Positions 1 through 64,000 of a stretch of DNA of 64,000 nt are shown here, piece by piece. A program made the position numbers and the translations under genes. The DNA comes from Verrucomicrobiaceae bacterium (GTDB lineage Bacteria; Verrucomicrobiota; Verrucomicrobiia; Verrucomicrobiales; Verrucomicrobiaceae): positions 39,254-103,253 of the forward strand of contig JAIXOU010000030.1 of NCBI GenBank assembly GCA_027486585.1, given 5' to 3'. The notes beneath the pieces were generated by a model. That model saw nothing but the letters and a program-made list of their open reading frames with translations, was not told the DNA's origin and made no database searches. Position 1 is the first letter of the stretch. Every line of letters begins with the position of its first letter.

Positions 1-40
1 GCGCCTCTCTGACTCGTCCACTCCTTCCATCAGCCAAGAT

Positions 41-475
41 ATGAAGCCCGAACTTAGCGAAACAGCACGCATCAAAGCGGAAGCTTTCATCCGCAACCAT
101 CGCGGCCTAAGCCAGGATGCCTTACTGCAAAGCCACGAGATTGCGATCTTTAATGAAAACTGGCAGAGGTTGATGAATAGTTTTTCGCCACGCGACAACC
201 AGCGCATGCAAGATGCCCAGGATACTTTCGTCGCCATCAACGGAAAAAAATCTGGGTTAAATTTGACCTTGCGCAATGTGGACGACCCCGCGTCCAGGGA
301 GATGATCGAGGCTGCCTTTTCAGATGATCCCGCTTACGTCGCGGACTGGTTGTTGCGCAAACTTGACGCCGCAACCTTCGAAACGGCGATCAGTCCCGGC
401 GTCAGCGAAACCAGTGAAGGGGTGAAAATCATCCGTGGTGGTCTGAAGAAATCAGGCCCTGTCACGCCGAAGTGA
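41..475 (+). CDS. hypothetical protein
   Basis: 144 aa ORF with ATG start, overlapping the next ORF by 4 bp; no family recognised. Confidence 0.45.
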   Translation: MKPELSETARIKAEAFIRNHRGLSQDALLQSHEIAIFNENWQRLMNSFSPRDNQRMQDAQDTFVAINGKKSGLNLTLRNVDDPASREMIEAAFSDDPAYVADWLLRKLDAATFETAISPGVSETSEGVKIIRGGLKKSGPVTPK

Positions 476-861
476 AGCCGCGACACCGGCCAGCCTTTTC
501 TTTTCGTGCTCATGGCAGTGTGACCGCGATTGCAGGAAAGCCCTTTTTCAACCCCTCGGCACCCAACCCGCCGAAGGTCGAGGCCGAAGGCGCACGCTTG
601 CAAAGCCCGTCCTACCACACCGAACGCCGCGCCACGCTCCTCACCGTCGAAAAGCCCATCGTCTCGCTCACGATCACCCCGACCACCCCCTGCGTGCATC
701 CCGTCTTCGAGCTTCAAAAAGCCCCCAGGACGCTCTCACGCGCGGAACTGAACGGACGCGAACTGTCCGCCACCGACTACGCCTGGGACGGCCGCGTCTT
801 CTGGCTCAACGCCACCTTAAGGGAGCAGACCCAACTGCGGCTGGAGTTTGCAGCCCATTGA
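472..861 (+). CDS. hypothetical protein, possibly a C-terminal remnant of a larger enzyme
   Basis: 129 aa ORF; C-terminal half (LNGRELSATDYAWDGRVFWLNATLREQTQLRLEF) looks like a beta-sandwich tail; 4 bp overlap with the upstream ORF. Confidence 0.4.
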   Translation: MKPRHRPAFSFRAHGSVTAIAGKPFFNPSAPNPPKVEAEGARLQSPSYHTERRATLLTVEKPIVSLTITPTTPCVHPVFELQKAPRTLSRAELNGRELSATDYAWDGRVFWLNATLREQTQLRLEFAAH

Positions 862-862
862 C

Positions 863-1141
863 ATGCCCGCGCATTCATCCCCGCAAGCCACCTTGCATCA
901 AGAGACAGGCACGAACGATCCCGCCGTCGAACAAGCCATCTGTCTCTATCTCCCCGACGACCCAGCTTCTGCGCTCGCCTTGCTTCCAAGCATCCTTTGC
1001 GAAAACACACGCATGAAACTCGCCGCCCTCATCGCCCACAGCTGGGCACGGCAAAACATCAACGCCGCCTGGAACGCTGTCGCCCGCTCGCCACTGAGCG
1101 CCACCGAGAAGCAACTCATGTTCAACGAACTCTGGGGATGA
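863..1141 (+). CDS. hypothetical protein
   Basis: short ORF downstream of 472..861; helical, Ala/Trp-rich (HSWARQNINAAWNAVARSPLSATEKQLMFNELWG). Confidence 0.35.
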   Translation: MPAHSSPQATLHQETGTNDPAVEQAICLYLPDDPASALALLPSILCENTRMKLAALIAHSWARQNINAAWNAVARSPLSATEKQLMFNELWG

Positions 1142-1392
1142 GCCGCCATGCCATCTGAGCCTGACAGCCACGACGCCCACGACGAAGCCGAGCGCATCCG
1201 CGAGCGTCTGCCATGGCACATGCAGGAACTTCGGGAATGGTGAGGATTGAGCCCATTTGGCTGCGGCGGTGAGATGGCCCTAGGGACTCAGCAGAGTAGC
1301 CGTGACGGCCGATCCAGATGGTCGGCGTTATCATAACACCCACTTATCTTGTGAAAAACGCGAGGACAGACCATGATGGGCGTTTGTCACCT

Positions 1393-4113
1393 ATGCCCAC
1401 ATTTCTACAGGCTTGTTCCATCGCCCTCATCTTCACGGTGTCTCTATTCGCACAGACGCCGCCTACCAAGACACCCAAGCCCGATCTCTTGACGCCTTCC
1501 GTCATCACGAATCCCGGGGCAGAGTTTCAAGACGAGGCACGCGGTGGCGCGATGATCATTGGGATGGATCGCACGCCGAAGGGACGGATCTGGGGTTGCT
1601 GGACGGGCACGGGGGATAAGCCGGATGGCTACTTCCTGCTCGCGACGAGTGATGACGATGGCGCGACGTGGTCGAAGCCGCGGGTGGCAGTCGGCGCACG
1701 GATGGAGGGGGCGCAGAAGGTCAGCGGGGCGCTGGTGGGGAATCTTTGGACGGACACGAAGGGGCGTTTGTGGCTGTTTTTCGATCAGCAGCTCGGCGAT
1801 CCGCAAAAACGCATCACGAACTGGTTCATGCGCTGCGATGATCCCGATGCGTCGGAGCCTTCGTGGAGCACGCCAGTGATGTTTGCGGAAGGTTGCACGC
1901 TGAACAAGCCGACGGTGCTCAAGGATGGCTCGTGGCTGCTGCCGGTCTCGGACTGGCACAAGAAAACGTGCCGTGTCTTTGAATCGACCGATGAAGGCGC
2001 GTCGTGGAAAGAGCGCGGCCATTTGCAGTTCCCCGATTGGGAGTACGACGAGCACATGATGATCGAGTTGAAGGATGGTCGCCTGTGGATGCTCGCACGC
2101 ACGAAAGGCCAGCCGCACGAGAGTTTCTCCAATGATGGCGGCAAAACGTGGAGCGAGCCGAAACAGGCCGCGACGGTGCAGAATGTGAATGCGCGCTTCT
2201 TCCTGCGTCGGCTCAAATCGGGCCGCATTTTGCTCGTGAAGAATGGATCGCCTGCCGAGCGCCTGCCGAAGCGCACGCACATGAGCGCGTGGCTTTCCGA
2301 AGACGAAGGCCAGACGTGGAAAGGCGGTCTGCTGCTCGATGAACGCAACGCGGTGTCGTATCCCGATGGCTTCGAAGCGCCGGATGGGCTCATCCACATT
2401 CTCTATGATTGGAATCGCCACAGCGACGCGGAGATCCTGATGGCGAAGTTTCGTGAGGAGGACGTGCTCGCGGGCAAAATCGTGTCGAAGGACGCGAAGC
2501 TGCTCATGCTCGCCAACAAAGCCACCGGCCCGAAGCCGGAGAAGCTCTACAACGGCATCGAACTGCCCGATCAATGGCCGCCGCGCTTCCGCGAGCCGAG
2601 CGATGCGGTGATGGAAGTGCCGTATTTGAAGAAGAAGCCCAAGGTGATCCCCATCGACCTCGGCAGGCAGCTCTTTGTGGATGATTTCCTCATCGAGAAA
2701 ACTACGCTCAAGCGCACCTTCCATCAGGCGAAGAAGTTCGAGGGCAATCCGGTCTTCAAAGCCGAGACGGAGCTTGAGAAGAAGCTCAACAACGTCGTCT
2801 ATCTCGGTCAGGGAGGGGTGTTTTATGAGCCGAAGGAGAAGCTATTCAAGATGTTCTACACGGCGGGCTGGCGCGGACCGCTGGCGCTGGCGACAAGTCC
2901 GGATTTGAAGACGTGGAAACGGCCGGAACTGGGCCTGCATGGAGGCAACCTTCTACTTCCCGAAGGTGCGGCCTGGAGCAGCGGCGCGAGGACCACAGCG
3001 GGCACGGACAATGCGCTGTGGTATGACAGCCATGCGAGCGATCCGAAGGAGCGGATCAAATACCTGACCTGCTGGAGTCATGTGCCGAAAGACCAGCAAC
3101 TGCCGGGGCTGACTCACAGCCTGCAGGTGTCCGATGGCGTGACGTGGTCGAAGCCGGTGCCCTGCACGACGCCTGCGGGAGATTATGGCTCGATCTTCTA
3201 CAATCCGTTCCGAAAGAAATGGGTGCAGAGCATCAAACAGGATGGGCCGCGCGGGCGCAGCCGCTACTATGTGGAAAGCGACACCTTCTTGGAAGGAGCC
3301 GACTGGGACAAGGCGGTGTATTGGACCAATGCGGATGCCAAGGACAAACCGGAGCCAGCGGGGAGCTATGCAGGCAATTCGCAGCAGGGCGATCCACCAC
3401 AGCTCTACAGCCTGGCGGCGGTGGCTTATGAAAGCCTCATGATCGGCATGCATCAGATTCATCGCGGACCAAACAATGGCATCTGCTCCAAAGGAGGCTT
3501 TCCCAAGCTCACGGACCTGGAACTCGGCTTTAGCCGCGACGGCTTCCATTGGGATCGGCCAGACCGACGTGGCTTCATCCGTGGAGAGCGTCGGGAAGGC
3601 GCCTGGGACCGGGCTTACCTGCACACGACGACGGGTGTCTTTGTCGTGCTGGACGACCAACTGGTCTTTCCTTACTGCGCCTACTCCGGCGATGCCGGGG
3701 GCGGGCGTGGAGACATCTACGGTGGAGCGAGCATCGGCCTCGCCACGCTGCGTCGCGATGGTTTTGCGAGCATGGATGGCTCTGGCGAGCTGACGACGCG
3801 ACCGGTGAAGTTCCAAGGCAAACATCTCTTCCTGAATGTGAACGGCGAAGTGCGTGTGGAAGTGCTCGATGAGGCTGGAAAGATTATCCGAAGCTCGAAA
3901 GTGGCTTCGGGAGATCAAACGAAGCTCAAAGTCGAGTGGGCGGATGCGTCCGATCTGTCCGATCAATCAGGCAAGAATGTGAAATTCCGCTTCCATCTCA
4001 CGAAGGGTTCCCTGTATGCTTTTTGGGTCACTTCGGATGAAAACGGAGCCAGCGGCGGTTATGTCGGCGCGGGTGGTCCGGCCTTCAACGGCGTGCGTGA
4101 TACCTCCAACTGA
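1393..4113 (+). CDS. exo-alpha-sialidase/BNR-repeat protein fused to a second beta-propeller-like glycoside hydrolase domain
   Basis: ORF 1318..4113; start set at 1393 to give signal peptide MPTFLQACSIALIFTVSLFAQ; repeated Asp-box-like motifs (SDDDGATWSKP, STDEGASWKE, SNDGGKTWSEP, SEDEGQTWKG). Confidence 0.8.
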   Translation: MPTFLQACSIALIFTVSLFAQTPPTKTPKPDLLTPSVITNPGAEFQDEARGGAMIIGMDRTPKGRIWGCWTGTGDKPDGYFLLATSDDDGATWSKPRVAVGARMEGAQKVSGALVGNLWTDTKGRLWLFFDQQLGDPQKRITNWFMRCDDPDASEPSWSTPVMFAEGCTLNKPTVLKDGSWLLPVSDWHKKTCRVFESTDEGASWKERGHLQFPDWEYDEHMMIELKDGRLWMLARTKGQPHESFSNDGGKTWSEPKQAATVQNVNARFFLRRLKSGRILLVKNGSPAERLPKRTHMSAWLSEDEGQTWKGGLLLDERNAVSYPDGFEAPDGLIHILYDWNRHSDAEILMAKFREEDVLAGKIVSKDAKLLMLANKATGPKPEKLYNGIELPDQWPPRFREPSDAVMEVPYLKKKPKVIPIDLGRQLFVDDFLIEKTTLKRTFHQAKKFEGNPVFKAETELEKKLNNVVYLGQGGVFYEPKEKLFKMFYTAGWRGPLALATSPDLKTWKRPELGLHGGNLLLPEGAAWSSGARTTAGTDNALWYDSHASDPKERIKYLTCWSHVPKDQQLPGLTHSLQVSDGVTWSKPVPCTTPAGDYGSIFYNPFRKKWVQSIKQDGPRGRSRYYVESDTFLEGADWDKAVYWTNADAKDKPEPAGSYAGNSQQGDPPQLYSLAAVAYESLMIGMHQIHRGPNNGICSKGGFPKLTDLELGFSRDGFHWDRPDRRGFIRGERREGAWDRAYLHTTTGVFVVLDDQLVFPYCAYSGDAGGGRGDIYGGASIGLATLRRDGFASMDGSGELTTRPVKFQGKHLFLNVNGEVRVEVLDEAGKIIRSSKVASGDQTKLKVEWADASDLSDQSGKNVKFRFHLTKGSLYAFWVTSDENGASGGYVGAGGPAFNGVRDTSN

Positions 4114-4117
4114 CCTC

Positions 4118-5050
4118 ATGAAGCGCTTCCTCGACTGGTTCAACAATCTCTACCCCGTGTGGCTCGTCACGCTGGCGGTCATCGCGTTTTTCAAGCCGCA
4201 GACCATGCTGTGGTTCGACAAGCCGTGGATCTTCTGGTCGCTGGCCGCGTCGATGCTCGGCATGGGACTCACGTTGAGTCTGGACGACTTCAAAGCCATC
4301 GGGAAGATGCCCGGCAGCGTGGCGCTCGGTTTTGTGGCGCAATATACGATTATGCCGATCTCCGGTTGGATGGTGGCAACAGCGTTGAAGCTGGAGCCGG
4401 GCCTCGCCGTGGGCATCATTCTGGTGGCGAGTTGCCCGGGCGGCATGGCGTCGAACATGATTAGCTACCTCGCCAAAGCGAATGTAGCGCTGTCCGTGGT
4501 GCTCACGATGGCCTCGACGATGTTGGCGTTCTTCTTCACGCCGATGTGGACGAGTCTGCTGGCGGGCAAGTATGTGCCCGTGGACGCGTGGGGCCTTTGT
4601 GTGTCCGCTTTTCAGCTTACCATCGCACCCGTCGTGCTCGGCGTGCTCATTCGATGGAAGCTGCCGCGCACGGCGGATCAAATCGGTGCCTGCGGACCCA
4701 CCGTGGCTGTGCTGGCCTTTACCCTCGTCAGTGGTGGCATCGTGGCGGCCAGCGCAGACGCCATCGCGGCGAATTTTGGCAAGCTCGCGCTCGCAGCCTT
4801 CGCGCTGCATGTGCTCGGTTTTGGCGTGGGGTATGCCCTATCAAAAGTGCTGCGCTATCCCGAGTCCGTCGCCCGCACGGTCAGCATTGAAGTCGGTATG
4901 CAAAACGGCGGCATGGCAGCCTCCCTCGCCCGCGAGCATTTCGCGACGATGCCGCTCGCGGCTGCGGCAGGCGTCTTCAGCGGCGTGCTGCAAAACGTTA
5001 TCGGCGGCCTGCTAGCCGCCTGGTGGAAACGCCGTCCGCCGTCCGCATGA
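4118..5050 (+). CDS. bile acid:sodium symporter (BASS) family transporter
   Basis: multi-TM protein with GMGLTLSLDDF, ASCPGGMASNMISYLAKANVALSV and EVGMQNGGMAASLA; start refined to 4118. Confidence 0.85.
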   Translation: MKRFLDWFNNLYPVWLVTLAVIAFFKPQTMLWFDKPWIFWSLAASMLGMGLTLSLDDFKAIGKMPGSVALGFVAQYTIMPISGWMVATALKLEPGLAVGIILVASCPGGMASNMISYLAKANVALSVVLTMASTMLAFFFTPMWTSLLAGKYVPVDAWGLCVSAFQLTIAPVVLGVLIRWKLPRTADQIGACGPTVAVLAFTLVSGGIVAASADAIAANFGKLALAAFALHVLGFGVGYALSKVLRYPESVARTVSIEVGMQNGGMAASLAREHFATMPLAAAAGVFSGVLQNVIGGLLAAWWKRRPPSA

Positions 5051-6171
5051 GCCGACGCAATATCTACTACTGGAAATGTGACCGCCCGGCAGCGTTTCAC
5101 GGCACGCAGTCGCGTGGCGTTACTGATGCGAACATCGAGAATCAACTTCATGAGGAGCTGCGGCGTCACTTTGATGCCAAGCAGGTCGATATGAAACCTG
5201 GTGTTGGTCAGGGCAATCATCTCACTTGGAATGCCAACATCGATGGCAAAGCCATGTTCGTGCGCGTCGAGAATGGACCTGAGATGGATGGTCACCTGGC
5301 CGTGGAGTCCGCTGGTCTGGATCGCGTGCGTGATATAGGCGTCGTCACACCGCAGGTGTTTGGCTGTGATGCGACCAGGAGTCGCGTTTCGTTTGCTTGG
5401 CAGGCCTTAGAGAGGATTCCAGCCCCCGATCTGAATCATTGGTTCAAGCAAGGAATGCTGGAGGTGCCGAGCATTGCGTTTGAGATTGGTCAGGCGGTAG
5501 CGAAATGGCAAGCGATCACGTTTGATGGATTTGGTATCTTAGAGTGGTCCGCACAGTCCTCTGTGCGGCATGGGGGCCGTGAGACACTCGAACCGCACAG
5601 AGGACTGTGCGGACCACATTCCAGCTACTTTGACTACTTCCAGCTTCGTCTTGATGAGCATCTCGCCTTTCTTGTTTCGCGTGGCTTTCTCACTTCCACG
5701 CAACGTGCCGAAATTGCTGCGGAGATCGACAGTCATCGAGTTTTGCTCGATCTCCCACAAGGCTGCCTAGTCCATAAAGACCTCGCGCTCTGGAACATCC
5801 TCGGTACCTGCGATCAAATCTCCGCGTTCATTGACTTCGACGACGCCATCAGTGGCGATCCAATGGACGATCTCTCCCTGCTAGCCTGCTTTCATGATGC
5901 GTCATTCCTTCAAAGAGCCTTCGAGGGCTATCAAAGCATGCGCGCCCTTCCCGAGTATCATCTTCGCCTCTTCTGGCTACACCTGCTGCGGAACATGATC
6001 GTGAAGGCGGTGATCCGTGTCGGTGCTGGTTACTTTGATCGCGATGATGGCTTCTTTCTCATCGGCAGCGGTTCCTCAGGGGCCAGTTTGCGTGAAACGA
6101 CTCAATCACGTCTAGCGCTGGCTTTGCAAGGCTTGCGGAAGGGCAGTGGCCTCGACATTCTCTCACCATGA
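5047..6171 (+). CDS. phosphotransferase of the aminoglycoside/choline kinase-like (APH) fold
   Basis: VHKDLALWNIL catalytic loop and FIDFDDAISGDPMDDLSLLA motif; ATGA start/stop overlap with the upstream gene. Confidence 0.8.
   Translation: MSRRNIYYWKCDRPAAFHGTQSRGVTDANIENQLHEELRRHFDAKQVDMKPGVGQGNHLTWNANIDGKAMFVRVENGPEMDGHLAVESAGLDRVRDIGVVTPQVFGCDATRSRVSFAWQALERIPAPDLNHWFKQGMLEVPSIAFEIGQAVAKWQAITFDGFGILEWSAQSSVRHGGRETLEPHRGLCGPHSSYFDYFQLRLDEHLAFLVSRGFLTSTQRAEIAAEIDSHRVLLDLPQGCLVHKDLALWNILGTCDQISAFIDFDDAISGDPMDDLSLLACFHDASFLQRAFEGYQSMRALPEYHLRLFWLHLLRNMIVKAVIRVGAGYFDRDDGFFLIGSGSSGASLRETTQSRLALALQGLRKGSGLDILSP
5544..5617. repeat. REPIN-like palindromic element inside the phosphotransferase CDS: 25 bp perfect inverted repeat with 24 nt loop
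   Basis: GTGGTCCGCACAGTCCTCTGTGCGG (5544-5568) and exact reverse complement CCGCACAGAGGACTGTGCGGACCAC (5593-5617); each arm is itself a hairpin CCGCACAG-NNNN-CTGTGCGG. Confidence 0.9.
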
Positions 6172-6881
6172 AAACGCACATCGGCACCTTTCTCTCCATC
6201 GGATCTCCCGCAGTCACGGAACTGGCCGCCGAGTGTGGCTATGACTGGGTTCTCATCGACTTGGAGCACGGCTGCGAATCCGAAGCTGCTTTGCCGAATC
6301 AACTGCGTGCCCTGCGCGGTAGCCAGACGCTGGGGATTGTGCGCGTGAGTGCTCCGCATCCCGATTTGATCAGCCGTGTGCTCGATTGGGGCGCGGATGG
6401 TATCATGATCCCACATGTCAATACCGTGGCGGAAGCACAGCATTGCGTGGATTCGGCTTATTACCCGCCGAGAGGCCATCGCGGTGTTTCTCGCACAGTT
6501 CGGGCGTATGGCTATGGCATGAGAGTTCCCGCTGGTGAGATGCCCAAACCGATCATCCTCGCCCAAATCGAGACCGCAGAGGGAGTCGCCAATGCCTCTC
6601 AAATCGCTGCCGTGGAAGGCATTGATGCCCTGTTCATCGGCCCGGCGGATTTGAGCTACGATTTGAAGGCCCGGAACTCACCACGCAGCTACGACGAATG
6701 TTTGAGCACCGTTGTGAAAGCTGCAAAGGACCAGGGCAAAGGCTGCGGTATTCTCGTGCGTCATGCGGACGACAAGGAGCAGATTAAAGCGCTCGGCTTA
6801 AACTGGCTCGCGATGGACTCCGACCTATCTCTCGTGCGCGAGGGCTTCAAGCGGAATTTGGCGATAGCCCAAAATGGGTGA
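6168..6881 (+). CDS. HpcH/HpaI aldolase family protein (2-keto-3-deoxy acid aldolase type)
   Basis: YDWVLIDLEHG, RVSAPHPDLISRVLDWGADGIMIPHV, ILAQIETAEGVAN, GIDALFIGPADLS motifs; ATGA overlap with upstream gene. Confidence 0.9.
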   Translation: MKTHIGTFLSIGSPAVTELAAECGYDWVLIDLEHGCESEAALPNQLRALRGSQTLGIVRVSAPHPDLISRVLDWGADGIMIPHVNTVAEAQHCVDSAYYPPRGHRGVSRTVRAYGYGMRVPAGEMPKPIILAQIETAEGVANASQIAAVEGIDALFIGPADLSYDLKARNSPRSYDECLSTVVKAAKDQGKGCGILVRHADDKEQIKALGLNWLAMDSDLSLVREGFKRNLAIAQNG

Positions 6882-7046
6882 CAGCAAGGACGCTGACGAA
6901 CTTCCATTCCTGACTCTAGGATAAAGTAATTTCCTTCATGGGCGGACTCTCTCCGCAGGTGAATGTGTAGCACTATCTTCAAAATCCTGATTCCAAGAGA
7001 GCCGCTGGAACTGGATAAAGAACGTCTTCGATCGACGAAGTTTTTG

Positions 7047-8333
7047 TCAGGCTACGATCTCCTTGAGCACACCGGAGCTGTCGCCATGACGCTCGGCATT
7101 GACGCCGATGCCGTGGAGCAGGGTGAGCCAAGTGTTGCACAGCGGCGTGTCCTTTGGCGCGACGATGTTGTGGCCAAGCTTGATGCCTGCGCCGCCGCCG
7201 GTCAGTAGCGTGGGGCAGTTGTCGAGGTTGTGCTCGGTGCGGATGTTACTGCCGTAGGCAAGGGCAACGTGATCGAAAAGGCGGCTGCCATCGGATTCCT
7301 TGGTGGCCTTGAGCTTGTCGATGAGTCCGGCGAGGAGTTCGCTTTGCGTTAGATCGCGCTGCTGCGAGGCCGCATACTTTTCGCCCATCGTCGAATGATA
7401 ATGACTCATGTCATGCGGCGCGACTTTGATGCCAATGCTCGTCATCAGTGTGCTCACTGGCTGCCGATAGGTCAGCACGCGGGTGCTGTCGGTCTGCATC
7501 GCGGCGATGATGATGTCATACATGATCTTGATCTCCTCTTTGCCCGCGAGGCCCTCTTGCGGCTGAGGGATCGGAGCCTTCGGCTGCGGCACACCGATCC
7601 ATTGCTCGTCTTTGCTGAGACGTGTCTCGATGTCGCGGATGCCCTGGAAGTATTCGTCGAGCTTGGCCTTATCGTTTTTACCGAGGCCACGCTGCATCGC
7701 TTTCGCGTTCTCCATCACTGTGTCTAGTACGCTACGCTTCTGAGCGAGCATCGCCTTCTGCTGCTCGATGGGCGTCGTGTCCTTGGAAAACAGCCGATGA
7801 AACGCCTCCACCGGGCCTTTATGACCACCGATGGGTTTGCCGCTCACGTCCCATGCCATTGACAGACCCGGTCCATGTCCAGATGCTTCCGCGTTCTCGC
7901 CACCATTGAGCTGGAGCGAGGCAAAACGTGTCTCCATGCCCAGCTTCGCTGCTGCGACCTGATCCGCCGAGATGCTGTTGTGAAACGTCTGTCCCGGCTC
8001 CGCGAAGCGGTTCGCACCGGTGAGCCACATCGTGCTGCCCCAGTGGCCTTCGTTCGAGTATTTGTTCCAAAGCCCCTGCACCACCGTGAAGTCCGCCTTG
8101 TGTCGAGCCAGCGGCTTCAAGCCCTCAGGCAGCGTGTAATCCTTCCCGGTTTGCTTGATGTCTGGAAACCACGTCTCCGTCGTGATGCCCCAACCAAAGC
8201 CGAGAAACACGAGGCGCTTCGGCGGCGCTGCAGGAGCAGCTGCAGAAGCAAAGCGACGAAAGCCCAGCGACTCCAAAGCGGGCAAGGCAATGAGTGAGGA
8301 GCTGGACTGAAGGAAGTGACGGCGGGTTTTCAT
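7047..8333 (-). CDS. DUF1552 domain-containing secreted protein
   Basis: MKTRRHFLQSSSSLIALPALESLGF twin-arginine-like leader; colinear with paralogs at 19387 and 29051. Confidence 0.88.
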   Translation of the reverse strand: MKTRRHFLQSSSSLIALPALESLGFRRFASAAAPAAPPKRLVFLGFGWGITTETWFPDIKQTGKDYTLPEGLKPLARHKADFTVVQGLWNKYSNEGHWGSTMWLTGANRFAEPGQTFHNSISADQVAAAKLGMETRFASLQLNGGENAEASGHGPGLSMAWDVSGKPIGGHKGPVEAFHRLFSKDTTPIEQQKAMLAQKRSVLDTVMENAKAMQRGLGKNDKAKLDEYFQGIRDIETRLSKDEQWIGVPQPKAPIPQPQEGLAGKEEIKIMYDIIIAAMQTDSTRVLTYRQPVSTLMTSIGIKVAPHDMSHYHSTMGEKYAASQQRDLTQSELLAGLIDKLKATKESDGSRLFDHVALAYGSNIRTEHNLDNCPTLLTGGGAGIKLGHNIVAPKDTPLCNTWLTLLHGIGVNAERHGDSSGVLKEIVA

Positions 8334-8379
8334 GAACGATTAAACAAACGTGCTTTCGGCAACATCTATTGCGCTCGCT

Positions 8380-9624
8380 TCATTCAAACCGCAGCGCCGC
8401 TATCGGATTCATGTTCGCGGCTTTCCTTGCCGGATAGAAGCCGAAGAAGACGCCGACGGCGAAGCTGATGCCAAAGGCGACGACGATGCTGCCGGTGGAG
8501 ACGGAGGGGTGGAAGTTTGGGATCATGGTGGCGGCGGCGCTGACGCCGTATCCGAGGGCGACGCCGATGGCTCCGCTGAGCAGGCTGAGGGTGATGGACT
8601 CGATGAGGAACTGGAGCAGGATGTCGCGCGGCTGTGCGCCCACGGCGATGCGCGTGCCGATCTCTCGGGTGCGCTCGGTGACGCTGACGAGCATGATATT
8701 CATGATGCCGATGCCACCAACGAGCAGTGACAATCCAGCGATGCCGCCGAGCAGATAGGTGAGCGTGGTGGTGATGCTATTCACGGTGTCGGCGATCTCC
8801 TTTTGGTTCACGATGTCGAAGTCGTTCTTCCGCCCGTCGGTGAGGCGGTGACGCTGGCGGAGCAGCGCGGTGATCTGCTCCTGGGCGGCGCTCATGAGGT
8901 CGTCGCTGCTGATTTGCAGCGTGACGAGGCGCGGATATTTCTCACCCGTGAGGCGGCGCATGGCGGTGGTGTAGGGAATGACGATGCGGTCATCCTGATC
9001 GGCACCGCCGATGCCCGCGCCTTTGCTTTCGAGCTGACCGATGATGGTGAAGGGCATGTTCTTGATGCGCACTGTCTGGCCCACGGGATGGAGTGGGCCG
9101 AACAGCTCGCGCGAGGTGCGTGAACCGATCACCGCCACGCGGGCGGAGGTGCGCAGTTCTCGCTCGGTGAACATGCTGCCGCGGGCGAGCGGCCAGTCTC
9201 GGATGTGCAAATAGTCGGGTGATTCACCAGCGATGGTCGTGCTCCAGTTGCGCCCGTTGGCGACGGCTTGCGCGGTGAGCGTGACCTCGGGACTCAAGGC
9301 TTTCACGCTGCGGACTTCGCGGCGGATAGCTTCCACATCCGCCAGCGTGAGATTACCGGACTGGCCACTGCCAGCGGAGGCTGCGTTGGTGCGTCGGCTT
9401 TTGGAAAAGATCACGAGCAGATTTGATCCGAGCGAAGAAACCTGGTCCTGAATGCGTTTCTGCGTGCCGCGTCCCAAGGCCATGATGGAGACAACGGATG
9501 CCACGCCGATGATGATGCCCAGCGCGGTGAGGGTGCTGCGGAGCTTGTTCCGGCGAAGGGCGCGAAAGGCGATCATGGCCGTGAGACCCACACGAAGCAG
9601 CGGAGAGGTGAGTGCTTGAATCAT
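8380..9624 (-). CDS. ABC transporter permease, MacB/FtsX-like
   Basis: ALGIIIGVASVVSIMALGRGTQ, GGIGIMNIMLVSVTERTREIGTRIAVGA, ARKAANMNPIAALRFE. Confidence 0.92.
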   Translation of the reverse strand: MIQALTSPLLRVGLTAMIAFRALRRNKLRSTLTALGIIIGVASVVSIMALGRGTQKRIQDQVSSLGSNLLVIFSKSRRTNAASAGSGQSGNLTLADVEAIRREVRSVKALSPEVTLTAQAVANGRNWSTTIAGESPDYLHIRDWPLARGSMFTERELRTSARVAVIGSRTSRELFGPLHPVGQTVRIKNMPFTIIGQLESKGAGIGGADQDDRIVIPYTTAMRRLTGEKYPRLVTLQISSDDLMSAAQEQITALLRQRHRLTDGRKNDFDIVNQKEIADTVNSITTTLTYLLGGIAGLSLLVGGIGIMNIMLVSVTERTREIGTRIAVGAQPRDILLQFLIESITLSLLSGAIGVALGYGVSAAATMIPNFHPSVSTGSIVVAFGISFAVGVFFGFYPARKAANMNPIAALRFE

Positions 9625-9629
9625 GATGA

Positions 9630-10391
9630 TCAGGAGAGGCTGGCGTGTTGTTCAGAAGCATCTAGCACGGCACGCTGATCATTGGCAAAGATGCGCGCGG
9701 CATTGACTTCATCACGAATGATCCTGCCATCGCGCATGACGATGATGCGCTTGCAGTAGGCGGCGATGTCCAGCTCATGCGTGACCATGATCACGGTGAT
9801 CCCGGCATCGTTGAGTGCTTGAAACAAGCCCATGACCTCGATGCTGGTGCGGGTGTCGAGATTGCCAGTGGGCTCGTCCGCCAGCACGAGTTCGGGATTG
9901 TTGACGAGGGCACGGGCGATGGCCACTCGCTGCTGCTGGCCGCCCGAGAGCTGATTGGGATGATTGTAGAGGCGTTCACCGAGGCCCACTTTTTTCAATG
10001 CTTCGATCGCGCGTTGGCGACGGTCACGCAGCGGCACATGCGGGTTGGTGTAAAAGAGTGGAAGCTCCACGTTCTCACACGCGGAAGTGCGAGAGAGCAG
10101 ATTGAAGCTCTGGAAAACGAATCCGATTTTCAGATTCCTCAACCGCGACAACTCGGATCGACCGAGGCGAGCAACATCCACACCATCGAGGAGGTATTGT
10201 CCGTCGGTGGGTTGATCGAGGCAGCCCAGCATGTTCATCAGCGTGGATTTGCCGGAGCCGCTGGAGCCCATGATGGCGACGAAGTCCCCGCGCTCGATGC
10301 GCAGGCTCACGCCGTTCACCGCACGCACTTCGACATCGCCAGTGCGGTAGATTTTCTGGAGGTTGTCCAGCTCGATGACACTTGCGTTCAT
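9630..10391 (-). CDS. ABC transporter ATP-binding protein, MacB/LolD-like
   Basis: Walker [10 protein letters not shown], signature [15 protein letters not shown], Walker [13 protein letters not shown]. Confidence 0.95.
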
Positions 10392-10394
10392 GGC

Positions 10395-11522
10395 TTATAA
10401 AGATGGCGGTGGTCCACCCGCAGCTTCATTGGTTCCTCCAAGTGAAGCCGTCACTACCAGCGCTGAGGCATCGAGCCCGTCGAGAATCTCCGTCTCCGAG
10501 TTGTCGGTGATACCGGTGGTGACGATGACGGCGCGCAGCGTTTGCTCTTTGCCTGAGCCTTCCAGTGCATAGACGAGCTGCTGCTTGCGTTGCAGCTTGG
10601 CATTCGTGGTGCCGGTCATCTTGCTGCCATCCGGCGGGGTGAATCGCAGAGCGGTGTTCGGCACTTTGAGCACGTCGTTTCGCTCGGCGGTGAGGATGGA
10701 GACATCCGCCGTCATGCCAGGAAAAAGGCGCTGCTCGGGGTTCTCCACGTCGATGAGCGTCTCATACGTCACCACGTTTTCAGTGGTCGTCGGCGCGATA
10801 CGAACCTGCACGACATCGCCACTGAAGATGTCATCAGGGAAGGCATCCACAGTGAAGTTCACTTTGTTTCCCTTCTTCACACCGCCGATGTCGGCCTCAG
10901 AGACCGTGGCGGTGATGCGCATCTTTTTGATGTCCTGCGCGATGGTGAAAAGCACGGGCGTGCTCATCGCAGCAACCACGGTCTGACCCAAATCGACTTT
11001 CCTGGAAACCACGATGCCATCCACTGGAGCGGTGATGCGGCAGAAGCCGAGGTCCGTCTTTGCTTGATCGAGAGCCGCTTCTTTGATGGTTACCGTGGCT
11101 TCGGCTTGCGTCAGCTCGGCCACAGCTTGCTCCACATCCAGCTCGGTGGCGGCTCGCAGAGGAAGAAGGGATTTTTTGCGATCCAGATTTTGCTTCTTCA
11201 ACGTCACGCTGGCACCGGCACTGGCGAGTTCTCCTTCAGCAGCCTTCACTTTGGAGGAATAGATGGAGGTATCCAGCTCCGCGATGAGATCGCCTCGCTT
11301 CACGAGGGTGTTGAAGTCAGCATTGAGCTTCATGATGCGCCCGGAGACCTGGCAGCCCACGTCCACGCTCACCACGGCACCGAGCGTGCCACTTGCGGTG
11401 ACAACAGCGCGCAGATTGCCGCGTGAGACTGGCGTGGTTTCATAGCGGACCTCGCCTGCGCCCGGAGGCTTGCAGGCTGACAGGGTGACGAGTGACAACA
11501 GAATGTAGATACGTGTTTTCAT
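10395..11522 (-). CDS. efflux RND/MacA-like periplasmic adaptor lipoprotein
   Basis: start refined to 11522: MKTRIYILLSLVTLSACKPPG lipobox; HlyD-like barrel-sandwich motifs (GSGTLGAVVSVDVGCQVSGRI, ITAPVDGIVVSRKVDLGQTV). Confidence 0.9.
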   Translation of the reverse strand: MKTRIYILLSLVTLSACKPPGAGEVRYETTPVSRGNLRAVVTASGTLGAVVSVDVGCQVSGRIMKLNADFNTLVKRGDLIAELDTSIYSSKVKAAEGELASAGASVTLKKQNLDRKKSLLPLRAATELDVEQAVAELTQAEATVTIKEAALDQAKTDLGFCRITAPVDGIVVSRKVDLGQTVVAAMSTPVLFTIAQDIKKMRITATVSEADIGGVKKGNKVNFTVDAFPDDIFSGDVVQVRIAPTTTENVVTYETLIDVENPEQRLFPGMTADVSILTAERNDVLKVPNTALRFTPPDGSKMTGTTNAKLQRKQQLVYALEGSGKEQTLRAVIVTTGITDNSETEILDGLDASALVVTASLGGTNEAAGGPPPSL

Positions 11523-12913
11523 TTCCAACCTCCTCCGACGGCTTGATAAAGTTTGATGCGGGCGGCCACAGAGTCGTAGCGGGCCCCGATGAGATTTTGC
11601 TGTGCGGAGAAAAGATCCTGCTGTGAGGCCACCACATTGAGATAGCTCGACACACCACGCTGATCCCGCGCTGAGGCGAGATCGTAGCGCCGCTGCTGGG
11701 CGGCCACGAGTGCCTGCAAGGTGCTGATTCGCTCTCTCGCCGCGCATTGCGCAGCGAGCGCATCGGCCACTTCGCGGAAGGCGCTCTGGATGGCTTTCTC
11801 GTAGTTGGCGACTTCGATACGGGTGCGGATTTTCGCGGCATCGAGATTGGCTCGATTGCGGCCACCGGTGAAAATGGGCAGCGTGATCTGCGGCGCAAAG
11901 CTCCATGCAGCGGTGCCCTTGCTGAACAGGCTGGTGAGCTCCGTGCTGACGGTGCCTTCCTGTGCCGTGAGTTTGATGGTGGGGAAAAAGGCGGCTCGCG
12001 CGGCTCCGATGTCTGCATTTGCTGCACGCAGGGTGCGCTCTGCTTCTTGAATATCTGGGCGGCCCTGGAGCAACTCGGACGGCACACCTGCGGATACGGC
12101 TTTCACAGGAGCATCGGCCAGCGATTTGCCCGCAGGCAAGTTGGTGGGCAGCGGCTGACCAAGCATGAGCACGAGGCCGTTCTCGGCTTGGTCTCGCTGA
12201 CGTTGATAAGCGATCAAATTGGCCTTGGCAGTGAGCACCTGGGCTTCGGAGGAGCGAAGGTCGAGTTCCAGCAGCCCGCCTGCTTTGAATATGCTGTCAT
12301 TCAGACGGTAGCTTTCCTCGACTGCGGCTAGCGTGAGCTTCGTGTTAGCAATGAGTTCACCAAACTGCCGCACCGTATAGTATTGTGTGGCCAGCTCGGC
12401 TACCAGCGTCACCTGCGCGGCACGCTGCGCCTCGGTTTTGGCAAAGTATTGCTCCAGTGCCTTCGCGCTCAGGCTGCGGATGCGGCCAAACAAGTCCAGC
12501 TCATACGAGGTGGTGCCGAGGTTGAGCTGCCACTGATTGCTCGTCATCCCGGACTGATGTGACCGACTAAAATCAGTACCTTGCGAGACGCTGGGCAGCA
12601 ACGCCGATCGCTCGATGCGATACTGCGCCCGCGCCTCTTCCACTCGCAGCATGGCAACGCGCAGGTCGCGATTGTTCGCCAGCGCGATGTCAATGAGCCG
12701 AACCAATCGGGCATCATTGAACACCTGCCGCCATGCGATCTCGCTGCTGGCCGCGCTCGTTTTGCCGCCACTGGGATACCGCGCACTCACGGGTGCGTTG
12801 GGCAGGTTCAACTTTGGGATAAATGTGCAACTCGACACCGACTGGCAGACGAGGAGGCCAAGGACTGCACGCCTTGTCATGGGTGATGAGTGAAACTGCT
12901 TGATGAGGGACAT
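11519..12913 (-). CDS. efflux transporter outer membrane subunit (TolC/NodT-like)
   Basis: lipobox VSSCTF, RPDIQEAERTLRAANADIGAARAAFFPTIKLTA; 4 bp overlap with adaptor gene. Confidence 0.92.
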   Translation of the reverse strand: MSLIKQFHSSPMTRRAVLGLLVCQSVSSCTFIPKLNLPNAPVSARYPSGGKTSAASSEIAWRQVFNDARLVRLIDIALANNRDLRVAMLRVEEARAQYRIERSALLPSVSQGTDFSRSHQSGMTSNQWQLNLGTTSYELDLFGRIRSLSAKALEQYFAKTEAQRAAQVTLVAELATQYYTVRQFGELIANTKLTLAAVEESYRLNDSIFKAGGLLELDLRSSEAQVLTAKANLIAYQRQRDQAENGLVLMLGQPLPTNLPAGKSLADAPVKAVSAGVPSELLQGRPDIQEAERTLRAANADIGAARAAFFPTIKLTAQEGTVSTELTSLFSKGTAAWSFAPQITLPIFTGGRNRANLDAAKIRTRIEVANYEKAIQSAFREVADALAAQCAARERISTLQALVAAQQRRYDLASARDQRGVSSYLNVVASQQDLFSAQQNLIGARYDSVAARIKLYQAVGGGWK

Positions 12914-13011
12914 GCCTCATCATCAATCCATCCCCGCTTCTCGCGCTGAGAATGGGATCGGCGGAGTGATCACCGTGATCAACGGCAGTTGAGGCGGATG
13001 AGCGGTGGCTG

Positions 13012-13039
13012 CCGTTCATGGGCCTCTGCCACCGTTCAT
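13012..13039. promoter_or_regulatory. candidate LytTR-type operator: two CCGTTCAT direct repeats exactly 20 bp apart
   Basis: gCCGTTCATg at 13012-13019 and aCCGTTCATc at 13032-13039, between the divergent efflux operon and the LytS-like kinase. Confidence 0.5.
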
Positions 13040-13098
13040 CATGCCAGCAGGCAGCTTGTCATTTCCTGGCTGACATTTCACTGCGCTGTCCCAAACTT

Positions 13099-14250
13099 AT
13101 GCAGATGAAAGACGCCCGAATAACTGCTGATAACACCCCGCCCTTTGCCGGGCGTGGCTACCATCTCATGCAGGCAGGGTTCTGGATATTGTTCACACTT
13201 GCCGTGACGGCCACACTCCTCTCAGGGCCGCCTTCCTTCTTATTTGAAGATATGCCGCCAGAGATAGAAGGAGCAGTCCAAAAGGCATTTGCTTCGCTGA
13301 AGCCCATGATGTGGTTGCACAACGCGGTGATGACATTCTGTGGCATCCTTGCCACACATCTACTGCATTTACTGACACTGAGGTGCCGCTGGGATCGGCT
13401 GCCGTTGAGGCGTCTGTTACCCACAGTGATGATCACCTGCATGATACTCGCGGTGACGATTTCATTATTGATCAGTAGCGTCAGAGCTTTCGCCGTTGGC
13501 TCTAGTTTTGGAGTGCGTATGATGGAACATAGACTGCTGATAGAGTTTTTTTCTACCAGCATCGTGGCTTTCTTTCTGCTCGGCATGTGGGCGGCGCTTT
13601 ATTATGCCTGCCATGCCTTCACGAGGCTTCATCAAATGGAAGTCACCACGCTGCGCAGCGATTCAGCCATCAAGGAAGCGCGGCTGCAAACCATCGCCAC
13701 GCAGCTCAATCCGCACTTTCTCTTCAACTCCCTCAATGCCGTCCGCGCCCTTATTGAAGAAAGCCCCAAGCAAGCGCGTGATGCCGTGACGCAACTATCC
13801 CTCGTGCTGCGAGCTTCCCTATCCGCCAGCGATCAAAAGCTGATCCCCCTGCGCGATGAACTCACGGCGGTGAATGCCTTGCTCGACCTCGAACTGACGC
13901 GCTACGGAGATCGCCTGCATGTGGAGCGTGCGGTGGGCGATGGCTGCGAAAGGGCACTCGTGCCGCCGCTCCTGCTCGTCACTCTCGTTGAGAACGCCGT
14001 GAAGCACGGTGTCGCCGCCAAACTCGGCTCCGGTCACCTCCGCTACACTGCGCAATTGTTGAGTGGCAGCCTGAACCTCCGCGTAGAAAACTCTGGGACA
14101 CTCACCGAAAGCTGGGAGCACAAAGGCGGCATCGGATTGGCCCATACGCAGGAACGGCTCGTGTTGCTGTTTGGTGATAAAGCAACGATGACCATCCAAC
14201 AAACCGCTGACGGAGTCGAGGCATCCGTCATCCTTCCGCAGAACCTATGA
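13099..14250 (+). CDS. LytS-like sensor histidine kinase (His_kinase domain)
   Basis: LQTIATQLNPHFLFNSLNAVRALIEE, PPLLLVTLVENAVKHGV; start set at 13099. Confidence 0.9.
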   Translation: MQMKDARITADNTPPFAGRGYHLMQAGFWILFTLAVTATLLSGPPSFLFEDMPPEIEGAVQKAFASLKPMMWLHNAVMTFCGILATHLLHLLTLRCRWDRLPLRRLLPTVMITCMILAVTISLLISSVRAFAVGSSFGVRMMEHRLLIEFFSTSIVAFFLLGMWAALYYACHAFTRLHQMEVTTLRSDSAIKEARLQTIATQLNPHFLFNSLNAVRALIEESPKQARDAVTQLSLVLRASLSASDQKLIPLRDELTAVNALLDLELTRYGDRLHVERAVGDGCERALVPPLLLVTLVENAVKHGVAAKLGSGHLRYTAQLLSGSLNLRVENSGTLTESWEHKGGIGLAHTQERLVLLFGDKATMTIQQTADGVEASVILPQNL

Positions 14251-14966
14251 AAGCCCTCATCATCGACGACGAACGCATGGCCCGGCGCGAGATGCGCCGC
14301 CTCCTGGAAGCGCATCCCGAGATCGAAATCGTCGGTGAGGCCGACAGCGGTCATGCCGCGCTTAGCCTGCTGCCTTCGCTGAAGCCGGACGTGTTCTTTC
14401 TCGACATCCAAATGCCCGAGATGGACGGCTTTGAGTTTGTCAATGCCATGGGCGAATACTCCCCTCAGATCATCTTCTGCACCGCCTACGATGCCCACGC
14501 CCTGCGTGCCTTTGAGGTCAACGCCGTGGACTATCTCTTGAAGCCCGTCGATCCCGAACGCCTAGCCGCCGCCGTCCAGCGACTGCACGACACGCCACCC
14601 TCCGACACAGCCATGCAGGACGAAACACCCCTGCGAGAAACCGACCGCGTGCTGCTCAAAGGCGAGCAACGTACCTGGTTCTTGCCCGTGCGCTCGATCT
14701 ACCTGCTCCAGTCCGAGGGCAACTACACCCATGTCTTCTTCGAGGGCGGAAAAGTCCTGCTCCCACGCTCCCTCGCCGCCCTGGAGCAACGACTGAACCT
14801 CCCCATCTTCTTCCGCGCCAACCGCGCCCAACTAATCAACACCCGCGCCATCACCAATGTCGCCGAATGGTTCAATGGCGGCTTGCAAGTCACGTTAGCG
14901 TCTGGGGACAAAGTCGAAATCTCCCGCCGTCAGGCTGCTCTGTTCCGCAAACAGAAGGGGCTTTGA
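14247..14966 (+). CDS. LytTR family response regulator
   Basis: receiver MKALIIDDERMARREMRRLL...FFLDIQMPEMDGFEFV; LytTR domain IYLLQSEGNYTHVFFEGGK; ATGA overlap with the kinase. Confidence 0.95.
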   Translation: MKALIIDDERMARREMRRLLEAHPEIEIVGEADSGHAALSLLPSLKPDVFFLDIQMPEMDGFEFVNAMGEYSPQIIFCTAYDAHALRAFEVNAVDYLLKPVDPERLAAAVQRLHDTPPSDTAMQDETPLRETDRVLLKGEQRTWFLPVRSIYLLQSEGNYTHVFFEGGKVLLPRSLAALEQRLNLPIFFRANRAQLINTRAITNVAEWFNGGLQVTLASGDKVEISRRQAALFRKQKGL

Positions 14967-15066
14967 TTTTGGCAAAGCAGGAAAGCTTTCGCAATATTGC
15001 CCCGAAGCTCACGAGCATTGAGCCGTGAGTGTTACTGGAACCTGAAGAGCAGGTGGTTTGTCCTCT

Positions 15067-18000
15067 TTACTTCGTCTTGAACTCGCGACTGGTCGTTAGG
15101 GCGATGATGACCTCGCGAATCGCAAAATCCTTCGCCTTCGCACGCTTCACGATGTCTTCGGCTAGCGCGATGTCGGTGAAGCCATACGGCCTGCCGAGCC
15201 CATACTCGATGAGCGCTTCCGTGAAGCCTTGAGCAAAGTTTTCGCTCTTGGCGGCGATTTGGTCGCGGAGGTCGAAGTAGGTTTGGAAGGCGGGGCCGTG
15301 GTGGAATTGGCCGGCGGGGTCGATGGGCCAGTCTTTTTTGGTTTTGGGGTCCTGATCGACGTCGCGCCATTTGCCGGCGGCGTTGAAGTTTTCGAGGCCA
15401 AAGCCAATGGGGTCGATCTTACGATGGCACTGGAGGCACTGGGGCTCTTCTTGATGGGCGAGGAGGCGTTCACGCGGGCTGATGGGTTTGCCGGCTAGGC
15501 GGTCGAGCTGCGGCACATTCGGCGGGGCGGGCGGTGGTGGATTGTGGAGGAGTTTGCGCAGCACCCAGGCACCGCGCTCGACGGGACTGGTGCGCTCGCC
15601 GTTGCTGCCCATGGCGAGGATGGCGGCCATGCCGAGCAGGCCACCGCGTGGGGAATTGGCGGGGAGTTTGACCTTTTGAAACGCATCGCCGCTGATGCCT
15701 TCGATGCCGTAGTAGGTGGCGAGCAGGCCGTTGACGTGGATTTCGTCGCTCTTGAGCAGTTTCGTGAGGCTGCCGTTGTTTCGCAGCAGGTGGGCGAAGG
15801 TTTCATACACTTCGCGGCGTGCGGCGGCCTTGGCGCTTTCGTCAAAGTCCCGAAACTGCTTGGTGTCGAACTGGAAGAAGTCTAGCCGGTCCATGCTGAG
15901 CCATTGATGCACGAAGCCACTGACAAACTCGTCGGCCTTCGGGCTGGCGATCATGCGATCCACCTCGCGAGCGATGAGGTCAGGGTTCGTGATATCTACT
16001 TTGAGAAGCTGTTCATCCGGTGGAGCGCTCCAGAGGAAATAGGACAGGCGTGAGGCGAGTTCGGGAGCTGATAGCGATCTCTGGCTTTCATTTTTTACCC
16101 CTAACTTTTTACCAGCCCCTTCTTTTGGTAAAAGATTTGGGGTAAAAAATTGGGGACCTGTTTCCTGAAGATACAAAAAGCCCGGCGAGGCCAGGATGAC
16201 GCTCAAAGGCTCGCGGATGGCCTTATCGAAGCTCTCACCAGCTTTCAGGCGTGTTGCGTGCAAAACCGTCAATTTGTCCAAAAAGGCGGCGGAAGGCTTT
16301 TTACCGCGAAAGGCTCGTTCGGCGAAGGTTTCGAGCACTTGGCGAGCATTCATCTCACCAGCGGCGAGCACGGGTGGGACGCTTGTTTTGGCATTCGCGG
16401 GCGCGAGCGGGCCTTCCCACTCCACCCAATCGATCCACAACGCGGAGGGAGGTCCCACGCCGGTGGCTTTCTGCGCAGCGGTGTAGAGTTCGTGATCGAG
16501 CTTCACATCCCGCTTCTCGCGCAGCACAAAGGTTCGCGGACCATCGGAGGCGAGGCTCACCGGCACCTCAATGATCTGCGGTGCATCGGTGGTGCCGCTG
16601 ATTTGGAACGTTTGCATTAGCGTGAAGTCTTCATCGCCCGCCTTACGACTGCCGAGCGCGACGAAGTGCCGCTCCTTCGGCGTGCCCTTCACCGCGCCAA
16701 CGCGGAAGCGCAGCTTGTAATCGCCCGGCTCGGCCTTCTCGACCTCATGCTTCGTCTTTAGCCAGCCCGAAGGCTGATCCGGTGGCAGCGTGATGACCTC
16801 TTCCTTGTGGACGTTGTAGAGGGTCAAATACGCGCCGTTCTTGGTGAGCGGATCATTCAGGTATCGCTCAAAACTCGGCCCATGCTGCTCAAAGCTACGG
16901 ATTCGAAACTTCGCCTCCTGCTCGTCCGGAATGCCCTTCTGCGGCTGCTTGGTCTCCATGAACTTCTTCGCCGCCTCGTAGCCGCCTTTGAAGTAGCCCT
17001 TGTAAGTGCCGCCGACCATCGCGTTCGCATGCAACTCGACCTCGCGACGTTCTTTGATCGTCTTCGTCAAAGCAGGCGCACTCGCCACCTCAATCCAGTC
17101 AATCCACAACGCGAACTCAGGCCCGACGCCGTTGCGCTTCAGCGCTTCATTGAAGACTTCACGCGCGGCGTCCTCGGATTGGTAGCTGCCTTTTTCCTGG
17201 AAGAAAAAGCCACGTCCGTTCGTGGGCGAAAACTTCAGCGGAATCTCAAGCAACTGCGGTTTCTCCATCGTGCCTGTGACCTGATGACTGCTCACGATGG
17301 CACGTACGCCCGAGTCGTGATGCGAACCAAACTCCACGAAGTGCCGCGACGCCGTTGTGTTCTTCGTCACCGCGATGCGCACTCGCACGACGTAATCGCC
17401 TGCAGGCCAATCGCCGGGAAGACGGAACGCCTGATACGGATTCACATGCACATCCTCGATTGTGAGAAACGCGCCTGACTTCGTGGCCGGATGCTCCACA
17501 TAAGCGCGATGATGTGGCACATAGTGAAGCCAGTTGCCGCGGCCCAGCCTCTCCGCCTCCACGTCATCCACGAAGCCAAACGTCTTCGGTGCCGGCGCAC
17601 CCACGATGCGCTGCCACCGCGAATGAAGATGCGTCGCATCGTTCGGCTTCTCCGCGCGGATCTTTGCGACCATCTTAGCATTCTCCGGATTCTGCGCTGC
17701 TGCTTCCAGCGCCGCCATCCACTTCTCGTAGCGCTGATGGGCATCCACACGATCCTCAAGCGACTTGGCAATGCGTGCATTCTTTTCCTCCGCCTCGACG
17801 TGCATGAGCCGCGGCTTCTCAGTCGTTGGCACAACGAACCGCGCGAAATGCTCATCCAGCCCCTGGCGCCCGAGCGCAAGGTATTGCTCAAACTGATCCG
17901 ACGACATGAAAAGCGACGAACCCACCGTGTCGAATGTCCCCGCGCCACCATCGGCAGGCAGTTCGTTCACACGCAGATCTACGCCGAGCAGATCGCGGAT

Positions 18001-18390
18001 CGTGTTCTTGTATTCACGCCGGTTCAGCCGCCGCATCGTGATCTTGCCACCGCTGTCGCTCAGCACCGCCCGCGCCGTCACGAGCATGCGCGAGAGGTCA
18101 TCGAGGAAATCCGTCTTCGTCGCCGCATCCGGCTGCTTTTCGTTCTCCGGCGGCATTTCGCCCGAGTTGATGGAGTTGAGCACTTTTTGCCAAAAATCGG
18201 CCTTTTCGACCGAATCGAGCGTGAACGCGATGTCATCGAGCCGAACCTTGCCTTTTTGCTTCTCGGCATTGTGACAGGTGAGGCAGTTGTCTTTGAGAAA
18301 GGCGCGATGCTTGGCGTCGAGCGAGATCTGGGGTGGCTCGGCGAGGAGGGCGAGAGGAGCGAAAAGAAGCGCAGTGTAATAGCGGAGCAT
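15067..18390 (-). CDS. DUF1592 family protein (DUF1587/1592/1588/1585 architecture) with cytochrome-type CxxCH motifs
   Basis: CLTCHNAEKQKGK near N-terminus, [36 protein letters not shown] near C-terminus. Confidence 0.9.
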   Translation of the reverse strand: MLRYYTALLFAPLALLAEPPQISLDAKHRAFLKDNCLTCHNAEKQKGKVRLDDIAFTLDSVEKADFWQKVLNSINSGEMPPENEKQPDAATKTDFLDDLSRMLVTARAVLSDSGGKITMRRLNRREYKNTIRDLLGVDLRVNELPADGGAGTFDTVGSSLFMSSDQFEQYLALGRQGLDEHFARFVVPTTEKPRLMHVEAEEKNARIAKSLEDRVDAHQRYEKWMAALEAAAQNPENAKMVAKIRAEKPNDATHLHSRWQRIVGAPAPKTFGFVDDVEAERLGRGNWLHYVPHHRAYVEHPATKSGAFLTIEDVHVNPYQAFRLPGDWPAGDYVVRVRIAVTKNTTASRHFVEFGSHHDSGVRAIVSSHQVTGTMEKPQLLEIPLKFSPTNGRGFFFQEKGSYQSEDAAREVFNEALKRNGVGPEFALWIDWIEVASAPALTKTIKERREVELHANAMVGGTYKGYFKGGYEAAKKFMETKQPQKGIPDEQEAKFRIRSFEQHGPSFERYLNDPLTKNGAYLTLYNVHKEEVITLPPDQPSGWLKTKHEVEKAEPGDYKLRFRVGAVKGTPKERHFVALGSRKAGDEDFTLMQTFQISGTTDAPQIIEVPVSLASDGPRTFVLREKRDVKLDHELYTAAQKATGVGPPSALWIDWVEWEGPLAPANAKTSVPPVLAAGEMNARQVLETFAERAFRGKKPSAAFLDKLTVLHATRLKAGESFDKAIREPLSVILASPGFLYLQETGPQFFTPNLLPKEGAGKKLGVKNESQRSLSAPELASRLSYFLWSAPPDEQLLKVDITNPDLIAREVDRMIASPKADEFVSGFVHQWLSMDRLDFFQFDTKQFRDFDESAKAAARREVYETFAHLLRNNGSLTKLLKSDEIHVNGLLATYYGIEGISGDAFQKVKLPANSPRGGLLGMAAILAMGSNGERTSPVERGAWVLRKLLHNPPPPAPPNVPQLDRLAGKPISPRERLLAHQEEPQCLQCHRKIDPIGFGLENFNAAGKWRDVDQDPKTKKDWPIDPAGQFHHGPAFQTYFDLRDQIAAKSENFAQGFTEALIEYGLGRPYGFTDIALAEDIVKRAKAKDFAIREVIIALTTSREFKTK
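16090..16150. repeat. palindromic element of GGTAAAAGATTTGGGGTAAAAGAT family inside the DUF1592 CDS, in frame
   Basis: ATTTTTTACCCCTAACTTTTTACC (16090-16113) pairs 21/24 with GGTAAAAGATTTGGGGTAAAAAAT (16127-16150); translated as FFTPNLLPKEGAGKKLGVKN, absent from paralogs. Confidence 0.85.
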
Positions 18391-18399
18391 TCTTGGGCT

Positions 18400-18463
18400 G
18401 GTAAAAGATTTGGGGTAAAAGATGGGGGACTGATTCTGAATCTTTTACCCCCAATCTTTTACC
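18400..18463. repeat. intergenic palindromic element, GGTAAAAGATTTGGGGTAAAAGAT family
   Basis: GGTAAAAGATTTGGGGTAAAAGAT (18400-18423) pairs 23/24 with ATCTTTTACCCCCAATCTTTTACC (18440-18463). Confidence 0.92.
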
Positions 18464-18475
18464 ATAAGGCATGGG

Positions 18476-19267
18476 CTACTTTAGCGTGGTGAAGTGGATG
18501 GTGGTCTGTGTGATGTTGATCCAGTGAATGGCTTTGAGGGCCGTGTGCTTGAGAAGCTTTCTTGCCTCGTCTTCAAAGTTGTCCAAACGCTCCTGCATGC
18601 CGGTGATCTTGAAGGCCACATCAGGAGCCAAGAGACGCATGCGCTGATCGGCAAGGTGGCCCTTCTTCCCAAAAACCGGCACCGGCAGAAGCACCTTGTC
18701 CTCACCACCGAGGAAGTGGGTGATGGCTTCCTCATACAAGGCGATCTCCAAGCCGGCACCCCAATCGGAGATCAATGCCCCGACGATGTCCCGCAGGCGG
18801 GATGCGTCGGCCATTTGAGCATGCCAACGATGATCCACAATGATCGGATTTTTCAGCTCACAGAGCCTCGCGGGGCAGTTCACAAACTCCTGTCCGATGC
18901 TTTCGGGTCGCACGTTGATGACTTTGCCGTGAGCCAGATCGAGCAAGAGCAGGTAGTTGAGCGTCTGCCCCCGGTGTCGGGCATGAATCGCGTCGGCGGC
19001 TTTGAATTCAAACAGTCCGCTGGAATTGACTAGAACATCGACAAAGTAGCTCTTGGCGAAGCTGCCGTGTGAGACGACGATCTCGACTTCGAGCATCACC
19101 CCGCTCATCCGGTCCGCGAGTGCCTTCTTGTAGATGAGTTCGTCGAAGAAGCGTCCGAACTCATTGTGAATGTCGATGATATGCCCGACCACCTCGCTGG
19201 CAAGCAGCTTGAACTCAGCCTGCGAGATACGCTTGGTAACGATGGGGTAATGAATCGGCATGGGCAA
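18476..19267 (-). CDS. GxxExxY family protein (PD-(D/E)XK nuclease-like fold) with C-terminal extension
   Basis: VVGHIIDIHNEFGRFFDELIYKKALADRM and LFEFKAADAIHARHRGQTLNYLLLLDLAHGKVINV match the family pattern as remembered. Confidence 0.75.
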   Translation of the reverse strand: MPMPIHYPIVTKRISQAEFKLLASEVVGHIIDIHNEFGRFFDELIYKKALADRMSGVMLEVEIVVSHGSFAKSYFVDVLVNSSGLFEFKAADAIHARHRGQTLNYLLLLDLAHGKVINVRPESIGQEFVNCPARLCELKNPIIVDHRWHAQMADASRLRDIVGALISDWGAGLEIALYEEAITHFLGGEDKVLLPVPVFGKKGHLADQRMRLLAPDVAFKITGMQERLDNFEDEARKLLKHTALKAIHWINITQTTIHFTTLK

Positions 19268-19283
19268 AAAATCCGTTTCTGAA

Positions 19284-19364
19284 ATCTTTTACCCCGAATC
19301 TTTTACCAGCAAAACCGAGCTAGTGAACGGGGCGATGGCTGGTAAAAGATTTGGGGTAAAAGAT
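19284..19364. repeat. intergenic palindromic element, GGTAAAAGATTTGGGGTAAAAGAT family
   Basis: ATCTTTTACCCCGAATCTTTTACC (19284-19307) pairs 23/24 with GGTAAAAGATTTGGGGTAAAAGAT (19341-19364). Confidence 0.92.
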
Positions 19365-19386
19365 ATGAGTGATTAGCGCACCTTGG

Positions 19387-20670
19387 TTAAGCGATGAGTT
19401 CCTTCACCACGCCCGTGCTGTCGCCGTGGCGTTCGGCTTGGATGCCGAGGCCGTGGAGCAGGGTGAGCCACACGTTGCACAGCGGCGTGTCTTTGGGCAG
19501 GACGAGGTGGTGGCCGAGTTTGAGGTTCGCGGCTCCGCCGGTGAGGATGGTGGGGCAGTTGTTAAGGAAGTGAACGGAGCTGATGTTGCTGCCGTAGCCG
19601 ACGATGACGTTGTCGAACAGGCTGGTACCAGCGGCGTCTTTGGTAGCCTTGAGCTTGTCGATGAACTTCGCGAACATCGCGCTCTGGGTTTCATCGCGTT
19701 TCTGGGAGAACTCCATGCGGTCGCCCTGGGAGCGCTCGTAGTGGCTGAGGTCGTGGCCGGTGTAGGGCACGCCGATGTCTTTCAAGACCGAGTTCACCGG
19801 CTGGCGATACGTCATCACGCGCGTAGTGTCGGTCTGCATCGCGGCGATCATGAGATCATACATGAGCTGCACTTCCTCACGGCCGCCGGGCTTTTCGTGC
19901 GGCTCGGCAAGCGGTGGCTTGGCCTTTGGCACGGCCAGCCATTGCGCGTCCTTGCTCAGCCGCGTCTCGATGTCGCGGATGCTTTGCGCGTATTCGTCGA
20001 GCTTGTCGGTATCGTCTTTCGAAAGGCCGCGCTTCACGCGCCGGAGGTCGCCGGTGAGGAGGTCGAGCACGCTTCGCTTCTGCGTCAGCATCGCCTCGCG
20101 CTCGGCGAGCGGCGCATCCTCGGTGGAGAAGAGCCGGTGAAACACCTGCACGGGATGATCGATCCCCGCGACAGGCTTTCCACGTTGATCCCAGGCGAGC
20201 GAGAGGCCCGGCCCGTGGCCCTGGTCCTTGGCGTCGGGCGTGCCGAGTTGCAGCGAGGCAAAGCGTGTGTCCTTGCCGAGATGTGCCGCGGCGACCTGAT
20301 CAACGCTGACGCTGTTGCAAAAGCTCTGCCCCGGCTGCGAGTAGCGGTTCGCGCCCGTGAGCCAGAAGGTGCTGCCCCAGTGCGCTTCGTTGCTGAACTT
20401 GTTCGAGCAGCCCTGCACGACGGTGAAGTCCTTCTGATGCCTTGCCAACGGTGCCAGCCCAGGCGGCAGCTGGTAGTCCACGCCTGTTTGCTTCACATCG
20501 GGAAACCACGTCTCCTTTGTCACGCCCCAACCGAAGGCGAGGAAGATCATGCGTTTCGGTGGCAACGCGGCTGGAGCAGCCGAGGCGAAGCGACGAAAGC
20601 CAAGCGACTCCAGAAACGGCAGCGCGATGCACGCCGAGGTGCTGCGGAGGAAGTGGCGGCGGGTTTTCAT
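19387..20670 (-). CDS. DUF1552 domain-containing secreted protein
   Basis: MKTRRHFLRSTSACIALPFLESLGF leader; colinear with 7047 and 29051 paralogs. Confidence 0.9.
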   Translation of the reverse strand: MKTRRHFLRSTSACIALPFLESLGFRRFASAAPAALPPKRMIFLAFGWGVTKETWFPDVKQTGVDYQLPPGLAPLARHQKDFTVVQGCSNKFSNEAHWGSTFWLTGANRYSQPGQSFCNSVSVDQVAAAHLGKDTRFASLQLGTPDAKDQGHGPGLSLAWDQRGKPVAGIDHPVQVFHRLFSTEDAPLAEREAMLTQKRSVLDLLTGDLRRVKRGLSKDDTDKLDEYAQSIRDIETRLSKDAQWLAVPKAKPPLAEPHEKPGGREEVQLMYDLMIAAMQTDTTRVMTYRQPVNSVLKDIGVPYTGHDLSHYERSQGDRMEFSQKRDETQSAMFAKFIDKLKATKDAAGTSLFDNVIVGYGSNISSVHFLNNCPTILTGGAANLKLGHHLVLPKDTPLCNVWLTLLHGLGIQAERHGDSTGVVKELIA

Positions 20671-20714
20671 GGGGATGGGCGGTCTGGTGATGGAGGTTCA
20701 ATGGGGTGACGGCC

Positions 20715-22736
20715 TTATTTCGGACGCTGGTCGGCCTTCTCCTGCTCCAGCGATTTCTTGATGGCATTGTTGAAGCCCTTTTGAAGCTCCTCCGCATTCA
20801 GCGGGGCATCCGTGGCTTTTTGCTGCGAATACACACCACCTTCCCAGCGCAGGTTGCGAATCGCGGGCTGCCCTTTCCATGGCTTGCCGCTGATGCTCAC
20901 TTTTTGACCGTCCTTCACGATCTCACCTTTGGGGGAAATGCTGAACTCCGTGACCGTCTGCCAGTTGGCGAGCGGCGTCGTGATCTTCGGATCGGTGGCC
21001 GCGAGGTCGCTGATCTTCACACTCACTTCCTGCCAATCCGGCGAGCCTTTGAGCGGTTTGAGCGCGGTGTAATCGACCGCTGGTTTGCCCGCTGCGAACG
21101 CGCCCCAAGCATTGCAATTGAAGGTGAGCACGAGTTGGTTGTCGCTCTTGCATTGGACCTCAAAGTGCAGCGTCGCGCCGTCTGGACCGCGCCACTTGGC
21201 GTCCTTCAGCTTGCGTGTCGCGGCAGTCCAGAGCGACGCATGTCCCCAGCTGAGCCGATACCAGTCGTGCCAGCCGCGCGAACCGTCATCCACGAGCCGC
21301 TCCGGCTTGTCGGTTGGCTTGACTTTCGCCGCCTGCAACTGTGACGGACCGACGGCGAGGACGCGGGAGCTGATTGCGAAGGTCTCGCTGTTTCCATCAC
21401 CAGGCATCAACGGGATGACTCGATAGTTTGGCGGTGTCTCGTAGGCCACATTCGCGAAGACGAAGAGCGGCTGATCGAGGCTCATCACCGGGCATTCAGA
21501 CTGCCACTGCGAGTCCGATTTCACCGCTCTGGCATCGCGCCAGAATCGCGTGAGAGCGTGTGGATCGAGCGAGTAGTAGATGTCCACACGTTGCACGCGC
21601 TGCGAGTTGTCAGGCGTCACGCTCACGCGGGGGATGCCGTCCGCCGATTTCAGATTCAGCGCGATCTTCGGCGTGGACGGCATCTTGAACGCCGCTCCTT
21701 TCAAGTGCTCCTCGAACCACAGGTAGTCGGTGAGCGTATGCTCCGACGTGTGACGATGATTGAGATGCGGCGCGATGCTGAAACGCAGGCGCTCATCGGG
21801 CACATTTTGCCAGTTCCAGGCCATGTTGTCGATGTTGGCATTGAAGTCGTTCGTCGGTGAAAGCCACAGCACCGGGCAGGTGATGCGCGGGATGTAGGCA
21901 TTGTCGGAGACGCAGGCGAGTTCCATCGGTGAAGGGCTGGTGCGCATCGCTCCGACTACCGCAGTATCGCTTTCCAGGACCTGGCCCGCGCCGCCGCAGG
22001 ATGGCACGGCGGCTTTGATCCGCTTGTCGATGCCAGCGAGATTGGTCGTGAGCTTGCCGCCCATGGAGTGGCCGTGTGCACCGATCCGCGAAGCATCCAC
22101 TTCGGGCTGCTTTTCGAGAAACGTGATCGCGCGACGGGCGGCGGTGAGCACGATGAACCAGTTGCTGTTTCGCGGCGACTCCACGGCATCGAGCGTGAAC
22201 TCATCCGGCGTGAGCGGACCCGCGAAATGGTTCGCCTTGTTGCGCTGCGGCGGATGTGTGGCGTCGAGTTTCCCCCAATCGGTCTGTGGGCCGCTCCACG
22301 TCTCCCCGCCGATGCCCATCTTGTTTCCGCCCCAGTTCAGCGAGAGACTCGCGTAGCCGCGCTTCGCGTAAGTCACGACACTGTCGAGGTTGGCAGATTG
22401 CCCGCCGCCGTGCAGATGCAGAATCGCCGGCAGCTTCGTGGCCCCCTTTGGAAACGCATAGAGTCCCGCGACGCGCGACGGTGCTCCTTTGAAAACACCG
22501 ACCTGATAGCGCACGACGCGGCAGACGATGCCGTCCTTCTCCCATTCCTTTAGAACCTCGGCCTCTAGCGGTGTTTCGCGATCCAGCTGGGCATAACCGG
22601 CCCAGAGTTCATCAAGCGTGCGCGGGACATCGGCACCCTGAGTGACCGTGATCGGCAGAAGCAGCGCGAGCGACGCGAGGCTGGAGCGGAGGAGGTGGTG
22701 ACGGATGCGGTGGGGGATCATGGGTGGTGGTGACAC
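20715..22736 (-). CDS. alpha/beta hydrolase, acetylxylan esterase/dienelactone hydrolase-like, with C-terminal carbohydrate-binding-like region
   Basis: LPAILHLHGGGQSANLDSVVTYAKRGYASLSLNWGG; GAHGHSMGGKLT nucleophile elbow. Confidence 0.75.
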   Translation of the reverse strand: MSPPPMIPHRIRHHLLRSSLASLALLLPITVTQGADVPRTLDELWAGYAQLDRETPLEAEVLKEWEKDGIVCRVVRYQVGVFKGAPSRVAGLYAFPKGATKLPAILHLHGGGQSANLDSVVTYAKRGYASLSLNWGGNKMGIGGETWSGPQTDWGKLDATHPPQRNKANHFAGPLTPDEFTLDAVESPRNSNWFIVLTAARRAITFLEKQPEVDASRIGAHGHSMGGKLTTNLAGIDKRIKAAVPSCGGAGQVLESDTAVVGAMRTSPSPMELACVSDNAYIPRITCPVLWLSPTNDFNANIDNMAWNWQNVPDERLRFSIAPHLNHRHTSEHTLTDYLWFEEHLKGAAFKMPSTPKIALNLKSADGIPRVSVTPDNSQRVQRVDIYYSLDPHALTRFWRDARAVKSDSQWQSECPVMSLDQPLFVFANVAYETPPNYRVIPLMPGDGNSETFAISSRVLAVGPSQLQAAKVKPTDKPERLVDDGSRGWHDWYRLSWGHASLWTAATRKLKDAKWRGPDGATLHFEVQCKSDNQLVLTFNCNAWGAFAAGKPAVDYTALKPLKGSPDWQEVSVKISDLAATDPKITTPLANWQTVTEFSISPKGEIVKDGQKVSISGKPWKGQPAIRNLRWEGGVYSQQKATDAPLNAEELQKGFNNAIKKSLEQEKADQRPK

Positions 22737-22743
22737 AGAGTTT

Positions 22744-25332
22744 TCATTTCACGCGGAAGGCTTTGCTGACGACGAGGGCGCGGATGATCTCGCGAATGGC
22801 GAAATCCTTCGTCTTCGCGCGCTGGACGATGTCATCAGCGAGCGATTCATCGGCAAAGCCGAACGGACGGCCCAGAGCATACTCAATGAGGGCTTCGGTG
22901 AAGCTGCGGGCGAAGTTCTCGCGCTTGGCGGCGATGAGGTCGCGGAGTTGGAAGTAGTCGTTGAATTTCGGGCCTTTGTGGAAGGCTCCGCTGGAGTCGA
23001 TGGGCCAGTCTTTGCGGCCTTCGCCGGCTTTGGTGTAGAGTTCGGTGGTGCGCCACTGGCCGATGGTGTTGAAGTTCTCCAGGCCGAAGCCGATGGGGTC
23101 GATCTTGCGGTGGCATTGCAGGCACTGCGGCTCTTCTTGATGGGCGAGGACGCGTTCGCGCGGGCTCAGGGGTTTATCGACGAGGCGGCTGAGCTGCGGC
23201 ACATTCGGTGGCGCGGGTGGTGGGGGATCGTTGAGGACTTTACGCAGCACCCAGGCTCCGCGCTCGACCGGGCTGGTGCGCTCGCCATTGCTGCCCATGG
23301 CCATGATGGCGCTCATGCCGAGCAGGCCACCGCGTGGTGAGTCCGCTGGCAGTTTCACCGGCTGCCAGGCATCGCCCGCGACATCCTCAATGCCGTAGAA
23401 GCGAGCGAGCAAGCCATTGACGACCGCCTCGTCGCTCTTCAGCAGGCGCGTGAGGCTGCCATCGTGATGCAGTAGATGCGCGAAGGTCTCGAAGACTTCG
23501 TTCCGTGCAGCGGCCTTGAGGCTGTCGTCGAACTCAGGAAACTGACGCGCATTGAACTGGAAGAAGTCCAGCCGGTCGAGCCCGAGCCATTGATGCACGA
23601 AACCGGTGACGAACGCGCGAGACTTCGGACTCGCGAGCATGCGATCCACCTGCTCGACCAGCGCCTTCTCCGAATGCAGATCTGCCATGCCAAGCAGCGC
23701 CTCATCAGGCGGCGCACTCCAGAGAAAATAGGCGAGCCGCGTGGCCAGTTCCGCATTCGTGAGCGGTCGCGCTTTGCCTGGCTGCGCGGGCTCGGCGAGA
23801 TAAAGAAACCCCGGTGCCGCGAGCACGATGCTCATCGATTCCTTCAGTGCTTGCTCGTGCGAATCGCCCGTCGCGCGACGCTTTTCATACAGCTTCACGA
23901 GTCCATCCAGGAACGACGCATCCGGCTTCGTGCCGCGAAACGCACGCGTGGTGAAGTCCGCGATGAGTTCACGCGCAGGCTTGTCATTGAAGAGGCCGCG
24001 CCCTGCCTCGTTCGGCAGCGGTCCTTCGAATTCGATCCAATCGATCCACATCGAGGGCGGCAGCCAGTCCTTGTGCTTTCTTTCATGCAGCACCCAGAGC
24101 GCCACCTCGTGCTCGCGCGAGTTCAGCCGCTTTTCACGAATGGCAAACTCGCGCCGGTCCGTGCTGTTGAGCGTCACCGATGCCTCGACGATCTGCGGAT
24201 TCGCCAGCGTCCCGGTAATGTGATGCGTGCTCAGGATGTCATACGAGCCCGGCTGGCTTGGCCGTCCCAGCTCAACGAATCGGCGCTCTGGCGGTGTGTC
24301 ATCGAGCGCGGCGATGCGGAAGCGCATGGTATAGCGGCCCGGTGGCATGTCCTTCGGCGGCTTGATGCCTTCCTCGTGCCGAAGCCGGAAGATGAAAAGA
24401 TACGAGCCCTCATTCACCTTCGGCAGCGTCAGGTAGCGCTCTTGATACTTGTGGATCGCGTCGTATTCGCCCTGAGCCATCTCCGCCTCGGGCGCGTCCT
24501 TGAAGCCAAACTTCCACGGCGACGGCGCACCCTGAATGTCCTGCCAGCGACGATAAAAACGTCGCGCGTCCTCCTGCACGTCCTTCGTCGCTCGCAGCTC
24601 GCTCACCAGCTTCGCATTCTCCGGTTTCGCCGCTGCCGCATCCACCGCCGCATGCCACTGTCGCGCAGGCTCGCTCTTCTTGGTGATGACATCCATCGCG
24701 CTCCGCGTCTGCACGTTCGCCGCCTTCTCGGTTTCTTCGTGCAGCTTGAAATGCCGCCCCTGCGCTGCGCGCTGCGCAAACACATCCTCCAACGCCCGAC
24801 GCCCCAACGCGAGATACTGCTCCACCTGATCACTCGACATGAAAAGCGATGAGCCCACCGTGTCGAAGGTGCCATTGCCCGTGTCCGGCGGCAGATCGCT
24901 CACATCCATCTCCACGCCCAGCAGATCGCGGATCGTGTTCTGATACTCGCGGCGATTGAGCCGCCGCAGGACGATCTTCCCGCCCGAATCCCCCAACGTC
25001 CGTCGCGCCGCCACCAGCGAGTGGGAGAGCGCTTCCAAAAAGTTGGTCTTCGCAGCCGCATCAGGCTGCTTTTCATCCTCCGGCGGCATTTCGCCCGAGT
25101 TGATCGAGTTGAGCACCTTTTGCCAAAGATCAGCCTTTTCGACCGAATCGAGCGTGAACGCGATGTCATCGAGCCGGACCTTACCTTTTTGCTTCTCGGC
25201 ATTGTGACAGGTGAGGCAGTTGTCTTTGAGAAAAGCGCGATGCTTGGCGTCGAGCTGCGCGTGTGGTGCGTCGGCGGCGAAGGTAGAAGTCGCTGTGAGC
25301 AGCAGTGAGGCCAAAATGAATCGTCTTCTCAT
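22744..25332 (-). CDS. DUF1592 family protein with CxxCH motifs
   Basis: [49 protein letters not shown]. Confidence 0.9.
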   Translation of the reverse strand: MRRRFILASLLLTATSTFAADAPHAQLDAKHRAFLKDNCLTCHNAEKQKGKVRLDDIAFTLDSVEKADLWQKVLNSINSGEMPPEDEKQPDAAAKTNFLEALSHSLVAARRTLGDSGGKIVLRRLNRREYQNTIRDLLGVEMDVSDLPPDTGNGTFDTVGSSLFMSSDQVEQYLALGRRALEDVFAQRAAQGRHFKLHEETEKAANVQTRSAMDVITKKSEPARQWHAAVDAAAAKPENAKLVSELRATKDVQEDARRFYRRWQDIQGAPSPWKFGFKDAPEAEMAQGEYDAIHKYQERYLTLPKVNEGSYLFIFRLRHEEGIKPPKDMPPGRYTMRFRIAALDDTPPERRFVELGRPSQPGSYDILSTHHITGTLANPQIVEASVTLNSTDRREFAIREKRLNSREHEVALWVLHERKHKDWLPPSMWIDWIEFEGPLPNEAGRGLFNDKPARELIADFTTRAFRGTKPDASFLDGLVKLYEKRRATGDSHEQALKESMSIVLAAPGFLYLAEPAQPGKARPLTNAELATRLAYFLWSAPPDEALLGMADLHSEKALVEQVDRMLASPKSRAFVTGFVHQWLGLDRLDFFQFNARQFPEFDDSLKAAARNEVFETFAHLLHHDGSLTRLLKSDEAVVNGLLARFYGIEDVAGDAWQPVKLPADSPRGGLLGMSAIMAMGSNGERTSPVERGAWVLRKVLNDPPPPAPPNVPQLSRLVDKPLSPRERVLAHQEEPQCLQCHRKIDPIGFGLENFNTIGQWRTTELYTKAGEGRKDWPIDSSGAFHKGPKFNDYFQLRDLIAAKRENFARSFTEALIEYALGRPFGFADESLADDIVQRAKTKDFAIREIIRALVVSKAFRVK

Positions 25333-28300
25333 TTGCGATCACGCTCTGATGGAGCGGCGGTAGAAGTTGTTTCTGACTCTGTGAGATCGAGCGCGTCCCA
25401 GGTGAACCAGCCTTCGTCTTTGAGTTGAATCTCCACGATGTTTTGGCCCGGCTGGAGCACGCCGGAAGGAATCGCAAACTCCGCTGTGGCAGGGAACGCC
25501 AGATGATCGGGCTGTGTGGCCTGGATGCCGAGCCCTTCTGGCAGTGATTGCTCAAAAGGCTTTCCATTCACTGTCGCGACGAGCACTGCGCGGGTGTCCT
25601 TCGATTGATCGGCGGTATGAATGCGCAAGCGTGCTGCGCGATTGGGCGTGAGGCGTTGGATGGCGAACTCAAAGCGCGCGCGGCTTCCGCTTTCGAGACG
25701 GTAGGGCAGTTGCGATGAGTCGGGTCGCGTGCCGGTCAGCGTTGTCTGCTTGGCGTTCGCGACCTTACCAGGTTCCAGGTAGCCAAGGAACTCGCGGCAC
25801 ATTTGATCATGGCGACCGACGGCGAGGAGAACAGTGTCGCGAGGGGCGATGGTGAGGCCATCCGTATTCCATGAGGCAATGCGCCAGCCCGTTTCCTCCA
25901 GTGACAAACCACTCGCCGCCTTCTTGCTTGCGCGGATGGTGATGGTGCGGCTTTCGCCGGGCGGAATGAAGCAGTGGTTATTCTCGATGAAGAGGTCGGT
26001 GCGATACGTGATGAGCGGATGAGGTTCGCAAAACAGCGCCGTCATCGGGCCGGTGTTTTTCAAATGCAGGTCCAGCACCTCTTGCGATCCTTCGAGACGA
26101 ATCGGCGATGCTTCGACGGTAAGCGTGGTGTGCCGCGTGGGACGCCAGACTTCCGGCGCATCAAGCACTGCCACATGCGGCAGCTTGGCGGGTGGCTGAG
26201 CGGAGGGCGCATAGGCTTCAAACTCGTCGATGCACGGGAAAGGCCCGTTGGGCGCGTTCGGTGGCGCAAGCGTGACCTTGAGGTATTGCGCGGTGACTGG
26301 CGCGATCTGGATCTCGACCGTTTTGCTCGCGCTGAATCCTGGCAAACGAGTGAGCTTGTCGGCTTCAAACACGGTCTGCCACTGCTCTCCATCGAGGGAG
26401 GTTTCGATCTTGATGTAATCCGCGAGCCGATCCGCAAAGAGGCCTGTGCGGTCGCGTCCGAACTTGAAGCGGCCAAGCGTTGGCTTGCCACGCAGCTTGT
26501 ATTCGAACCATCCGTCGCTCCACGCATGATCGTTGCCGTAGAATCTGTCGTTGACGCCGAGAGCGCCACGGTATTGCGGCGGCACCGATGGCGGCGGAGG
26601 TGTCATACCCTTGCCTAGCAAGAGGCGCAGCAGATTGCCCTCATCGCTCGGGCGCTCGGCGGGCGTGGTGATCAGGCTCGCGTCATCGTCAGGATCAGCA
26701 CCGCGATTCTTGATCAACTTCGCGAAGGGGTGCGGTAGATTCGCGAGGCCGAAGACATGCATTCGCTCCGTGAGCAAGCGGCCTGCGGAATCTTCGAGTC
26801 GCAGCTCCACGAAGGCCGGACCAAAGATGGTTTTCGCGGGCGGCATCAGAGTGACATCACCCAGCGGCTGCACTTCGATGGGCCCGATGGAGGCGGTGCC
26901 TTCCTTTTGCGCAAAGACGCTGCCGCGACGATCCCGCGCAAGCCATCGCCAACGCAGATCCTTGACCGACTGCGGCGCATCGCTGGTCAGGAACAGCTCG
27001 GCCTTGATGCCTTTCTCCAGCGAATAGAACACCGACTCGTATTCCAGCGACAGCGTGATCGGTGCGATCGCCTGCTTGAGAAAGTCATAGGCCATCATCG
27101 TCCTGCCATCGTAATCCACGAGATAACTGCCGGCTCCGTTGGGCCATGGCTCGTTGAGTTGCCAAGTCGTCAGGCCGCCAGTGCGTTTGCCGTTTCGCCG
27201 AATGAAATCCGTGGCGTAGCGCAGGCCTTCGGCTCCGTAGAACTGCCCGGCCTGAATCATGTCCGCGGGTCCATCGCAAGGACCGAACACATCATCGAGA
27301 TTGTTTTTGTTCAGCCAGTTGAAGGGGCCGATGGCGCGAACGGTGCGCTTGCGATGCAGCACTTCATTATCGAGCCCGAGGATCGGCCATTGATCCTTCA
27401 GCGGAATCTCTCGTTGCCAGACTTCCAGATGCGCTGGCGAAGCCGTGCCGAATTCGCCCTGCCGCATCGTGTTGCGCAGCGATGATTTCTTGCCGTAAAA
27501 GGTCTGGCCGTAAGTCCAGAGGTCATAGCCCCACGGCCCGTGGGTCGATCCCAAATCCGGGCACGCCGCGCGGAACACGCGCCCATCTTCCTCGGCAACG
27601 ACGCGCTTGAGCAGATGAAACGCGGGATGATCCGTGTCTGACTTCCAGCGCATCTCATTACCGCCATCGAATTCGATGATGGATGGATGATTGCGCACTT
27701 GCCGGACGATGTTGCGCACGGTCGCGTCCAGCATAGCAAGGTAATCGGCATCCTTTGGCGGCACAATGTTCGCGAGCGGAAAATCCTGCACGAGCATGAT
27801 GCCGAGTTCATCCGCGAGATCGTAAAATGAGTCGTGACAAATCACACCGCCACCCCAGATGCGCAGCGTGTTCATGCCTGCCGACTTCGCGTGGTGAAGC
27901 AAATTCAGCGCTCGTGCCTCCATGCGCCCAAAGAGCAAATCAGCAGGGATGAAGTTCGAACCGATGGTGCGCACAGGTCGTCCATTGATGACGAGTTGGA
28001 AGCGATTGATGAAGTCCGCAGCCGCGCCTTCTGTGTGAACCCAGCGAACATCACGCACGCCAAAGCGCGTGCTGCATTCATGCATGGCCGTGCCGTCAGG
28101 TGCGCGCAATTCCGTACGCAAAGTATAAAGCGGCTGCTCTCCCTGGCCGGCGGGCCACCAGATGCTGGGCTGCTCCAGCGGCAACTCCGCCTTCACGATG
28201 TTGCGCCCCTTTTTCAATGCTGCATCCACGATCACCTTCGCATGGCCGACGATCTCAACTCCAGCCTTGGCTTGCAACTCTGCCGTGCTGTCGATTTCCA

Positions 28301-29024
28301 AGGTCACGAGCACCGTGGCCTTGGTGTGATCATCGCTGAGCGTGGTCTGCACACGCGTCCAATCCATACGCGCCGCGCCGCTTGCCTCCAGTCGCACCTC
28401 CTTCCATAGGCCCATCGTGCGCACAGGCGTGCCCCAATCCCATCCTGCGTTCGTCGCGCTTTTCAGTTCCAGGTTTTGCTTGGCCCAATCCGCAGCCTTC
28501 GGATCAGGCTGCCGCGAGATGCGGACAGCGAGTTGATTCACCGCACCCACTTTCGCGTCTGCCGTGACATCAAACTGAAACCGCCGGAACATGCCTGTGT
28601 TCGCGCCAATGGCTTTTCCATTGAGCCACACGTCGGCGTGCTGATCCGCGCCATCGAAGACCAGCGTGAGCCGTTTGCCTTTAAGCGAATCGGGAATCGT
28701 GAAGTCCTTGCGATACCACCAGTCCTTCGCCGCGACCAATTTCAGACGCGCCTCGCCAGCGCCATACCAGAGCGGTTCAAGTTGATGCGCCGCCTCCAAG
28801 TCCGCCTGAATATTGCCCGGCACCGTCGCCACGATCCATCCCGCTGCCAACGGATCGGCGGAGAACAAACGCGCGTCTGCCCCTTTGCCGCTCGCGTCTT
28901 CGTGGATTCGCCAATCGGAGCCGGAGAGCGGCATCGTCGTTGGCGAATCCATAGGCTCGGCCGCGGCGACTGCACAAAGACCGCGCAGGGCAAGGCCGAG
29001 AGAAAAGAGAACAAGTCGGATCAT
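25329..29024 (-). CDS. glycoside hydrolase family 2 protein (beta-mannosidase-like) with F5/8-type C-like domain
   Basis: RKDFTIPDSLKGKRLTLVFDGADQHADVWLNGKAIG, MNTLRIWGGGVICHDSFYDLADELGIMLVQDFPLA, IIEFDGGNEMRW; start refined to 29024. Confidence 0.88.
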   Translation of the reverse strand: MIRLVLFSLGLALRGLCAVAAAEPMDSPTTMPLSGSDWRIHEDASGKGADARLFSADPLAAGWIVATVPGNIQADLEAAHQLEPLWYGAGEARLKLVAAKDWWYRKDFTIPDSLKGKRLTLVFDGADQHADVWLNGKAIGANTGMFRRFQFDVTADAKVGAVNQLAVRISRQPDPKAADWAKQNLELKSATNAGWDWGTPVRTMGLWKEVRLEASGAARMDWTRVQTTLSDDHTKATVLVTLEIDSTAELQAKAGVEIVGHAKVIVDAALKKGRNIVKAELPLEQPSIWWPAGQGEQPLYTLRTELRAPDGTAMHECSTRFGVRDVRWVHTEGAAADFINRFQLVINGRPVRTIGSNFIPADLLFGRMEARALNLLHHAKSAGMNTLRIWGGGVICHDSFYDLADELGIMLVQDFPLANIVPPKDADYLAMLDATVRNIVRQVRNHPSIIEFDGGNEMRWKSDTDHPAFHLLKRVVAEEDGRVFRAACPDLGSTHGPWGYDLWTYGQTFYGKKSSLRNTMRQGEFGTASPAHLEVWQREIPLKDQWPILGLDNEVLHRKRTVRAIGPFNWLNKNNLDDVFGPCDGPADMIQAGQFYGAEGLRYATDFIRRNGKRTGGLTTWQLNEPWPNGAGSYLVDYDGRTMMAYDFLKQAIAPITLSLEYESVFYSLEKGIKAELFLTSDAPQSVKDLRWRWLARDRRGSVFAQKEGTASIGPIEVQPLGDVTLMPPAKTIFGPAFVELRLEDSAGRLLTERMHVFGLANLPHPFAKLIKNRGADPDDDASLITTPAERPSDEGNLLRLLLGKGMTPPPPSVPPQYRGALGVNDRFYGNDHAWSDGWFEYKLRGKPTLGRFKFGRDRTGLFADRLADYIKIETSLDGEQWQTVFEADKLTRLPGFSASKTVEIQIAPVTAQYLKVTLAPPNAPNGPFPCIDEFEAYAPSAQPPAKLPHVAVLDAPEVWRPTRHTTLTVEASPIRLEGSQEVLDLHLKNTGPMTALFCEPHPLITYRTDLFIENNHCFIPPGESRTITIRASKKAASGLSLEETGWRIASWNTDGLTIAPRDTVLLAVGRHDQMCREFLGYLEPGKVANAKQTTLTGTRPDSSQLPYRLESGSRARFEFAIQRLTPNRAARLRIHTADQSKDTRAVLVATVNGKPFEQSLPEGLGIQATQPDHLAFPATAEFAIPSGVLQPGQNIVEIQLKDEGWFTWDALDLTESETTSTAAPSERDRK

Positions 29025-29050
29025 CACTGCACAAAAGGGTTGCTCCAACC

Positions 29051-30325
29051 TTAAGCGATGAGTTCCTTCACCACGCCCGTGCTATCCCCGTGGCGTTCAG
29101 CTTCGATGCCGAGGCCGTGCAGCATCGTGAGCCACACGTTGCAGAGCGGCGTGTCTTTGGGCAGGACGAGGTGGTGGCCGAGTTTGAGGTTCGCGGCTCC
29201 GCCGGTGAGGACAGTGGGGCAGTTGTCGAGGTAGTGGATGGTGCGGATGTTGCTGCCGTAGGCGAGGGCGATGTGATCAAACAACGTCGTGCCATCGGCT
29301 TCCTTCGTGGCTTTGAGCTTGTCGATGAGACCGGCAAGCAACTCGCTCTGCGTTGCATCGCGCTTCTGCGAGGCCGCCATTCGGTCGCCGGGGCTGTAGT
29401 GGCTCATGTCGTGCGGCGCGACCTTGGTGCCGAGACTTTGCAGCAACGTGCCCACCGGCTGCCGGTAGGTGAGCACCCGCGTGCTGTCCGTCTGCAAGGC
29501 GGCGACGATGAGATCATACATCACTTCAATTTCTGCTTTGCCAGCGAGGCCCGGCTTGGGCTCGGCGACGGGTGGTTTGGACTTTGGCACGCTGAGCCAT
29601 TGCTCGTCCTTGCCGAGCCGCACCTCGATGTCACGGATGCTTTGGTAGTATTCGTCGAGCTTGTCGATGTCCGTCTTCGTGAGGCCGTTTTGCACGCGCT
29701 TCGCATCCTCCAGCACGGCATCGAGCACGCTGCGCTTTTGCGCGAGCATCGCCTGGCGTTCGCTCAGCGGCGTGGTGTCATCCGAAAACAGCCGATGAAA
29801 CGCCGCGACGGGATTTTCGAGCCCCGCCATCGGTTTGCCGCGCGGGTCCCAGGCCATCGACAAGCCGGGTCCGTGCCCCGAGTTCGCCACGTCCGGCGTG
29901 TTGAGCTGGATCGAGGCAAAGCGCGTCTCCTTCCCCAAATGCGCCGCCGCCACCTGATCCGCGCTGATGCTGTTGTGAAAGCTCTGCCCCGGCTCGGCAT
30001 ACCGATTCGCGCCCGTGAGCCAGAACGTGCTGCCCCAGTGCGCCTCATTGGCAAACTTGTTCGCACAACCCTGCACCACGGTGATGTCCTTCTGATGCCT
30101 CGCGAGCGGCTTCAGCCCTTCCGACAACTCCCACGCCGCGCCCGTCTTCTTCGCATCCGGGAACCACGTCTCATTCGTCACGCCCCAGCCGAAGCCGAGG
30201 AACACCATGCGCTTCGGCGGCGCGGAGACTTTGGGAGCCGCGAAGGCTTTGAAGCCGATGGATTCGAGCGCAGGCAGCGCGATGAGCGTGCCGGTGCTGC
30301 GGAGGAAATGGCGGCGGGTGGTCAT
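29051..30325 (-). CDS. DUF1552 domain-containing secreted protein
   Basis: MTTRRHFLRSTGTLIALPALESIGF leader; colinear with paralogs. Confidence 0.9.
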   Translation of the reverse strand: MTTRRHFLRSTGTLIALPALESIGFKAFAAPKVSAPPKRMVFLGFGWGVTNETWFPDAKKTGAAWELSEGLKPLARHQKDITVVQGCANKFANEAHWGSTFWLTGANRYAEPGQSFHNSISADQVAAAHLGKETRFASIQLNTPDVANSGHGPGLSMAWDPRGKPMAGLENPVAAFHRLFSDDTTPLSERQAMLAQKRSVLDAVLEDAKRVQNGLTKTDIDKLDEYYQSIRDIEVRLGKDEQWLSVPKSKPPVAEPKPGLAGKAEIEVMYDLIVAALQTDSTRVLTYRQPVGTLLQSLGTKVAPHDMSHYSPGDRMAASQKRDATQSELLAGLIDKLKATKEADGTTLFDHIALAYGSNIRTIHYLDNCPTVLTGGAANLKLGHHLVLPKDTPLCNVWLTMLHGLGIEAERHGDSTGVVKELIA

Positions 30326-30398
30326 GGGGCGCGGTGAATTGGAGAGGTGGAGTTTTGGAGTAATGGATTGAGTTTAGGCAGAAGATTGTGTTCGAGGT

Positions 30399-31415
30399 TC
30401 ACTTCCGCTGTGGTTGATCCATCTCGCAATCCGCATCCATCGGCACTGCGGGGCCGCTTTGATCGACGGGATGAGTGAAGAGGTAGCGGAAGACCTCATC
30501 ATACACCCACTGGCCGATGAGATCCTTGCCGCCGGGCACGACGATGGTGTGGGCGCGGCCCGCGTTGTTTTTCACATCGATGTTCGTGATGAGGCGGCGT
30601 GTGTTGCCGTAGGGTGATTTGGCGGCGTCGATGTTCACGATGGGGCCATGATTGTGCATCTTGAGCAGTTGCCAGGAGCGGCAGTAGTGATCGGCGGTCC
30701 AGCCGCCGTCGAGAATGTGCGTGAAGCCGAAAAAGCGGTTCGAGGGCGTGGCGGAGGGGCCGCCTTGCCAAGTCTCGGTGTTGTCACGTGGGCCGGAGAA
30801 CATCACCACGCGGTCCACCTTTTGATGCATGGCAAAACGCGCTGATGTCGTGCTGCCATGCGAGATGCCGCTCATGATGACTTTCTCCCAGCGCAGGCCG
30901 TTGCCGTCGTCGGTGAGGAACTGCTGCCACTTGCCCTCGGGGTTCGCTTTGACGAGCCATTTCACGAACTGCAACGAGCGCTCCATCATGCCATCCGGCT
31001 TCGGGATGTTCACCAGCGGGCTGTGATCCTCGCCCGTGGCGGCTTCGAGGCGGATATTGCCCAACACAGTGCCGGAGCCGTTCTCATACTGTGCTTTGGT
31101 GATGCCAGCGAACCAGCCATTCGAGTAATGCGGCTGGATGCCGTGATAGCCGTAACTGGAGATGCGCTCGAACAGCCCTTGATTGTGCCCCATGAGCCAG
31201 ATCACGAGTTTGCCCTGCGACGGCACACGCGTGTCCACGACGGCATGTTGAAGGTCGGCGGGTTTACCCTTGTCATCGGTGAAGGTGAACTTGATCTCCG
31301 AGTGCTCCTTCGCACGTGGATCGATCTCACTGGCTCGCTTCGAGAGGTCAAAACGCTGGCTCTCGGCGGCGTGGAGGTGGGTAAGGAGGAGGAAGGTGAA
31401 AAGAAGAGACTTCAT
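30399..31415 (-). CDS. secreted alpha/beta-hydrolase-like protein
   Basis: signal peptide MKSLLFTFLLLTHLHAAE; SGISHGSTTSARFAMH nucleophile-elbow-like motif. Confidence 0.55.
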   Translation of the reverse strand: MKSLLFTFLLLTHLHAAESQRFDLSKRASEIDPRAKEHSEIKFTFTDDKGKPADLQHAVVDTRVPSQGKLVIWLMGHNQGLFERISSYGYHGIQPHYSNGWFAGITKAQYENGSGTVLGNIRLEAATGEDHSPLVNIPKPDGMMERSLQFVKWLVKANPEGKWQQFLTDDGNGLRWEKVIMSGISHGSTTSARFAMHQKVDRVVMFSGPRDNTETWQGGPSATPSNRFFGFTHILDGGWTADHYCRSWQLLKMHNHGPIVNIDAAKSPYGNTRRLITNIDVKNNAGRAHTIVVPGGKDLIGQWVYDEVFRYLFTHPVDQSGPAVPMDADCEMDQPQRK

Positions 31416-31460
31416 AGGGATGTGGCGTGGATTGGAGGAAGAATGGGATGTGATGCTCTC

Positions 31461-34196
31461 TCACTTCATGTGAAAATCACGGCTCCTGATTAGCGCGTGA
31501 ATGAACTCTCTCATCGCGAAGTTCTTCTTCCCGGCCTGCGCGATCATCTCATCCACCAGCGGCTCATCGCGGAAGCCGAGAGGCCTTCCCAAGGCGAACT
31601 CGATCAAGGCTTCGCTGAAGCTGCGGGCGAAGGCGTCGGACTTGCTGGCGATGAGGTTTCGCAGCTCGAAGTAGTCTTTGAACGCGGGGCCTTTGTGGAA
31701 GGCGGCGGCGGAGTCGATGGTCCAGGTCTTTTTGCTCTTGGGGTCGGGCTTGCCGTTCGCGTCGATGGCGGTGTAGCTGTCCTCGGTGCGCCATTGGCCG
31801 GCTGCGTCGAAGTTTTCCAAACCGAAGCCGATGGGGTCGATCTTGCGATGGCAACTGGCGCATTGCGGGTCCTCTTGATGGGCGAGGAGTCGCTCGTGCG
31901 TGGTGAGCACCTTGCCGGCGAGTCGCGTGATGGCGGGGACGTTCGCGGGAGCGGGCGGCGGTGGATCGTGGAGGAGCTTGCGCAGCACCCAGGCACCGCG
32001 CTCGACGGGGCTGGTGCGTTCGCCGTTGCCACCCATGAAATGAATGGCCGCCATGCCGAGCAAGCCGCCACGTGGAGAATCCTTTGACAGCGATACTTTT
32101 TCGTAGCCTTCGCCCTTCACGCCGGGGAGGCCGTAGTAGTGAGCGAGCACACGGTTGATGACGACGTAGTCGCTTTTCAAAAGATCACGCAGGCTGGCGT
32201 TGTACTTCAGAATGTGCGCGACGGTCTCGTGGATCTCGCCCTTGGCGGCGACCTTCGTGCCGGCGTCAAAACGCGGATACATCGCGCGATTCACCTCAAA
32301 GAAGTCGATGCGATCCAATCCGAGCCATTGATGCACAAAAGCCGTCAAAAAGCCTTCCGAGCGCGGATCATTGAGCAGGCGCTCGGTTTGCGCGGCGAGC
32401 ACTTCGGGCTTCGAGAGGTCGCTCTTTCGCAACTCCGCATCCGGCGGAGCGCTCCAGAGGAAGTAGGAGAGCCGCGTGGCAAGTTCGGCGTTGGACAATG
32501 AGACAGGGGGACGGGGAGACAATGAGACATCCGATTCGCGAATCCTCTGTGTCTCCCTGTCTGATTGTCCCCTTGTCTGATTGTCTTCAGCGTCTTCACC
32601 CAGCTCCGCGAGGTAAAGAAACATCGGCGAGGCCAGCACGACCGCGAGCGTCTCCTTCAGCGCGGCCACGGGCTTGTCACCGGCTTTGCGGCGCACGTCG
32701 TAGAGTCTCATTAAGCGATCCACATAGTCCGCAGGTGGCGTGGTGCCGCGAAAGGCCTCGGTCGCGAAGCGCTCGAAGGCCGCACGCAATTCGGCGGCGG
32801 CTGGCGCGGGCGATTTGTCATCGAGCGGCAGTTTCAGCGCGGCAAAGCCGGGCGGCACGGCCTTCGCGGCATTCGGCACGCGTTCGACCTCGATCCAGTC
32901 CACCCACAGCGCCAGCTCAGGGCCGATGCCGTTGCGCTTCACGGCCTCGGCACGCTTGCGATTGCCTTCTTCGTTGGTGTCCCAACTGCCTTTTTCGCGG
33001 AAGAACAGCGAGCGATTGTCGCGACTCAGATTCGCCCGCGTGAGTGTGAGCGGGATCTCGATGGTCTGCGGCTGCTCGATCGTGCCGGTGATCTCATAAG
33101 TGTTCAGCACCTTGCCCGTGCGGGCGTGAATGCCGAAATCGAGGAAGCGACGCTCCGCTGGCGCATCCTTCACCGCCGCCGCTCGCACGCGGACGACGTA
33201 ATCGCCCACGGGCCAGTCAAAAGGCACGAGCAGCTCGATGTAGTTCACGTTCAGCTCCGCCGGATGCCGCGTCTGCACGCCGAGATAGGCTCCGCGATCC
33301 ACATCCGGCATCTGCGTGTAATATTCGTGATACTTCAACCAACCTGCACCGAGTGAGTCGTTCGCGAGGTCGGCATCGTTCTCGCCTTTCTTATCAAAGC
33401 CAAACGTGCGCGGATTCGGGGCACCGGGAATGCGAGCCCACTCGCGGCGAAGGCGCGACACATTGTTCTTCACCTCCTCTTGGATCTTCGCGACGATCTC
33501 CTTGTTCTCTGGCTTCGCAATGGCCTCATCGACCGCCTTCACCCACTGCTTCGCACGCTCACGGGCATCAATTTGATACTTCACAAAGTCCTTCACCTTC
33601 GGCGTCGTCGTTTCGCCTTCGTAGTGCAGCTTCTTCGTCACGCTCGCCGCGGTTTGCCACGCAAACGCCTCCTCCAGCGCCTCGCGACCAAGCGCCTGAT
33701 ACTGCTCGATCTGGTTCGCCGACATGAAGAGGTTCGAGCCGACGGTATCAAAGGCCCCCGAGCCACCATCCGGCGGAAGCTCCGCCACATTGATCTCCGC
33801 GCCGAGCAGTTCTCGCAGCGTGTTTTTGTATTCGCGACGATTCAGCCTCCGCATCGTGATCACGCCCTTTTGATCGCCAAGACTCCGCCGCGCGGCCACC
33901 ATCACATTCGCTAGATCATCAAGGAAATCGGCCTTCGCTGCACTTGGAGGCTGTTTTTCGTCCTCCGGTGGCATGTCGCCCGAGTTCATCGCATTCAGAA
34001 CCTTCTGCCACTTCTCAGCCACTTCGACATTCGTGATCGTCAGCGGCAGATCATCGACCCGGAACTTCCCTTTCTGCTTCTCCGGCCCGTGACAGCTCAC
34101 GCAGTGCTCTTTGAAAAGAGCGCGGTGTTTGTCAGGCATCGCTGGATCGGCGGCGAGAAGGACGGAAGGGAGGAGAAGAATGAATAGGCGGCGCAT
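31461..34196 (-). CDS. DUF1592 family protein with CxxCH motifs
   Basis: [50 protein letters not shown]; start refined to 34196. Confidence 0.9.
32494..32586. repeat. in-frame inverted/low-complexity element of GACAATGAGACAGGGGGAC family inside the DUF1592 CDS
   Basis: GACAATGAGACAGGGGGAC... on the left and ...GTCCCCTTGTCTGATTGTC on the right (17/19 paired at the outer ends), with 12 bp palindrome GATTCGCGAATC (32533-32544) near the centre. Confidence 0.75.
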
Positions 34197-34213
34197 GGTG
34201 GGTGGTCTTTGGC

Positions 34214-37200
34214 TCACAGTCCCTTCAAATACACCACGATGTCGGCGATGCCTTGTTCGGTGAGGCCGAGCATGCTGGGCTCATACATGAGGGAGGTTTT
34301 CAGCTTGCTGCGGGTGGCGATTCGATTCTGCGGGATGGTCTGGACGACTCCGCCCATGCATTTGATGATGAGTGGATCGCTGTCGGAGAGGACCATGCCG
34401 GTGATAATGAGGCCGTCGGTGGTCTTGATCTCGCTGCCTTCGTAGCCATGGGAAACCGTGTGGCTAGGTTGGGCGATGGCTTGGATGAGGATGTCGGCGG
34501 TTTGTTGCTTGCCGTAGGTCGTGAGGTCAGGGCCGAAGTCCACGCCTGCGGCTCCGATGCGGTGGCAGGTGTAGCAGGCTCCGACAGCAATGGCTCCGTT
34601 CTTGGCATCGCCTTTTAATGCAGCGATCTTCGCGAGATCGAGCTTCGGCGCATTGGTAGGAGCAGGTGGCATCGGCGAGGCGACAAGCTTGACTTTGTCG
34701 GGATCGTAAATGCCAAGGGCCTTCATGCTGCCGTCGATGTCGTAGGCCTTCCAATCGTTGCCTTTGCGATTCATAAGCCACCACTTGGCGAGGTCCTGCA
34801 TGAGGAATCCTTTGGCGTGCGCGAGTTCGAGCATGGCACCTGCGGCTTCGCGTCCAGGAGTGAAGGCGATGGCGGTGACCATGAGCTTGCGCTGATCGGG
34901 CGTGAGCTTGTCATTGAGTGCGCGGGCTTTGAAGTCGCTCACGGCTTCGGCGGGATGCAAACGCCAGGCGATTTTCGGAAAGGCATCGTCCCAAGTCGGC
35001 TTCAATGCGGCATAGACCTGCGATTCCTTGCCTTCACTGCCGAGGCCGAGAGCTTCGAGATAGGTGCGATCCTTGCCATCAAACTGCTGCGCGAGCTTCA
35101 CGAGGATGGGCACGCTCTTTTCAGCAGAGACATCGCGCAAAGTAAGCGCCACCTCGCGTCGCACGCTAGCATCGGCATCAGAAGCCATCTTGGCGGCCAT
35201 CGTGAGCACATCATGATTCGCACGACGCAATGCACGATAAGCGACGAGGCGCTGCGTGGCATCTTTGGACTTCAACCACGGCTTCACCGCCGCGATGCCT
35301 TCATAACCCATCTGTGCGAGCAACCACGCGGCGCGGGCTGCGATGAAGGAATCCTTGTCAGCAAGAAGCTCGGCCACTGCTGGCACAGCTTTGGCACCGG
35401 CAGCCTTCAAACGCGTGAAGCCGCTATTGCGCACATTGATGGATGGGCTCTTCAGAGCGGCTATCTGGCCTTCGAGGGGCTTCAGATCGAGTTTGGGCAC
35501 CACGCTTTTGAAGCCCTTTGGCGCGATGCGGTAGATGGCTCCGGTGTAGCCGTCGTCACGCGTGCCGTGGCCGCCGACACCGGGGTCGAACCAATCGGCG
35601 ACATACAGCGCACCATCGGGTCCGACGCAGACATCGCTGGGGCGGAACTTGGTCTTCAGCTCGCCTGTAGGACGTCCGCCGAGGAAGTCACTGCCAGCCC
35701 ATTCCTTCTCTTTGTTAGAGGTCAGGAAATCAAAACGCTCCAGCTTGAAGCCCGCGCCATCGGCTTTCGGCAGATAGCCGAAGACAACGTTCTTGCCGGC
35801 TTCACAAGCGAGCAACAAGCCGCGCCATTTTTCACCCAGCGCACCATTTTCATAAAAGGCCACGCCGGTAGGCGAGCCGCCGCCATAGACATCGCCAGCC
35901 GGCATGGTGCCGGGATCTTCCTGACGCCACTCGGCGGTTGGTGTGTCCTGCCCAGGGCGCTTGTCCGCACCCCAACTGCGTTTGCCATCGGCGCTAGCGA
36001 ATCCGGCATTGCCGCCTTCCAGCACATGCGTCACGCGGCAGGCGGGCGGGTCGTCATTATCGCTTTGGAAAAGATCGCCGTAGCTGGTGATCGCCTGCTC
36101 GTAGCTGTTGCGGTAGTTGTGCCCGATGATGTTCACGTTCGTGCCATCGGGATTCATCCGCACGCTAAAGCCTCCGATCCACACATGGCCGTCGTCGCTC
36201 TTCTGTCCGGCGATGTTTTGCAGCATGTAGGGACTGCCCATGCGGAAGGTTTTGCCACTGCGGTCCGTGAACTCCGCGCCGGTGTTGCCTTGATTGAAAT
36301 ACCACTGCCCGTCCGGTCCGGCGATGAGGCTGTGCAAACTGTGATCATGCTGGCGACCGTTGAAGCCCGTGAGCAAAGCCTCGCGCTTGTCGGGAATGCG
36401 GTCGCCATTGGTGTCGGTGTAAACGAGCAAATCTGGCGGCTGCGACACGACGACTTTGTCATCGAGCACGGCCACGCCGAGTGGTGCGGCGAGCCCCTTT
36501 TCCTGGACGAACACGCTGCTCTTGTCCGCTTTGCCATCGTGGTCGGTGTCTTCCATGATCACGATGCGATCACCTTCCGGGCGGCGATTGCCTTTGCCGC
36601 GATAGTTCACTCCTTCGGCCACATACATTCGGCCTTGGGCATCGAAGTCGATGTTGGTCGGATTGTAGAGCATCGGCGAGGCGGCCCACAAGGTGACTTC
36701 CAGGCCCTCGGGCACCTTAAACATTTCCGCAGGCACCAGCGGCGGCCCGGCATTCAGATCGCCCTGCTGCAGCTTCGACGGCAGCGCGGTGTAGATGTGA
36801 AAGCGCATCGCCGCATCGCTCGGCTTGCCAGCGCGGACCATGCCGCCGTCATCGATCGCCACCTTCGCTGTGAAGCGCTCTACTCCAGCCGGCAAATCAT
36901 ACGCGATGGTCGATGACGCGTGTGTGCCGATAGCATTCGTGTAGAGCTTGCCATCCACACGGATATCCGTGCCGGCGTTGCTCTTGCCGATCTGCGTGCG
37001 GCCATAACCACGCTCCTCGCCTTTCCATTTCAATGAGGTGACATCAATGCTCTTGCCATCCGCCAGGATGAGCCTCGGCTCGATCCAAGTGGCCCAATCG
37101 CACGAGATACTGCCCTGATCCGAAGCGACGAGATACAGCTCCTTCGCGTTCTTGATTGCCACGTCGATGTCGATGAGGCGCGGCTTTGGATTTTTCGCCG

Positions 37201-38161
37201 TCATGAGCGGCGTCTCAAAGATGGGCTTGGCATTGCCATTGGGAGCCGTGCCAGCACCGCGAGCCTCTGCCATCATCGCTTCCAGTTCCGCTTGTGTGGG
37301 TGTCTTCGTGGCAATCCCATGGGTCGGAATCTCGAACCCCGCGGCCCAGGCCACACCGTTCAGCATCGTTGTGCGGAAGCTGTCATTCGTCATGTTTGCG
37401 AAGAAATGAAAGCCCGTGAAGCCAAACCCACGACCGCCTTTCGGACGATCAAAGGCCCACGCGAGATGCTGCGGCTTGCCCATCTTCACATCAGCCAGCA
37501 CGTCGGGGTTGCCACCGTGAGGACTTGGCTTGTCGCCTTCTTTGAACTTCACCGTATTTAGCGGAGCGATGGCGCTGAGGACCGGCGTCACGCCCTTCAT
37601 TTCAGGAACGAAGCGCATGTGATAATACCATTCATCCTTCATCGAGAAAGCCTTCACACCATTCGCCACCGGATGCTTGCCCGGCTGCACGCTGGCGTCC
37701 CAGGTCGGGTTCACCGAGTAAAATGTCTCAAAGAAGCCGCCCATCCAGTCGAGGTAGTTTTTGCCCTGCGAGCCGATCTTGGCCTCGACTCCATAATGAA
37801 TCGCCGCGAAGCCCGCCCCGCGATCACAGGCCGCCTTGATGTTCGCATCATCCGCCGCCTTACCGCCGTGATTCAGGAGCACGATGATCGCATCCGCCTT
37901 CGTCAGATCCTTCGGCCAATTGTTCTCTGGATACACCACCGCAAAGGCCTGCGGATACGTCTCATTGATCCGCCGCGCTAGATACGAAGCCCCTGCGAAG
38001 AACTCATGTTGCCCACCGCCACCATGCGTCCCTTTCGCAGCGATGAACACGAGCCGCTTCGTGTTCGCCGGTGCGTTGTTTTGGCCAGTGTAGTCGAAAA
38101 TGTCACGCGGCTGGCCGAAAGCGGCCGTAGCGAAGAAAGTGAGAGCGAGGAGGGATTTCAT
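34214..38161 (-). CDS. ThuA-like domain + NPCBM-like domain + PVC-type heme-binding CxxCH protein (membrane-bound dehydrogenase/HEAT/cytochrome c)
   Basis: N-terminal KRLVFIAAKGTHGGGGQHEFFAG, central FKVPEGLEVTLWAASPMLYNPTNIDFDAQGRMYVAEGVNYRGKG, C-terminal CYTCHRIGAAGVDFGPDL. Confidence 0.88.
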   Translation of the reverse strand: MKSLLALTFFATAAFGQPRDIFDYTGQNNAPANTKRLVFIAAKGTHGGGGQHEFFAGASYLARRINETYPQAFAVVYPENNWPKDLTKADAIIVLLNHGGKAADDANIKAACDRGAGFAAIHYGVEAKIGSQGKNYLDWMGGFFETFYSVNPTWDASVQPGKHPVANGVKAFSMKDEWYYHMRFVPEMKGVTPVLSAIAPLNTVKFKEGDKPSPHGGNPDVLADVKMGKPQHLAWAFDRPKGGRGFGFTGFHFFANMTNDSFRTTMLNGVAWAAGFEIPTHGIATKTPTQAELEAMMAEARGAGTAPNGNAKPIFETPLMTAKNPKPRLIDIDVAIKNAKELYLVASDQGSISCDWATWIEPRLILADGKSIDVTSLKWKGEERGYGRTQIGKSNAGTDIRVDGKLYTNAIGTHASSTIAYDLPAGVERFTAKVAIDDGGMVRAGKPSDAAMRFHIYTALPSKLQQGDLNAGPPLVPAEMFKVPEGLEVTLWAASPMLYNPTNIDFDAQGRMYVAEGVNYRGKGNRRPEGDRIVIMEDTDHDGKADKSSVFVQEKGLAAPLGVAVLDDKVVVSQPPDLLVYTDTNGDRIPDKREALLTGFNGRQHDHSLHSLIAGPDGQWYFNQGNTGAEFTDRSGKTFRMGSPYMLQNIAGQKSDDGHVWIGGFSVRMNPDGTNVNIIGHNYRNSYEQAITSYGDLFQSDNDDPPACRVTHVLEGGNAGFASADGKRSWGADKRPGQDTPTAEWRQEDPGTMPAGDVYGGGSPTGVAFYENGALGEKWRGLLLACEAGKNVVFGYLPKADGAGFKLERFDFLTSNKEKEWAGSDFLGGRPTGELKTKFRPSDVCVGPDGALYVADWFDPGVGGHGTRDDGYTGAIYRIAPKGFKSVVPKLDLKPLEGQIAALKSPSINVRNSGFTRLKAAGAKAVPAVAELLADKDSFIAARAAWLLAQMGYEGIAAVKPWLKSKDATQRLVAYRALRRANHDVLTMAAKMASDADASVRREVALTLRDVSAEKSVPILVKLAQQFDGKDRTYLEALGLGSEGKESQVYAALKPTWDDAFPKIAWRLHPAEAVSDFKARALNDKLTPDQRKLMVTAIAFTPGREAAGAMLELAHAKGFLMQDLAKWWLMNRKGNDWKAYDIDGSMKALGIYDPDKVKLVASPMPPAPTNAPKLDLAKIAALKGDAKNGAIAVGACYTCHRIGAAGVDFGPDLTTYGKQQTADILIQAIAQPSHTVSHGYEGSEIKTTDGLIITGMVLSDSDPLIIKCMGGVVQTIPQNRIATRSKLKTSLMYEPSMLGLTEQGIADIVVYLKGL

Positions 38162-38197
38162 GCGGGATGGGGGGAGTCTTTGAGAGTGATAATGAGG

Positions 38198-39604
38198 TTA
38201 CTTTTTGCGCTTCTTCTCGCCTTTGGCCTTGGCAGGCGGAGTCCAGTCGGCAGGCGAGGGCGTGGCGACTTTGAGCGCTGCGGTGTCGCCGGTTTGCTGC
38301 ATTTCTTTTTCGAGGGCGGTGGTGAGTTCGGCGACTTTGGTGGTGAACTCGGGCTTGTCGGCGAGATTGTTGATTTCAAAGGGGTCAGCTTCCAGATCGT
38401 AGAGTTGGGTGCGGTCCACCTGCGGGTAGCGAATGAGCTTCCAGCGGCCATCGGTGAAGGCGCGTTGAACGTTGCGGTAGGCGAACATCAGTTGGCTGCG
38501 TGCGGCTTTTGTTGAGTCGTAAAGCGTGGCGCTGAAGTCGATGCCGTCGCTGGTCTTGGGGCCGGCGACGGCACAGAGTTTGCCGAGCGTGGGCAGCACA
38601 TCGAAAAGGTAGCACATAGCATCGGAGCGTTTGTTTTCCGCGATGCCTGGACCGGCGATGACGAGCGGCACACGCATCGAGTGTTCATAGACGTTTTGTT
38701 TGCCGATCAGGCCATGGCTACCGCGGGCGACGCCGCTGTCGGCTGAGAAGACAATGATGGTGTTCTTTGCATGTGGCGAGGCTTCCAGCGCAGCGAGCAC
38801 GCGACCGATCTGCGCGTCGAGAAAGGAAATGTAGCGATAGTACTCGGCGAGGAAACTGCGCACGTTTTCCTCTGTGCGTGGCCAGGGTAGGAGTTGCTCG
38901 TCGCGGATGGACATCTCGCCATTGTTGAAGGGATGCTGCGGCAGGAAATTCGGCGGCAGTGGGATTTGGTCGGGTGTGTAGCGAATGGGAAAGTCGTCTG
39001 GCACAATGTGCGGATCATGTGGCCCATCAAAGGGCACATAGGCGAAGAAGGGACCACTGGATTGATCATGGATGAAGTGGATCGCCTGATCGGCGAAGAC
39101 TTCGCAGGCGTGCTTGGTGCTCGGTTTGGCCGGACCGACCTTGCCATCCACCACGTTGCTCAATTTGGCCTGCATGGGATTTGTCATGCCGCCGGTGAAC
39201 ATGGAGCGTGCGATCTGAAACACACGGGGCAGCGAGTTGTTGCCGTTATGCCACTTACCGCTGGCAAAGGTGGTGTAGCCAGCTTTCGCGAAGGATTCGG
39301 GCCACGTCTCGTTGCGCATGAGCTTCTCATCGATGTGAAACAGGTTCTGTCCCGAGAGCAGCATGGCGCGTGATGGCACACAGGTGGCTCCTCCCATGCC
39401 GCCCTGCATGTAAGCTCGGCTGAACGCGACGCCGCGTTGGGTGAGGCGATCAAGATTCGGCGTCTTGATCACCGGATTGCCCAGCGCGGCGATGGTGTCC
39501 GCGCGTTGATCATCGGCGAAGAAGAAGAGAATGTTGGGTTTGGAGTTGAGTTCGGCACTGGCGAGTGATGCGATTCCGCAGAGTATGATAAGGAGATGTT
39601 TCAT
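38198..39604 (-). CDS. sulfatase
   Basis: PNILFFFADDQRADTIAALGN; CVPSRAMLLSGQN sulfatase signature. Confidence 0.95.
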   Translation of the reverse strand: MKHLLIILCGIASLASAELNSKPNILFFFADDQRADTIAALGNPVIKTPNLDRLTQRGVAFSRAYMQGGMGGATCVPSRAMLLSGQNLFHIDEKLMRNETWPESFAKAGYTTFASGKWHNGNNSLPRVFQIARSMFTGGMTNPMQAKLSNVVDGKVGPAKPSTKHACEVFADQAIHFIHDQSSGPFFAYVPFDGPHDPHIVPDDFPIRYTPDQIPLPPNFLPQHPFNNGEMSIRDEQLLPWPRTEENVRSFLAEYYRYISFLDAQIGRVLAALEASPHAKNTIIVFSADSGVARGSHGLIGKQNVYEHSMRVPLVIAGPGIAENKRSDAMCYLFDVLPTLGKLCAVAGPKTSDGIDFSATLYDSTKAARSQLMFAYRNVQRAFTDGRWKLIRYPQVDRTQLYDLEADPFEINNLADKPEFTTKVAELTTALEKEMQQTGDTAALKVATPSPADWTPPAKAKGEKKRKK

Positions 39605-39628
39605 TCTTGAGATGGTCCCGTGGGGTGG

Positions 39629-40327
39629 TTACTCATTCTTCCAGATTTTCACGTCATCGATCGATGCGGCTTTGCCGATGTTGAGACGGATCTCTTTTTT
39701 GGTTGGATGTGCGATCCCTTCGCTGGCGAAATTTCCAATCTCTTTTTCATCTACGTAAGCGCTCAGACTATCCCCATTGACCGTGAGACGCAGGGTATGC
39801 CAGTCGTCTGGACTGAGCTTGATGGGAAACGATTGGGTCTTTGTCTTGAGCAGTGCAATGAGTTCGGGGTCGTTCTTGTCAGCGGTTCGGCGTTCTCTTA
39901 TTTTGAGATCCATGCCGCCGGTCTTCATGTCGGTCAGAGTGAGGCGTCCCTTACCTATCGTGAGGCCGCAGAGATGACCTGCATGGACACTTTTACAATC
40001 AGCATCGGCAAACTCAATCCCGATGCTTTCCCCATCTGCGAGCTTGAAGCGAAACTCGACACTGCCATGGATTAAGGCGGCGGGATGAAAGAGTACAAGA
40101 GCGTGATTAGCACTGGGATCTGTGCCTGCGACGAGTATGCCATCTTGGAGATCTGCCTGTTTCTTGCCAGGTGCTCGCCATCCACTATTGGTGGTCCAAC
40201 CGTTGCCAATATTTTCTTTGAGTGGTTCGGCTTCATCCCGACTGAAGTCATCAGAAAAAAGAAGAGTTCCTGAGGTCTCCGCGTGGACGCTGACGCTAAG
40301 GATGAAGGCGGTGAGGAAACGGCGCAT
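39629..40327 (-). CDS. secreted DUF1080/concanavalin A-like protein
   Basis: signal peptide; LLFSDDFSRDE...WHTLRLTVNGDSLSAYVDEKEIG; paralog of 41561..42316. Confidence 0.65.
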   Translation of the reverse strand: MRRFLTAFILSVSVHAETSGTLLFSDDFSRDEAEPLKENIGNGWTTNSGWRAPGKKQADLQDGILVAGTDPSANHALVLFHPAALIHGSVEFRFKLADGESIGIEFADADCKSVHAGHLCGLTIGKGRLTLTDMKTGGMDLKIRERRTADKNDPELIALLKTKTQSFPIKLSPDDWHTLRLTVNGDSLSAYVDEKEIGNFASEGIAHPTKKEIRLNIGKAASIDDVKIWKNE

Positions 40328-40358
40328 GAAAGAGTTGAACGAAGACTTCCGAGTGTGC

Positions 40359-41507
40359 TTATTTTGGTGAGACGGGATACCCCTGCCACAACCACTCGAG
40401 AGCTTGCGGCAAAATCTGCGGCTTGGCTGGGCCGATGCCGTGACCTGCGTTTAGGCAGTAGAGATATTGGTAGTGATAGCCTTTGGCTTTTAGCACCTTG
40501 GCCATGCGATGATTGGCCTCGACCCAGTCATGCATGCCATCACGCATGATGTTGGGATTAAAGTTGTCGCGATCGCCAACGGCCATCCAGATGCGCAGCG
40601 GTTTGACAGGGCTCTCGGGGATGAGTTTGTTATGAAAACCCCAGGCACCATCGGGTGTCTCGGGATTGAAGGGCCATTGCTGATTCACAAAGGTGCCTGA
40701 AAAGGTAAGCACGCGATGGTATAACTCAGGGTGATACCAGGCCATGATGAGGGCTGCTGAGCCACCAGAGCTGTTGCCCATCGTGGCGCGACCCTCAGGA
40801 TCTTGGGTGAGTTTGACACTGCAATTTTTCTCCACCAGCGGCAGGATTTCGTGCTCGATGAATTCGGCATACAAACCGGACATGGTGTCATACTCTCGCC
40901 CACGTTCATGACCTTGGGCATCGCCTCCTCCACTGGAAATGGAAATGGCAATCATCGCTGGAACACGTTTTTGAGCGATAAGGTTGTCCAGCACGTGAGC
41001 CAAATTCATGTCAGGTTTGCCCATGCCTGGACCATCATGAGCGACAATGAATGGAGCCGCGCTGCCTGCTACATATTGAGCCGGCACATAAACGCTGATC
41101 GTGCGCTTGTAGTCGATAGGGTGTGTCTCGACGATGAGCGTCTTCGGATTGTTGGGATCGACCGTGCCGAAGACGTCTCGCGCGATGCCTGGATTGAAGA
41201 GCTTGCAGTCTTTGGAGTCGATTTGGAACTGCTGCACTTTTCCCTGGGGGACGCCTTCAACGACCTTGGTCTCAGGTGCCGCAACATAGTTCGGGCCGAT
41301 CAAGAAATCACCCTCCACATCCACCGGCGGATTCACGCCAGGCTTGCCATCGAGCCGAGTGAACTTCGGAGCCCCCGGTGCATCATAGGGGCGTGTCGGT
41401 GGAGTGGGTTTGTCTGGCTTTTTCTCTTTGGTTGCACTGTAGGCGGCAGGGAAAAGCGTCAATGAAAGCGCGATGCTGAGAAAAAACGAGGGACTGGAAA
41501 ATTTCAT
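40359..41507 (-). CDS. esterase, enterochelin/feruloyl esterase-like alpha/beta hydrolase
   Basis: RTISVYVPAQYVAGSAAPFIVAHDGPGM; TMGNSSGGSAALIMAWYHPELYHRVLTFSGT; GHGIG. Confidence 0.8.
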   Translation of the reverse strand: MKFSSPSFFLSIALSLTLFPAAYSATKEKKPDKPTPPTRPYDAPGAPKFTRLDGKPGVNPPVDVEGDFLIGPNYVAAPETKVVEGVPQGKVQQFQIDSKDCKLFNPGIARDVFGTVDPNNPKTLIVETHPIDYKRTISVYVPAQYVAGSAAPFIVAHDGPGMGKPDMNLAHVLDNLIAQKRVPAMIAISISSGGGDAQGHERGREYDTMSGLYAEFIEHEILPLVEKNCSVKLTQDPEGRATMGNSSGGSAALIMAWYHPELYHRVLTFSGTFVNQQWPFNPETPDGAWGFHNKLIPESPVKPLRIWMAVGDRDNFNPNIMRDGMHDWVEANHRMAKVLKAKGYHYQYLYCLNAGHGIGPAKPQILPQALEWLWQGYPVSPK

Positions 41508-41560
41508 GGCTAAGAAAACGTCTCAAAAGAGCGCTCCTGTCCAAGAAGATGATTTAAACC

Positions 41561-42316
41561 TTAACGCACCTTCCAAATCTTCACATCGTCAACCCAGACG
41601 GTGTTGTTCACTAGAAAGCTGAACCAGCGCTTCATCGGATGCGCAAAACCTTTGGAGTGATGTTTGGCTAATAGCTTTCCATCCATGCTCAGACGCATCT
41701 CATCGCCTTCGGTAACGAGGACGAGTTCGTGCCATTCGGTGTCAGCTTTGTAGGGCACGCTGATGTTCTTGGTCTTCAGGAGAGCTTCGAGATCGGCGGG
41801 GGTTTTCTCTTTCCTCGCCACCGCGTCGTCACGACGCTTGCGATTCTCCAGGTTCATGATGCCGGTCTTGTGATCGGTTAGCGTGATGCTGGTTGGCGAA
41901 AGGATTCCGTAACAGAGATGCCCGGCGTGGACGCCTTTGGTTGTCTCTCGATCTACATAGCCCAGTTGCAGTGTTTCCGCTTTGTTGAGACCCGGAAAGC
42001 GGAAGCGAACTATTGCACCGCCATCCGTAAAACCCGCTTCATGGTGAATATGCGCCGCATGTTTAGCCTCGACGGAGGCACTGGCGATCTTGAGGATGCC
42101 ATCGTCCAAATCTGCCATTTTGATTTGCGGCACACGATCCGCCGTGGCGCTGTTCCAGCCATTGCCGATGGCTTTGGCGAGGTTGCCGTCTTCTTCACGT
42201 TCAAATGCGTCATGAAAGATTAGCGTGCCTTTGGTGCTGAGCCAAGTGGCGTCGGTCTGCGCTGAGGCAACAAGGCTGATGGCGAGAGCGTGAAGGCAAA
42301 GAAGGGTGGTTTTCAT
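41561..42316 (-). CDS. secreted DUF1080/concanavalin A-like protein
   Basis: LIFHDAFEREEDGNLAKAIGNGWNSAT; shares HAGHLC and LTDHKTGIMNL with 39629..40327. Confidence 0.65.
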   Translation of the reverse strand: MKTTLLCLHALAISLVASAQTDATWLSTKGTLIFHDAFEREEDGNLAKAIGNGWNSATADRVPQIKMADLDDGILKIASASVEAKHAAHIHHEAGFTDGGAIVRFRFPGLNKAETLQLGYVDRETTKGVHAGHLCYGILSPTSITLTDHKTGIMNLENRKRRDDAVARKEKTPADLEALLKTKNISVPYKADTEWHELVLVTEGDEMRLSMDGKLLAKHHSKGFAHPMKRWFSFLVNNTVWVDDVKIWKVR

Positions 42317-42317
42317 G

Positions 42318-42385
42318 GTAGCATAGCCTTTCTAGGCTGTGGAGGTTTGGTGGTTGTTGAACACAGGCTAGAAAGCCTATGCTAC
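42318..42385. repeat. intergenic REPIN-like palindromic element, AGGCTAGAAAGCCTATGCTAC family
   Basis: GTAGCATAGCCTTTCTAGGCTGTG (42318-42341) pairs 22/24 with CACAGGCTAGAAAGCCTATGCTAC (42362-42385); each arm has its own short stem. Confidence 0.9.
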
Positions 42386-42386
42386 T

Positions 42387-43259
42387 TCACTTTGCGATTT
42401 GAAAGAACTTTACAGCAAATCGCCTCCCGATCTCGTTTTGCGCGGCGGTGTCGAAATGCACGTTGTCGCCGATGTGGGTCTTTAAATTGCGGGCATCGAC
42501 GCAGGCGGTGTGGGGAACGCTTTTCGGCAGGGCGAGCTGGATGTCGTTCATGGCTTTGAGGTCGCTCAGGCGCGGCTCGGGCTTCATTTCGCCGATGGTG
42601 CAGGCGATGAAGGGTAGATCGGGCTGCGCGAGGTCGGTGCGGAAGGCTTCGATCATCACGCGGAGGCGCTCGGCGTGCAGCGGGAGTTCCTCGGCGTTCG
42701 CGTTCGCCTCGCCTTGCAGCCAGAGGATGCCGCGAAGGCGGGCTTGGACGGGCGCGGTGGTTTGCAGAGCGAGTTTGGCGCGGCGGAGGGCGTCTTCGTA
42801 AAGCTTCGCGCCTTTCTGCCAAAGCTTGATGGTTGATCCGCCGACCGCACAGGGCACGAGGCCGATGGCGGCGGTATTGTCCTGCGCGGCGAGCGCCTCG
42901 GCAAAGGCCAGCCCGGGGCCGACGCCAGCATTGTCGTGGCCTTGGAATGTCTTCGCGTCGCCCGTGAGATGCAGCGGATGCCGCGCGAGATACCATTGGT
43001 CGTCCATCTTGTGCATCATGACGATGCGCGGGTCGTTCTTCGGCTCCTCGGGCATGAATCCACGCCCTTTCATGTTCGACTGCCCGCACAGCAGCCACAG
43101 ATCGAGATGCGTCGCACCCTCCGGCAGCTTCGTGATGTCCACGCTGACTAACGGAGGCTTCGTCGGCGGCGGTGTGTTGGCTTTCTTGGCCTTCGCAGCC
43201 TTTTGGGCGAAGAGCGGAGAGCTGAGGGCGAAGATGCAGAGGAAGAATGCGAGACGCAT
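42387..43259 (-). CDS. sialate O-acetylesterase-like (SASA/DUF303) SGNH hydrolase
   Basis: LDLWLLCGQSNMKGRGFMPE, LRGILWLQGEANAN. Confidence 0.85.
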   Translation of the reverse strand: MRLAFFLCIFALSSPLFAQKAAKAKKANTPPPTKPPLVSVDITKLPEGATHLDLWLLCGQSNMKGRGFMPEEPKNDPRIVMMHKMDDQWYLARHPLHLTGDAKTFQGHDNAGVGPGLAFAEALAAQDNTAAIGLVPCAVGGSTIKLWQKGAKLYEDALRRAKLALQTTAPVQARLRGILWLQGEANANAEELPLHAERLRVMIEAFRTDLAQPDLPFIACTIGEMKPEPRLSDLKAMNDIQLALPKSVPHTACVDARNLKTHIGDNVHFDTAAQNEIGRRFAVKFFQIAK

Positions 43260-43278
43260 GAGGTGTGAACGGCTATCG

Positions 43279-45195
43279 TCACAAATTCATTCGCAAGTTA
43301 GCGATCTTCCCCTCAAACTTCCCTTTCGCGGTGTTAGGGGCCACGGGCACTTTGTTGTCGTGGCCGAGGCAGAAGTCTTCTTTGGGCTGACTGCGAATGA
43401 GGCTGGGGCTGGTGACGGTGATGGGGGCGTTTTGATCGAGCTGGAGCGTGAGCTGGCCTTTTTGGCCGAGGGTGGCGGTGATGTGGTGGGGTTGGTTGTC
43501 GGCGGGGTAGTCGGTCTGGGCGGTGGTAAGGGTTTTGCCGTGGCGGATGGCCCAGATGAGCCTGCCAGCGCTGAGATGGAGCGCGTAGCCAGTGCTAGCG
43601 CCGCCGTGGGCGATGAGGATGGCATCGCGCTGCGCGGTGGTGAGCTCGCAGGTGAGGGTGAAGGGCGTGTCGGCGATGTGCGGGGCGTTTTCGGCATCGA
43701 GTTTGTCGCCGGGTTGGAGCTTGGAGAGGTCGGTGGGCTTGGCTTTGGCCTTTGCCTTGGGAGCCGGGCGTTCTTTGGGTTTGTCGCTCGTGGGATAGAG
43801 AGTGACGGGATTTTCGACCACGCCGGGCGGGCGTCGGCTTTTGGGTTCGTCGCCGCCGATCTCAGTGGTCATCTTTTCGGCGAGGGCGGTGAGCTTGGCG
43901 ACGATGTCGGGATGTTGGGCGGCAAGGTTGGTCTTTTCGCCGATGTCTTGATCGAGGTGGTAGAGGCGCGGGTTTTTTTTCGCATCGTCAGCGGCTTCTT
44001 TGCCCATGGTTTCTTTTTGCGTGGTGAGGGCGAGCTTCCATGGGCCTTGGCGCACGGCTTGGAGGTTGTAGCTGGAGAAGTAGTAGTGGGCTTCGCGTGG
44101 CGAGTCTTTGCTTTGGCCAAAGAGTAGCGGGGAGAGGTCGCGGCCGTCGATGACGGGCTGCGCGGGCACCTCGGCTCCGGCGATTTTCAGGCAGGTGGGC
44201 AGCACGTCGACGGTGCCGGCGACGGCATCGCTCACGCTGCCGGGCGCGATCTTGCCGGGCCACCACGCGAGCGTGGGGACGCGCACGCCGCCTTCCCAGG
44301 TGCTGCCTTTGCCGCCGCGCAAGGGACCGGCGCTGCCGCCATCGGGACCTTTGATGAGCCAGGGGCCGTTGTCGCTGGTGAAAATGACGAGGGTATTCTG
44401 ATCGAGCTGCAGCTCGCGCAGCGTGTCGAACACGCGGCCGACGCTGGCATCGACCTCCTGCACCCAGTCGCCAAAGCGGCCGTTTTGCGAGCTGCCCTGG
44501 AAGGCCTTGCCGGGATGGATGGGCGTGTGCACGGCGGTGTGCGGGAAGTAGAGGAAGAACGGCTGCGCCGTGTTCTTGGTACCTGGTTCTTGGTTCTTCG
44601 TTGCTTGGGTGCTGCGGATGAACTTCACGGCCTCGTCGGTGTAGATTTCCTCGATGCGATCCTGGTCGGCCTCGTCGAGCAGGCGCTCGACTTTCTCATC
44701 GCGCACGAGCGGCACGACGCGGCGTCCGTTCACGCTCGCGGTTTTGAGCATGTCATTGGAATACGGGATGCCGAGGTAGTGATCAAAGCCCTGCTTCGTG
44801 GGCAAAAACGCCGCTTGGTCGCCGAGGTGCCACTTCCCAATGCACTGCGTGGCATAGCCCAGGGACCGCAAGCGATCCGCGATGGTGTATTCCTGCGGAT
44901 GCAGCCCATTTTTGCTCCCTGGCGGATACACGCCGGGCACGGACACGCGTGCGCCATAGCACCCGGTCAGGATCTGCGCCCGCGACACGCTGCACACTGG
45001 CGCGGCGTAGAACGACGTGAGCTTCATGCCTTCCCGCGCCATGCGGTCGAGATGCGGCGTCCTCTGCTTCACCGCGCCGAAGGGGCCGATGTCGCCGTAG
45101 CCAAGGTCATCAATGAAGTGGATGATGATGTTCGGCTGCGAAGCAGCGGCGCAGAGCGAAGAACTGAGGGCGAAGAGGCAGAGGAGGAGGCGCAT
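43279..45195 (-). CDS. arylsulfatase with C-terminal extension
   Basis: PNIIIHFIDDLGYGDIGPFG; CSVSRAQILTGCY sulfatase motif. Confidence 0.95.
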   Translation of the reverse strand: MRLLLCLFALSSSLCAAASQPNIIIHFIDDLGYGDIGPFGAVKQRTPHLDRMAREGMKLTSFYAAPVCSVSRAQILTGCYGARVSVPGVYPPGSKNGLHPQEYTIADRLRSLGYATQCIGKWHLGDQAAFLPTKQGFDHYLGIPYSNDMLKTASVNGRRVVPLVRDEKVERLLDEADQDRIEEIYTDEAVKFIRSTQATKNQEPGTKNTAQPFFLYFPHTAVHTPIHPGKAFQGSSQNGRFGDWVQEVDASVGRVFDTLRELQLDQNTLVIFTSDNGPWLIKGPDGGSAGPLRGGKGSTWEGGVRVPTLAWWPGKIAPGSVSDAVAGTVDVLPTCLKIAGAEVPAQPVIDGRDLSPLLFGQSKDSPREAHYYFSSYNLQAVRQGPWKLALTTQKETMGKEAADDAKKNPRLYHLDQDIGEKTNLAAQHPDIVAKLTALAEKMTTEIGGDEPKSRRPPGVVENPVTLYPTSDKPKERPAPKAKAKAKPTDLSKLQPGDKLDAENAPHIADTPFTLTCELTTAQRDAILIAHGGASTGYALHLSAGRLIWAIRHGKTLTTAQTDYPADNQPHHITATLGQKGQLTLQLDQNAPITVTSPSLIRSQPKEDFCLGHDNKVPVAPNTAKGKFEGKIANLRMNL

Positions 45196-45210
45196 GGAGA
45201 TAGGGTGGAG

Positions 45211-45759
45211 TTATGAAAAGTAGTCCTTACCGACGTAATCGCTAGGCAACAGACACTCGCTGATAATGTGCTCTGCTCTGAGGCCTTCCAACTCACCACA
45301 TACCTCTAATTGTGATGCTAATTCAGCGATGGCAGAACATACGGAGGGGCGTTGTAGGAGTGACCTGAGAGGGGCTTCGATTTCAGTGAACAAATGAAGA
45401 GGGTATCGGTGGCGTCGGAATGAAATGAACTGATTCAAGTCTGTTGCTGCCCATCCCGCACAACCTGCTTTTTCTAGGACACTGTCTGGTTGGAAAATTG
45501 TTTCGCGAAATGCGGTAATGTAAGTGCCAAATGATTCTGGTGCATACAAGACTTGTCCGATTGGGCCAGCCAAGCAGATCCCCAGTTCTTGATCACGTTC
45601 ATCAGGCGGGCACTTACCAGACGAGATATCCCAGTGAAATCCCCCCTTCATGTGTTCTGAGGCAATAATGCTGACTTTTTTTAGCAGTCCCAAACGTCCC
45701 AAGCAAACACCTGTAACGGCATGAGAAACCTCGTGAATCGCTACGATTCGATCACTCAT
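45211..45759 (-). CDS. HExxH-motif protein, possible zinc metallopeptidase (M41-like)
   Basis: MSDRIVAIHEVSHAVTGVCLGR; ATG at 45759 overlaps the PIN gene stop as ATGA. Confidence 0.6.
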   Translation of the reverse strand: MSDRIVAIHEVSHAVTGVCLGRLGLLKKVSIIASEHMKGGFHWDISSGKCPPDERDQELGICLAGPIGQVLYAPESFGTYITAFRETIFQPDSVLEKAGCAGWAATDLNQFISFRRHRYPLHLFTEIEAPLRSLLQRPSVCSAIAELASQLEVCGELEGLRAEHIISECLLPSDYVGKDYFS

Positions 45760-46187
45760 GAAATCAATGGATTCACCCACGCCAAACCTGGAAAGCGTCC
45801 GAAGTCCGTGTCGCAGCTCGCCATCGTCGCTCCATGCTCTTGCGCGATGGCGGCGAGGTGGGCGTCGGTGACGAGGTTGGGACCGGCATTCACAGCCTGA
45901 CATGCTGCGGTGAAGTGGAGGAGGTGATTGTTGTCGGGCTCCAACGCCGTGACGTTTGGTAGCGAGAGCCAATCACGCACTTGGTCGAGCGCCTGATCCA
46001 GCGTGAGTGGCTGGCTGAGCACTTTGGGGTTGATAGAAAGACGCACGAAACCCAGTAGCGCCACCCAAGGCATGCCGATGGGCGTTCCGGCGTTGATCTC
46101 CGTCTCCAACCACGTCTTCAGGGTGGTGTGCTCTGCCGCATCCGCGTTCACCGCGAAGATGAGGAGATTGACATCGACGACGAACAT
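45756..46187 (-). CDS. PIN domain toxin (VapC-like)
   Basis: MFVVDVNLLIFAVNADAAEH...LVTDAHLAAIAQEHGATMASCDTDFGRFPGLAWVNP. Confidence 0.88.
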   Translation of the reverse strand: MFVVDVNLLIFAVNADAAEHTTLKTWLETEINAGTPIGMPWVALLGFVRLSINPKVLSQPLTLDQALDQVRDWLSLPNVTALEPDNNHLLHFTAACQAVNAGPNLVTDAHLAAIAQEHGATMASCDTDFGRFPGLAWVNPLIS

Positions 46188-46193
46188 GAGGCT

Positions 46194-46430
46194 TTAAAAA
46201 TCCTCCGGCAGTTGTCCGAGCTTGTGGGGATCGAAACCGGGGCGGAAAGCTCCCATTTGATGGGTTTTGATACGGTAGCTGCCGCTCGCGGCTTTCGGGT
46301 GGCCGTTCTGGCTGCCTTTGCCAGCCTGAAACCGCTGCATGAGTAATCCCACGATCTTTTCGACCGTGTGGGCGGTGGCTGGATCAGCCTCGCGCAGGTA
46401 ATGATCAAGCTGTTCGGCGGTAGCGTTCAT
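46194..46430 (-). CDS. antitoxin-like small protein upstream of PIN toxin
   Basis: 78 aa ORF ending 6 bp before the PIN start; typical antitoxin position and size. Confidence 0.6.
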   Translation of the reverse strand: MNATAEQLDHYLREADPATAHTVEKIVGLLMQRFQAGKGSQNGHPKAASGSYRIKTHQMGAFRPGFDPHKLGQLPEDF

Positions 46431-46494
46431 GGTGTGAGTTTAGCAAACGGGCTGCACGAAGGCAAGGCGTGAGATGTGGAGGTATGCGCTAGGG

Positions 46495-46547
46495 GTAGGC
46501 GCATTCGCCAGAATGTGGGGATTTCTCGTTCTAGCGAACGAGCCTAC
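46495..46547. repeat. intergenic palindromic pair, CATTCTGGCGAATGAGCCTAC-like family
   Basis: GTAGGCGCATTCGCCAGAATG (46495-46515) and CGTTCTAGCGAACGAGCCTAC (46527-46547), 17/21 complementary. Confidence 0.75.
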
Positions 46548-46550
46548 GAA

Positions 46551-47318
46551 CTACTTCACCACCGGCCCCGTGCCTTGCGGACGACTCGTGCGCGGTTTCT
46601 CGATCTTCGTGGCGGTTGCGGGCAGTTTCGCGGGGTCGAAGGGGACGAGCTGGGTCTCGGGCAGGACTTTGATGCGGAGGGCTTTGATCTCGACGCGGTT
46701 GGGGTTGCCTTTGTGGAGCTGGATGGCGAGCAGGCCCTCCAGCGCGCGTTTGTCCGCGTGGTTGTCGATGAGCTCGGAGGTGGGCTGGCCGTTGATGAAG
46801 TGCTGGAGGCGGTTTCCCTGTGCGACGATGACGTATTCGTTCCACTGGCTGACATCGACCTTCACGGGCGCGTGCTCGCTGAGCTGCCAGAGGGCGCCAT
46901 CGGGGTCGAGGAGGACGTTTTTGCCGTTCAGTCCGAAGATGCCGCGACCGCGCTCCTCGTAGGTCATGCCGGTATGCTCGATGGCGGGATGGATGTCGCA
47001 CTGGTAGCCGGTGATCACCCACGGGGCCACGTCCTTCAGCTCGCGGCTGCGATACTGGATGCCGCTGTTGTTATCTCCGATGACACGGACGGTGGCACGC
47101 AATTCGAAGTCCTTCACAACGCCACCGCGCCAGATGAGGAAGCTGTTGTTCGCCATGGCGTCAGGCGTGGGATTCGTGCCGATGACGATGCCGTTCTCGA
47201 CCTTCCAGAGCTTCGGGTCGCCATCCCAACCGGTGAGGTCTTTGCCGTTGAAGAGTGGTTTGTAGGCGTCTTGTGCAAAGGCGGCGGTGGCAAAGAGAGT
47301 GAAGAGGAGAATTTTCAT
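46551..47318 (-). CDS. DUF1080 domain-containing protein (3-keto-disaccharide hydrolase-like)
   Basis: YKPLFNGKDLTGWDGDPKLWKVENGIVIGTNP; NSGIQYRSRE. Confidence 0.92.
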   Translation of the reverse strand: MKILLFTLFATAAFAQDAYKPLFNGKDLTGWDGDPKLWKVENGIVIGTNPTPDAMANNSFLIWRGGVVKDFELRATVRVIGDNNSGIQYRSRELKDVAPWVITGYQCDIHPAIEHTGMTYEERGRGIFGLNGKNVLLDPDGALWQLSEHAPVKVDVSQWNEYVIVAQGNRLQHFINGQPTSELIDNHADKRALEGLLAIQLHKGNPNRVEIKALRIKVLPETQLVPFDPAKLPATATKIEKPRTSRPQGTGPVVK

Positions 47319-47369
47319 AATCAGCGATTAAAATGGCCATTTGTTCGGATCACGCCACAAAACTGGCAT

Positions 47370-47438
47370 TTATGGCGCAATTAAGACTTTTGCGCCATAA
47401 AACGTCTTTTAATTGGCGCATTGGAAGCCATTGCGCCA
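47370..47438. promoter_or_regulatory. candidate operator pair upstream of the Fic gene
   Basis: TTATGGCGCAA(47370-47380)-9-TTGCGCCATAA(47390-47400) perfect inverted repeat; second TGGCGCA(47414-47420)/TGCGCCA(47432-47438); identical 18 bp spacing within each pair. Confidence 0.65.
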
Positions 47439-47447
47439 CATTAAGCT

Positions 47448-48818
47448 ATGCCCAAAATCCTTTCTGACGACGAGATGATCCCAGTCTTTGAAACCGTGGC
47501 TGGATTTTCTGAGCCTGCATCCATTGAGGAAATCAACAGTTGCCTCCCTCTGGCGATGCCGCGGCGCACACTGCAAAGGCGACTCGCTGCATTGGTGGAT
47601 CAGGGAAAGCTGACGGCACTGGGAGATCGTGGAGGCAGGCGATATGAAATCAAAGCGCCTGATGCCGAAATTCCAGCGACTTCCTCAAGCGGTGAGATTC
47701 AACTGAGCAAGGCAGCTCAAGCGATTCGTGAACAGGTCACGCGACCTCTTTCTGCTCGCAGACCTGTGGGTTATCGTTCGGAGTTTCTGACAGCGTACCG
47801 CCCTAATGTGTCGGCTTACTTGAGTGTGAAACTGCGTATGAAGCTCCAGGAAATAGGTCGCACCTCAGACACGCCGTCGCCTGCTGGCACTTATCTCCGC
47901 AAGGTCATGGACCGCTTGCTGATCGATCTGTCGTGGAACTCCAGTCGCCTAGAGGGTAACACCTATTCTCTACTGGAAACACAACGCCTGCTCGAAATGG
48001 GTGAGAGCGCGAGTGGCCGGAAAGCAGAGGAAACCCAGATGTTGCTCAATCACAAGGCAGCCATCGAGCTTCTGGCACAGCAATCCGAGGATGTTGGATT
48101 CAACCGATACACCATTTGCAACCTGCACGCATTGCTCTCTGACAATCTTCTGCCTGACCCATCTGCCGGAGGGCGACTGCGTGGACATTCGGTGAGCATC
48201 GGACGCTCAGTGTTTCACCCGCTTGAAGTGCCGCAACTCATTGAACAACGCTTTAATGAGCTACTGACCAAGGCTGAAGCGATTGAAGATGCCTTTGAGC
48301 AATCCTTCTTTGTTATGGTGCATCTGCCATATTTGCAGCCCTTTGAAGACGTGAACAAACGCGTGTCCCGTCTGGCTGCCAATATTCCATTGGTGAGGCA
48401 CAACCTCAGTCCGCTATCCTTTGTGGATGTGCCACAGCCAGACTATGTGAACGCCATCTTAGGTGTCTATGAACTTAACCAAGTGGAGTATCTGCGGGAC
48501 GTTTTTGTCTGGGCTTACGAGCGCTCCTGTGCTCGCTACTCCGCGATTCGCCAGTCGCTGGGTGAACCCGATCCTTTCCGCCTTCGCTATCGCCTGCCCT
48601 TGATGGACGTCATCGGTGATGTGGTTCGTGGCGTCATGGATAAGAAGACTGCGGTGAGCTTTCTATCTCATCGCGTACCCGAACTCGTGCCAGTTGAGGA
48701 TCAAGCCAAGTTTATCGTGATGGCGGAGAGTGAACTGGCAAGTCTGCACGATGCAAACTTTGCCCGTTTTCGTATCCGACCCTCAGAGTTCGATCAATGG
48801 AAAAAGTCTTGGAAGTAA
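47448..48818 (+). CDS. Fic family protein with N-terminal winged-helix-like region
   Basis: VHLPYLQPFEDVNKRVSRLAANIPL (HPFxDGN/KR-like Fic motif); N-terminal PRRTLQRRLAALVDQGKLTALGDRGGRRYEI. Confidence 0.85.
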   Translation: MPKILSDDEMIPVFETVAGFSEPASIEEINSCLPLAMPRRTLQRRLAALVDQGKLTALGDRGGRRYEIKAPDAEIPATSSSGEIQLSKAAQAIREQVTRPLSARRPVGYRSEFLTAYRPNVSAYLSVKLRMKLQEIGRTSDTPSPAGTYLRKVMDRLLIDLSWNSSRLEGNTYSLLETQRLLEMGESASGRKAEETQMLLNHKAAIELLAQQSEDVGFNRYTICNLHALLSDNLLPDPSAGGRLRGHSVSIGRSVFHPLEVPQLIEQRFNELLTKAEAIEDAFEQSFFVMVHLPYLQPFEDVNKRVSRLAANIPLVRHNLSPLSFVDVPQPDYVNAILGVYELNQVEYLRDVFVWAYERSCARYSAIRQSLGEPDPFRLRYRLPLMDVIGDVVRGVMDKKTAVSFLSHRVPELVPVEDQAKFIVMAESELASLHDANFARFRIRPSEFDQWKKSWK

Positions 48819-48824
48819 TCGAGT

Positions 48825-51800
48825 TCACTTCACCCTCATCACGCCGCGCATGATGACCCAGTGACCGGGGAAGGTGCAGATGTAGGGGTAGTCGCCGGGT
48901 TTGGTCGGAGCGGTGAAGCGCAGGGTTTCAGCGGTGTTTGGATTGAGCAGCTTGGTGTGGTGCAGGATCTTGTCGGTGACGGGAATGAAGTCCTTTTTGA
49001 TGCCGTCGGGATCCTTGGCCATTTCGTTGCCAGCGAGGCCGATTTCTTCAACGCTGCCTGGTAGGCAAATGGCAAGATTGTGCGCGGTGGCGTCGGGGTT
49101 ATTGAAGACGAGGCTCACGGGTTGACCGGCCTTCACGCTGAACTCCGTTTTGTCGAAGAGCATGCGCTCACGCACGCAGTTGATGGTGATTTTGGCGACG
49201 CCTGGTTGCTTGTCGAAGTCGGTTTCCTGCACGGTCTTTTTCTTTTCGCCAAAGCCGGGCTTGTAGCTCTTGGCGAAAGTCTCGAAGAAAGCGGCAACCT
49301 TTGAATTGCCTTCGCTCTTCCAGTGACGTGACAATGCCTCGCTGCCGAGCGCGGTGCGGATGGCATAGCGCAAATGGTCGCCCATGGGCTTGTCGATGGT
49401 GCCCACAATGGCATCGAGCGCGGGCTTCGTGCCCAAGTAGCTCGCGGCGATGACAGCTTGCAGACGCACAAGTTGGTTGTCGTCATTGGCGCGCTTGGTC
49501 AGTTGTTCGATGGCATCTGGAAGGGCACTATGGCGAAGTTGTTGCGTCGCCGCTGCACGAGCGAGGTGATCATCGCAGTTAAGCACTTGAATAAGCAAGT
49601 CGGTGTTCTGGCTGCTGATCGTGCGGTAGGTCCAAAGCGCTTCGACTTGATGATGACGATAGCGTTTGTCCTTTGGATCGAGTTTGGCCACCCAGGCATC
49701 CAGCGCTGTTTTGACTTCGTTCGCATCTCGCTCATGGAGTTCACGCTTGGCTTGGTAACGCCAGCGGTAGTGCGGGCTTTTGAGCAGATCGAGCAGAGCA
49801 GGGATGGGTGCTCCGGCGATGACGGGCGGCTCGGCGAGTGTGGCTCCCTTTGGCACGATGCGCCAGATGCGGCCGCTGGTGCGGAGACGGCGGGGATCGC
49901 GCAGGGAATATTGAGCATGGCCTTTGATGGGGTTGTACCAATCGCAGATGTAGAAGTCGCCGCGTGGGCCGACTTTCACATCGGTGGGGATGAAGCTCAG
50001 GTTGGTCGAGAAGATGAGGTCACCGATTTTCGTCTCTTCGAAGTGATCATCCTTCTCGATCCACTGATGCATTTCGATGTTATTCGTCGGCTTGTAGCGC
50101 GCTTTGATGAAGCCGCCCTGCAACTCCTGCGGGTAGAAGTCGAAATCGACAAATTCTTGGCCGCAGGTGCCGGAATAGGCAGGCATTTTGCCAGCGCCCG
50201 GATGTTGCTCGGGGTAGGGGGGATTCGTGGCGTGGAAGGCATCTGCAAAGATCGGATGACTGGCGACGTGATGGCCCCAATCATCAAAAGTCACCCCCCA
50301 AGGGTTCGTGCTCGGGTAGCTGCCGAAAACCGTCAGCTTCTGGGTGTCGGTGCGTAGGCGAAACCAGCCTGAGTTGTCCATACGAACGGGACCGTAGGCC
50401 GTCTCGACTTGGGAATGTAGAAAAATGGCATCACGGAAGATCAAATCGCCATCCGGTGTCCAAACAAAATCATGCAAGGCATGGTGCGAATCCTCGGTGC
50501 CGAAGCCGGTGAAGACCTGCCTGCGGAAGTCCGCTTTGCCATTGCCGTCCGTGTCTTTGAGGAAGGTCAAATGCGGCTCATCAGAGACATAGATGCCGCC
50601 ATCTCCAAACTCAAACGCGAGCGGAATGTGCAGTCCGTCCGCCCACACTTTGCAGGTGTCTGCGCGACCATCATTGTTAGTGTCTTCGAGGACGAGCAGG
50701 CGATCCGCAGGCTCCTGACCAGGATAGAGATGCGGATAAGCCTGCGAGGTGCTCACCCACATGCGTCCTTTCGTGTCAAAGCGTATCTGGATCGGATTGG
50801 CGATCTCCGGGAACTGCTCCTCACTGGCGAACAGATTCACTTCAAAGCGGGGATCGACCTTGAAGGCCGCCAGTTCATTCGCAGGCGTCATCCATTCGTT
50901 CGCGCCTTTGCTTTCCTTTGTCGCTGGCATCTCTGGCACATTACTGTCGTCCACCTTGATGTCTTTGCCGTTTGCGAGGCTCCAGATGCGCTGGTCGCGA
51001 TTGCTCACCATCACATCAAAGCTGCGCATGGCCGGTAGGAAGTCGAGATAGCCGTAGTCCTTGTTGCGGTCGCCCGTGTAGTAGAAGCCGTTCAGCGGCC
51101 GGTAACGCTGGAAAAACTGCTTGTTCTTGTCCGCGATGGCGGCACGCAGTTCCGGCGACGTCTCGGGCGCACTGACTTCAAAGGTCGCACGATACAGAGC
51201 TTCACCTAAAGCCGCATAGCCTGCGTCTTCGAGATGCACGCCATTATAAGTGAGTCCTTTCATCGCGGGCAACATAGGTTCGAACACATTGGCAAAACCA
51301 ACCTTCTCTGCTGCGGCCACTTCGCCCATCGCCTTTGTGTAGGCGGCGATGCGTGCATTGTTCATCGTTGCCGCAGGCACGCCTTTGACGTCCTCGTTGG
51401 CCGTGGGCGATACCAGCACAATGCGTGGTCCTGTTTGGCCATTGTAGGCATGGGTTTTTAGTTCCTGAATGAATGCCGTGACCCGTTGCTTGAACTCTGG
51501 TAGCTTCTCCATGCCACCGAACGATTCATTGAATCCAAACGCCGCGAAAATCACATCTGCCTCCTGCGCGGCGAGGTGCTGGTTCAGGGTGCCGAAGTTC
51601 TCTGGCCTCGGCATTAGGTCCACCTCATCTGCAGCCCAGGCCAGCGTGCGAATCACGAGTCCGAGATCTGCATGACCCTTTTGCAGCATCGCCTCGAAAT
51701 ACGGAAACTGCACCCCGCGATCAAACAGCGTGTTGCCGATGAACACAACGTGATCGCCTTTCTTCAATGCCAGCGGTAACTTCGTCTCCACCGCCGCCAT

Positions 51801-51992
51801 CACGGCTGGCAAAGGCAGTGTCTTCTCCGCAAAGTAGAACTTGGCCAGTTCGGGATCTTCAGGCGGCAAGGGCTTACCACTGGGCTTGTTCTTTGCGTCT
51901 TCCGGGTTCACTGCCATGGCTGGATTTGCCTTCTGAGCCAAGGCTGTGGCAAGGGGAAGGACTGCGAGCGTGAATAGAATGGAGCGGATCAT
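48825..51992 (-). CDS. SGNH-like + membrane-bound dehydrogenase/PVC-type beta-propeller + HEAT-like + C-terminal cupredoxin (azurin/plastocyanin-like) domain protein
   Basis: FEVNLFASEEQFPEIANPIQIRFDTKGRMWVSTSQAYPHL; C-terminal ATAHNLAICLPG...YPYICTFPGHWVIMRGVMRV; start refined to 51992. Confidence 0.8.
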   Translation of the reverse strand: MIRSILFTLAVLPLATALAQKANPAMAVNPEDAKNKPSGKPLPPEDPELAKFYFAEKTLPLPAVMAAVETKLPLALKKGDHVVFIGNTLFDRGVQFPYFEAMLQKGHADLGLVIRTLAWAADEVDLMPRPENFGTLNQHLAAQEADVIFAAFGFNESFGGMEKLPEFKQRVTAFIQELKTHAYNGQTGPRIVLVSPTANEDVKGVPAATMNNARIAAYTKAMGEVAAAEKVGFANVFEPMLPAMKGLTYNGVHLEDAGYAALGEALYRATFEVSAPETSPELRAAIADKNKQFFQRYRPLNGFYYTGDRNKDYGYLDFLPAMRSFDVMVSNRDQRIWSLANGKDIKVDDSNVPEMPATKESKGANEWMTPANELAAFKVDPRFEVNLFASEEQFPEIANPIQIRFDTKGRMWVSTSQAYPHLYPGQEPADRLLVLEDTNNDGRADTCKVWADGLHIPLAFEFGDGGIYVSDEPHLTFLKDTDGNGKADFRRQVFTGFGTEDSHHALHDFVWTPDGDLIFRDAIFLHSQVETAYGPVRMDNSGWFRLRTDTQKLTVFGSYPSTNPWGVTFDDWGHHVASHPIFADAFHATNPPYPEQHPGAGKMPAYSGTCGQEFVDFDFYPQELQGGFIKARYKPTNNIEMHQWIEKDDHFEETKIGDLIFSTNLSFIPTDVKVGPRGDFYICDWYNPIKGHAQYSLRDPRRLRTSGRIWRIVPKGATLAEPPVIAGAPIPALLDLLKSPHYRWRYQAKRELHERDANEVKTALDAWVAKLDPKDKRYRHHQVEALWTYRTISSQNTDLLIQVLNCDDHLARAAATQQLRHSALPDAIEQLTKRANDDNQLVRLQAVIAASYLGTKPALDAIVGTIDKPMGDHLRYAIRTALGSEALSRHWKSEGNSKVAAFFETFAKSYKPGFGEKKKTVQETDFDKQPGVAKITINCVRERMLFDKTEFSVKAGQPVSLVFNNPDATAHNLAICLPGSVEEIGLAGNEMAKDPDGIKKDFIPVTDKILHHTKLLNPNTAETLRFTAPTKPGDYPYICTFPGHWVIMRGVMRVK

Positions 51993-52003
51993 GGCGGGTG
52001 GAA

Positions 52004-52294
52004 TCAAACGCTGAATGTGCGTCGAGTTATCCCGCAACGAATCAATAAACCGGACAGTCTTTGATTCGGCCGATCTATTGATTCCTGGTGTGAAGGCTCG
52101 CCGCGCTGGAGTCGGCGGATGAGTTCTTTGACCTCATGGGGCTTCCGAATCTCGAGGAAACTCACTTCGATGCTTGCATTTGCCGCAGAGGAGGCATCGA
52201 GAGTGCCATTTCCGAGGATGTCCCAGGTAAAATTAGCGTACCACTTCGATTGCTCCCTGTAGGCTGACTTAAAAGCTTGCTCCTTATCGGCCAC
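52004..52294 (-). CDS. hypothetical protein
   Basis: 96 aa ORF, non-coding alternative not excluded. Confidence 0.3.
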   Translation of the reverse strand: MADKEQAFKSAYREQSKWYANFTWDILGNGTLDASSAANASIEVSFLEIRKPHEVKELIRRLQRGEPSHQESIDRPNQRLSGLLIRCGITRRTFSV

Positions 52295-52335
52295 TGCCTA
52301 TGTGATGGTTGTGTTTAAATCACTCTTTTTTCTGA

Positions 52336-54114
52336 ATGCCTGAAGCTCCTGCCACCAAAAAAATATGGGATCGAACCGCTTGGAAAGATGCGGCCTTTTT
52401 TCTTCGCTATCTAAAGCCCCATTACAACGTTTTTATACCAGCGTTGATCGCTCTCGCTGTCACGGCTGTTTTGTCGATCTGCTTCGTTTATGTTTTATCT
52501 GACTTGGCGGGTAAAGGTCTAAGTGGAACAAACGGGCCTGGATGGATGACGGAAGTTCAATTTAAAATTTGGATCTTAGTGGCCATCGTCAGCGGTCAGG
52601 CGATCATTGCTTTTTTCCGCATCATGCTGTTTGCCAAGGCTGCTGAAAGGGCGCTGGCCATGTTGAGAATGGAGATCTACAGTCGCCTGATTCGTTTGCC
52701 GATGAGTACTTTAAATAGGCACCGTGTGGGCGAGCTCGGTTCACGCCTGGCCAATGATGTGGAGTCGATGAGAGAGACCTTGGTGATGACGATCCCCATG
52801 CTGATTCGTCATAGTGTCATGCTGATCGGCTCTCTGATCCTCATCCTACAGATCTCGGTTAAATTGGCCCTGATCATGGTCGGCACCATTCCTGTCGCGA
52901 TTGTTTTGATTGCTATTTTTGGCGCTAGAATTCGTAAACTAGTGCGAAAAACACAGGACCACTTGGCTGCATCTCAGGTCATTGTGGAAGAGAGTCTGCA
53001 AAGCATCATCAGTGTGAAGGCCTTTGCCAATGAAGGGCATGAGATTGCGCGCTACAACGGCACACTTACGGACTTTCTGAAAATGGCAATTCGGGCTGCA
53101 GCACCCCGTGCAGCCTTCATCGCTTTCATCATCTTTTCTTTCAGCTTGGCCCTGATTGTGGTGCTTTGGTCGGCATTGCGGATGCTGGAGGCTGGGGAGC
53201 TAAAGGCGGCTTCGCTTTTGAGCTTTGCAGGCATGGGTGGTCTGATGGCGGCCTCGTTCGCCCAGTTTTCCGAGCTGATCACGCAATTGCAAAAAACCCT
53301 GGGTGCTACAGATCGCGTGCGTGAGATCCTCAGCGAGCCCATTGAGCCTGAAGTTGCCCAGATTGAGATGCGTCGTTTCAAAGGCGAGATCGACATGGAA
53401 AACATTGGTTTCTCTTATCCAAGCCGACCTGAGGCATCTGTCCTGCGTGAATTTTCACTGAAAGCCAAGGCGGGTCAGCGCATCGCCCTCGTGGGGCCGA
53501 GTGGCTCAGGTAAAACCACAACCGTTTCTTTGCTTTATCGATTTTATGAACCAACGACGGGTGAGATCCGCATTGACGGTCAACCTACTCGCGACATGCC
53601 TCTGCCTTTGCTGAGGAGAAATCTGGCTCTTGTTCCCCAGGAGGTTCTTCTCTTTGGCGGCAGCATCCGAGAAAACATCGCCTACGGGAAGCCCGAGGCG
53701 ACAGAGGCCGAAATCGTGGCTGCGGCTCAGCAAGCCAATGCGCATCTTTTTATCGAAACACTGCCCGAAGGCTACAATACCCTTGTGGGTGAGCGGGGTA
53801 CGCAGCTTTCGGGTGGTCAGCGCCAGCGTATCGCCATCGCGCGGGCAATCCTAGCAGATCCGGCCATTTTAATCCTGGATGAGGCCACGAGCAGCCTAGA
53901 TGCTGAAAGTGAGCGGTTGGTGCAGGATGCGCTGGATAAGCTCATGGAAAACCGCACGAGTATCATCATTGCCCATCGTCTCTCCACGGTGCGTCGCTGC
54001 GATCAGATCCTTGTTTTATCAGGAGGTACCATTGTCGAGCGTGGGACTCATGACGAACTGCTGGGCAAGGAAGGCAGCCTTTATGGCACCTTGGCGCGTT
54101 TACAGTTGGAATAA
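52336..54114 (+). CDS. ABC transporter, fused permease/ATPase (MsbA/ABCB-like)
   Basis: Walker A VGPSGSGKTT, LSGGQRQRIAIARAIL, ILDEATSSLDAESE. Confidence 0.95.
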   Translation: MPEAPATKKIWDRTAWKDAAFFLRYLKPHYNVFIPALIALAVTAVLSICFVYVLSDLAGKGLSGTNGPGWMTEVQFKIWILVAIVSGQAIIAFFRIMLFAKAAERALAMLRMEIYSRLIRLPMSTLNRHRVGELGSRLANDVESMRETLVMTIPMLIRHSVMLIGSLILILQISVKLALIMVGTIPVAIVLIAIFGARIRKLVRKTQDHLAASQVIVEESLQSIISVKAFANEGHEIARYNGTLTDFLKMAIRAAAPRAAFIAFIIFSFSLALIVVLWSALRMLEAGELKAASLLSFAGMGGLMAASFAQFSELITQLQKTLGATDRVREILSEPIEPEVAQIEMRRFKGEIDMENIGFSYPSRPEASVLREFSLKAKAGQRIALVGPSGSGKTTTVSLLYRFYEPTTGEIRIDGQPTRDMPLPLLRRNLALVPQEVLLFGGSIRENIAYGKPEATEAEIVAAAQQANAHLFIETLPEGYNTLVGERGTQLSGGQRQRIAIARAILADPAILILDEATSSLDAESERLVQDALDKLMENRTSIIIAHRLSTVRRCDQILVLSGGTIVERGTHDELLGKEGSLYGTLARLQLE

Positions 54115-54161
54115 AATTCATCAAGCTACGTCTTATTCATGTCACAGACAAACACACCCCT

Positions 54162-54581
54162 ATGAAAAAACTCATCACCCTCCTTGCCGCCGCCATCATG
54201 CTGCCAGCTTTTGCTAGCGACTTCCCCTCCGGCAGTCCTAAATTTGGCACTAACTATGAGACTGCCCTAGCTACGGCTAAAAAAGAAGGCAAACCCATCA
54301 TTCTCGTCTTTTCTGCTACCTGGTGCCCGCCTTGCCAGAGCATGAAAAAGGCTGTCTATCCCAGTGCTGAAGTTAAACCCCTGCATGACAAGTTTGTCTG
54401 GGCTTACCTCGACGTTGATGACACAGAAAACGCTAAGGCTGCCAGCAAATATGGTGTCGAAGGTATTCCTCACGTTCAGTTCCTGAGCAGTGAAGGAAAA
54501 AACATTGATAAAGTGGTCGGCGGGCTGCCTCCTGCCGAATTTGCAGCGACTCTGAGTAAAGTGCTAAAAGAGGCCAAATAA
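54162..54581 (+). CDS. secreted thioredoxin-like protein
   Basis: signal peptide; FSATWCPPCQSMKKAVYP active site. Confidence 0.92.
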   Translation: MKKLITLLAAAIMLPAFASDFPSGSPKFGTNYETALATAKKEGKPIILVFSATWCPPCQSMKKAVYPSAEVKPLHDKFVWAYLDVDDTENAKAASKYGVEGIPHVQFLSSEGKNIDKVVGGLPPAEFAATLSKVLKEAK

Positions 54582-54605
54582 TCCGATTTCACCTCAATTA
54601 ACTAG

Positions 54606-54634
54606 CGGCTGTGAGATTTTCTCACAGCCGTTTT
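54606..54634 (+). terminator. Rho-independent terminator
   Basis: CGGCTGTGAGA-TTT-TCTCACAGCCG followed by TTTTCTTT. Confidence 0.85.
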
Positions 54635-54643
54635 CTTTGCTAG

Positions 54644-55555
54644 TCATGCACTCGCCAAGGCGGTGCCGCGATTGAGGAGGTCGAGGAAGCGTTGCTCGAA
54701 GGGTTCCTCGCTGCCGCATTGCATGAAGTCGATGCGGTGGCCTGCACACTCTCGGGATAGTTCGTCGCAAAAGGCGTCGAAGGCGTCGGTGTAACGCTGC
54801 ACGTCTTTGCGGGTCAGCCAGAAACGGCGGCGTTCGCCCGTCTCAACTTCATCCAGTTCGACCTCGCCTTCCAGTAGCGGTTGGCGCTCTTCGGGGTGCA
54901 GGATTTGCAGGAAATGACACTCGCCTGGCCAAGTGGCAGCCAGTTTGACGGATTCGCGAGCAGTAGAGACATCGCGACCAAAGAAGTCGGAGATGACAAA
55001 GATGACGCCATAGCGCTGACGGGTCGGATGAAAGTCGGCAAAGCTACGGGTTAGATCTGTCAGGCCTCCGAACTTTAACTTCGTGGCAGCTTGGATGATT
55101 TTTTCAATGTTCCCCTGACCCCGCAGTGGTGGTAGCTCCTGATGCACGGTATCTCCAAGGCTGTAAAGGCTGACACGTTGATGCGCGGCAAGTCCTAGAT
55201 AGGCCAGTGCGACGGCGAAGCGCAGAGCTTGTTTCCGCTTATCGTCATGAGGAGCAGACATGGAGCCACTGGTATCGATGAGGATGTGCAGATTCAGCTC
55301 CTGCGTCTCTTCATAGAGGCGAACAAACAGTTTGTCTAAACGTGCATAGAGTCGCCAGTCGATAGCGCGGTAGTCTTCTCTCGGCGTGTAGTGGCGGTAA
55401 TCCTTGAACTCACGGGTGAAGCCTGTGGCGGGGGTGGACTGTGAACCCCGGCGTGTCAGTGCACGGCGCTTTCTCAGCCTCACGGCCAAAGAACGCAGCC
55501 TGTCGAGAAAGGCTGCGTCAAAGAGATCTTCGCGTGCGAGGGGAGAGTCCATCAA
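54644..55555 (-). CDS. DUF58 domain-containing protein
   Basis: GFTREFKDYRHYTPREDYRAIDWRLYARLDKLFVRLYEETQELNLHILIDTSGSM. Confidence 0.93.
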   Translation of the reverse strand: MMDSPLAREDLFDAAFLDRLRSLAVRLRKRRALTRRGSQSTPATGFTREFKDYRHYTPREDYRAIDWRLYARLDKLFVRLYEETQELNLHILIDTSGSMSAPHDDKRKQALRFAVALAYLGLAAHQRVSLYSLGDTVHQELPPLRGQGNIEKIIQAATKLKFGGLTDLTRSFADFHPTRQRYGVIFVISDFFGRDVSTARESVKLAATWPGECHFLQILHPEERQPLLEGEVELDEVETGERRRFWLTRKDVQRYTDAFDAFCDELSRECAGHRIDFMQCGSEEPFEQRFLDLLNRGTALASA

Positions 55556-55606
55556 CGCTGCAAGGATGGAAGGGCAAGCGTAGGATGCAACAGTGGACCT
55601 GACCTA

Positions 55607-58336
55607 TTACTCAGCCTGTCGGAGATAAGCCACGATGTCTGCCACGTCTTGAGCGGACATGCCGAGCATGGTGGCGCTCATCATGAGAGAGCGATCCATT
55701 TTCTTTTTGCTGGCGATGCGCTCTTTCGGCACGAATTGCGTTTGGCCGCCCATGCTGCGGACGATCAGGATGTCGCCTTCAGCTAGGATCATGCCGTGGA
55801 TTTTAATGCCGTCTTTGGTGACGATCTCCATGCCGTCAAAGCCATGGGCGATGTCTTTGCTCGGCTCAATCAAGGCCTGGGCGATGATGTCGGTCGGTTG
55901 ACTGATGCCCCAACCTTGAAGGTTCGGACCAAACTCGACGCCTTGATTGTTCAGTTGATGGCACATGACGCAGCGGACTACGAGGGACGAGCCTTGTTTC
56001 GCATCGCCTTTGAGTTTCAGCACCTCTTCGAGCTTGATGTTGCTGGGTATGGCTGGCGGAGTCTCGATGGTGATGAGCTTGGCGGATGTCGGGTCAAAGA
56101 TGCCTTGGTTTTTCAGCTCGGTGGTGATGCCGTAGCTGGCCCAGTCGTTGGTGCTGCGATTGATCAGCCACCACATGGCGTCGGCATGGATCGGGGCCTC
56201 TTTGTCTTTCGCCACAGCCAGCATGGCCTGCGCGGCGCTGGCATCTGAGGTGAAGGCTAGGGTATCGAGCGCGAGTTTTCGCTCGATCTGGGTGAGCTTG
56301 GCGCTGGAAGCACGTTTTTGAAGATCTGCCACGGCAGCAGCTGGATGAAGTCTCCAGGTTAGGCGGGCGAAGCTCTCTGACCATTCGAGGGCGTCGCCAT
56401 CCATGATTTTTTTCAGGGCTGCCCAGACATCGGCTTCCTTGCCGCTGCAACCAATGCCGAAGGCTTCCAGGTAAGAGCGGTCTTTGCCATCATAGCGTTT
56501 GGCCAGCTCGATCAGCATGTTTTTGCTTTGAGCAAAAGGAACATCACGCATGGCTACGGCGACTTCACGGCGCACAGGTGGGGATTCATCATGGGCCATG
56601 GTGCTTAGCAGATCCAGCACATCGCTGTGTGCGGCACGCAGAGCGCGCAGGGCCACGAGGCGCTGTGTGGCATTCTCTGATTCTAACCAAACACGGACAC
56701 TTTGGGTGCCTTCTTCTCCTAACTGGGCCAGCAGCCAAACGGCACGCGCAGCCACCATGGGATTGGCGTCATTCATCACGGCAGCCACGGCTCGGCGTAC
56801 AGAGGCTCCCTTTTCCTTGAGCTTGGTGAAGGCCACATGGCGCACATTGTTCGCGGGTGATTTCAGGGCAATGATCTGGGCTTCGACACTGTCCATTTTT
56901 AGGTCACTGACGGAGCTTTTGAAGCCTTTGGGTGCGATCCGATAAATGGTGCCGCTACAGGTCTCATCGGTGTCTTGATGGCCACCAGTGCGTTTATCGA
57001 ACCAGTCGCTGATGTAGATCGCACCATCGGTGCCGACGCAGACATCGCTCGGACGGAAGAGCGTGTGACGCTCATCGGACAGATTATTGGCGCCGCCGAC
57101 GAAGTCGCTGCCTTTGAAGACGCCGGTTGTGTTGGTGGTGCAGAAATCAAAACGCTCCAGTTTCATGCCTGCGCCATCGGGCTTTGGCAGGTAGCCATAG
57201 ACGACATTGCGTCCGGTCTCGCAGCTGAGTAGCAGTCCATTCCATTTGGCATCCAGTGCCCCATTTTCATAGAAACACATGCCAGTCGGGGCACCGCCGC
57301 CATAGACATCTCCAGCAGGGATGCTGCCTGGATCATCCTGACGCCACTCGGCCACGGGGATGCTCTGACCCGAGCGCTTGTCGGCGCGCCACTGGCGTTT
57401 GCCATCTGGAGAAAAGAAACCAAAGCTGCCACCTTCGATCAAATGACTGACGCGGCACGCTGGCGGATCGTCATTGTCATTGAGAAACATGTCACCAAGC
57501 GAGTTGCGCACGCCTTCATAGCTGTTGCGGTAGTTGTGGCCGAGGATGCGTGCATTGTGACCGGAGGGGTCGATGCTGGCGGTGAAGCCGCCCACATAGA
57601 CATGGCCGTCGTCGCTCTTTTCACCTGTGTAATCATTGTTCAGATAACCGCCGCCGATACGGAAGGTGTTGCCGCTTTTGTCGCTGAACTTGGCGCCGCA
57701 GTTACCATTGCTGAAATACCAACGGCCATCTGGTCCAGCATAGACGCTGTGCAGGCTGTGATCATGCTGAGGCTTTTCAAAGCCTGTCAGTAGCACCTCG
57801 CGGCGGTCCACGGCTGGATCGAATTTCAGGTCACGATTCACATCCGTGTACATGATCAGATTTGGCGTATTCGACACCAGTACCACGTTGTCAAAAACGG
57901 CCACTCCGAGTGGACACTCCAGCTCTTTTTCACGGACGAAAACATGGGACGAGTCCGCTTTGCCATCGCCATCGGTGTCTTGCAGCACGCGGATGGCATC
58001 TCCGTCACGGCTGCGGCCGCTGTGACGGCGGTAATTTACTCCTTCAGCCACCCAGATACGGCCTGCGGCGTCCACATCCATATTGGAGGGATTGAAGAGC
58101 ATTGGCGAAGTGGCCCAAACGCTGATTTCTAGTCCTTCGGGGATTTTGAACATGCTCGTATCCAGGTGCTCGGGCTTCACCTGCGTCGCATCAAAGGCCG
58201 GTGTCTTTGGGTCAGGGGTAAAGGCGGCCTCTCCTGAAACGAACTCCTTGCCTTTTTTTGGCTTGTCTGGTTTGGCTGCAGCTAAAGGAGCAGTGAGCGC
58301 AGCGAGTATGGCAAGGGTGGTAAAAGGGCGCAGCAT
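55607..58336 (-). CDS. PVC-type heme-binding CxxCH protein (membrane-bound dehydrogenase/HEAT/cytochrome c)
   Basis: FKIPEGLEISVWATSPMLFNPSNMDVDAAGRIWVAEGVNYRRHSGR; CVMCHQLNNQGVEFGPNLQG; start refined to 58336. Confidence 0.92.
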   Translation of the reverse strand: MLRPFTTLAILAALTAPLAAAKPDKPKKGKEFVSGEAAFTPDPKTPAFDATQVKPEHLDTSMFKIPEGLEISVWATSPMLFNPSNMDVDAAGRIWVAEGVNYRRHSGRSRDGDAIRVLQDTDGDGKADSSHVFVREKELECPLGVAVFDNVVLVSNTPNLIMYTDVNRDLKFDPAVDRREVLLTGFEKPQHDHSLHSVYAGPDGRWYFSNGNCGAKFSDKSGNTFRIGGGYLNNDYTGEKSDDGHVYVGGFTASIDPSGHNARILGHNYRNSYEGVRNSLGDMFLNDNDDPPACRVSHLIEGGSFGFFSPDGKRQWRADKRSGQSIPVAEWRQDDPGSIPAGDVYGGGAPTGMCFYENGALDAKWNGLLLSCETGRNVVYGYLPKPDGAGMKLERFDFCTTNTTGVFKGSDFVGGANNLSDERHTLFRPSDVCVGTDGAIYISDWFDKRTGGHQDTDETCSGTIYRIAPKGFKSSVSDLKMDSVEAQIIALKSPANNVRHVAFTKLKEKGASVRRAVAAVMNDANPMVAARAVWLLAQLGEEGTQSVRVWLESENATQRLVALRALRAAHSDVLDLLSTMAHDESPPVRREVAVAMRDVPFAQSKNMLIELAKRYDGKDRSYLEAFGIGCSGKEADVWAALKKIMDGDALEWSESFARLTWRLHPAAAVADLQKRASSAKLTQIERKLALDTLAFTSDASAAQAMLAVAKDKEAPIHADAMWWLINRSTNDWASYGITTELKNQGIFDPTSAKLITIETPPAIPSNIKLEEVLKLKGDAKQGSSLVVRCVMCHQLNNQGVEFGPNLQGWGISQPTDIIAQALIEPSKDIAHGFDGMEIVTKDGIKIHGMILAEGDILIVRSMGGQTQFVPKERIASKKKMDRSLMMSATMLGMSAQDVADIVAYLRQAE

Positions 58337-58420
58337 GGGGCAGGGAGAATGAAGGGCGGACAACAACGAGCAAGGTGATTGTGATCTTGCTGAACAGATG
58401 CTTTCAAAACCAACATCTTT

Positions 58421-58445
58421 CTCATTCTGGTAAATGAGCCTACGG
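58421..58445. repeat. solo unit of the CATTCTGGCGAATGAGCCTAC-like family
   Basis: CTCATTCTGGTAAATGAGCCTACGG; hairpin CTCATT/AATGAG; similar to 46525..46548 CTCGTTCTAGCGAACGAGCCTACG. Confidence 0.6.
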
Positions 58446-58507
58446 GCAGAAAAAACCGACCTGCGTTTCCACAGATCGGCTGAATTTGAAGAGAACAGTC
58501 GAAGCGA

Positions 58508-59104
58508 TTATTCGCTGACCTTAGCGCTCGTGATGGTGATTGGGTCCACAGGGACGTCACCGTGAGGGCCTTTGCGGGTCGTCGGCACAGCGACGATGGC
58601 GTCAACGATGTCCATACCCTTGGTCACTTTACCAAAGACCGCATAACCAAAGCCGTCAAAGCTAGGGTAGTCGAGGTTGGCGTTGTCCTTCACATTGATG
58701 AAGAATTGGCTGGTCGCGCTGTTTGGATCGCTGGTGCGGGCCATGGCGAGAGTGCCACGGTCGTTCTTGAGGCCGTTTTTGGACTCGATAGCAATCGGTG
58801 CACTAGGCTGTTTTTGCTGCATGTCTGGGGTGAAACCACCGCCTTGAACCATGAATCCAGGGATCACACGGTGAAAGATCAGGCCATCATAGAAACCTTT
58901 CTTCGCATAGCTCACGAAGTTGGCGACGGAGATGGGGGCTTTGGCAGCATCGAGTTCGATTTCGATTGCGCCTTTGCTGGTTTCGAGGGTTACTTTAACG
59001 GGTTTTGCTTCACTCACGGCTGGGGTCTCCTGGGCTTGGTTAAATCCGGTCAGACCTGCAAGCGTGAGAACGATGGCAGCCAGAGTCGGTAATGGTTTTT
59101 TCAT
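58508..59104 (-). CDS. cyclophilin-type peptidylprolyl isomerase
   Basis: [39 protein letters not shown]; start refined to 59104. Confidence 0.94.
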
Positions 59105-59267
59105 GTCGGGTTTAGGGGTTGGTCTAGCAAACAAGGCAAGGCATCGCCCTTTTGCAACTTTCATTCTACGCGCATCTGGCGCGGATCAGATCAGCTTTAT
59201 TCATCAAATGCTGATGCATCTGGAATTACGGTTGTCCAAAAGGTATTCAGGTGGTTGATCTCCACCG

Positions 59268-60059
59268 ATGTTCTTCGATACTCACACCCATCTGGGAAGT
59301 CATAAATTTGACTCGGATCTGCCCGAGATTCTGGCCCGTGCCCGTGAAGCTGGGGTGACGGAAATGATGATGCCTGCGACGGATCTGGAGAATGCACGCA
59401 AATGCTTACAGATTGCTGAAAAAGAGCCTGATGTGCGAGTGGCCGTGGGGGTGCATCCCTGTGATGTCGATACGGTGTCCGGTGCGGATTGGATCCAAGA
59501 ACTGCGCTCACTGGCCAGCCATCCAAAGGTGGCGGCCATCGGCGAGATCGGGCTGGATTACTTCCATGCGCCTCCGGCTGGTTTTGATCAGGTCAGTTGG
59601 CGTGCGCATCAGGCGCATTGCCTGCGGTTACAGCTGGATCTGGCCTGCGAATTGGGGCTGAACGCTGTCATTCATAATCGTGAAAGCTGGGACGATCTGG
59701 TGGCGATAGTGACGCCTTATTCAGGGCGGTTGCGGGCTGTTTTTCACTGCTACACAGGCACGCTGGAGCAGGCTCAGCCGTTACTGGAGTTGGGCCATTT
59801 GATTTCATTCACAGGCATTGTGAGTTTTAAAAACCCAGGTCCGGCAGGCGAAACGGCAAGACTTGCTCCAGCCGGAGCTTTTATGATCGAGACCGATGCG
59901 CCTTATTTAGCGCCAGTGCCACATCGTGGTCAGCGTTGTGAGCCAGCTTATGTCGCGGATACCGCTCGTGCCATTGCCGCCATGCGTGGTCAGGATGTCG
60001 CTGAAGTGGCTCGGTCTACCCGTGAGACAGCGTTGAATTTCTTCCGTGGATTTGCCTAA
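59268..60059 (+). CDS. tatD: TatD family hydrolase
   Basis: MFFDTHTHLGSHKFDSDL, VGVHPCD, AIGEIGLDYF, IETDAPYLAP. Confidence 0.93.
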   Translation: MFFDTHTHLGSHKFDSDLPEILARAREAGVTEMMMPATDLENARKCLQIAEKEPDVRVAVGVHPCDVDTVSGADWIQELRSLASHPKVAAIGEIGLDYFHAPPAGFDQVSWRAHQAHCLRLQLDLACELGLNAVIHNRESWDDLVAIVTPYSGRLRAVFHCYTGTLEQAQPLLELGHLISFTGIVSFKNPGPAGETARLAPAGAFMIETDAPYLAPVPHRGQRCEPAYVADTARAIAAMRGQDVAEVARSTRETALNFFRGFA

Positions 60060-60068
60060 AATAAATGA

Positions 60069-60095
60069 GGCTGAGCGGCTCCCGACCACTCAGCC
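60069..60095. terminator. probable bidirectional Rho-independent terminator
   Basis: AAATAAATGA-GGCTGAG-loop-CTCAGCC-CCTTATTT between convergent tatD and rarA. Confidence 0.6.
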
Positions 60096-60249
60096 CCTTA
60101 TTTAGCATCAACTGCGACGCTTGCCTGTGCTCCCACAAGGGCGTCTGACAACCAATCACTCTCAAAACCAGCTGGGCGAGATCACTCTCGCATTCACTGT
60201 ATGGTGTCTTAGTGGGGGCAGGTTCAGACTTGTTGAAAAATAATTGATT

Positions 60250-61611
60250 TTATTTTTCGGTCGCCTTTGCGGCCTGCTCCCATTGCTGGCGGAGATGGTC
60301 CATACGCTCCTTGATTCTGCCTTCTAAACCGTTGGTTGTGGGCTCATAATACTGTTTTCCACCTTCAATGCAGCGCTGCGGCACGAACCCGCCCTCAAAA
60401 TCGTGGGGGTAGAGGTAGCCGATGCCGTTGCCGAGATTTTTCGCGCCTTTGTAGTGACCGTCACGCAGATGTTTGGGCACCGGCAGCGTGCGACCTAGCT
60501 TCACATCTTCTAAAGCAGCATCGATGGCCAAATAAGCGCGGTTACTCTTTGGCGCAGTGGCTATATAAATCGTGGCATGACCGAGCACGATTCTCGCCTC
60601 AGGCATACCAATGAATTCAACGGCCTGCTGGGCGGCGATGGCCACTCGAAGCGCATTGCTATCTGCCATGCCGACGTCCTCACTGGCGGCAATGACAATG
60701 CGGCGGGCGATGAAGCGGATGTCCTCGCCTGCATAAAGCATTTTGGCCAGCCAGTAAATGGCTGCATCTGGATCGGAGGCTCGCATCGATTTGATGAAGG
60801 CGCTGATGGTGTCGTAATGCGCATCTCCATCCCCATCATAAACCACGGTTTTTTGCTGAACCGATTCCTCTGCCGCAGCCAGATCAATCTGGATGCGGCC
60901 CTCAGCATCGGGTTTTGACGAGAGCACGGCTAGTTCCAGCGCATTCAGGCACTTGCGGGCATCGCCGTCACTGACCGTGGCGAGATGATGAGTGGCTTCA
61001 TCCGTAATGCTGGCTTTCCAGCGTCCTAGTCCGCGTTCCTCATCCACGAGCGCCCGTTGCATCAGGGCTTGTAGTTCAGGGATTCCGAGGGGTTCCAGGG
61101 TGAAAACCTGAGAGCGACTGACCAGAGGACTGTTGACGTAAAAATAAGGGTTATGCGTTGTCGCGCCAATGAATCGAACCGTGCCGCGCTCCAGATGCGG
61201 AAGCAATACATCCTGCTGAGCTTTGTTAAAGCGGTGTAATTCATCCACAAACAGCACTGTTGCCTGCTGGGTCATCTTTCGCAGTTTTGCTGCCGCATCT
61301 ACCTCTTTACGGATGTCTGCTACGCTGCTTTCGACGCCGCTGAGAGTCACAAAACGAGCTTTGGTTTCCTGACTGATGATGTGAGCCAGCGTCGTTTTTC
61401 CGACTCCCGGCGGACCGTAGAGAATGATGGAAGAAAAACGATCTGCCTGCACGGCCCGGCGTAGCAGTTTCCCCTCTCCGATGATGTGACTTTGCCCCGT
61501 GTATTCCTCCAGTCTTCTGGGCCTCATACGCGAAGCCAAAGGCGCATCGTCCTGAGCGTAGGCAGCAGGCATCGAAGGATCGGGGGCAGAATGAAAAAGG
61601 TCGTCACTCAT
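60250..61611 (-). CDS. rarA: replication-associated recombination protein A (RarA/MgsA-type AAA+ ATPase)
   Basis: RPRRLEEYTGQSHIIGEGKLLRRAV, ILYGPPGVGKTTLAHI, LFVDELHRFNKAQQD. Confidence 0.95.
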   Translation of the reverse strand: MSDDLFHSAPDPSMPAAYAQDDAPLASRMRPRRLEEYTGQSHIIGEGKLLRRAVQADRFSSIILYGPPGVGKTTLAHIISQETKARFVTLSGVESSVADIRKEVDAAAKLRKMTQQATVLFVDELHRFNKAQQDVLLPHLERGTVRFIGATTHNPYFYVNSPLVSRSQVFTLEPLGIPELQALMQRALVDEERGLGRWKASITDEATHHLATVSDGDARKCLNALELAVLSSKPDAEGRIQIDLAAAEESVQQKTVVYDGDGDAHYDTISAFIKSMRASDPDAAIYWLAKMLYAGEDIRFIARRIVIAASEDVGMADSNALRVAIAAQQAVEFIGMPEARIVLGHATIYIATAPKSNRAYLAIDAALEDVKLGRTLPVPKHLRDGHYKGAKNLGNGIGYLYPHDFEGGFVPQRCIEGGKQYYEPTTNGLEGRIKERMDHLRQQWEQAAKATEK

Positions 61612-61700
61612 GGAGACAGCCCAGAAGTGGCGCGGTCTCGGCAGCGCGACAAGCCTTTAATCAGAGGTTTCAAAGGACTATCTAAACGAGTGCCTTGAGT

Positions 61701-63005
61701 TTAAATGGCATTCAGCTTTAGCAAGTCGGCGAGTAGGCCGTGCGAGCGGTAAAACTCGGCTTCTGCGAGGCCCGTTTCGATCAGTCCAGCGCGGATGGTG
61801 GGGGCATCGCACTCACCGAGAACATGTTGCTTGATGAGGGCTGTCTTCTTGGCCTGAATGTCGAGGAATGCTGCATCTACGACCGGGGTATTCGGATACT
61901 TGCCCTCGGCTTGGCCGGCTTTCAGCACGGATTTAAATGGGGCACCTGATTTTGCGGCTTCCTGCTTGGCGGCATTCACGCCAGCATACCAGTCGGCGGT
62001 GACCAGACGATAGTAGTCGCGCATGGCCTGCTTATTGTAGTGGATGATTAGGCTGTGGCCATCGACCGGGACGGTGCTCGTGGCGCGGAAACTATCGGCG
62101 TCGATGGTATCGACAAACAGTAGGTCGTCGCCATCGACGGCGAATTCCCATTTAAGATCCCAGAGCTGTAGGCCGATCTCATCTAGCAGATCCCGCACAG
62201 CCCAGGCTCCTAGTAGGGCCATTTTGATGGTGCCGGTGAAGTGTTGCACGCTAAGGCCTGACATGAGTAGCGCCTCCTGTTTGGTCACGGCGCGGTCTTC
62301 GGGCTCATACTTGCTGGTCAGGTCATAGATGGGGCGATCCAGCATTTGCCAGGCTTTCATGGGCCCAGTCAGGCTGAGTTCCTGCTCAAAAGCGCGCTGC
62401 TCTTTTTCACTGAGCGCTTCATATTTCCGCAGGATGGAGCTGCCGCTGGTAACACCAAAGCGGACGATGTACTCCAGTGGCACCACATAAGTCGTGCTTT
62501 GGTGGAAGAGGGCGTAATCAAAGACGAAGTTACCCATCACATTCCGCTGAGGGGGTGTCATGACAGGAAAACGACGCACCACATTGTAACAGCTTGGATT
62601 GGCAGGCATCCCAGAACCGACGACTTGGCCACTTTCAGCATCCAGCATGCCGACGTGGTGAGTCATGGCTCCGTTTTCCAGCATCGCTGGCAGCACGCCG
62701 TCCATAAGCTGATCACGCCAAGTATCACCAAGGGTGGTTGCTTTGAGGAGAGCGGCTTTGACTCGCTGCCAGGTGCCTTTTTCTGTCAGGCGGGAATACA
62801 TGGCGTGGCGAAAGATGGCGCGATTCAGATCATTTCCCTCAATGGTGAAGATGCTGCCCACATCAAAGACTGAGCCTGCGGGTGTGGTCTCACAGACAAT
62901 GAGGCCTGGATGATCCGGTACTGCATACAAATTTTGTACTGAGCCGCGGTAGACGGGTTCCGTGAGGGTTTGGTGATCAATGCGGGCAGGGAAGGTCATA
63001 GTCAT
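61701..63005 (-). CDS. SAICAR synthetase-like (PurC-like) protein
   Basis: EPVYRGSVQNLYAVPDHPGLIVCETTPAGSVFDVGSIF and QLWDLKWEFAVDGDDLLFVDTIDADSFR resemble SAICAR synthetase motifs. Confidence 0.6.
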   Translation of the reverse strand: MTMTFPARIDHQTLTEPVYRGSVQNLYAVPDHPGLIVCETTPAGSVFDVGSIFTIEGNDLNRAIFRHAMYSRLTEKGTWQRVKAALLKATTLGDTWRDQLMDGVLPAMLENGAMTHHVGMLDAESGQVVGSGMPANPSCYNVVRRFPVMTPPQRNVMGNFVFDYALFHQSTTYVVPLEYIVRFGVTSGSSILRKYEALSEKEQRAFEQELSLTGPMKAWQMLDRPIYDLTSKYEPEDRAVTKQEALLMSGLSVQHFTGTIKMALLGAWAVRDLLDEIGLQLWDLKWEFAVDGDDLLFVDTIDADSFRATSTVPVDGHSLIIHYNKQAMRDYYRLVTADWYAGVNAAKQEAAKSGAPFKSVLKAGQAEGKYPNTPVVDAAFLDIQAKKTALIKQHVLGECDAPTIRAGLIETGLAEAEFYRSHGLLADLLKLNAI

Positions 63006-63806
63006 TGTGATTTCTCAGGCTTGGCGTGCTGTGACCACATTTCAATTTTCAGTTTCAGATTTTCACTTGATTCCATGAAATCGATTCTGAAGATTGAGTC
63101 GTCGATGGTTGCCAATAGCCCGAAAGTCCGCCGGCAAAGCAACCATTGTTCCCAAGCGTAGGTGGAACGGTCAGAGAGAAGGTTAGAAGCTCACTCGTAT
63201 TCCCTGAGCTGATCTAAACAGAGAATCTCATCTGAAAAAAGCGAGATGCCTGTTTTGACGACTATCGCTTTTTCACGGCGGCAAGCTTTCCTCTTATGAG
63301 GATTGGAACGCAGTCGTCTAGATTGATCTAGTCACGAAAGGCGTCGCGAGCCGCAGCGAAAGCCTGTAGTTGCTAGGCGGAAGCGGTTTTCAAAGACGGA
63401 GTGTATCGGTCAATATTCGATGGTTTTCTAAACAAGCTAAACACGACCACCGCGGACTAGCAGCAGCGCCTTGCCTCCTCTGAGGCGTCTGGCAACTGCG
63501 ACCATTGTGCATAGCCCGTGGAACGAAGGCTACTTGCCTCCACGAAAGCCTAAAGCTCGCGTTATTGGTTCTGAGGTATTCATGATTTTAGTGTTTTCTC
63601 ATGCCTAAATCACTTTTTCTCATATCTATGGATTGATAAGTTTGATGTCGATAAGACTGTTTAATTCAAGCCAATATATACATAAATCGTTGAAAATGTG
63701 ATGTGAACGAGGCGATTGCTCGCGTTTTGCTTTAGTTCCTAAAATTACTATTTATCATTTTTGATATGATAAATTACAGTTTTTATACAAAATGATGATT
63801 TAATTA

Positions 63807-63834
63807 TTGCGGTGATTCTAGATTTTGATATAAT
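63807..63834 (+). promoter_or_regulatory. candidate sigma70-type promoter
   Basis: TTGCGG (63807-63812), 16 bp spacer, TATAAT (63829-63834), 26 bp before the ATG at 63861. Confidence 0.5.
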
Positions 63835-63860
63835 TTCCATATCAATAAGAATCAACTGCA

Positions 63861-64000
63861 ATGAAAACCGCTTTCAACACCCTCCGCCTGATCGCCGCCG
63901 CTGCTCTCTCCATCGCAGCTCTGGTTCCTTCGATCTCCAGCGCCCAGAACGGTTACGCCGCCAGCGCCTACGCTGCCCAACAGGCCGCTTACGCTCAGCA
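63861..64000 (+). CDS. secreted protein, N-terminal part only (truncated by window end)
   Basis: ATG at 63861, open to the window end: MKTAFNTLRLIAAAALSIAALVPSISSAQNGYAASAYAAQQAAYAQ; clear signal peptide then Tyr/Ala-rich sequence. Confidence 0.7.
   Translation, partial: MKTAFNTLRLIAAAALSIAALVPSISSAQNGYAASAYAAQQAAYAQ

Follow-up and report, generated by a model that had tools for sequence, protein, structure and literature searches.

A GxxExxY nuclease-like gene enclosed by copies of a palindromic repeat raises the question whether the gene and the repeat together form a mobile system. The original prediction for this locus had proposed that the gene is the autonomous partner and that copies of the repeat lacking the gene are its non-autonomous derivatives. 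The locus was analysed in the window (the whole 64-kb stretch of DNA under study), in the genome to which it belongs, and in related genomes.

A two-domain nuclease-like gene and its repeats in the window

In a profile search, the open reading frame at 18476-19267 on the minus strand matched PDDEXK_3 (PF13366, E 6e-15) and the GxxExxY family TIGR04256 (E 3.5e-14), with scores of 56 bits and 53.2 that lie above the respective cut-offs of 22 and 35. PF13366 is the sole family matched by the cassette gene, and no HUH, Y1 or DDE transposase domain is present. The start is most likely the conserved ATG at 19261 (MPI...), giving a protein of 261 aa; the TTG at 19267 is an alternative that would give 263 aa. 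As predicted, elements of one repeat family enclose this gene on both sides, and the unit lies between a DUF1552 gene and a PSCyt1/DUF1592 gene (Table 1). A role as a defence gene was rejected, since the window protein had no match in PADLOC, where two relatives gave nothing beyond weak Cas4-like ones.

Table 1 Coordinates in the window of the cassette, its repeat elements and the neighbouring host genes
Feature	Position	Strand	Evidence
Two-domain GxxExxY / PDDEXK_3 nuclease-like gene	18476..19261	-	PF13366, TIGR04256, invariant residues, AF2 model
N-terminal PD-(D/E)XK half, ~residues 1-145	18827..19261	-	Alignment, secondary structure, Foldseek to 4ic1
C-terminal half, ~residues 146-261, second fold copy	18479..18826	-	Alignment, model
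Downstream element: two inverted arms, each of 2 x ~11-nt units in tandem	18400..18463		24-mer search, folding
Element upstream of the gene, inverted pair, reversed arm order	19284..19364		24-mer search, folding
Gene-less element, in-frame inside the PSCyt1/DUF1592 CDS	16090..16150		24-mer search
PSCyt1/DUF1587/DUF1592/DUF1588/DUF1585 gene, downstream host neighbour of the cassette	15067..18390	-	Profile search
DUF1552 (HXXSHH) gene, upstream host neighbour of the cassette	19387..20670	-	Profile search

The N-terminal half carries the catalytic motif D75...E85xK87...Q99xxxY103, in the motif order of RecB-like PD-(D/E)XK nucleases. Residues E41, D75, E85, K87 and Q99 are invariant in 69 aligned sequences and Y103 is nearly so, and no cysteine occurs among the invariant or nearly invariant columns of this alignment. 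In the AlphaFold (AF2) model of the window protein (mean pLDDT 96.1, pTM 0.90), the order helix-helix-three strands-helix-two strands occurs twice. A conserved D/ExK is absent from the C-terminal half, in which a GxxExxY-like motif recurs (D166-G-G168-L-E-L-Y176), and PF13366 matches each half separately in G107 and several other relatives. The nearest fold found by Foldseek was that of Cas4 SSO0001 (4ic1, E 1.7e-4); a sequence search for a relative with a solved structure found none. The presence of two predicted folds and one active site in a single chain suggests, by inference from the model, a nickase that would act on a two-part site.

When the 64 kb were searched for the 24-mer of the repeat with up to 3 mismatches, 5 arms were found versus 0.00 expected by chance. 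The downstream element consists of arms 18400-18423 (+, 0 mismatches) and 18440-18463 (-, 1 mismatch), the upstream element of arms 19284-19307 (-, 1 mismatch) and 19341-19364 (+, 0 mismatches), and the remaining arm, 16127-16150 (+, 1 mismatch), lies inside the PSCyt1/DUF1592 coding sequence together with a sixth, more diverged copy, 16090-16113 (-). The inverted 24-mer pairs described in the original prediction, and its third, gene-less copy within the adjacent DUF1592 gene, were thereby confirmed. Two ~11-nt units in tandem make up each arm, and single strands of all three elements fold as long hairpins (z -8.5, -9.2 and -5.2 against shuffles for 18400-18463, 19284-19364 and 16090-16150, respectively). 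A further tandem-unit match at 38940-38965 without inverted partner is probably due to chance. A known RNA family was rejected for the elements, the best Rfam matches being far below the gathering score; these were microRNA models, which fit any hairpin.

The opposite arm orientation noted for the two flanking elements holds for 19284-19364 in the window but not as a general rule, relatives having GGTAAA...ACC at that place. Given this orientation in relatives, and the two tandem elements upstream of the gene at locus L122, the window upstream pair probably joins halves of two neighbouring elements, which remains an inference. In the whole genome the 24-mer is rare: besides the window copies, it was found at two places on contig C84, at one on C113 and, weakly, at one on C88. 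The seven other PF13366 genes of the genome lack the exact 24-mer.

Bracketing and co-diversification across the family

A scan of 84,980 genomes yielded 80 loci of the two-domain PD-(D/E)XK family (PF13366/TIGR04256), from Verrucomicrobiota, Planctomycetota, Kiritimatiellota and one Acidobacteria MAG; the titles under which MAGs are deposited are not always reliable. The repeat itself is present in 27 of 96 relatives, and the PF13366 genes that lie between its copies in G003, G008 and G044 all belong to the same long subfamily. Members without GGTAAAA brackets carry brackets of the same build, such as GACAAAAAGATGACAGACAAAAAAAT, GGCAAAAAGATGAGTAGGCAGAAAAAT, GACAAAAAGATTGGAGACAAAAATAT, GGCAAAGGAATAAAGGAGCAATGGAAT and others. 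Every clade has its own unit sequence, and the GGTAAAA 24-mer was therefore rejected as the only relevant repeat.

To score bracketing, the upstream flank of each locus was aligned to the reverse complement of its downstream flank and compared with 50 shuffles, and the alignment was better than all 50 in 73 of 78 loci. With genus genomes added and duplicates removed, 85 of 91 distinct members were bracketed by inverted repeats, versus 5 of the 150 neighbouring long genes that served as control; a score of at least 16 was reached by 76/91 family members and 1/150 neighbour genes. As the shuffles preserve nothing beyond mononucleotide content, more weight as controls falls to the neighbour genes and the mismatched pairs. 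For the positive control, RAYT-like genes of these genomes that have classical GC-rich palindromes, 18 of 41 reached a score of at least 16. In 34/85 cassettes the gene has a single arm on each side; in the other 51/85 at least one side bears a complete element. The original prediction had expected the 24-mer to be placed non-randomly with respect to GxxExxY genes. For the family this was borne out by the bracketing counts; the exact 24-mer brackets only 1 of 8 GxxExxY genes in the genome, a count unfavourable on its own, because the other members have other unit sequences. We hold with high confidence that the association of gene and repeat is established at the level of sequence.

Short one-domain GxxExxY genes had been chosen as a negative control. 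Among relatives, 28 of 38 distinct short genes were themselves bracketed by tandem-unit repeats, and in twelve genomes of other groups 23 of 28 genes (short and long mixed) were bracketed. The arms of the short genes are tandem units, for example CGCAAAGACGCAAAGGACGCTAAG, CACAGAGGCACAGAG, ATCCGCGTCTATCTGCGTGATCTGCG and AACCACGGAATACACAGAATACACGGAA. Bracketed short-gene loci include L009, L069, L083, L087, L088, L413, L426, L436 and L438.

The unit consensus GRYARNN(N)RAAT had 454 matches in the flanks versus 72 in shuffled flanks; its middle positions vary by clade, and the units match within one cassette. Upstream and downstream arms of the same cassette aligned with a median score of 24.5, and ends of different cassettes with 9.0. 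Across 85 cassettes, protein identity correlated with element similarity (Mantel r 0.604; best of 999 permutations 0.079), and a correlation of r 0.42 was obtained for pairs with less than 65% identity. In 62/85 cassettes an end was closer to the opposite end of its own cassette than to its counterpart in the nearest relative with 35-80% identity, and therefore both ends change together. These comparisons of aligned proteins and flanks show that the unit sequence and the GxxExxY protein diversify together.

The genes next to the cassettes at the 80 loci are enriched for PSCyt1, DUF1553, DUF1501, DUF1552 and sulfatase genes; unrelated neighbours, such as DNA ligase, acetate kinase and GTP cyclohydrolase genes, are also seen. 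The enrichment for PSCyt1/DUF1501/DUF1552/sulfatase could reflect a function in the host, which counts against a mobile system.

Occupied and empty sites, gene-less copies and alternative explanations

Five genomes (G000, G003, G008, G032 and G033) have the window cassette in orthologous form. Empty sites between the DUF1552 and PSCyt1/DUF1592 genes, which the original prediction suggested looking for, were found in G001, G002, G023 and G046, where the junction holds a short spacer only (18 nt in G002). G038 was rejected as the nearest empty-site donor: its DUF1552 gene is 93-94% identical, but a different gene follows. At the same junction, G036, G037 and G040 have gene-less elements of the GGCARRAGAAT/GACARRAGAAT type, and G044 has a GGACAGAGGAAT-type cassette in the opposite orientation, whose protein is 29% identical. 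Judging from the genomes compared, this junction is independently occupied in different species, and sites of this kind were shown to contain, depending on the species, nothing, a gene-less element or a gene-bearing element. A further palindromic tandem repeat, of the GGAGTGATGGAGTCATGGAGT type, was observed at the DUF1552/PSCyt1 junction in G007 (L262) and G014 (L258).

Gene-less elements also occur within genes. Contig C107 has one within a DUF1592-type coding gene, which is also found, with changed arms, in G033 and G038; it is absent from eight homologous genes with uninterrupted coding sequence, in eight genomes (G001, G002, G008, G023, G033 in its second copy, G036, G037 and G044). The in-frame element of the window is common to the orthologues L121, L122 and L127 and is thus old. 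At the orthologous position L124:4600-4860, the GGTAAAA element is replaced by a different short palindrome, CTTGAGCTTTAGCTCAAG...GGGCTAAAGCCC. The site within this coding sequence suggests a place that tolerates or attracts palindromes. At L120:1344-1480, the downstream element of the cassette and the beginning of the PSCyt1 gene overlap, and the element appears to supply that gene's signal peptide (MKDKKMTDKNMGIRIKTLILTHFFVCHLFVFSSED): read by eye, the lysine-rich start comes from one arm and the hydrophobic stretch from the other. Two near-identical GACAAAAGAAT-type elements stand in tandem, 165 bp apart, at L381:1-600 (G038:C31), indicating local duplication of gene-less copies.

One alternative, which we consider unlikely, has the GxxExxY protein bind the repeats as regulatory sites or as hairpins in RNA, for autoregulation or mRNA processing, the gene-less copies being its regulon and not the product of transposition. 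The position of the elements, directly beside start and stop codons and closely packed between genes of one direction, their strong hairpins, the pairing that orthologous elements retain despite arm changes, and the enrichment of the neighbours for one operon class would all be expected of such sites. It is harder to reconcile with in-frame gene-less elements that interrupt coding sequences and are missing from orthologues, with a single junction that holds unrelated element types, with or without a gene and in either orientation according to species, and with the unrelated nature of the neighbours outside the enriched class.

Gene-less copies were counted by pattern search. For type A (GGTAAAA), the own cassette was removed and the six genus genomes with a type-A gene were compared with 42 others; copies were higher in genomes with the gene (p 5e-4). 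For type C (GACARRAGAAT), the top two places among 48 genomes, with totals of 34 and 15, go to the two that have a type-C gene (p 4e-3). Both tests ignore phylogeny, and G001 is an exception, having 36 GGTAAAA-type copies, the highest number of the genus, with no cognate type-A gene found; its absence may be due to loss or to an incomplete assembly, or another nuclease may be in use. Copies without a cognate gene also occur in G021, G023 and G024, and the rule that copies exist only where the gene is was rejected on these four genomes. The copy numbers of the types are largely independent of each other.

The abundance of copies in G001 without a cognate gene, together with 14 Y1_Tnp matches in the window genome, could point to another enzyme, for example a RAYT/Y1 transposase, as the one that spreads the repeats, the nuclease gene being a passenger. 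We find this quite improbable, as the repeats co-diversify with the GxxExxY protein and as other genes do not share the bracket at scores of at least 16 (the single neighbour noted above excepted). Tandem units were found at 0 of 42 Y1/RAYT loci in the studied genomes, and the Y1 genes that are bracketed carry GC-rich palindromes of a different kind. RAYT was rejected as the main mobiliser on this count; the Y1/RAYT repeat population of these genomes is independent of the GxxExxY elements, and an obvious RAYT/transposase accounting for the repeat family, on which the original prediction would have fallen, was not encountered in these genomes. Y1/RAYT-like genes flanked by long GC-rich palindromic clusters were seen at L095, L096, L111, L116, L117 and L118.

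We also give little credence to a homing or maintenance nuclease that cuts the empty site, repair then copying the cassette across, with the repeats as homology or protection arms and the gene-less pairs as deletion remnants. The nuclease fold, the arm-gene-arm layout of part of the cassettes (34/85) and the repeated occupation of one junction are compatible with it, but gene-less copies are more numerous than genes and lie at unrelated sites, and no common sequence was apparent by eye at the insertion sites. Finally, that ordinary intergenic palindromes fell by chance on both sides of the gene, for which only the local clustering of elements in several genomes could speak, is refuted by bracketing with different sequences in 85/91 members from several phyla.

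Movement of the gene itself is slow. Of the cassette pairs whose proteins are at least 90% identical and whose two flanks could be compared, 8 agree on both sides, 3 agree on one side and none differs on both, which implies little movement. Different contexts dominate among cassette pairs below 70% protein identity. The cassettes are thus mostly inherited vertically, with no recent gene jumps seen among the pairs with at least 90% identity. At least six copies are decayed cassettes with stops or frameshifts. No target-site duplication was apparent by eye between filled and empty sites, in species that are 15-30% diverged, and no excision product was seen.

Proposed mechanism and relation to known systems

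We judge it probable, without being certain, that the gene and the palindromic repeats form a two-part mobile system with the nuclease as its agent, movement by the nuclease being inferred. Its designation as the autonomous partner is supported by the observed bracketing, the co-diversification, the gene-less copies, the filled and empty sites with their independent insertions, and a PD-(D/E)XK fold with catalytic residues. Binding and cutting of the units by the GxxExxY protein, and its role as the cause of repeat movement, are inference only, and no activity of the protein was seen. In the proposed mechanism, the cassette of repeat, nuclease gene and repeat would be the gene-bearing form and the gene-less inverted pairs its non-autonomous copies. 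The nuclease would recognise the ~11-nt units, as duplex or hairpin, and its single active half would nick or trim DNA, allowing the element to be copied or pasted and to land at intergenic junctions and at tolerant spots within genes. Such movement would be slow, with vertical inheritance in recent times and changes of place over longer ones, while unit sequence and protein would diversify together.

The little-studied GxxExxY family has the appearance of a slow mobile element, of a kind not previously described, in several bacterial phyla. Evenly poised, in our assessment, is the wider proposition that all GxxExxY/PDDEXK_3 genes, a common family of 'unknown' genes in environmental bacteria, represent a distinct class of mobile elements in its gene-bearing form, without HUH, DDE or recombinase enzymes. 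This class would have as ends inverted arrays of 2-3 tandem 8-12-nt units, and as non-autonomous copies moved by the PD-(D/E)XK enzyme the numerous short palindromic repeats of these genomes, of the GGTAAAAGAT, GACAGAAGAAT, CGCAAAGACGCAAAG, CACAGAGGCACAGAG and CACGGAATACACGG types. If true, this would be a new mobile-element class built on a PD-(D/E)XK nuclease, would account for short palindromic repeat families across several phyla, and would supply many natural pairs of protein and target sequence for learning sequence specificity. Many genome annotations include GxxExxY proteins with no function assigned, and these proteins are now tied to matched DNA; the matched substrate of each gene can be read from its own flanks, which makes the question testable. 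In literature searches that did not extend to subscription journals and bioRxiv, we found no report linking the GxxExxY family to repeats and no occurrence of six repeat strings, the name GxxExxY appearing in two papers that the search did not show to concern repeats; the priority of this link is not proven.

Within the TIGR04256/PF13366 family, the window protein scores above both cut-offs and keeps the active-site motif, and it differs in belonging to a two-domain subfamily of 261-265 aa. With Cas4 and RecB-like nucleases it has in common the fold (SSO0001, 4ic1) and the D...ExK...QxxxY motif order. Unlike Cas4, in which four cysteines hold a 4Fe-4S cluster, it lacks invariant cysteines for an Fe-S cluster and has a second, degenerate half, and CRISPR-associated genes are not among the top families of immediate GxxExxY neighbours. 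The palindromic elements of Rickettsia are palindromes that lie in-frame in protein-coding genes; the GxxExxY elements differ from them in having a partner gene with the same repeat ends and tandem-unit arms. Gene-bearing and gene-less forms with shared ends are also known from IS200/IS605-type elements and MITEs, whereas the cassette has no HUH transposase and no target-site duplication was seen in the comparisons made here.

In the RAYT/REPIN system, hairpin repeats persist as a population maintained by a gene that is inherited vertically (PMC8049555), and REP arms carry a GTAG/CGTC tag (PMC3733652). The GxxExxY system is not a member of it: its enzyme is of the PD-(D/E)XK type and not HUH/Y1, its A-rich arms, built of ~11-nt units in tandem, lack the GTAG/CGTC tag (PMC3733652), and its genomes usually hold several unrelated repeat types. 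It resembles REP/REPIN and RAYT in the gene-less inverted-pair hairpins spread, here by inference, by a gene that is flanked with its own repeat type, in the mostly vertical inheritance with repeat and gene evolving together, and perhaps in the higher number of copies in gene carriers (for the REPIN side, PMC8049555), a trend that here is without correction for phylogeny and has G001 as an exception. On the present analysis, the best reading is a RAYT/REPIN-like partnership built on an unrelated nuclease that, by inference, moves the repeats.
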